Shown here: one piece after another, positions 1 to 25,559 of the stretch
How positions within the stretch are numbered: position 1 is the first letter of the stretch
Layout: the number at the start of each line of letters is the position of its first letter
IMG/VR virus record: IMGVR_UViG_3300035145_002391
Coordinates: 1 to 25,559 of that record
DNA: 25,559 bases
Direction: 5' to 3' (one strand)
From: a virus
Position numbers and translations under genes: made by a program
Notes under the pieces: generated by a model
Database searches by the model: none
What the model was told of the DNA's origin: nothing
Seen by the model: only the letters and a program-made list of their open reading frames with translations

Positions 1-233
1 GCGGTATGGAAACAATAGGTTCAGCAGAGAGATCTACAGATGTTGATCAAATGCGTGATACATTTCACACTATAACAAATGGTGCATATAGCAATCTACT
101 GTACGAACTATTTTCAAAAGAACGTGTTGAAGCAGAACTTGAAAAGTTTTTAGAGTTTGACTTCTTCCCAAGAGTCGGGGGCGGTATTGGAATGACTAGA
201 ATGATTGCCGCACTAGACAAGTTAGAAGGTTAA
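1..233 (+). CDS. Class II synthetase-like protein (AsnRS/AsnA type), 3' fragment
   Basis: This is the C-terminal end of a gene that starts before the window: the frame is open from base 3 and the first ATG, at 6, lies inside the domain. About 76 residues remain. The fragment GGGIGMTR near the end is a class II motif 3 with the catalytic arginine; it is very close to the GGGIGQSR motif of asparagine synthetase AsnA and related to the motif 3 of asparaginyl-tRNA synthetases. ETIGSAERS resembles the G-S-E-R segment of Asn/Asp-specific enzymes. Only about 12 residues follow motif 3, which is shorter than usual. Known members activate aspartate or asparagine with ATP; which reaction this one performs cannot be decided from the fragment. 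It ends six bases before a tRNA with an Asn anticodon, so a role in charging that tRNA is an attractive inference. Confidence 0.7.
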   Translation, partial: GMETIGSAERSTDVDQMRDTFHTITNGAYSNLLYELFSKERVEAELEKFLEFDFFPRVGGGIGMTRMIAALDKLEG

Positions 234-239
234 TTATAA

Positions 240-340
240 TCTGGGGTGGTGGAAATGGTAGACACGCATGATTGTTTCTCATGTGCCAAATGTACTGCAA
301 TATATTTAGCGTGAAGGTTCGAGTCCTTCCCCCAGAGCCA
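240..340 (+). tRNA. Class II (long variable arm) tRNA with anticodon GUU (Asn), leucine-like body
   Basis: A complete cloverleaf can be drawn. Acceptor stem 240-246/330-336 (TCTGGGG/CCCCAGA), discriminator G337 and encoded CCA 338-340. D arm 249-265 with the Leu-type GGTAGAC loop. Anticodon stem 267-271/279-283 and loop TTGTTTC (272-278), giving anticodon GTT at 274-276. The long variable arm has a 7-bp stem, 288-294/301-307, with a 6-base loop. T arm 313-329 (GAAGG TTCGAGT CCTTC). Body layout matches bacterial tRNA-Leu almost position for position. However, U1:A72, G73 and the GUU anticodon are features of tRNA-Asn. Position 37 is U where a purine is expected. It has no recognisable promoter of its own and probably reads through from the upstream synthetase-like gene. 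Confidence 0.85.
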
Positions 341-357
341 ATTTTTTCCAAAAAAGG

Positions 358-386
358 TTGACTTTTATAAATAGAGATACTATATT
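358..386 (+). promoter_or_regulatory. Sigma70-type promoter for leader peptide and tRNA-Trp/Cys
   Basis: TTGACT (358-363) and TATATT (381-386) are separated by exactly 17 bp, predicting a start near 393. A/T tracts lie just upstream (341-355). The promoter sits between the GUU tRNA and the leader ORF, so the leader-terminator-tRNA unit can be transcribed separately from the synthetase gene. A T4-late-like box lies inside the spacer. Confidence 0.7.
366..373 (+). promoter_or_regulatory. Late promoter box TATAAATA
   Basis: Exact match to the T4 late promoter octamer, placed about 6 bases before a predicted start near 379-380. It lies within the spacer of the sigma70-type promoter, so the tRNA leader could be transcribed both early and late. 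With only eight AT-rich bases, a chance match is possible. Confidence 0.45.
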
Positions 387-415
387 AGTATTATTAACAA
401 AGAAGGAATATTTAC

Positions 416-463
416 ATGATTAAGACTATCAGAACAAATATTAATTGTTGGCCTCCAGGTTAG
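416..463 (+). CDS. Leader peptide MIKTIRTNINCWPPG (15 aa), putative attenuator
   Basis: A 15-codon ORF with a strong Shine-Dalgarno (AGAAGGAA, 401-408) 7 bases before its ATG. It ends in TAG at 461-463, well before an intrinsic terminator at 497-533. The peptide contains Asn (437-439, 443-445), Cys (446-448) and Trp (449-451) codons, then Pro-Pro-Gly-stop. Asn, Cys and Trp are exactly the identities of the three tRNA genes around it. The bases overlapping its stop (459-466) are complementary to the 5' arm of the terminator. Together this is the layout of a classical amino-acid attenuator such as trpL, but its targets would be tRNA genes. The Pro-Pro-Gly end is a known EF-P-dependent stalling sequence and may add a second pause. 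I do not recognise the peptide from a known family. Confidence 0.75.
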   Translation: MIKTIRTNINCWPPG

Positions 464-507
464 GGGTATGTCTTGACGTGAATTTTCAACGTTGTTAAGC
501 CCCTAGT
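459..507 (+). promoter_or_regulatory. Putative antiterminator pairing (459-466 with 500-507)
   Basis: GTTAGGGG (459-466) can pair with CCCCTAGT (500-507): six Watson-Crick pairs and two G-U pairs. This would tie up the 5' arm of the terminator (497-505). A ribosome at the leader stop codon would cover 459-466 and leave the terminator free to form. A ribosome stalled on the Cys or Trp codons (446-451) would leave 459-466 accessible. The loop also contains a small ACGT/ACGT hairpin (476-479/489-492). Confidence 0.55.
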
Positions 508-533
508 AATTAGTTTTATTAGGGGCTTTTTTT
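497..533 (+). terminator. Intrinsic terminator upstream of tRNA-Trp
   Basis: AAGCCCCTA (497-505) pairs perfectly with TAGGGGCTT (520-528), a 9-bp stem with four consecutive G-C pairs plus one more. It is followed by an unbroken run of seven T (527-533). The T-tract ends immediately before the first base of tRNA-Trp (534), so any transcript that stops here excludes the two downstream tRNAs. Confidence 0.9.
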
Positions 534-607
534 GTCGGTGAAGTGTTACGGTAGCACATCAGTCTCCAAAACTGAAGGCCGGGGTTCGACTCCCTGCACC
601 GATGCCA
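534..607 (+). tRNA. tRNA-Trp (CCA)
   Basis: Cloverleaf: acceptor 534-540/597-603 (GTCGGTG/CACCGAT, closing G1:U72 wobble), D stem GTGT/GCAC, anticodon stem TCAGT/ACTGA with loop CTCCAAA (anticodon CCA), four-base variable loop, T arm CGGGG TTCGACT CCCTG, discriminator G604 and encoded CCA 605-607. G73 fits bacterial tRNA-Trp. The G1:U72 pair and an A at position 8 (usually U) are unusual. The gene starts directly after the terminator T-tract and is separated from tRNA-Cys by one base, so both are probably cut from one precursor. Confidence 0.9.
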
Positions 608-608
608 A

Positions 609-682
609 CACCTAGTGGCAGAATGGCTATGCAACGGACTGCAACTCCGTGTATGGGGGTTCGATTCCCTCCTAGGTGTCCA
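609..682 (+). tRNA. tRNA-Cys (GCA)
   Basis: Acceptor 609-615/672-678 (CACCTAG/CTAGGTG), D arm GCA...TGC, anticodon stem ACGGA/TCCGT with loop CTGCAAC (anticodon GCA), T arm GGGGG TTCGATT CCCTC, discriminator U679 and encoded CCA 680-682. U73 is the main tRNA-Cys identity element, so the assignment is firm. It follows tRNA-Trp after a single base and precedes the ligase promoter by 7 bases. Confidence 0.93.
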
Positions 683-689
683 ATTTCGG

Positions 690-717
690 TTGACATATTA
701 GTGTAATGTGTTATAAT
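690..717 (+). promoter_or_regulatory. Consensus sigma70 promoter of DNA ligase gene
   Basis: Perfect TTGACA (690-695) and TATAAT (712-717) with a 16-bp spacer. The predicted start near 724 gives a 5' leader of about 23 bases containing GAAGAGG (735-741) before the ligase ATG at 747. This makes ligase expression independent of the tRNA attenuator. Confidence 0.85.
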
Positions 718-746
718 GTATAAAATTAGGCAATGAAGAGGCAATT

Positions 747-2075
747 ATGAGAACACAACCACAAACAATTATAGCAAAACTCGAAGCAGATAATTCTAGA
801 CTTGCAAAAGAGGCAGTTATAGAAGAAGCTATGAACGAGGGCTTAGATGAATTTTTCGAAGGTGTCAAAATGGCACTTGATCCACTTGTTACATTTGGTG
901 TAAAGCAAGTTCCTGAAAAAGAAGAAAATGAAGTTTTAACACCACAAGGTCTTGCATGGCCTACCTTTAAAGAATTAGCACGTAAACTAATTGATAGGCA
1001 ACTTACAGGTCACAATGCTAGAGATGCAATTATACTTTGTAAAGATCTTGCAACAGCAGAACAGTGGAATATGTTTTATCGTAGAATCTTAATCAAAGAT
1101 CTACGTTGCGGTGTTTCAGAAAAAACTGTAAACAAAATTGCAAAGAAATTTCCGCAGTATGCTATCCCAACATTTACTTGCCCACTTGCACATGACAGTG
1201 CTAACCATGAAAAGAAAATGGTAGGTAAGAAACAAATTGAAATCAAACTAGATGGCGTAAGAGTTATTACTATTATCCGTGGCAATAAAGTAGAGATGTT
1301 TTCTCGTAACGGAAAACAGTTTCACAACTTTGGTCATATCATTGCAGAGATTGAAGAAGTTATTTCACAAAAGCCTGCTCCGTATGATCTTGTTTTAGAT
1401 GGTGAAGTAATGAGTGCAAACTTCCAAGACCTTATGAAGCAAGTGCATCGTAAAGACGGGAAACAATCAGATGATGCTGTATTGCATTTGTTTGACATGT
1501 GTCCTTTAGAAGACTTCCAAAAAGGTATTTGGGATAAACCACAATCTTTTAGAAGTCAAGCAGTTAAGGCTTGGGTAGAACAGAATGCAAGCGTTTTACA
1601 GCACGTACAAGCACTTGAATGGGAAGATGTGGATCTAAGTACTGCTGAAGGACAAGAACGCTTTGTAGAGCTTAATAAAGCGGCTGTAGACGGTGGTTAC
1701 GAAGGTGTAATGATAAAAGACGTAGATGCACCTTACGAGTGTAAAAGAACGCATAGTTGGTTGAAAGCTAAACCCTTTATAGAAATTACATTGAAAGTTG
1801 TTGCGGTCGAAGAAGGCACAGGCCGTAATGAAGGAAGATTAGGTGCCATTATTGTAGAAGGAGAAGACGATGGATACAATTATCGCCTTAACTGTGGGAG
1901 CGGCTTCACTGATGCTCAACGTGATGAGTACTGGATTGAACGTGATAGTCTCGTTGGTCAGCTAGTTGAGATTAGAGCAGATGCTAGAACAAAGTCTCAG
2001 GATAGTGAAACGTATAGTCTTAGGTTTCCAAGGTTCAAAACGTTCCGAGGATTTGAGCCAGGGGAGAAAATCTAA
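747..2075 (+). CDS. ATP-dependent DNA ligase (T4 gp30-like)
   Basis: Seals 5'-phosphate/3'-OH nicks in DNA using ATP through a ligase-AMP intermediate, for phage replication, recombination and repair. The nucleotidyltransferase motifs are all visible: motif I E-I-K-L-D-G-V-R with the adenylated lysine at about residue 167, RNG at about 187-189, LDGE at about 217-220, YEGVMIK at about 318-324 and SWLKAKP at about 337-343. The remaining roughly 90 residues form the OB-fold domain. The N-terminal 150 residues match the helical DNA-binding region of gp30-type enzymes. At 442 residues it is slightly shorter than T4 gp30 (487). The start is fixed by the SD and the consensus promoter just upstream. 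Confidence 0.95.
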   Translation: MRTQPQTIIAKLEADNSRLAKEAVIEEAMNEGLDEFFEGVKMALDPLVTFGVKQVPEKEENEVLTPQGLAWPTFKELARKLIDRQLTGHNARDAIILCKDLATAEQWNMFYRRILIKDLRCGVSEKTVNKIAKKFPQYAIPTFTCPLAHDSANHEKKMVGKKQIEIKLDGVRVITIIRGNKVEMFSRNGKQFHNFGHIIAEIEEVISQKPAPYDLVLDGEVMSANFQDLMKQVHRKDGKQSDDAVLHLFDMCPLEDFQKGIWDKPQSFRSQAVKAWVEQNASVLQHVQALEWEDVDLSTAEGQERFVELNKAAVDGGYEGVMIKDVDAPYECKRTHSWLKAKPFIEITLKVVAVEEGTGRNEGRLGAIIVEGEDDGYNYRLNCGSGFTDAQRDEYWIERDSLVGQLVEIRADARTKSQDSETYSLRFPRFKTFRGFEPGEKI

Positions 2076-2110
2076 CCTAGTGCGTTGGGATTTAGAAAAA
2101 GAAGGTTAGA
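2071..2110 (+). repeat. 8-bp inverted repeat around the ligase stop
   Basis: TCTAACCT (2071-2078) and AGGTTAGA (2103-2110) are perfect inverted copies separated by 24 bases and include the ligase stop codon. No T-tract follows, so it is not a standard intrinsic terminator. It may be an mRNA 3'-end hairpin or chance. Confidence 0.35.
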
Positions 2111-2155
2111 ATAATCAGAATAGTTTATGGTTGTCTTTAGGCTATTAAATAACTG

Positions 2156-2344
2156 ATGGCTATAAAAAAATACCACATACTCGATTCTACAAAGAAGAGG
2201 GTAGAAAGTAATTTACCTGATCAAACTCATGTTGATACTGTAATTGCTTTTCTAAAAGAACAAAATCCACATGAAAAATATACAGTAGAGGAGGAAACTG
2301 TCTATACAGTAAAAGGTTTAGGCAGAGATCCAGATCTTCACTAA
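2156..2344 (+). CDS. Small hypothetical protein (62 aa)
   Basis: Begins MAIKKYHILDSTKK and ends GLGRDPDLH; charged and soluble with no membrane segment or cysteine. The family is not recognised. There is no clear SD upstream; instead an ATTAAATA box (2144-2151) lies four bases before the ATG, which would fit a leaderless or nearly leaderless late transcript. Its stop overlaps the next tiny ORF in a TAATG. Confidence 0.7.
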   Translation: MAIKKYHILDSTKKRVESNLPDQTHVDTVIAFLKEQNPHEKYTVEEETVYTVKGLGRDPDLH

Positions 2345-2430
2345 TGAATAGAGAAGAAGTTATAGCATGGCAGGCAACTCATGTTGATGATCCTTGTGAC
2401 GATTGTACACACTGGATAGGATACATTTGA
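2344..2430 (+). CDS. Tiny ORF (28 aa) with Cys/His/Trp-rich end
   Basis: The ATG overlaps the preceding stop by one base (TAATG), a coupling used at several other junctions here, which supports translation. The product runs MNREEVIAWQ to a tail containing CDDCTHW, so two cysteines and a histidine could bind a metal, though it is too short for a classical zinc finger. It ends 11 bases before the -35 box of the next promoter. Function unknown; it may be a genuine microprotein or a coupled remnant. Confidence 0.45.
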   Translation: MNREEVIAWQATHVDDPCDDCTHWIGYI

Positions 2431-2441
2431 GTCATTTTTTC

Positions 2442-2470
2442 TTGACAAAATACAACCTTTGCTATATACT
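2442..2470 (+). promoter_or_regulatory. Consensus sigma70 promoter of the 2495 gene
   Basis: TTGACA (2442-2447), 17-bp spacer, TATACT (2465-2470). The predicted start near 2477 rules out the earlier in-frame codon at 2459 and fixes the gene start at ATG 2495, which has AGGAGAG (2484-2490) upstream. Confidence 0.85.
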
Positions 2471-2494
2471 GCTATAAACAATCAGGAGAGTTTC

Positions 2495-3787
2495 ATGGCA
2501 TTACCAAAACGAACAAAGAAGAAAGTTGTCAGAGGAGCGCCAAGAGTACGGCGTGGTGATAAATTAAAAGCACCGAGTTGGGATGGATGGGAAGAATGGA
2601 GTGGTGAGCAATTTCATAGATTCCGTGATGCTAGTCGTGCTTTTTACTATGAAAACTATAAAGCCGCTGATTTGTATCCACATACCTACAAGTGGATGAA
2701 AGAAAACGGATATACTGCTGAACAAATTAGACAAGCAAAAGCCGCTCCTAGTTATGAATTAAGTATTACTGCCGCTATAGTTGCAAAGCAACTGCTAGAT
2801 GGCATGCCCGATTATAATGCAAAACAAAATGAATATTGGGAAAGCCTGCCTGGCACAATGGGCAGTGTACAGCCTGCTTCAGTATTCTTAAAACAACGAA
2901 TTGAACGTGCAATTGAAGTTGGTAGCAAAGTTGTAGAAGTCAAGAAAGAAGAAGAAAAGGCAAAGAAAGATGTGTATGTGCCTAGTATACAAGAGCGTAT
3001 ACGTGACCAAGCATATATACAAAGCGAAGCAATTGAAGATTGGTTAGAAGGTTGGTTAGTTGACCCAAAGTCATTTGACCCGAAAGGGTTCGACTTCAAA
3101 AAACACTTTTCAGATAAAGGTGTTACACAGGCACATGCTAGAAAGTTAAAAACATTCTATGTAGATGCTCTAGTAGACTTTGATGAATTAGAACGATATC
3201 CTACAGCAGGACAATTGAAAAAAATGAGTGAGCTTGATCAAGATTTGTGGGCTCAACTCAAAGAAGGTTATTCACATATCAAGAAAGCAGACATCAAAAA
3301 CTATCGTATTGCAATAGGAGAACTTATAACAGCATTAGATTTTGTAATTGATAGTGCAAAAGCAACACGCAAGCCACGTAAACCGAAGGTATACAGTGCT
3401 GATAAACTTGTTGCAAAATTAAAGTACCTCAAAGTTGATGACAAGTATAAACTTGCAAGTATTGATCCTTCACAAATTATCGGTGCAAATGAGCTGTGGG
3501 TTTTTAATGTTAAAACTAGAAAATTAGGCAAATATATTGCTAGTAATATAGATCCAAAAGGCATGCAACGAGAAGGTAGTGGACTCAGTGTAAAAGGCAC
3601 CACTATTCAAGGATATGACGAATCATTAAGTTTACAAAAAACGCTTAGAAAACCTCCAGAGCAATTGAAAGAATTCAAAGACGCAGGAAAAGTCAAATTA
3701 CGTAAGTTTTTAGATGAAATAGCAACAACCGACACAAAGCTCAATGGAAGAATAAATCCTGAAACTGTGCTACTTAAGGTTTCTTGA
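2495..3787 (+). CDS. Basic, lysine-rich hypothetical protein (430 aa)
   Basis: Start ATG 2495 has a strong SD (AGGAGAG) and follows a consensus promoter. The N-terminus is very basic (ALPKRTKKKVVRG...RVRRGDK), followed by an aromatic W-D-G-W-E-E-W stretch, a charged helical segment around residues 145-160 (V-K-K-E-E-E-K-A-K-K) and alternating basic and acidic helices. No signal peptide, membrane segment or catalytic motif is visible. The basic N-terminus suggests nucleic acid binding, and the sigma70-type promoter suggests early or middle expression, but neither proves a role. I do not recognise the family. Its stop overlaps a late promoter box serving the next gene. Confidence 0.8.
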   Translation: MALPKRTKKKVVRGAPRVRRGDKLKAPSWDGWEEWSGEQFHRFRDASRAFYYENYKAADLYPHTYKWMKENGYTAEQIRQAKAAPSYELSITAAIVAKQLLDGMPDYNAKQNEYWESLPGTMGSVQPASVFLKQRIERAIEVGSKVVEVKKEEEKAKKDVYVPSIQERIRDQAYIQSEAIEDWLEGWLVDPKSFDPKGFDFKKHFSDKGVTQAHARKLKTFYVDALVDFDELERYPTAGQLKKMSELDQDLWAQLKEGYSHIKKADIKNYRIAIGELITALDFVIDSAKATRKPRKPKVYSADKLVAKLKYLKVDDKYKLASIDPSQIIGANELWVFNVKTRKLGKYIASNIDPKGMQREGSGLSVKGTTIQGYDESLSLQKTLRKPPEQLKEFKDAGKVKLRKFLDEIATTDTKLNGRINPETVLLKVS

Positions 3788-3793
3788 TAAATA
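3786..3793 (+). promoter_or_regulatory. Late promoter box GATAAATA (fibre gene)
   Basis: Seven of eight bases match T4 late TATAAATA, and it is followed by C as in many T4 late promoters. The ATG of the next gene is at 3799, five bases after the box, so transcription would start at or very near that ATG. No SD is present between them. Confidence 0.6.
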
Positions 3794-3798
3794 CTTAC

Positions 3799-4908
3799 AT
3801 GAGCAAGATCGATCAAAAATTATCAGAAATGCGTAATGGATTTGAGGCTGTTTCACAAGCAGTTGAAGCCATTGCCAAAAAAACACCAAGTGCGCCTGAT
3901 GTATCTGGAATATTAGACAGAAGTTTATCAGGCAACAAAATCCAAGGCGGCAGAATTGCAGAATTTAGTAGTGCAGGTATAAAAGATACAGCAAGCGATT
4001 ATATACTAAATGTAACAGATAATGGTATCACAGTTGATACAGCTCGTATAAACAACATTGCAAACGCTCTTAATGTAAATGGTAATTTAACAGTAGCAGG
4101 TGAAGTTCATGCTACAAGGTTACACGTAGATGAAGTAGTTGCGGATATAAGAAACGAAACAACTAGCAATTTAGAATTCCGTGCAGAAGGCGGAAGTGTA
4201 AGTAATAAAGGCTTGATATGGGCAGGCGAAGGCAACACACGACAGTTTACTATGCAAGGAGACAGACTGTTTAGTAGTAACAGTATTGATCTACATAAAG
4301 ATCAAAGTTTCAAGATTGCAAATAGATCAGTGTTGTCAAGAACTGCATTAGGACAAGAAGTTACACAAAGTTCGTTGACAACTGTAGGCATTTTACAGAA
4401 TCTATCTGTAGAAGGAAATTTAACAGTAGACAACTATGTTTATTGGGACAGTGATACAATGCGTTTAGGCATTGGTCTTGATAATCCAAATGGTGCATTA
4501 AGCGTTGGATCATTAGAACATGAATTTGTTGTAGATTACAATGAAGTAGGAACATTCAAATTAGGAACATGGACTACAAGCGAACTTAATATTATTACAG
4601 ACAATACTACTAGAATACATGTAGATGATACTGGTGCAATTACTTTGAATAATAAAGTAAGTGTACAAGGTAAACTAGGTGTTAATGTAAGTAACTTTGG
4701 TGACGATGCTGATATTACAACAGCAGGACCAATAAAAATGCAAGGTAAAAAAATGCAAGTTGGTTCAGATACACCTACAGAAGGTTCTTATAGAGTAGGC
4801 GACATTGTTTGGAATACTTCACCGAGACCAACTGGCTATGTTGGTTGGATATGTGTCCGAGAAGGCACGCCTGGCGAATGGAAACCTTTCGGTCAAATAG
4901 CATCATAA
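3799..4908 (+). CDS. Tail-fibre-like structural protein (369 aa)
   Basis: Begins MSKIDQKLSEMRNGFEAVSQ, a short helical N-terminus. Then come fibre-type beta repeats such as NALNVNGNLTVAG and NLSVEGNLTVDNYVYWDS, with many Asn, Thr, Gly and Val residues. The C-terminal tail GDIVWNTSPRPTGYVGW and PGEWKPFGQI is typical of phage fibre or spike C-termini. It likely trimerises and binds the host surface or caps the fibre; this is inferred from composition. An upstream TTG at 3784 is in frame, but the ATG at 3799 fits the late promoter box better. Confidence 0.75.
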   Translation: MSKIDQKLSEMRNGFEAVSQAVEAIAKKTPSAPDVSGILDRSLSGNKIQGGRIAEFSSAGIKDTASDYILNVTDNGITVDTARINNIANALNVNGNLTVAGEVHATRLHVDEVVADIRNETTSNLEFRAEGGSVSNKGLIWAGEGNTRQFTMQGDRLFSSNSIDLHKDQSFKIANRSVLSRTALGQEVTQSSLTTVGILQNLSVEGNLTVDNYVYWDSDTMRLGIGLDNPNGALSVGSLEHEFVVDYNEVGTFKLGTWTTSELNIITDNTTRIHVDDTGAITLNNKVSVQGKLGVNVSNFGDDADITTAGPIKMQGKKMQVGSDTPTEGSYRVGDIVWNTSPRPTGYVGWICVREGTPGEWKPFGQIAS

Positions 4909-4926
4909 AATAATGAAAAGACAGAG

Positions 4927-4934
4927 AGTAAATA
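4927..4934 (+). promoter_or_regulatory. Weak late-promoter-like box AGTAAATA
   Basis: Six of eight bases match TATAAATA and a C follows. It is 30 bases upstream of the ATG at 4964, with an SD between them. Similar GTAAATAC boxes occur before 20580 and on the minus strand before 9454. Confidence 0.3.
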
Positions 4935-4963
4935 CTCTTGCTAAAAGGCAAGGAGGCAAACGT

Positions 4964-5269
4964 ATGTGGGAAAAAATAGTTAGGCAAATAAAATGGTGGA
5001 AATATGCCGCGTGGACACTACCGTTCATAGCGGTTTTCCTATTAATCAGTTCGGAGTTATTAGGCGGTGACTGGAAGGCTAAAGTTATATGTGGTGTAAT
5101 TACCCTGTTTTTATTAGTAAGTGTATTTTGGTGGTGGTGGTGTGTGGATAAAATAAAAATAATCTTCGCATATCAAAAAGCAAATGAACTAACATTCAAA
5201 GAAGTATTAAAAGAAATACGCGAAACAAAAAAGATGTTTGAAAATGACAAGGATAATTGGCAACGGTGA
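4964..5269 (+). CDS. Small membrane protein with two transmembrane helices (101 aa)
   Basis: ATG 4964 is chosen because AGGAGG (4951-4956) sits 7 bases upstream; an in-frame ATG at 4913 lacks an SD. Two hydrophobic helices are visible (about residues 15-32, and 40-60 ending in VFWWWWCVDK), followed by a cytosolic charged, probably coiled-coil tail (EVLKEIRETKKMFENDKD). Four consecutive tryptophans at the membrane edge are notable. A holin- or inner-membrane-associated role is possible but not supported by a specific motif. The 3' end overlaps the next gene by 26 bases. Confidence 0.7.
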   Translation: MWEKIVRQIKWWKYAAWTLPFIAVFLLISSELLGGDWKAKVICGVITLFLLVSVFWWWWCVDKIKIIFAYQKANELTFKEVLKEIRETKKMFENDKDNWQR

Positions 5270-5810
5270 AAGTAGGTTAGGAGTTGACATTGGTCAATGC
5301 CAAGATGTGGTGGTAGGATGTAATGCCATACACAGAGATTTTGCTGTAGATCATTTAGTGTGTGTTGATAGACGAATGGTTAAAGACGCACAATTAAATA
5401 ATTTCCAAGGAAAAATATACACAAGAAAAGATTGGGTTGGACAATTTGTCGATGTAGAAATTGTCCCTGATCTTCCTTATAAAGGCTTAAAAAGATGGGA
5501 CGAGCCATTCCAATGGGGAAGCGGACCTTATGCAGTTCTACTAGGATGTTTATTGTCTGAAGATATACATATGCTTGGGTTTGATTTGCATAGCAAAACT
5601 AAAACAGTTAATAACATTTACAAAGGCACAACCGGTTACGATGCAGAAGACAGACATGCTGTTGATCCAAGATATTGGATACATCAAATAGGAATGGTGT
5701 TCAAACACTTTCCTAATCACAAATTTACAATATACAATGATGAATGGATACTACCAGAATCCTGGAATTTTCCAAATGTTTCACTTGACAAGATAAGTAA
5801 TTTCGTGTAA
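5244..5810 (+). CDS. Rossmann-like protein of unknown function (188 aa)
   Basis: The likely start is ATG 5244 (MTRIIGNGESRLGVDI); a TTG two codons earlier is less likely. An N-terminal strand and glycine turn (RIIGNGESR), then VVGCNAIHRDF, HLVCVDRRM, and a later IHMLGFDLHSK give a Rossmann-type alternating pattern. The layout recalls the sugar or nucleotide-binding folds of DUF115 or sialyltransferase-like proteins; this is a weak similarity by eye. It overlaps the membrane protein gene upstream and lies near a GT-A glycosyltransferase, so a role in modifying glycans or nucleotides is possible. Its 3' end contains the promoter of the QueD-like gene. Confidence 0.65.
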   Translation: MTRIIGNGESRLGVDIGQCQDVVVGCNAIHRDFAVDHLVCVDRRMVKDAQLNNFQGKIYTRKDWVGQFVDVEIVPDLPYKGLKRWDEPFQWGSGPYAVLLGCLLSEDIHMLGFDLHSKTKTVNNIYKGTTGYDAEDRHAVDPRYWIHQIGMVFKHFPNHKFTIYNDEWILPESWNFPNVSLDKISNFV

Positions 5811-5813
5811 TAT
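5785..5813 (+). promoter_or_regulatory. Sigma70 promoter of the QueD-like gene
   Basis: TTGACA (5785-5790), 17-bp spacer, TAATAT (5808-5813), start near 5820. The promoter lies inside the 3' end of the preceding gene. The -10 box is part of a perfect 16-bp palindrome. The 5' leader is about 58 bases, with AGGAG (5868-5872) before the ATG. Confidence 0.75.
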
Positions 5814-5820
5814 ATTACAC
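5805..5820 (+). repeat. Perfect 16-bp palindrome over the -10 box, possible operator
   Basis: GTGTAATATATTACAC is its own reverse complement. It covers the -10 hexamer (5808-5813) up to the predicted start, the usual place for a dimeric repressor to block polymerase. In RNA only the very start of it would be transcribed, so a DNA role is more likely than a hairpin. Confidence 0.5.
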
Positions 5821-5877
5821 AATAGGACTTGGCGTCAACCCTTCTAATTCTGCCGCCATTATTATATAGGAGATAAT

Positions 5878-6363
5878 ATGGCTTACTTTAGTACAAAAAC
5901 ATACGGACACAACATCGGACTTTCAGCGGTGTTCCGTCAACCAAACGCAGATCATTCACATTGTCATTTGCTACATGGTTATAGTTTGCAATTTAAATTT
6001 ACATTTGGTTGTTCTAATTTAGATAATAAAAACTGGGCAGTTGACTTTGGTGGACTAAAACCACTGAAAGCATGGCTAGAAGATTCATTTGATCACAAAC
6101 TATGTATCGACAAAGATGATCCTATGAAAGATGAACTGTTACTACTTGAAACAAAAGGCCTCGCAGAGATTAGACAGTTTGATGGAGTAGGTGCAGAGAA
6201 ATTTGCAGAACATGCCTGGCGTTTTGCAGATAACCTAGTACGAAAAGCAACAGATAATCGCTGTTGGTGTGAATCAGCTGAATGTGCAGAGCATGGTGCA
6301 AATAGTGCTATCTATACGCCTTTTGAAGTACAGAAGATGTCTTTTGCAGATGCCAAAAATTGA
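5878..6363 (+). CDS. QueD-like 6-carboxy-tetrahydropterin synthase paralogue (161 aa)
   Basis: QueD/PTPS enzymes convert 7,8-dihydroneopterin triphosphate in the route to preQ0, queuosine or biopterin. Visible family segments are HCHLLHGYS (residues 28-36, with C29 and H33 in the place of the catalytic Cys and zinc-binding HGH), WAVDFGGLKPLKAWLEDSFDHKL (in part, residues 53-75) and the C-terminal EHGANSAIY. Two canonical zinc-ligand positions differ: the first motif reads LSAVFRQ rather than F-x-A-A-H, and HGH is HGY, so metal binding may be rearranged or lost. From general knowledge, such variants occur in T4-like marine phages. No queC, queE or folE is in the window. It overlaps the next gene by 14 bases. 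Confidence 0.85.
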   Translation: MAYFSTKTYGHNIGLSAVFRQPNADHSHCHLLHGYSLQFKFTFGCSNLDNKNWAVDFGGLKPLKAWLEDSFDHKLCIDKDDPMKDELLLLETKGLAEIRQFDGVGAEKFAEHAWRFADNLVRKATDNRCWCESAECAEHGANSAIYTPFEVQKMSFADAKN

Positions 6364-7168
6364 TAAAGAAATTTTAACAAAAAAAGAATGGCACCGTATT
6401 AGAGAACAACGGCGCCGCGAAAAAGAGATAGCAACTCTTGCTATCCCTGACAACAGTAATGAATATTTTGTATTATGTTTAAAGCATGGTACAAAATACT
6501 CTGCTGATTATGTAAACAAATTATTCAATATGTGTAGACGTCATTGCACACTTGATTTCAAATTTGCTTGTATGACAGAGGATCCTTCAGGACTTGATGA
6601 AGATATAATTATCATACCTTTACCATCCTATCTGAAAGGATGGTGGTGTAAACCATATATGTACAATAAAGATCTTCCCATTAAAGGCACTATACTTTAT
6701 ATGGATTTAGATATTGTTATTGCAAATAATATAGATAGGTTGTTTGAATTCCAACCAGGTTATTGGATGACTTGCAGAGATTTTACACGAGTAATGCGCC
6801 CAGGCTGGCAAAAATACAACAGCAGTATAGTTAGATTCGCAACAGGCCAATTAGATTTTTTATGGCAAAAATTTGCAGAAGATCCTGAATTAATACAAAA
6901 ACAATTTTTTGGAGATCAAGATTATCTATATGATGAAGCAGTACGACAAGGGAAACAAGCAAGATTGTTTCCTGACGAATGGATAAGAAGTTGGAAATGG
7001 GAAGTAAGATCGGATAGAACATTTGCACCAGGAGGCACCAAAGGAAATAGAAAACTAGCAACAATTGAGCAGGTAGAACCAAAACCAGAAACTTGTGTTT
7101 GTGTATTCCATGGTGATCCTAATCCTGCTAATTGTAATGATCCATGGGTGGTTGACAATTGGAAATAA
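6350..7168 (+). CDS. GT-A type glycosyltransferase (272 aa)
   Basis: Start ATG 6350 (MPKIDKEILTKKEW) overlaps the QueD-like gene; an earlier in-frame ATG would lie deep inside that gene. The core has the strand-D-x-D pattern ILYMDLDIVI (DLD at residues 119-121), which binds the metal and nucleotide sugar in GT-A enzymes. Later pieces are YNSSIVRF (about 156-163), GDQDYLYD (188-195) and a C-terminal VFHGDPNPANC (about 252-262), all typical of this fold. Residues 1-30 form a strongly charged helix. Probable targets are modified phage DNA bases or virion or host glycans, which cannot be told apart. The 3' end contains the promoter of the next gene. Confidence 0.8.
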   Translation: MPKIDKEILTKKEWHRIREQRRREKEIATLAIPDNSNEYFVLCLKHGTKYSADYVNKLFNMCRRHCTLDFKFACMTEDPSGLDEDIIIIPLPSYLKGWWCKPYMYNKDLPIKGTILYMDLDIVIANNIDRLFEFQPGYWMTCRDFTRVMRPGWQKYNSSIVRFATGQLDFLWQKFAEDPELIQKQFFGDQDYLYDEAVRQGKQARLFPDEWIRSWKWEVRSDRTFAPGGTKGNRKLATIEQVEPKPETCVCVFHGDPNPANCNDPWVVDNWK

Positions 7169-7180
7169 ATGTAGTATATT
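7152..7180 (+). promoter_or_regulatory. Sigma70 promoter with +1 at an ATG (UvdE gene)
   Basis: TTGACA (7152-7157), 17-bp spacer, TATATT (7175-7180). Placing +1 seven bases after the last -10 base gives 7187, exactly the A of an in-frame ATG. No SD is present, so the message may be leaderless. Confidence 0.7.
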
Positions 7181-7186
7181 ATGAGT

Positions 7187-8317
7187 ATGGATTTGAAATT
7201 TACAACAGCAGGTGATTATTTGAAGTCACAACAAAAGCGGATAGGTTTTGCATGTAAGTACATGCATCCTGATCAAACGCAAAAGAAGAAATTACTAGAA
7301 GAAATACAAAGGCCGCTAAATACTCGTAGCACAACAGTGGCGTGGCTAAACAGACAGACACGTGATGTTGCTGAAGAACGCTTGTGGGATATCATGACTC
7401 ACAATATTGCGTCATACAAGAGGTTGATTGAGTATGTGGGAAGCCTTCCTCCAGAGCTTCGTATGGTCCGATTGGGTAGCGATGTGCTTCCTGTTTATAC
7501 CGAGCCTACTTGGAGTTATTATTGGCGGTTGCCTCATGTACGTGACTACTGTGAGAAACAATTCGCACCAGTCGGCGAAACGGCAAGAGCCCTCGATGTC
7601 CGATTATCGATGCACCCAGGCCAATTTACTGTACTTGCAAGCGACAACCCCGAAATTGTCGAAAGATCAATCGAAGAATTTGAATATCACATAGATGTAG
7701 CGAGGTGGATGGGATATGGTAAAGAGTTTCAGGATTTCAAGTGCAATGTCCACATATCAGGCCGTAAAGGTCCAGCCGGTATCAAAGACGCACTTAAACG
7801 TCTCTCGCCAGAAGCAAGAAACTGTATTACTATCGAAAACGACGAAAACAAATGGGGAATCGAAGCGAGTCTCGAACTTGCAGACGATCTCGCTTTGGTG
7901 CTAGACATACACCATCATTGGGTAAACTCAGGAGAATACATACAACCAAGTGATGATAGATTCCTTCGTATTGTAGACAGTTGGCGCGGAGTACGTCCTG
8001 TCATACACTACAGCGTTTCACGTGAGGATTTACTTGTAGGACACCCTACAGATGTACAACCTGACATGGATATATTACTTGCAGGTGAATACAAAAAAGC
8101 AAAACTACGTGCTCATAGTGATTACATGTGGAATAATGCTGTTAATGATTGGGCATTAGGGTTTTGGCCATATGCAGATATAATGGTAGAAAGCAAAGCA
8201 AAAAATCTTGCAAGTATCGGCCTGCATAAATACTATACGGAGAACAATAATGAGTTATCTAAACAAAATGTACGGCAGAAAGCCTTCACAACCGGACCAG
8301 ACCCAATCATCATCTAA
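7187..8317 (+). CDS. uvsE: UV damage endonuclease, UvdE family
   Basis: UvdE/UvsE nicks DNA 5' of UV photoproducts and some other lesions in an alternative excision repair pathway. The family fingerprints are present; numbering from the ATG at 7181 gives MVRLGSD (95-101), SMHPGQF (143-149), CNVHISG (188-194), ITIENDE (216-222), DIHHHWV (242-248), HYS (276-278) and HSDYMW (312-317). These His, Glu and Asp residues form the metal centre of the TIM barrel. It is about 376 residues, longer than the usual 280-320, with a C-terminal tail that overlaps the next gene by 68 bases. I prefer the second ATG (7187), which is the predicted +1; the first ATG (7181) adds two residues. Confidence 0.9.
   Translation: MDLKFTTAGDYLKSQQKRIGFACKYMHPDQTQKKKLLEEIQRPLNTRSTTVAWLNRQTRDVAEERLWDIMTHNIASYKRLIEYVGSLPPELRMVRLGSDVLPVYTEPTWSYYWRLPHVRDYCEKQFAPVGETARALDVRLSMHPGQFTVLASDNPEIVERSIEEFEYHIDVARWMGYGKEFQDFKCNVHISGRKGPAGIKDALKRLSPEARNCITIENDENKWGIEASLELADDLALVLDIHHHWVNSGEYIQPSDDRFLRIVDSWRGVRPVIHYSVSREDLLVGHPTDVQPDMDILLAGEYKKAKLRAHSDYMWNNAVNDWALGFWPYADIMVESKAKNLASIGLHKYYTENNNELSKQNVRQKAFTTGPDPIII
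8225..8232 (+). promoter_or_regulatory. Late promoter box CATAAATA
   Basis: Seven of eight bases match T4 late TATAAATA, followed by CTATA as in many T4 late promoters. It is inside the 3' end of the UvdE gene, 17 bases before the ATG at 8250, with an ACGGAG SD between. Confidence 0.55.
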
Positions 8318-8543
8318 TAAAAACCCTAATAGGGTAACAGGTGGTTTAAAAGGACAAGGTGTAGACCATATTGTAATGGTTAGCGAAGATGGTGCAGAAC
8401 AACAATTACCTAGTTTTCGATATGTACAAAGTTTAGAAGACCAAATCAGAAAACAAAGAGCGGCTATTAGCGTTCTTGAAAGAACAGTCTCCAGACAAAG
8501 TAAAACACTAGAAAGTTTAAACACTTTCGTAAGGAGTAAGTAA
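8250..8543 (+). CDS. Small coiled-coil protein (97 aa)
   Basis: ATG 8250 is preceded by ACGGAG (8237-8242) and a late promoter box; an in-frame start at 8208 would lie further inside UvdE. The N-terminal 40 residues are disordered, polar and Gln/Ser/Asn-rich (KPSQPDQTQSSSNKN). The C-terminal part (about 60-95) is a coiled coil with heptad-like spacing (YVQSLEDQIRKQ...SVLERTVSRQSKTLESL). Late transcription suggests a virion or assembly part. Not recognised. Its stop overlaps the next start (TAATG). Confidence 0.7.
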   Translation: MSYLNKMYGRKPSQPDQTQSSSNKNPNRVTGGLKGQGVDHIVMVSEDGAEQQLPSFRYVQSLEDQIRKQRAAISVLERTVSRQSKTLESLNTFVRSK

Positions 8544-8728
8544 TGTATATTGATAGCGGCAAAGATCTAAAAGTAGATAAAATAACAAGCCCAAGACCAG
8601 ATAAAATTGGTTTTGGTGCTAATAGCAGAACACAAGTTCCTGTAAAACAATCTCCGTCCGTAAAAGCACAGACTAAGGCTATGAAGACCGCAGGTGCTGT
8701 TACTGCTAAAGGAGAAAAATATGCTTAA
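8543..8728 (+). CDS. Small basic hypothetical protein (61 aa)
   Basis: Starts in the TAATG overlap with the upstream gene, with AAGGAG (8531-8536) at good distance. The sequence is low-complexity, polar and basic (MYIDSGKDLKVDK ... MKTAGAVTAKGEKYA), with no membrane segment and no cysteine. It overlaps the next gene by 8 bases, so the three small genes look translationally coupled. Function not recognised. Confidence 0.65.
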   Translation: MYIDSGKDLKVDKITSPRPDKIGFGANSRTQVPVKQSPSVKAQTKAMKTAGAVTAKGEKYA

Positions 8729-8885
8729 AAAATGGATTAATTCTAGAATGAAGGAACGCACATCTTGGGATGGTGCGGCATTAATTTTACTAGGACTTAT
8801 GGTTCTATTCTTGGCACCACTCGCAAAAATTGCGGCAGGTATTGCTATCGCATACGGTGCATGGACAATTTGGAAAACTGAGTAA
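8721..8885 (+). CDS. Small single-span membrane protein (54 aa)
   Basis: The start is ATG 8721 with SD AAAGGAG eight bases upstream; the earlier in-frame ATG at 8694 has none. A basic N-terminus (MLKKWINSRMKERTSW) precedes a long hydrophobic stretch from about residue 19 to 49 (AALILLGLMVLF ... AIAYGAW), which fits one long or two tightly packed helices. Size and type resemble phage inner-membrane proteins, but no known holin signature is visible. The next gene starts directly after the stop. Confidence 0.65.
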   Translation: MLKKWINSRMKERTSWDGAALILLGLMVLFLAPLAKIAAGIAIAYGAWTIWKTE

Positions 8886-9170
8886 ATGGTTCTTACTGTT
8901 ACAGAACGTGCTAAAGATTATCTAGCAAAAGTAGGAAAGCCTAACGTATCATTATCTGTAAAAGGTGGTGGTTGTTCAGGCTTTCAATACGAATGGGGTG
9001 TAACGGACAAAGAACCAACTGTAGAAAACCTATGGTTAGATCCTATGGCCGAAATGTTTGTGTTTGGATGTACTGTAGATTATGTAGAAGAACTAGGTGG
9101 TTCTTACCTCAAAGTTGTAAACCCTAATGCTACTGCAAGTTGCGGATGTGGCGAAAGTTTTGCTGTTTAG
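8886..9170 (+). CDS. A-type iron-sulfur cluster carrier (IscA/HesB family)
   Basis: A-type carriers hold and transfer Fe-S clusters to apoproteins. The three invariant cysteines are present: C30 in GGGCSGFQY and C86 and C88 in the C-terminal CGCGESF. At 94 residues it lacks only the extra N-terminal bases of longer family members. From general knowledge, such genes are found in several marine phages and are thought to support host Fe-S biogenesis or phage enzymes; which target is served here is unknown. It starts immediately after the previous stop (TAAATG), and its 3' end overlaps the minus-strand zinc-ribbon gene by four bases. Confidence 0.92.
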   Translation: MVLTVTERAKDYLAKVGKPNVSLSVKGGGCSGFQYEWGVTDKEPTVENLWLDPMAEMFVFGCTVDYVEELGGSYLKVVNPNATASCGCGESFAV

Positions 9171-9454
9171 AGCTTACCAATAGGAATATCTAAACTAGCA
9201 GGCATATCCCATATTTGTTTCTTTTCAACACCCTTCTTTTGTGCAAATACTTTAGCATCACAATTACTACATACATGAAAATAATTGTTACTAAGACGCT
9301 TTGGATCCATTGATCCACGGTTTCTTTCAAACTGTGTATCACAACTATCACACCTCAAAACAACCATGGTCGTGTCTCTATAGTACTTGTGTGATTTACC
9401 ATTCTTGCTTAGGCGTTCATATATTCTTTTTAGAGTATATTCTTTTAAAAACAT
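9167..9454 (-). CDS. Zinc-ribbon protein (95 aa), minus strand
   Basis: The only convincing minus-strand gene. Two CxxC pairs, C35-D-S-C38 and C62-S-N-C65, frame a 23-residue loop and make a treble-clef or zinc-ribbon site. The N-terminal half is a basic helix (LKEYTLKRIYERLSKNGKSHKYYR). This combination resembles recognition or DNA-binding segments seen near phage endonucleases, but no H-N-H or GIY-YIG catalytic motif is visible. There is no clear SD; a TGTAAATA box lies four bases before the ATG, so it may be a leaderless late gene. Confidence 0.7.
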   Translation of the reverse strand: MFLKEYTLKRIYERLSKNGKSHKYYRDTTMVVLRCDSCDTQFERNRGSMDPKRLSNNYFHVCSNCDAKVFAQKKGVEKKQIWDMPASLDIPIGKL

Positions 9455-9458
9455 ACTG

Positions 9459-9466
9459 TATTTACA
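9459..9466 (-). promoter_or_regulatory. Late-promoter-like box TGTAAATA on the minus strand
   Basis: Seven of eight bases match TATAAATA and a C follows. The minus-strand ATG at 9454 begins four bases downstream, with no SD. A TATAAT-like sequence (9472-9477 on the minus strand) is nearby, so the exact promoter type is uncertain. Confidence 0.4.
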
Positions 9467-9486
9467 TTAAGATTATAAAATCAATT

Positions 9487-9494
9487 GATAAATA
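9487..9494 (+). promoter_or_regulatory. Late promoter box GATAAATA (giant structural gene)
   Basis: Seven of eight bases match T4 late TATAAATA. It is about 40 bases before the ATG at 9535, leaving a short leader with SD TTGGAG (9521-9526). It is divergent from the minus-strand gene. Confidence 0.6.
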
Positions 9495-9534
9495 TGTTTA
9501 GCAATGGTAATCTACCAATTTTGGAGCAAATAAT

Positions 9535-12500
9535 ATGGCAAAACAAGACGTAAACATTGGTGTTGAGGGTAATGACGGCACCGGCGATAGTATTAGAGAA
9601 TCGTTTCGTAAAGTAAATGAAAATTTCCAAGAACTTTATGCAGTATTTGGTCAAGGTGGCCAAATTGGATTTACAACATTAGGTGATACTCCAGACGAAA
9701 TTGAAGCTGGTAAAATTATTACAACTAATAGTACAGGCACTGAAATTATATATAGCGAAATAGGTAGTGATTCAGATCTAAATCCTACAGCAAACGACAG
9801 TGTCACAGTAGATACAGCAAGTGTTCCAGGAAAAATTATTTTATCAACAACTTTTAGTGCCATAGTTGATGATAATGTTGCTCCAACCCTAGGATCACAT
9901 CTAAATGCGGCAAATTTTGGTATTGCTGGAGTAGCAATTACTGAATCTGCGGCAACTGCTCTAAATTCACAGCCAGGTAGAACTACAAATTACACAATTG
10001 ATGATTTAGTCATTACAAGAGGATATGCTGATAGACGATATATAACAAGCGGACTACCAATACGTATTGCACCAGAGCCTGCCAGTACTTCACAATATGT
10101 AAAGACTATTACAAGTTATGTTGATGGCAATCTGTTTATTGCAGGACACGGCTTTGACAGTGGTGCAAATGGCACAGCATTTATATTCCAAGCTGAAGAT
10201 ACTGATCCGTCAACTCTTACTTCAGGAACTACTTACTATATTAGATACGAAACAGATGACCAATTGTCATTGTTTACATCACAAGAATTAGCACAAACAG
10301 AAAGTCAAACTGAAGCAGACAATAATAAGATAAGTGTGAATCATACTATAGCGGCAGACGACTTGCATCAAATTACAGATGCAGGATTTGATAGTACACT
10401 TACAGGAAATTTTTTAAGTGATGTGGCTATGCCAAGAGAAAGTGTTACCCGAAGACAAGGTGACACAATGGAAGGTCCGTTGTTCTTACATGATCATCCA
10501 GGAGACTTAGCAGGGGATGGTGCACCTAACGGACAAGAAGATTTACAAGCGGCAACAAAATATTATGTTGATAACACGGCATACAGTTCTCCTGAAGTAC
10601 TACATGTTAGTACAATTGGTGATGACACTATGCAAGGTGTTCCAAACGGAAGAGAAGGTACTGCACCTACATACGCATTTAGAACAATCAATGCCGCGGC
10701 ACGTAGAGCAGAAGAATTAATCAAAACAGCGCCAGAAGAGCCAGGACCATATTTCCAAACACTAGCATATACTGCAAGTGGCGTAACTACAGATTGTATT
10801 ACTGATACACAAGGAGTCGAAAATCCAAGTGCTCCTATTTCAAATGCTACACTAATTTTGAACAAAGATTATTTGATTGCAGAAACAAGTGGTTTTATAC
10901 AATATACATATCCAGATTTTGTATATAACGATGCAACGTGTAGAAGAGATTTAGGATTAATTATAGACTCTTTAAGGATTGACGCAAACAGAGGAACCAC
11001 AGCAAACAGTCTATCTCGTATAGCAGGCGAAAGATATTATTCAAGTGTTAGTGGTAGAATAGCAATCACAACACAATTAACACAAAGTAAAGCATCATTT
11101 AGTTTCTTAGGACAATTAATAACAGAAGCAATTTTACAAAATAAAAGATATCAAGAGAAAGATCTACTTGCAAACAACAATGGATTGACTCAGTTTGATG
11201 GTACAAATCCTGCAAGAGCACAAACACAAACTGATCATGGTTTGCAAGATAAAAATATTATTGAATTTTTTGACGTAGCAGGTCAAACTCAAATAAACGG
11301 CGAATTTGCGTATGTTAAAGTAATTGATGCATCAACTATCGAATTATTTTCTGATGTAGATTTAACAACACCATTTGACAACAGTTCATTTGGTAACTAC
11401 GCATCTGCAGGTAAAATTGGATTACGCTATCAAACAAAATTCCAAGCAGATAGAACAGGAACACAAGTAAGTGATGGACAAGGAGGCGGTGCCGAACCAA
11501 ACGTACCAAGTTCAATTACGAACAATGTTAATTTGATTAATAATATTATCGAAAATGGTATTGAGTCAGGCGCTGATATTGTTTATGGAAGCAGATATTT
11601 CCTCACAGTTGATAACAACACTAGCGGATTTATTGATCAAACTAATCCCGATAACGTTGATGCTTTACCAGGAAAAGTTATCAGAGGTAAGCGTTCAGGT
11701 GCTTTAGGAAGAATCATAACATTTACACAGAATACAAATGCAACAACTTTCTTTATGCAACTATTAGAACCAAAAGAATTTGATGCAACACAAGATAACG
11801 CAACACAAGCCCCAGGTGAAGAACTTGAAATGGGTAATTTTGTAAAAGCAAAACAAGTTACTATTAGAGTTGAAACAGGAATATATGAAGAAGACTATCC
11901 TATTAGATTACCTAACAACGTTTCACTAAAAGGTGATGAATTTAGACGAGTGATAATTAAACCTAAGCCACGTGTATCACAAAGTAAGTGGGCTAGAACT
12001 TATTTCTATAGAGATAAAGAATTTGATGGTATTACACTGCATACAACAGGGACACCGTTTTACAACCAAGAAGGCGATCTTACAGGTTATTTCGGATTTA
12101 ACTATCTAACAGATAATACAAAAAGAATACAAGTTGGAAACTCCGTAAGTAATTTAGGCTTATATAAGCAAGCGGCCAATGTAATAAAAAGTAACAAAGA
12201 ATTTATTCAAGATGAAGTGATATACTTTGTTGACACAACCTATCCTGCTCCAGGATTTACATACAACAAAGAAAAATGTAGACGAGATACAGGCTACATA
12301 GTAGATGGCTTAGTTAAAGACTTACTTAATGGTGGGCAAGAATTTGCACTAGAAAACCAAGGACAATATTATGCAGGATTTGTAGGTTCAGGGTTTGTAG
12401 GACAAGAAACTGAAACAGCGGCGGCAATCGGACATATTAGCACATTGGTGGCACAACTACTACAAGGTATTGCTCCTACTAAAAATGTAGGCACTGATTT

Positions 12501-15500
12501 TAATCCTGATATTTCTGCAGGTGACGTTGAACCAACTTGGGCGGCAGGTAATAATTATGCACAAGGTGATTTTGTAACTAGAGGCACAGGCGGCGGTGCA
12601 AGATACTATCGTGCAATCACTTCACATACAAGTATTGCAGGTGACGAAGTCTTAGAACAAGGAACAAACAATACAATTCTTACACCTACAAGATGGGTAG
12701 AAGTTACAAGTGCTATTGCATTAGTAGGACAATTAATTGACATTGTACAATACCCCTTAGAAAATCCAAGCACATATAACCCACCTTTAAGGAATGATCA
12801 AATGGATGTGTTCCTAATGGACGATGCCACTATTGTTCGTAATGTTACAGTGCAAGGACACGGAGGCTTTATGTGTGTGCTTGATCCAGAAGGACAAGTT
12901 TTAACTAAATCACCATATATCCAAACTGCAACTAGTTTTTCACAATCTCTAAACAAAAAGGCATTTAGAGGTGGTATGTATGTAGATGCATACACTGGTA
13001 ACATTCCTATGCGTGTACTAGCTAATAGCGGTAGTTCAACAGCAGTTGGTATCAGTGGCGGTGCGGTAACACTAAATGACTTTACAATTGCTGTAGAGAG
13101 TTTAGATGTCGGCGGTGAACCTCAAGGACTTAAACTACGTTTGCCACAATTACCTGCCCCTTTCTATTTTGAGGGTGTTAGATATCAAATTAATGCTATC
13201 AGTAACTATGACAGTGGTACAGGTAAAGCAGTTTTATATCTAGATCCTGGATCTAATTTTTCACAAGGTTATAACAAGATAGGTACTGATCCTATCGGCG
13301 ATCCTAATCATAATGTAGATGATATTGAACAAGACATTTACTTGCAAACAGCAGGTAATAGAAGTATACTAGGTAATGACTTTACACAAATTAATGATCT
13401 AGGATATGGATTGGTTACAAACAATGGTGCATTTTCTGAAATGGTTAGTATGTTTACATACTACACACACGCGGCTTACTATGCGGCAAATGGTTCAGAG
13501 ATACGTTCGTTGAATGGTTCTAATGGTTATGGTAATTTTGGTTTGGTTGCTGAAGGCGCAGATCCAAACGAAATACCTGATCAGGTTACACTTACAAGAG
13601 ACACTGTGCAAAGTATCAAGTCATTTGTTTACAATACATTTACAAACGCATTGGGTGATACTAGTATCACAGTTTATGATTTTAGAGAGCCACCTTTAAA
13701 GAACTCTACTTTATATATAAACCATCCAACAGCAGGTCCATTGAATTACAAAATTGGTAATATTACAAACCTATCAACACCAAATAATGACGGAGTTGTA
13801 GGTGCAGACGGTGCTCCTGTTGCAACAGGTGTTAATACTCTTGATTCTACATTTGGCGGAGGCAATGGCTATACAGGAACTCCACCGGCAGGAAGTGGAA
13901 TTTATGCAAATGTTGCACAGAAAAGTACAACAGGATCAGGTACAGGTTTTCAATTGAATGTAACACTAGTAAGTGGTACACCAACAATTACAATAGGCAA
14001 TAGTGGACAGGGCTACGCTATTAATGATGAAATCACAATCAGTGGTGCAAATATTGGCGGCGTTGATGCAACTAACGACTTGACTGTAAAGGTTAGTGCA
14101 GTCTGGCAATCAACAGCAGGAACATTTAACAATGAAATTTATAGACTAACAATACAAGAAGCAGGATCCAACAATGACTTCTTCCCAGATGTACAAGAAG
14201 GGCTTAATCATAATGATGTCTTAGAATACAGACACGGCGAAAACTTAATTTTCTCAGGTGTCAATTCACAAGATATTACAGAACGTCCTAGTACGGCTGT
14301 AAACTTTGATGAAAGTGATACAGTAACCTATAGAAGTACTTCTTTCAGCACACAAGACGATCAGAATACTGCTCTTGCATCTGACCAAATTAAAGCAGTT
14401 TTTGATACAGATTTTAGATATGTAGAAATAGAACTTGATCCGTTAAACAGAACAGTATCTGCACCAACAGGAGGCGGACAACTAGGCGCGGCTACTACTG
14501 ATACATTCCTGGCTGTTAAACCATTAACAGATTCAGAAGCTATAAGAATTTTACAGGATGCTACTGATGCAAGCAACCAAACTGTATTAAATCCAAGTGA
14601 TCCGGGCTGGTCAGGAGGAATGATATTTACCTATGGCTCAAGAACGTTACGTATACAAGATTATGATGCAATTACAAAAGGTAATATTCAAAGCATAGCA
14701 TTAGGTGCAACGACAACCATCACATCAAACGCACATGGACTTGTCAACGGTAATAGTGTAATATTCAAAGACATCTTAGGAACTGTTGAATTAAATGGCA
14801 CTACAAAATTTGTAGGTAATGTAACTGCAAACACATATGATTTGTTTGAGGATCAAGCACTTTCAACAGCAACAAATAGCACATTATTTACAGCTCACAC
14901 TTCACCAAGTGGTACGTGGGTAAAATCAGATAGTGCATATTATATTGAAGTAGCGGCAATAACAGCAAATGATGTTACTGGAAATACAAACAATGATATC
15001 GGTACTATCAATAGTGTGACTAGAAATGTTTATGCTGGACTTATAAATGGCACAACAGCAGAAATCACAGTTTCAATATCATTACTACGTGCAACAGGAC
15101 ATGACTTTACAGAAATAGGTACAGGCGGATTTAACACAAGTAACTATCCAAACGTGTTACTAGGAACAGCAGTAGGTGGAGCAGAAGCAAAAGCAGGTGC
15201 ATATACTGATGCAGACAATGCAACTAAATCACAAGTTTGGGAAAGACGTAAAGGTAGAGTGTTCTTTATTAGTTCTGACAATGATGGATTCTTCCGTGTA
15301 GGTAAGTATTTTGTTGTTGACCAATCCACTGGTAGCATTACGTTTGCTGGTGAAGTTGGTATTTCAAGAGCGGCATCATTAGGATTTAAAGATGGTGTTA
15401 CAATTGACGAATTTTCAAACGATGAACTGTTTACAGACTTATCAGATACAGCAGTTCCTACAGAAAAAGCAATTGCAAACTATGTAAGCAGAAGATTAGG

Positions 15501-17721
15501 ACACAACGGTACTGCACAATTGACAGGTTCAAACAGATTTGCTCCAGGCTTTATGGCACTCAATGGTTCCACTGGTATGGAATCAAACATGGACTTAGGT
15601 TCAAATCAAATTAAAAACTTGTTAGATCCAACGGACGATAACGATGCGGTTACAAAGGATTTCTTAGATCAAGCTGTAGCATCATATGATGAAATCACAG
15701 ATTTAAGAAATTACACTAATCACACAGTTACTCCTGCAAACCTTACAAAACAATTAATTGCTCCGTCAGGTGTAAGAAAGATTGTTGTAGAAACAGAATC
15801 AGGTACATTATTTGATCCTGCAAGTGCAAACAAAGAAATTACAGGTGCAGGTGGTGCAACAGGTACACTTATTGCAAGAGAATCAAGATTTGACAAAGTA
15901 CAAAATGCAAACGTAACCATACTTACTTACACAGCAGGTCCAACAGACTTTACAAGTGCAGGTAGTGTGCAACAAACTAGTCCAAGTGTATCAAGTGCAA
16001 TATTAGAAGCACCAATTGATGAGATTGTAAATGCTGTAGAAAGCACAGCAAGTGACCTCGAATTAACAGTAACTAGAGGCACAACAAACACAGAATGGGA
16101 TCTACAAATTAGAGCAGATACTATTGTTAATGCGGATGTACATGCTCCGGTAGATAACACAGAGTTTACTTCAGATGCAATAGTTCAAAGCAAGCTGAAC
16201 ATGAATAAGGCAACAACTGCGGCGGCGGCACCTACTGGTGATGAACAGCAGAAACAAGCCACACTTGGTGTTGCGGCATTTGACTCAGATGACTTTACAG
16301 TTACAGATGGCTGGGTTACACTGAAAGGTAATGATGTTGATTTAGATGACTTACCACAGTTAGACCAATACCAAGCATATGGTAGAACTACAGCAGGAAC
16401 AGGAAGTCCTGAAATTGATACCTATGCAAATATTGTTGACAAAGGACTTGGCGTTGCAGACGGAGATTTTGGAGGAGTGCTTCCATATTTTTCAGATGCG
16501 CCTACAAACAGCATTGTTGGTGACCCAGGACAAGCTCTAATTAAAACAGGCGCTGGTACATACAGTTCAAGTGAAGTTGCATACACCAACGAAGCAACAA
16601 GTATTGCCAAACGTAGAAACGATGGTAGTTTACAAATGACTGAGTTGATCATAGGTGGATCGGATACTAACACTGTTCTCGCTGAAAACTCAAACAATTT
16701 ATTGTTTACTACTCCTCAAGGTGGAAATATATTAACAGCTCAAGGCACAACCAAACCTACTATTAAGACAGGCGGTGTCATCAAAGTTGGTGATATAAGT
16801 GACTACACAGAAAGTGAATTCCAAAAAAACTCACCATACGGATCTGTAGGTGGAGCAGGAACAACAGAAGAAGTTTCAGCTGTAAGAACACGTTGGATAC
16901 AAACATCATTTATCGAAGCGGCTAATGAACTAGGCGGGTCAAGTACAGGTATTGGTCTAGGAACCAACACAGGTTTTGCGGCTGGTGGTACTGATATAAT
17001 AACTTTTGTAACTAATGGTTCTGTAAGTGCAAAACACACAGACACTGGTTTAGAAGTAGATGATATTAGAAGTATTACAGCAAATACAAACTTAGTGCTA
17101 AGTGCAAACGGCACAGGTGTTGTACAAGTAAATGACACACTAAGAGTTGACACTTCATTACTTACTGATAGTATTAGTTCAAGAACTACAAATACTGACC
17201 TAACACTTAGTGGTAATGGCACAGGTGTAGTTTATGTAAGTGATGCTCTAAAAACAACTGTGATTACAACTGGTGCGGCAACAACAACAGGCACAGTTAC
17301 AGGACGTTGGAGTTTGACAGCAAATTCACGCTTTGAAGCAACATACGCTGACTTGGCAGAATATTATGAAGGGGATACTGAATACGAAGTAGGAACAGTG
17401 CTAGTGTTCGGCGGAGATAAAGAAGTAACTACAACTGATACAAAAGGTGATACTAGAGTTGCAGGTGTAGTAAGTGATCAAAGTGCATACACAATGAATC
17501 AAAATTGTCCCGGAATAAAAACACTAATTGCACTACAAGGTAGAGTGCCTGTAAAAGTAATTGGTACAGTACAAAAAGGCGATATGATTGTAGCAAGTGC
17601 AATACCAGGTTACGGAATGGTAGATAACAATCCAGGTGTAGGACAAGTGATTGGTAAAGCTGTTGGAACGAAAGATGATACTGAACGTGGTATGGTAGAA
17701 GTTGTAGTAGGTAGAGTATAA
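9535..17721 (+). CDS. Giant virion structural protein (2728 aa), tail or baseplate
   Basis: The largest gene here. The N-terminal motif N-D-G-T-G-D-S-I-R-E-S-F-R-K-V-N-E-N-F-Q-E-L (about residues 13-34) recurs in the 20580 protein. Around residue 360 the segment VSTIGDDTMQG...TAPTYAFRTINAA is typical of pectate-lyase-like beta-helix spikes. A further beta-helix-like part contains VSLKGDEFRRVIIKP. Two copies of a C-R-R-D-x-G-x-I-[VI]-D-[SG]-L repeat are present. Near the C-terminus lie two NGTGVV fibre repeats (ANTNLVLSANGTGVV and TNTDLTLSGNGTGVV), then a terminal domain YADLAEYYEGD...EVGTVLVFGGDKEV common in phage fibres. No catalytic motif is recognised. It most likely forms a tail fibre or baseplate-attached spike. 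Confidence 0.85.
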   Translation: MAKQDVNIGVEGNDGTGDSIRESFRKVNENFQELYAVFGQGGQIGFTTLGDTPDEIEAGKIITTNSTGTEIIYSEIGSDSDLNPTANDSVTVDTASVPGKIILSTTFSAIVDDNVAPTLGSHLNAANFGIAGVAITESAATALNSQPGRTTNYTIDDLVITRGYADRRYITSGLPIRIAPEPASTSQYVKTITSYVDGNLFIAGHGFDSGANGTAFIFQAEDTDPSTLTSGTTYYIRYETDDQLSLFTSQELAQTESQTEADNNKISVNHTIAADDLHQITDAGFDSTLTGNFLSDVAMPRESVTRRQGDTMEGPLFLHDHPGDLAGDGAPNGQEDLQAATKYYVDNTAYSSPEVLHVSTIGDDTMQGVPNGREGTAPTYAFRTINAAARRAEELIKTAPEEPGPYFQTLAYTASGVTTDCITDTQGVENPSAPISNATLILNKDYLIAETSGFIQYTYPDFVYNDATCRRDLGLIIDSLRIDANRGTTANSLSRIAGERYYSSVSGRIAITTQLTQSKASFSFLGQLITEAILQNKRYQEKDLLANNNGLTQFDGTNPARAQTQTDHGLQDKNIIEFFDVAGQTQINGEFAYVKVIDASTIELFSDVDLTTPFDNSSFGNYASAGKIGLRYQTKFQADRTGTQVSDGQGGGAEPNVPSSITNNVNLINNIIENGIESGADIVYGSRYFLTVDNNTSGFIDQTNPDNVDALPGKVIRGKRSGALGRIITFTQNTNATTFFMQLLEPKEFDATQDNATQAPGEELEMGNFVKAKQVTIRVETGIYEEDYPIRLPNNVSLKGDEFRRVIIKPKPRVSQSKWARTYFYRDKEFDGITLHTTGTPFYNQEGDLTGYFGFNYLTDNTKRIQVGNSVSNLGLYKQAANVIKSNKEFIQDEVIYFVDTTYPAPGFTYNKEKCRRDTGYIVDGLVKDLLNGGQEFALENQGQYYAGFVGSGFVGQETETAAAIGHISTLVAQLLQGIAPTKNVGTDFNPDISAGDVEPTWAAGNNYAQGDFVTRGTGGGARYYRAITSHTSIAGDEVLEQGTNNTILTPTRWVEVTSAIALVGQLIDIVQYPLENPSTYNPPLRNDQMDVFLMDDATIVRNVTVQGHGGFMCVLDPEGQVLTKSPYIQTATSFSQSLNKKAFRGGMYVDAYTGNIPMRVLANSGSSTAVGISGGAVTLNDFTIAVESLDVGGEPQGLKLRLPQLPAPFYFEGVRYQINAISNYDSGTGKAVLYLDPGSNFSQGYNKIGTDPIGDPNHNVDDIEQDIYLQTAGNRSILGNDFTQINDLGYGLVTNNGAFSEMVSMFTYYTHAAYYAANGSEIRSLNGSNGYGNFGLVAEGADPNEIPDQVTLTRDTVQSIKSFVYNTFTNALGDTSITVYDFREPPLKNSTLYINHPTAGPLNYKIGNITNLSTPNNDGVVGADGAPVATGVNTLDSTFGGGNGYTGTPPAGSGIYANVAQKSTTGSGTGFQLNVTLVSGTPTITIGNSGQGYAINDEITISGANIGGVDATNDLTVKVSAVWQSTAGTFNNEIYRLTIQEAGSNNDFFPDVQEGLNHNDVLEYRHGENLIFSGVNSQDITERPSTAVNFDESDTVTYRSTSFSTQDDQNTALASDQIKAVFDTDFRYVEIELDPLNRTVSAPTGGGQLGAATTDTFLAVKPLTDSEAIRILQDATDASNQTVLNPSDPGWSGGMIFTYGSRTLRIQDYDAITKGNIQSIALGATTTITSNAHGLVNGNSVIFKDILGTVELNGTTKFVGNVTANTYDLFEDQALSTATNSTLFTAHTSPSGTWVKSDSAYYIEVAAITANDVTGNTNNDIGTINSVTRNVYAGLINGTTAEITVSISLLRATGHDFTEIGTGGFNTSNYPNVLLGTAVGGAEAKAGAYTDADNATKSQVWERRKGRVFFISSDNDGFFRVGKYFVVDQSTGSITFAGEVGISRAASLGFKDGVTIDEFSNDELFTDLSDTAVPTEKAIANYVSRRLGHNGTAQLTGSNRFAPGFMALNGSTGMESNMDLGSNQIKNLLDPTDDNDAVTKDFLDQAVASYDEITDLRNYTNHTVTPANLTKQLIAPSGVRKIVVETESGTLFDPASANKEITGAGGATGTLIARESRFDKVQNANVTILTYTAGPTDFTSAGSVQQTSPSVSSAILEAPIDEIVNAVESTASDLELTVTRGTTNTEWDLQIRADTIVNADVHAPVDNTEFTSDAIVQSKLNMNKATTAAAAPTGDEQQKQATLGVAAFDSDDFTVTDGWVTLKGNDVDLDDLPQLDQYQAYGRTTAGTGSPEIDTYANIVDKGLGVADGDFGGVLPYFSDAPTNSIVGDPGQALIKTGAGTYSSSEVAYTNEATSIAKRRNDGSLQMTELIIGGSDTNTVLAENSNNLLFTTPQGGNILTAQGTTKPTIKTGGVIKVGDISDYTESEFQKNSPYGSVGGAGTTEEVSAVRTRWIQTSFIEAANELGGSSTGIGLGTNTGFAAGGTDIITFVTNGSVSAKHTDTGLEVDDIRSITANTNLVLSANGTGVVQVNDTLRVDTSLLTDSISSRTTNTDLTLSGNGTGVVYVSDALKTTVITTGAATTTGTVTGRWSLTANSRFEATYADLAEYYEGDTEYEVGTVLVFGGDKEVTTTDTKGDTRVAGVVSDQSAYTMNQNCPGIKTLIALQGRVPVKVIGTVQKGDMIVASAIPGYGMVDNNPGVGQVIGKAVGTKDDTERGMVEVVVGRV

Positions 17722-17870
17722 TGTCACAGGTTAAAAATGCAAAAGATCTTAAACCTATCGTTCAAGAAGACAAAGATAAAAGAGTCGTTGTTTATCCTAA
17801 TGGAAAAAACACAATGATAGTTATAGAACCAAAGCAAATAAATACAAGTAGCGAGGACAGAAATGGCTGA
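17721..17870 (+). CDS. Small protein between structural genes (49 aa)
   Basis: The ATG overlaps the giant gene's stop by one base (TAATG), as elsewhere here. The product begins MSQVKNAKDLKPIVQEDKDK and contains RVVVYPNGKNTMIVIEPKQI, a likely beta hairpin with a charged N-terminal helix; it has no cysteine or membrane segment. It overlaps the next gene by 8 bases and carries a late promoter box inside its 3' end. A chaperone or adaptor for the giant fibre is possible from position only. Confidence 0.65.
   Translation: MSQVKNAKDLKPIVQEDKDKRVVVYPNGKNTMIVIEPKQINTSSEDRNG
17837..17844 (+). promoter_or_regulatory. Late promoter box AATAAATA
   Basis: Seven of eight bases match T4 late TATAAATA, followed by C. 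It sits 19 bases before the ATG at 17863, with SD GAGGA (17852-17856) between. Confidence 0.5.
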
Positions 17871-18996
17871 TAGATTTCCCTTAGTAGTTGATACTACCGA
17901 TAGTAATAAAATTAAAGAAATACCAAACGGTGATAATTTAACATTAACAGGCAATAGTATTACTGGTGTAGTAGATATAACAGCATCAGGAACTATAACT
18001 GCTGGTGCATTGAATGTTCCTGGTATAACGGTAGGCGGTTCTAATCTTGCTACTGTTGCTACAACTGGAGCATACAGTGATTTGACCGGTGTACCTACAA
18101 ATGTTAGTACATTTACAAACGACAGTAATTATGTTGCTTCAGGTGCAAATATAAGTGCATTCACTAACAACGCAGGATATCTCACAAGCGCAGACTTTGC
18201 AACAAACGTAACTAACAAACCTACAACATTAGCAGGATATGGTATTACAGATGCGGCAACTGTGGCTCAAGGAACACTTGCGGATTCTGCAACACAACCA
18301 GGTGATAATATTTCAACACTTACAAATGACGCAGGATTTGTTACACTTACACAATTACAAAGTGGTGCAATAACAGTTGATGTAAACAACAGTGGGGATT
18401 TAGTAGGAAGTGTATTTTCTCAAGATTCAACTGTGATGATAGACGGAATTTTAAGTGCAGTAAATTTAGATGGTACTATAAGAGGTAATGTTGTTCCAAA
18501 TGCTAATCAACATAACACCTGGGACTTAGGAAGCAATGCTGTACGATTTAAAGATGCTTACTTTGCAGGAGCGATATACGGAGACGGAAGTAATCTAACT
18601 GGAGTAGCAGGTAGTACAGGAGCAGTTACATTTGTAGGTAGTACGATTGATACTAATGATAGTTCTGGTATTACAATAACACCTGCTGTAACAATCAATA
18701 GTGATCTAGTTGTAGAGAATGATATTAGATGCACAAATACTGTGTATGCTGATAATTTCCAATCTACTTCAGCAACTGGTTCTCCAACACTAACCAGTAA
18801 CAGCACAATTACATTAAGTGCTGTTGACAGAATAAACATTGCAAGAGGTCCAATTAATCAAGCAAATTTCACATCGGCAGAAAGAGATGCATTATCAGCG
18901 GTTAGTGGTGATATGATTTATAACACAGATCAAAATAGATTTGAAGTTTATGCTAATGGCGGATGGTATAGTTTAGATATGACTCCAGTAGTTTAA
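17863..18996 (+). CDS. Tail-fibre-like structural protein (377 aa)
   Basis: Start ATG 17863 with GAGGA upstream. The N-terminus (MADRFPLVVDTTDSNKIKEI) is followed by GNSITGVVDITASGTITAG and three fibre repeats of the T-[FL]-T-N-[DN]-x-x-[YF] type (VSTFTNDSNY, ISAFTNNAGYL, ISTLTNDAGFV). Around residue 240 AYFAGAIYGDGSNLTGVAG is a well-known fibre linker. The C-terminal SGDMIYNTDQNRFEVYANGGW is typical of fibre tips. It likely forms a trimeric fibre or its distal segment. It lies directly before the protease gene. Confidence 0.8.
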   Translation: MADRFPLVVDTTDSNKIKEIPNGDNLTLTGNSITGVVDITASGTITAGALNVPGITVGGSNLATVATTGAYSDLTGVPTNVSTFTNDSNYVASGANISAFTNNAGYLTSADFATNVTNKPTTLAGYGITDAATVAQGTLADSATQPGDNISTLTNDAGFVTLTQLQSGAITVDVNNSGDLVGSVFSQDSTVMIDGILSAVNLDGTIRGNVVPNANQHNTWDLGSNAVRFKDAYFAGAIYGDGSNLTGVAGSTGAVTFVGSTIDTNDSSGITITPAVTINSDLVVENDIRCTNTVYADNFQSTSATGSPTLTSNSTITLSAVDRINIARGPINQANFTSAERDALSAVSGDMIYNTDQNRFEVYANGGWYSLDMTPVV

Positions 18997-19005
18997 GGAA
19001 CACCT

Positions 19006-20577
19006 ATGAGTGAAAAAGAATACATTGTAACCTTAAACAAAGGTGTAGACTACACACAATTTAATCAAGAAATGATTGCATCAACAGGTGCTGGTGATAT
19101 TCCTAATAGGACTGTAGATGTTGCAAACGCTAGACCAGGATCACAACGGAATACACACTATGCACTGACAGATGCAGAAGCAAACAGTTTAAAAAACGAC
19201 AACAGAGTTTTGGATGTTGCTATTCCACCTGACCAAGATAGTAATTTAGAAATTGGATATAACGCAAGTGAGAATGTTACTTTTTATAAAGGCACATCTG
19301 ATAGCGGACAATACTACGATTGGGGTAAACATAGACATAACATTACTGAAGAAACAGTAGCATGGTATCCTAGTTTATCTGGAACCTATGATTATATTTT
19401 GGATGGAACAGGTGTTGATGTTGTAATACAAGATAGCGGATTACAGGTTGATCATCCAGAGTTTCAAGACGCAAATGGTGTTAGTCGTGTAAACCAAATT
19501 GACTGGTACACAGCTAGTGGATTGTCAGGTACACAAAATGTCAATCATTATAGAGATACAGATGGTCACGGAACACATGTTGCAGGCACAGCAGTTGGAA
19601 AAACATTTGGTTGGGCTAGGAACGCACAAATATTTTCTGTCAAAGTTAATGGATTAGAAGGCACAGGAGATAGCGGCACTGGTATTTCAATTAACGATGT
19701 ATTTGATGTAATAAAACTATGGCATAGAAACAAACCAATAGATCCTATTACTGGCAGAAAGAGACCAACTATAATAAATGCAAGCTGGGGGTATAGTTAT
19801 CCAGCAAGCAGTCTCACTAGTATAACATATAGAGGAGTAACGTACAACAGCGGCAATGACGCTAGTTTTAGTACAAGTCCAAACACACATATGAGAGATA
19901 CATACGGATTATATCCATATTTTACTACAAGTGGATACAGAGCTCCTTTTCGTTTAGCAAGTGTAGATACTGATGTAGATGAATTAATTGATGAAGGTGT
20001 GCATGTTTGCATAGCCGCAGGCAACAATAGCTTTAAAGTTGATGTTAGTGGTGGGGATGACTATAATAACTCTTTCCTTAGATCAGGTGTGAATGTTGAG
20101 TACCATAGAGGAAGTTCACCATATAGTACCGAAGCATTTATGGTAGGCTGTCTTCTAAGTGAAAACGCAACAGGTGATCGAAAAGTCGGTTTCAGTACAA
20201 CTGGTCCAGGTGTTGACATTTATGCGGCAGGCGACGAAATTACAAGTTGTACAAGCAACACAAATAAATTTGGTGATGCCGCATATTGGGGAGATAGCAA
20301 TTTTAGACAGTGTAACATCAATGGTACTAGCATGGCTTCACCGCAAGTGTGTGGTGTGGGTGCATTATATCTACAAGCAAACCCAGGAATATCACCTGCC
20401 GAACTAAGAACAATGCTACATAATGATTCAGTGAACACAATGCCTGCAGGCACGTTGACAGGTTATGGTAGTACAGATAACGCAATGGGTGGTCCTAGAA
20501 GGGTGTTGGTGCAGAGGTATGCAAAAGCTACACCTTATGTAAATAATTTATCTGGTAAATACAATATAAGGAAATAG
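19006..20577 (+). CDS. Subtilisin-like serine protease (S8 family), 523 aa
   Basis: The complete subtilase triad is visible: Asp143 in VVIQDSGLQVDHPEF, His188 in DTDGHGTHVAGT and Ser442 in NGTSMASPQV. Asn340 of CIAAGNNS is the oxyanion residue. The first 130 residues form an extra N-terminal domain, which could be an attachment domain or a propeptide. No signal peptide is seen. SD AAGGAA precedes the ATG. The gene sits among tail structural genes and has no promoter of its own, so the protein is probably a virion component or a maturation protease. It could cut host surface proteins during infection or process tail parts. Confidence 0.92.
   Translation: MSEKEYIVTLNKGVDYTQFNQEMIASTGAGDIPNRTVDVANARPGSQRNTHYALTDAEANSLKNDNRVLDVAIPPDQDSNLEIGYNASENVTFYKGTSDSGQYYDWGKHRHNITEETVAWYPSLSGTYDYILDGTGVDVVIQDSGLQVDHPEFQDANGVSRVNQIDWYTASGLSGTQNVNHYRDTDGHGTHVAGTAVGKTFGWARNAQIFSVKVNGLEGTGDSGTGISINDVFDVIKLWHRNKPIDPITGRKRPTIINASWGYSYPASSLTSITYRGVTYNSGNDASFSTSPNTHMRDTYGLYPYFTTSGYRAPFRLASVDTDVDELIDEGVHVCIAAGNNSFKVDVSGGDDYNNSFLRSGVNVEYHRGSSPYSTEAFMVGCLLSENATGDRKVGFSTTGPGVDIYAAGDEITSCTSNTNKFGDAAYWGDSNFRQCNINGTSMASPQVCGVGALYLQANPGISPAELRTMLHNDSVNTMPAGTLTGYGSTDNAMGGPRRVLVQRYAKATPYVNNLSGKYNIRK
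20554..20561 (+). promoter_or_regulatory. Weak late-promoter-like box GGTAAATA
   Basis: Six of eight bases match TATAAATA and a C follows. It is inside the end of the protease gene, 18 bases before the ATG at 20580. Confidence 0.3.
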
Positions 20578-20579
20578 TA

Positions 20580-21278
20580 ATGGCGATAACAAGAATTAAT
20601 GTAGGAACACTTGCAAACGACGGCACTGGTGATGATCTTCGCCAGGCTTTTGTAAAAGTAAATAATAACTTTGACGATCTAGATACAAGAGTACAATCTC
20701 AGGCAACTGCAACTAATTTAGGAAGTGGTGAAGGATTATTTTATTCAAAAGAAAATGGTGTACTTGGATTCAAAAGTTTAGTAGCAGGAGACAACGTTAC
20801 ATTAACTTCTGATGCAAATACTATTACAATAGGAAATCCAGGAACAATAAACTTGCAAGGCACAAGCGGCACAGGAGCAATTGCAGGTGCTAATAGAACA
20901 TTAATTGTTCAAGGCGGACAAAACATAAACACCACAGTATTAAGTAACACAATTACAGTAGCAGTTGATTCAAATGGTCTTGTACAAAGCGACACTAATC
21001 CTTCATTAGGCGGAAATCTAAACGGACAGACAAATAATATTACAAATGTAAGCCAAATAGAAGCGAATTCAATAAGCGGTGCTTTGACAGGAACAGTAGA
21101 TGGTATAGATGTTACTGAAATGTACAATGGACTTAGAAATGTAAGAGGATTTGACTTAGGTGGTATAACAGTTGATGTAACAAAAGGATTAGATTATCTA
21201 GTCGCAACATCTAGCATAGATTATGGTTCTGTAACAGCGCCAGCATCTATAAACTCAAACTATGGCTCTATAGTATAA
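20580..21278 (+). CDS. Structural protein with shared N-terminal motif (232 aa)
   Basis: Start ATG 20580, two bases after the protease stop, with AAGGAA upstream. The N-terminus MAITRINVGTLANDGTGDDL and then RQAFVKVNNNFDDLD repeats the motif at the N-terminus of the giant 9535 protein. The rest is beta-rich, with Asn, Thr and Gly repeats (GDNVTLTSDANTITIGNPG). Its C-terminal part includes RNVRGFDLGGITVDV. It is probably a small tail or baseplate protein that attaches to the same partner as the giant protein. Confidence 0.75.
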   Translation: MAITRINVGTLANDGTGDDLRQAFVKVNNNFDDLDTRVQSQATATNLGSGEGLFYSKENGVLGFKSLVAGDNVTLTSDANTITIGNPGTINLQGTSGTGAIAGANRTLIVQGGQNINTTVLSNTITVAVDSNGLVQSDTNPSLGGNLNGQTNNITNVSQIEANSISGALTGTVDGIDVTEMYNGLRNVRGFDLGGITVDVTKGLDYLVATSSIDYGSVTAPASINSNYGSIV

Positions 21279-21279
21279 C

Positions 21280-21287
21280 GATAAATA
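21280..21287 (+). promoter_or_regulatory. Late promoter box GATAAATA (940-aa gene)
   Basis: Seven of eight bases match T4 late TATAAATA. It is 20 bases before the ATG at 21308, with AGGGA (21296-21300) between. Confidence 0.6.
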
Positions 21288-21307
21288 TGCTATATAGGGA
21301 ATAATAT

Positions 21308-24130
21308 ATGGCTAATTATTGGACAAAAAATTCAGGTGATACAATACTAACTTTAAACGAGCAAGTAACTATTGCTCCGTTTACACTTCCTTTATCTGAA
21401 ACACAAGCAACTGTAACACTAATAAGTGGAAGTTTACCTGCAGGAATATATCTTGATGGTATACAATTAAAAGGCACTCCAAGAGAAGTTGCAAGAGATA
21501 CTATATCTACTTTTGTATTAAGAGCAACATTTAATAATGAGATAAGTGATAGGACCTACAAAATAAAAGTACAAGGTCCAGATGCTCCTCAATGGGTTAC
21601 ACCAGAGGACTTACTTGCGGCTGGTAACAACAATACGTATTTTATACTTGATAGTGCTCCTATAGATTTCCAATTAGAAGTTTTAGACACTGATGTAGAA
21701 GCAGGACAAACAATAGAATATTTTTTAGGTAGCAAAGCAGGAGAATTACCTCCAGGCATTCAACTAACAAAAGACGGTAGACTTGTTGGCGTTGTAGATC
21801 CTATTAGAGCAATTGATCTTGCTAGTGAAAGTGGCAGATATGATGAAGATTATGTAGGATTAGATCAAGATTTGCAAACAGGATACGACTGGAGTGTACC
21901 TGATAATAATGGTTTTGATAGTTTTTATTACGATACAACAATTTACGATTTATCAACTCCTACACGCAGTCCAAAAAAATTAAATAGATATTACCAATTT
22001 ACTGTTACAGCAAGTGATGGTGATACAACTGCTGAGCGAACATTTAGATTATATGTAGTAGGAGACGATTTCCTAAGAGCAGATAACACTATTATGGTTG
22101 TTGGTTCAGGAACATTTACCGCAGACATTACACACATTAGAGTTCCTATTTGGTTGACACCAAGTGATTTTGGTTTTAGAAGGGCTAACAATTACGTAAC
22201 TCTTGTATTAGATGTTATTGATCCAAACACATTAAGTGGTGTATTAAGTTACTATTTGAAAGCAACCAACGATGACGGCTCTCCAAGCATACTGCCTCCT
22301 GGATTATCATTAGACACAACAAGTGGAGAAATAGCAGGTAGAGTTCCTTATCAACCAGCTATAACAAAAGAATATAAATTTACTGTTGCCGCTCAACGTA
22401 TAGGTTACGATGCAGATAGGATTCAATTATTAAAATATGCATACGAAGGAACAGCGGCAGGACTAAGCCAATTAAAGGTTAATAAATTCGATCCTGATTA
22501 TGTTAGTCAAGTTCCTGGCAGAGAATTCACATACGCAGGAAGAACATATACTGTCAACAATGTTTTAACTAAGCAAAGCACAGATTATGATATATTAAAT
22601 TTAACAACTGTGTTGATTGATTCAATTCCTAAAGCTACAAGTATTGATTTAGGAACTATTACAGCAGTTGAAGAAGAAGTTGCTCTAAGTTCAAAAACAT
22701 TTACGATAAAATTATTAGGTGAAGTTGATAGTACGATTGCTTGGGTAACTCCCAAAGATCTAGGAGATTTCAGTGCAAACTATATTAGCACATTAAGTTT
22801 AAAAGCTACAACAACTGTACCAAACGGAGCATTGTTCTATACTATAAAATCAGGTACTCTGCCTCCAGGATTAACATTAGCTTTAGATGGTGAAATAATT
22901 GGTAAGGTTCGAAGTTTTGGATCTTCTGATATACCAGGACTGACTGTGTTTGATTCGCAACAAACAAAATTTGATCAAAATGAAACCAGGCTTGATAGAA
23001 CTTTTACTTTCACTGCTACTGCACAAGACAAATTTGGATTTAGTGCAATTGACAGACAGTTTACAATAACACTATCAGACCCTGATGATAAACTTTACAG
23101 CAATCTGTATATGTCACCTCTAATGACTAGCAGTAAAAGAAAACAATTTAATGATCTAATAAATGATAGCGAAATCTTTGCCCCTGAACTTTTATACAGA
23201 CCAAATGATCCTAACTTTGGATTACAAACTAAAATTAAAATGTTATTATATCCTGGCATAGAAACAAAAGATATCAGTAACTATGTAGGTGCATTATCTA
23301 AAAACGCCAAAAGAAAAAGATTGACATTTGGAGCAGTAAAAACAGCCGTAGCCAAAACTCCAGGAACAAATGATGTAGTTTATGAAGTTGTATACTTAGA
23401 AGTTAAAGACAAACAACAAAGTAACACACAACAAAAAACTAAAAAACAAATTACAATAAAGAACAAAGAAAAAGTTTTAATTAACAGTTCTAAGTATGAT
23501 TATCAAGATGATAGTTATGATGCAGAATTGTCTTCTCTGCCGTATACATCTAGAGAAGACGGAAAATCAAAAATTATATTTGCAGATAATTTAAATATTA
23601 CAACTAGAGAAAACGTATTCCTCAAAGAAATTAATGTAACAACAAATGAAATACCACAACAGGTATCTGATACAATACATATAGAAAAACGTGACGGATC
23701 CTCAGCAAGTTTACCATTTACACCAGGAGTGCTAAAAAGTCGAAAATTACGACCTACTCCTGAAAATACAATAACAGTAGATCTAAATGCTTTGACTGTT
23801 GACGGCTTATATGATACAACAAGATATAACAGCAGTTTGACTCATATTAGGGATAATATTAGAGCAATAGGTGAAACTGAAAAGAACTTTATGCCTTTGT
23901 GGATGCAAAGTAGTCAAGAAGGTCAAATTGCCCAGTTAGGCTTAGTAAATGCGATTCCTCTCTGTTATTGTAAGCCAGGAACTAGCAAAAACATTGCAAA
24001 TCTAATTAATTTAAGAAATATAGACTTTACTACATATGACTTAGACATAGATAGGGTAATAATAGATTCGACTACAGGACAATCTAACGAACAATACATT
24101 GTATTCGCAAACTATGAATACAACGTATAA
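21308..24130 (+). CDS. Virion structural protein with four Ig-like repeats (940 aa)
   Basis: About 590 N-terminal residues consist of four repeated modules. Each ends in an Ig-like (He_PIG type) signature, L-P-[AP]-G-[IL]-x-L ... G-x-[IL]-x-G-x-[VP]: near 43-57, 147-163, 329-346 and 518-534. Three modules begin with W-[VL]-T-P-x-D-[LF] (96-102, 282-288, 479-485). These modules often bind carbohydrate or act as spacers. The C-terminal 350 residues are charged and less repetitive (MSPLMTSSKRKQFNDLIND, ELLYRPNDPNFG) and look like the conserved baseplate-attached part. Function by analogy: baseplate or fibre-base protein. The late promoter and SD fix the start. Confidence 0.8.
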   Translation: MANYWTKNSGDTILTLNEQVTIAPFTLPLSETQATVTLISGSLPAGIYLDGIQLKGTPREVARDTISTFVLRATFNNEISDRTYKIKVQGPDAPQWVTPEDLLAAGNNNTYFILDSAPIDFQLEVLDTDVEAGQTIEYFLGSKAGELPPGIQLTKDGRLVGVVDPIRAIDLASESGRYDEDYVGLDQDLQTGYDWSVPDNNGFDSFYYDTTIYDLSTPTRSPKKLNRYYQFTVTASDGDTTAERTFRLYVVGDDFLRADNTIMVVGSGTFTADITHIRVPIWLTPSDFGFRRANNYVTLVLDVIDPNTLSGVLSYYLKATNDDGSPSILPPGLSLDTTSGEIAGRVPYQPAITKEYKFTVAAQRIGYDADRIQLLKYAYEGTAAGLSQLKVNKFDPDYVSQVPGREFTYAGRTYTVNNVLTKQSTDYDILNLTTVLIDSIPKATSIDLGTITAVEEEVALSSKTFTIKLLGEVDSTIAWVTPKDLGDFSANYISTLSLKATTTVPNGALFYTIKSGTLPPGLTLALDGEIIGKVRSFGSSDIPGLTVFDSQQTKFDQNETRLDRTFTFTATAQDKFGFSAIDRQFTITLSDPDDKLYSNLYMSPLMTSSKRKQFNDLINDSEIFAPELLYRPNDPNFGLQTKIKMLLYPGIETKDISNYVGALSKNAKRKRLTFGAVKTAVAKTPGTNDVVYEVVYLEVKDKQQSNTQQKTKKQITIKNKEKVLINSSKYDYQDDSYDAELSSLPYTSREDGKSKIIFADNLNITTRENVFLKEINVTTNEIPQQVSDTIHIEKRDGSSASLPFTPGVLKSRKLRPTPENTITVDLNALTVDGLYDTTRYNSSLTHIRDNIRAIGETEKNFMPLWMQSSQEGQIAQLGLVNAIPLCYCKPGTSKNIANLINLRNIDFTTYDLDIDRVIIDSTTGQSNEQYIVFANYEYNV

Positions 24131-24134
24131 CTAT

Positions 24135-24142
24135 GATAAATA
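24135..24142 (+). promoter_or_regulatory. Late promoter box GATAAATA (185-aa gene)
   Basis: Seven of eight bases match T4 late TATAAATA. It is 20 bases before the ATG at 24163, with a strong GCAGGAG SD (24148-24153) between. Confidence 0.6.
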
Positions 24143-24162
24143 TATTGCAGGAGAAATAAAAT

Positions 24163-24720
24163 ATGGCCAGTACAATTATTACAACAGGGTTTAATGCAGA
24201 ATACCCAGTTGCAGGGCAAGATAACGATAGCCAAGGGTTTCGTACTAATTTTTCAGTAACGAAAACAGGGCTAGAAACAGCTCGCGACGAAATTACAGCA
24301 TTACAAGATAACACAGCAAAACTGAATGCAAATAATGACTTTAACGGCAGTGTTATAAGCGAAGCAGAATTTCTTAAAAATACAGAAACAGTTTATGCAT
24401 ACGGAAATGTTACAGCAAGCCAGAATATAAGTTGGGAATTTGGCCATTACCAAACTATTCAAGTTGGCGCAGATGTAACATTAACTCTTGCAGATTTTCC
24501 TAGCAGTGCAAAATTAGGAAAAATGAGATTACAAATTACAAGTGATGGAAATAACAGAACAATTATATGGGCGGCAGCTGGTGGAGGATCATTTAAAACT
24601 GATTCAACATGGCCTGCATCGTTTGTTGTATCTAGTCAAACTAATCCAATAATTGTTGATTTTTGGACTATCAATGATGGTATCACTGTATTTGCAAAAT
24701 ATCATGGTGTGTTTGATTAA
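24163..24720 (+). CDS. Structural protein (185 aa), tail fibre or baseplate type
   Basis: SD GCAGGAG and the late promoter fix the start. The N-terminus includes PVAGQDNDSQGFRTNFSVTK, which resembles a variant of the N-D-x-x-x-G-[FI]-R-x-[NAS]-F motif at the N-terminus of the 9535 and 20580 proteins. The rest is beta-rich, with QNISWEFGHYQTIQVGADVTLTL in part and aromatic residues near the end (IVDFWTINDG). Likely a short fibre or collar. The stop overlaps the next ATG (TAATG). Confidence 0.75.
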   Translation: MASTIITTGFNAEYPVAGQDNDSQGFRTNFSVTKTGLETARDEITALQDNTAKLNANNDFNGSVISEAEFLKNTETVYAYGNVTASQNISWEFGHYQTIQVGADVTLTLADFPSSAKLGKMRLQITSDGNNRTIIWAAAGGGSFKTDSTWPASFVVSSQTNPIIVDFWTINDGITVFAKYHGVFD

Positions 24721-24953
24721 TGTTTAATCCTTTAGTGGATAGTTTTGAAGATCTTTCAGATGCTGAAATAGAAAATAAAGTCCAAGAGCTATCCCGCAAA
24801 TATTTTCTTGCTAAAAATCCTGCACTACAAGAGCAAGTTGGTGCTGTACTAAACATGTTTCGTGAAGAAGCAAAAGCAAGAAGAGCCAAAAGTTTAACAC
24901 AAAACAATAATAACGACGATAATTCTCTTGACAATCTTATTAACATCAGTTAA
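24720..24953 (+). CDS. Small acidic helical protein (77 aa)
   Basis: Starts in a TAATG overlap with the upstream gene and is thus probably translated by reinitiation. Mostly helical and charged (DSFEDLSDAEIENKVQELSRK, in part), then a short disordered Asn/Asp run (QNNNNDDNS). No cysteine, membrane segment or catalytic motif. It contains the promoter of the next gene at its 3' end. I do not recognise a function; virion assembly or regulation are both possible. Confidence 0.7.
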   Translation: MFNPLVDSFEDLSDAEIENKVQELSRKYFLAKNPALQEQVGAVLNMFREEAKARRAKSLTQNNNNDDNSLDNLINIS

Positions 24954-24956
24954 TAT
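24928..24956 (+). promoter_or_regulatory. Sigma70 promoter with +1 at an ATG (DnaE-like gene)
   Basis: TTGACA (24928-24933), 17-bp spacer, TAATAT (24951-24956). Counting seven bases on gives +1 at 24963, which is the A of the ORF's ATG. No SD is present upstream. The layout is the same as at the UvdE gene. Confidence 0.7.
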
Positions 24957-24962
24957 ACACAT

Positions 24963-25484
24963 ATGCTTATGAAAACAGACTCTTTAGGTATACCCAGATT
25001 TTCTAATCAGGATTTGATTGATATGATCTATTCTGGACATGCAGATAAATGTCATGTGGTTCTGTGTGATCCAAGTGATGACGTAGATAAATTTAACAGT
25101 GCAATGCAAGAGCAAGGTTTGACTCCATTGCAAAAGTATATTCCATTAGATGTAGATCAAAAGACTTTTGACGGTGTATGTCAAAGTGAATGGTTTATGC
25201 CTGACGAATACAAGAACATGGACATTTCAGAATATTTACAAAGTAAATGTAAAACACAAGAAGAACTTACACGTTATTTTGAAGAATATGCAGAGTTTAA
25301 CAAACGAGGTATGCTACCGCTATTACGCTATATGGTTTATCTTGTGGACTTTATGCGTGAAAACGATATTGTATGGGGTGTAGGTCGTGGGTCAAGTGTA
25401 GCAAGTTATGTGTTGTATTTGATCGGTGTACATCGTATAAATTCAATCCAATATGGCCTGGATTGGAGAGAGTTCTTAAGATAA
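24963..25484 (+). CDS. DnaE-like fragment (C-family polymerase palm segment), 173 aa
   Basis: Residues 139-155 (GVGRGSSVASYVLYLIG) match the G-x-G-R-G-S-x-x-x-S-x-V-x-Y-x-L-G segment of bacterial DNA polymerase III alpha subunits, and the next residues INSIQYGLDWREFLR fit the D-P-L-x-Y-x-L-x-F-E-R-F-L continuation. In DnaE the catalytic PDIDxDF aspartates come next, but here the protein stops. No PHP motif is visible in the N-terminal 110 residues. So it keeps a nucleotide-binding loop but no polymerase active site. It may have a structural or regulatory role, for example binding host polymerase parts. The start at 24963 is the predicted +1; ATG 24969 is an alternative. Confidence 0.7.
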   Translation: MLMKTDSLGIPRFSNQDLIDMIYSGHADKCHVVLCDPSDDVDKFNSAMQEQGLTPLQKYIPLDVDQKTFDGVCQSEWFMPDEYKNMDISEYLQSKCKTQEELTRYFEEYAEFNKRGMLPLLRYMVYLVDFMRENDIVWGVGRGSSVASYVLYLIGVHRINSIQYGLDWREFLR

Positions 25485-25508
25485 GTAACATAAACAGGAG
25501 GTATAATT

Positions 25509-25559
25509 ATGCCAATGAAACAAACAGGACGTAAAGTCTATAAAAGTGCAAACGGAAAA
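25509..25559 (+). CDS. Start of a hypothetical gene, cut by the window end
   Basis: ATG 25509 follows a strong SD, CAGGAGG (25494-25501 region), at good distance and leads an open frame to the end of the window: MPMKQTGRKVYKSANGK. The basic N-terminus is visible, but the fragment is too short to identify. It follows the DnaE-like gene after 24 bases and may be in the same transcript. Confidence 0.6.
   Translation, partial: MPMKQTGRKVYKSANGK

Follow-up and report, generated by a model that had tools for sequence, protein, structure and literature searches.

Sequence evidence for a putative transcription attenuator of phage tRNA genes with leader codons that follow the encoded tRNAs

The stretch of DNA analysed here (the window) covers 25,559 nt of the virus record IMGVR_UViG_3300035145_002391. 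Near its start lies a short tRNA operon preceded by the parts of an attenuator, all on the plus strand. The operon begins with a sigma-70-type promoter at 358–386 (TTGACT-17-TATATT, 10 of 12 consensus matches), for which the −35 box occupies 358–363 and the −10 box 381–386 with a spacer of 17 nt. A Shine-Dalgarno sequence, AAGGA (403–407, read from the sequence), is located 8 nt upstream of the ATG of a leader ORF with 15 codons, MIKTIRTNINCWPPG* (416–463; ATG at 416, TAG at 461–463; 93 related leaders). Its putative sensing codons are the Cys codon TGT (446–448) and the Trp codon TGG (449–451), together 446–451. The 5' strand of the antiterminator, GTTAGGGGT (459–467), overlaps the leader stop codon and is followed by a conserved GGGGTATGTCTTGACNTGAYTTT block (463–486), inside which the leader stop codon of most relatives is found. 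An intrinsic terminator at 497–533 consists of a 13-bp stem without mismatch (497–509/516–528, dG −19.2), a 6-nt loop and a U-tract that ends at 533. The two genes of the controlled cluster come directly afterwards: tRNA-Trp (CCA) at 534–607 and tRNA-Cys (GCA) at 609–682, both called by ARAGORN and Rfam (59 and 58.7 bits, respectively). The end of the unit is marked by the next promoter, a 12/12 match (TTGACA-16-TATAAT, 690–717) that serves the DNA ligase gene, and as this promoter is separate and perfect we treat tRNA-Trp and tRNA-Cys as a unit of their own. The fold of 393–535 has a z-score of −3.75 and none of 200 shuffled sequences was as good. An initial annotation had described the promoter, the Shine-Dalgarno sequence, the 15-codon leader and a perfect intrinsic terminator abutting tRNA-Trp with tRNA-Cys behind it, and we recovered each of these in the same place. 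The competing antiterminator that it had placed at 459–466/500–507 is also present and spans 459–467/499–507, i.e. 9 bp including G-U pairs.

To collect relatives we used the downstream ligase as query, which led to 80 IMG/VR loci with 77–93% identity; at many of them this cassette stands ahead of tRNA-Trp. We found further loci by scanning with the conserved block and with the terminator, both of which leave out the sensing codons, and leaders were called with a stop-position rule that is blind to Trp. The collection comprises 93 elements, 83 of which are distinct by leader codons and tRNA cluster, and all of them stem from uncultured phages. Matches from the last pattern scan at L253, L255, L257, L258 and L260–L264 had no tRNAs and were discarded as chance matches. 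In 90 of the 93 elements a promoter with at least 9 of 12 consensus positions lies no more than 90 nt ahead of the leader start, compared to 24 of 93 shuffles, and most leaders are preceded by an AGG-type Shine-Dalgarno sequence. The element cannot be put down to chance since it is conserved across 93 elements; a lack of such conservation was one outcome that would have refuted the original proposal, but the Trp codon is shared by all 93 and the pairing by all 92 in which a terminator was parsed.

One copy each was counted in phage records of 228 and 275 kb, and none or one in other records. Elsewhere in these phages, tRNA clusters that begin with a Thr, Ser, Asn, Gly, Arg or Leu tRNA are without the element. 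At least eight tRNA-Trp genes of related contigs are preceded by a plain promoter alone, without an attenuator, so the element is optional and not necessary. Among isolate phages it was not found (blastn returned matches to the tRNA only, and in the search for isolate relatives the ligase was less than 60% identical to any record), nor was it found in a scan of bacterial genome contigs. We infer that the source viruses are marine because homologues occur in Prochlorococcus phages; the records themselves do not show this and the host is not known.

An in-frame Trp codon is found in each of the 93 leaders, the first one lying 10–22 nt before the GGGG of the antiterminator. Among the distinct combinations TGG occurs in frame in 83 of 83, compared to 0 of 83 for the two alternative frames. 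The leaders mostly stop with TGA or TAA at +11 or +12 from the GGGG; those of the window and of L003 end at an earlier TAG. Only Trp is invariant and the neighbouring residues vary with the tRNA content. Loss of the Cys/Trp codons in relatives had also been named as grounds for rejecting the proposal, but besides the universal Trp most leaders have Cys next to it. Comparing close leader pairs we counted 48 synonymous and 40 nonsynonymous single changes, where a synonymous fraction of only 0.22 would be expected without selection. Judged by this excess the leader peptide appears to be translated and under purifying selection.

Two other residues were considered as sensed codons and rejected. 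Pro follows directly after Trp in 64 of 86 leaders, is near-constant and shows no tRNA association (p = 0.3). Pro-Pro behind the sensing codon persists regardless of tRNA-Pro, and perhaps it acts as a pacing element for the ribosome. The Asn residues of the leader were linked to a tRNA-Asn in the initial annotation. This link did not hold: the Asn residues are replaced among relatives (TNTTN/TNTTY/TNTTS) and follow no controlled tRNA, and the upstream tRNA with the GUU anticodon is located before the promoter.

We then modelled the two alternative structures. In all 92 parsed elements the GGGG strand and the 5' arm of the terminator can form an antiterminator helix of 5–10 bp, and the mean modelled dG is −18.1 kcal/mol for the antiterminator and −18.8 kcal/mol for the terminator. 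In these models antiterminator and terminator are mutually exclusive, as expected of an attenuator. The footprint of the ribosome was assumed to reach from −18 to +11 relative to the A-site codon, and the direction of the result was kept for front edges from +10 to +13. With this footprint, 97% of the antiterminator pairs (88 elements) remain free when the ribosome is on the last Trp/Cys codon, 29% two codons later and 2% at the stop codon, which bears out the earlier inference that a ribosome at the stop codon would cover the antiterminator and one at the Cys/Trp codons would not. At the point where the 5' arm has just been made, a ribosome on Trp gives a median modelled antiterminator probability of 0.97 and a ribosome on the stop codon gives 0.00. 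In the window the value is weaker for Trp (only 0.29) and good for Cys (0.81). Without a ribosome, and with the 5' arm already synthesised, its antiterminator has a probability of 0.75, and we saw no 1:2 protector hairpin. At equilibrium the full terminator is favoured in the model, and the decision therefore has to be a kinetic one, like that of classical attenuators. The outer antiterminator pairs are nearly invariant (G-C in 79–81 of 81), and RNAalifold reported a helix of only three pairs on the gappy alignment. Compensatory changes in 459–466/500–507, which had been suggested as a check, were hardly seen in relatives because GGGG/CCCC barely varies, and covariation is thus uninformative here.

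The composition of the leaders can be compared to the tRNA genes behind the terminator. In 83 of 83 distinct combinations the first of these is tRNA-Trp. Two or more ATA codons were found in the leaders of 17 of the 18 clusters that contain tRNA-Ile(TAT) or a CAT tRNA compared to 2 of the 65 others (p = 1.5e-14). Where an AUA-reading tRNA is encoded, 48 of 48 leader Ile codons are ATA; where it is absent we counted ATT 47, ATC 3 and ATA 11 times, so that ATT and ATC make up 50 of 61. A Cys codon stands beside Trp in all 45 clusters with tRNA-Cys (45/0/21/17 in the two-by-two table, p = 1e-7), and leaders without it never go with tRNA-Cys. At least two Tyr codons were present in 5 of 5 clusters with tRNA-Tyr and in 1 of 78 others (p = 2e-7); this threshold was set after looking at the data and a later locus, L266, breaks the Tyr rule. 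Leader Gln goes with tRNA-Gln (p = 3e-5) and leader Ser with tRNA-Ser (p = 8e-5). For Pro, Arg overall and Lys codons no association with the tRNA genes was detected. As several codon types were tested, we corrected for about ten tests, which ATA, Cys, Tyr, Gln and Ser survive. The ATA, Cys and Tyr associations vanish in frames +1 and +2. One cluster with tRNA-Arg(ACG), L115, has a CWRR leader in which Arg-Arg (CGC CGC) replaces the usual Pro-Pro. Leader codons that vary with tRNA content in relatives, as had been predicted, are thus observed, and the matches of ATA with tRNA-Ile, Tyr with tRNA-Tyr and Arg-Arg with tRNA-Arg go beyond the Cys and Trp codons named at the outset. Later codon-blind scans yielded four further distinct elements, in which the Trp, first-tRNA and ATA rules each held in 4/4.

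There are exceptions in which a codon occurs without its tRNA: Cys in 21 leaders, ATA in L084 and L236, and Tyr in L266. We searched for the missing AUA tRNA in L084, L096, L176 and L236 and did not find it. A CAT tRNA without tRNA-Ile(TAT) is present in seven distinct clusters, six of which have two or three leader ATA codons; the exception, L170, has a different CAT tRNA. None of the seven leaders contains an internal ATG. ATA-rich leaders without internal ATG suggest that these CAT tRNAs are Ile2-type (lysidine) tRNAs that read AUA, an inference from sequence that is also supported by their C4-G69 pair, which we take to be a TilS determinant.

Taken together with the spacing, these observations make it very probable, in our judgement, that the element belongs to the trp/his type of ribosome-mediated transcription attenuators and controls a phage tRNA operon. 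RNA polymerase would start at the 358–386 promoter and a ribosome would translate the leader. As long as the Cys and Trp codons are decoded fast, the ribosome would reach the stop codon and cover the GGGG, the terminator would form and the tRNA genes would stay off. If a charged tRNA is short, the ribosome would stall on its codon and leave the GGGG free to pair with the 5' arm of the terminator, and transcription would enter the tRNA genes. The tRNA product could then relieve the stall and close a negative feedback loop, so that the leader would sense the decoding of those codons that are served by the operon's own tRNAs. The interpretation in the initial annotation is thereby supported apart from its Asn link. 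From the sequences we can demonstrate the parts, their conservation, the translation-type selection, the codon-tRNA matching and the spacing; stalling, read-through and feedback are inferred, and there are no expression data.

Many of the leaders are closely related and tRNA clusters move as modules, so leader types and tRNA sets might simply have been inherited together without a functional link. We therefore shuffled the tRNA sets within groups sharing the first four leader residues. The observed agreement was reached in 0 of 20000 permutations for ATA and in 29 of 20000 for Cys, i.e. the association persists within leader types. A tree built from 60 neighbouring ligases requires at least seven changes for ATA leaders and six for tRNA-Ile. 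Independent pairs on this tree agree in up to 4/4 cases for ATA (mean 3.7/4 on supported branches) and in 3/3 for Tyr with none opposed in either case, although there are too few pairs for the sign tests to reach p = 0.05 alone. Sister loci illustrate the pattern: L056 has five ATA codons and tRNA-Ile, and L228 has YWY and tRNA-Tyr. The ligases of the window, L003 and L002 are ∼93% identical, and L002 alone has three ATA codons and alone has tRNA-Ile. Permutations and tree comparisons support a codon-tRNA match beyond ancestry, and since the association is also missing from the other reading frames we give co-inheritance very little credence. It is just as hard to believe that a plain terminator merely ends an upstream transcript next to an unrelated micro-gene, with the tRNAs relying on constant read-through. 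Phage units are often separated by terminators, but here the unit's own promoter is directly upstream in 90 of 93 elements, the antiterminator strand sits at the stop codon, the position of the Trp codon is fixed and the element is missing from other tRNA clusters.

The most serious competitor to attenuation by codon decoding is a sensor of amino-acid starvation, in which the leader reports a shortage of Trp, Cys and other amino acids and the tRNA genes are an incidental output. The architecture is that of the trp and his attenuators, both Trp and Cys belong to the scarce amino acids, and in theory codon choice influences the sensitivity to amino acids (PMC1183508). However, additional tRNA genes cannot cure amino-acid starvation, and the Ile codons change from ATT to ATA exactly where an AUA-reading tRNA is encoded, which points to the supply of isoacceptors. 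We thus consider this explanation improbable without dismissing it. An arrest peptide like TnaC or SecM is less plausible again and can hardly be expected: Trp-Pro-Pro often follows the sensing codon and Pro-Pro slows ribosomes, so that a WPP-type peptide might stall them, perhaps with a ligand, yet the motif varies freely with the tRNA genes (CWPP, WCPI, WCSP, CWRR, YWYPP, GWPS), the match to the tRNAs is at the codon level, and the leaders have no conserved arrest residues of the TnaC/SecM type beyond the invariant Trp.

The putative phage attenuator resembles those of the E. coli trp, his, leu and thr operons in its leader with regulatory codons, its exclusive terminator and antiterminator and the decisive role of the ribosome position. 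It differs in several respects. The E. coli attenuators control biosynthetic enzymes and usually sense one amino acid per leader, often by runs of codons, whereas the phage element precedes tRNA genes and combines several codons, and only in the phage element does the sensed codon set follow the encoded tRNAs. Moreover, we saw no protecting 1:2 hairpin and the ribosome-free window favours the antiterminator. The output of E. coli pheST with its pheM leader is PheRS, a part of the decoding machinery, sensed via the charging of tRNA-Phe; unlike the phage element this system is cellular, uses a single codon type and produces an enzyme and not a tRNA. T-box riboswitches and the leader of B. subtilis rtpA (anti-TRAP) link tRNA charging to the transcription or translation of tRNA-related genes, and in contrast to the phage element the T-box RNA binds the tRNA directly. 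Searched with the Rfam T-box covariance model, the window gave nothing at gathering threshold and the relative L061 nothing at E-values up to 5. Among the amino-acid leader families of Rfam nothing matched the window at gathering score, where it gave tRNA matches only, and His_leader (RF00514) scored 25.7 bits on L061 with a gathering score of 49 bits. While architecture and logic are thus those of known ribosome-mediated attenuation, we did not find the tRNA-gene target, the sensing of several codons or the match to the encoded tRNAs described. No attenuator of tRNA genes turned up in the literature searched, in line with the initial annotation, which knew of none for phage tRNA genes; subscription papers were mostly outside this search and the result is no proof.

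The reason for tRNA genes in phages has been a matter of debate for decades, and knowledge of their regulation is sparse. Phage tRNAs can replace depleted host tRNAs against tRNA-cleaving defences, as in the case of the T5 tRNA-Tyr and retron-Eco7 (PMC11555353, PMC10264068). T5 uses a strong promoter, whereas the phage element would provide a conditional supply; a term search of the two papers found no attenuator or leader. As a speculation that we regard as possible but rather doubtful, the attenuator could be an infection-time alarm for tRNA-targeting immunity: host nucleases would cut tRNA-Trp, -Cys, -Tyr or others, the ribosome would stall and replacement tRNAs would be made. The leader would then be a modular sensor that evolution rewires whenever the tRNA set changes, and stalling in the leader would be well suited to signal tRNA-depleting defences. 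Leader codons that match the controlled tRNAs make the question of the purpose of phage tRNAs testable, as the leader indicates the codons that are limiting from the phage's point of view, predicts a conditional tRNA supply and could serve directly as a reporter when tRNAs are depleted in the course of infection. Attenuation would extend from amino-acid enzymes to the supply of tRNAs, with one leader responding to several codons together. The collection also represents a set of natural sensor/output pairs for study.

Several neighbouring features were also observed. The initial annotation listed a tRNA-Asn (GUU) at ∼240–341. Neither ARAGORN nor Rfam called it; judged by eye, the sequence forms a tRNA whose anticodon is GTT and whose variable arm is long. 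As it lies upstream of the promoter it is not under control of the terminator. It has T at position 37, and where the window and L003 differ in its anticodon stem, paired changes preserve the stem. Directly before the tRNA lies a class II synthetase-like gene; this arrangement was seen in the window (1–341), L003 (4639–5594) and L002 (1–243). In L003 the gene encodes 281 aa, matches Pfam tRNA-synt_2 (D/K/N) and is too short for the usual anticodon-binding domain; the two genes are possibly a private synthetase/tRNA pair. Unusually long variable regions were also seen in the tRNA-Ile(TAT) genes of L002 (610–703), L056, L103, L146, L194 and L216. In L061 (∼3370–3460), L129, L138, L098, L151 and others a structured RNA of ∼85 nt separates the terminator from tRNA-Trp (CTACACTA...CTGCAA loop...TTGCAG...TAGTGTAG, possible pseudoknot, z −3.0); the copy in L061 matched no Rfam family. 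L185, L188 and L191 have a different small RNA in the same gap. Such a spacer RNA could be a processing element or a ribozyme. Finally, L002 contains at ∼700–840 a further promoter and a possible mini-ORF (GTGGTTAGTTCTAGGTAA) before tRNA-Arg(GCG), which might be another leader-type control.
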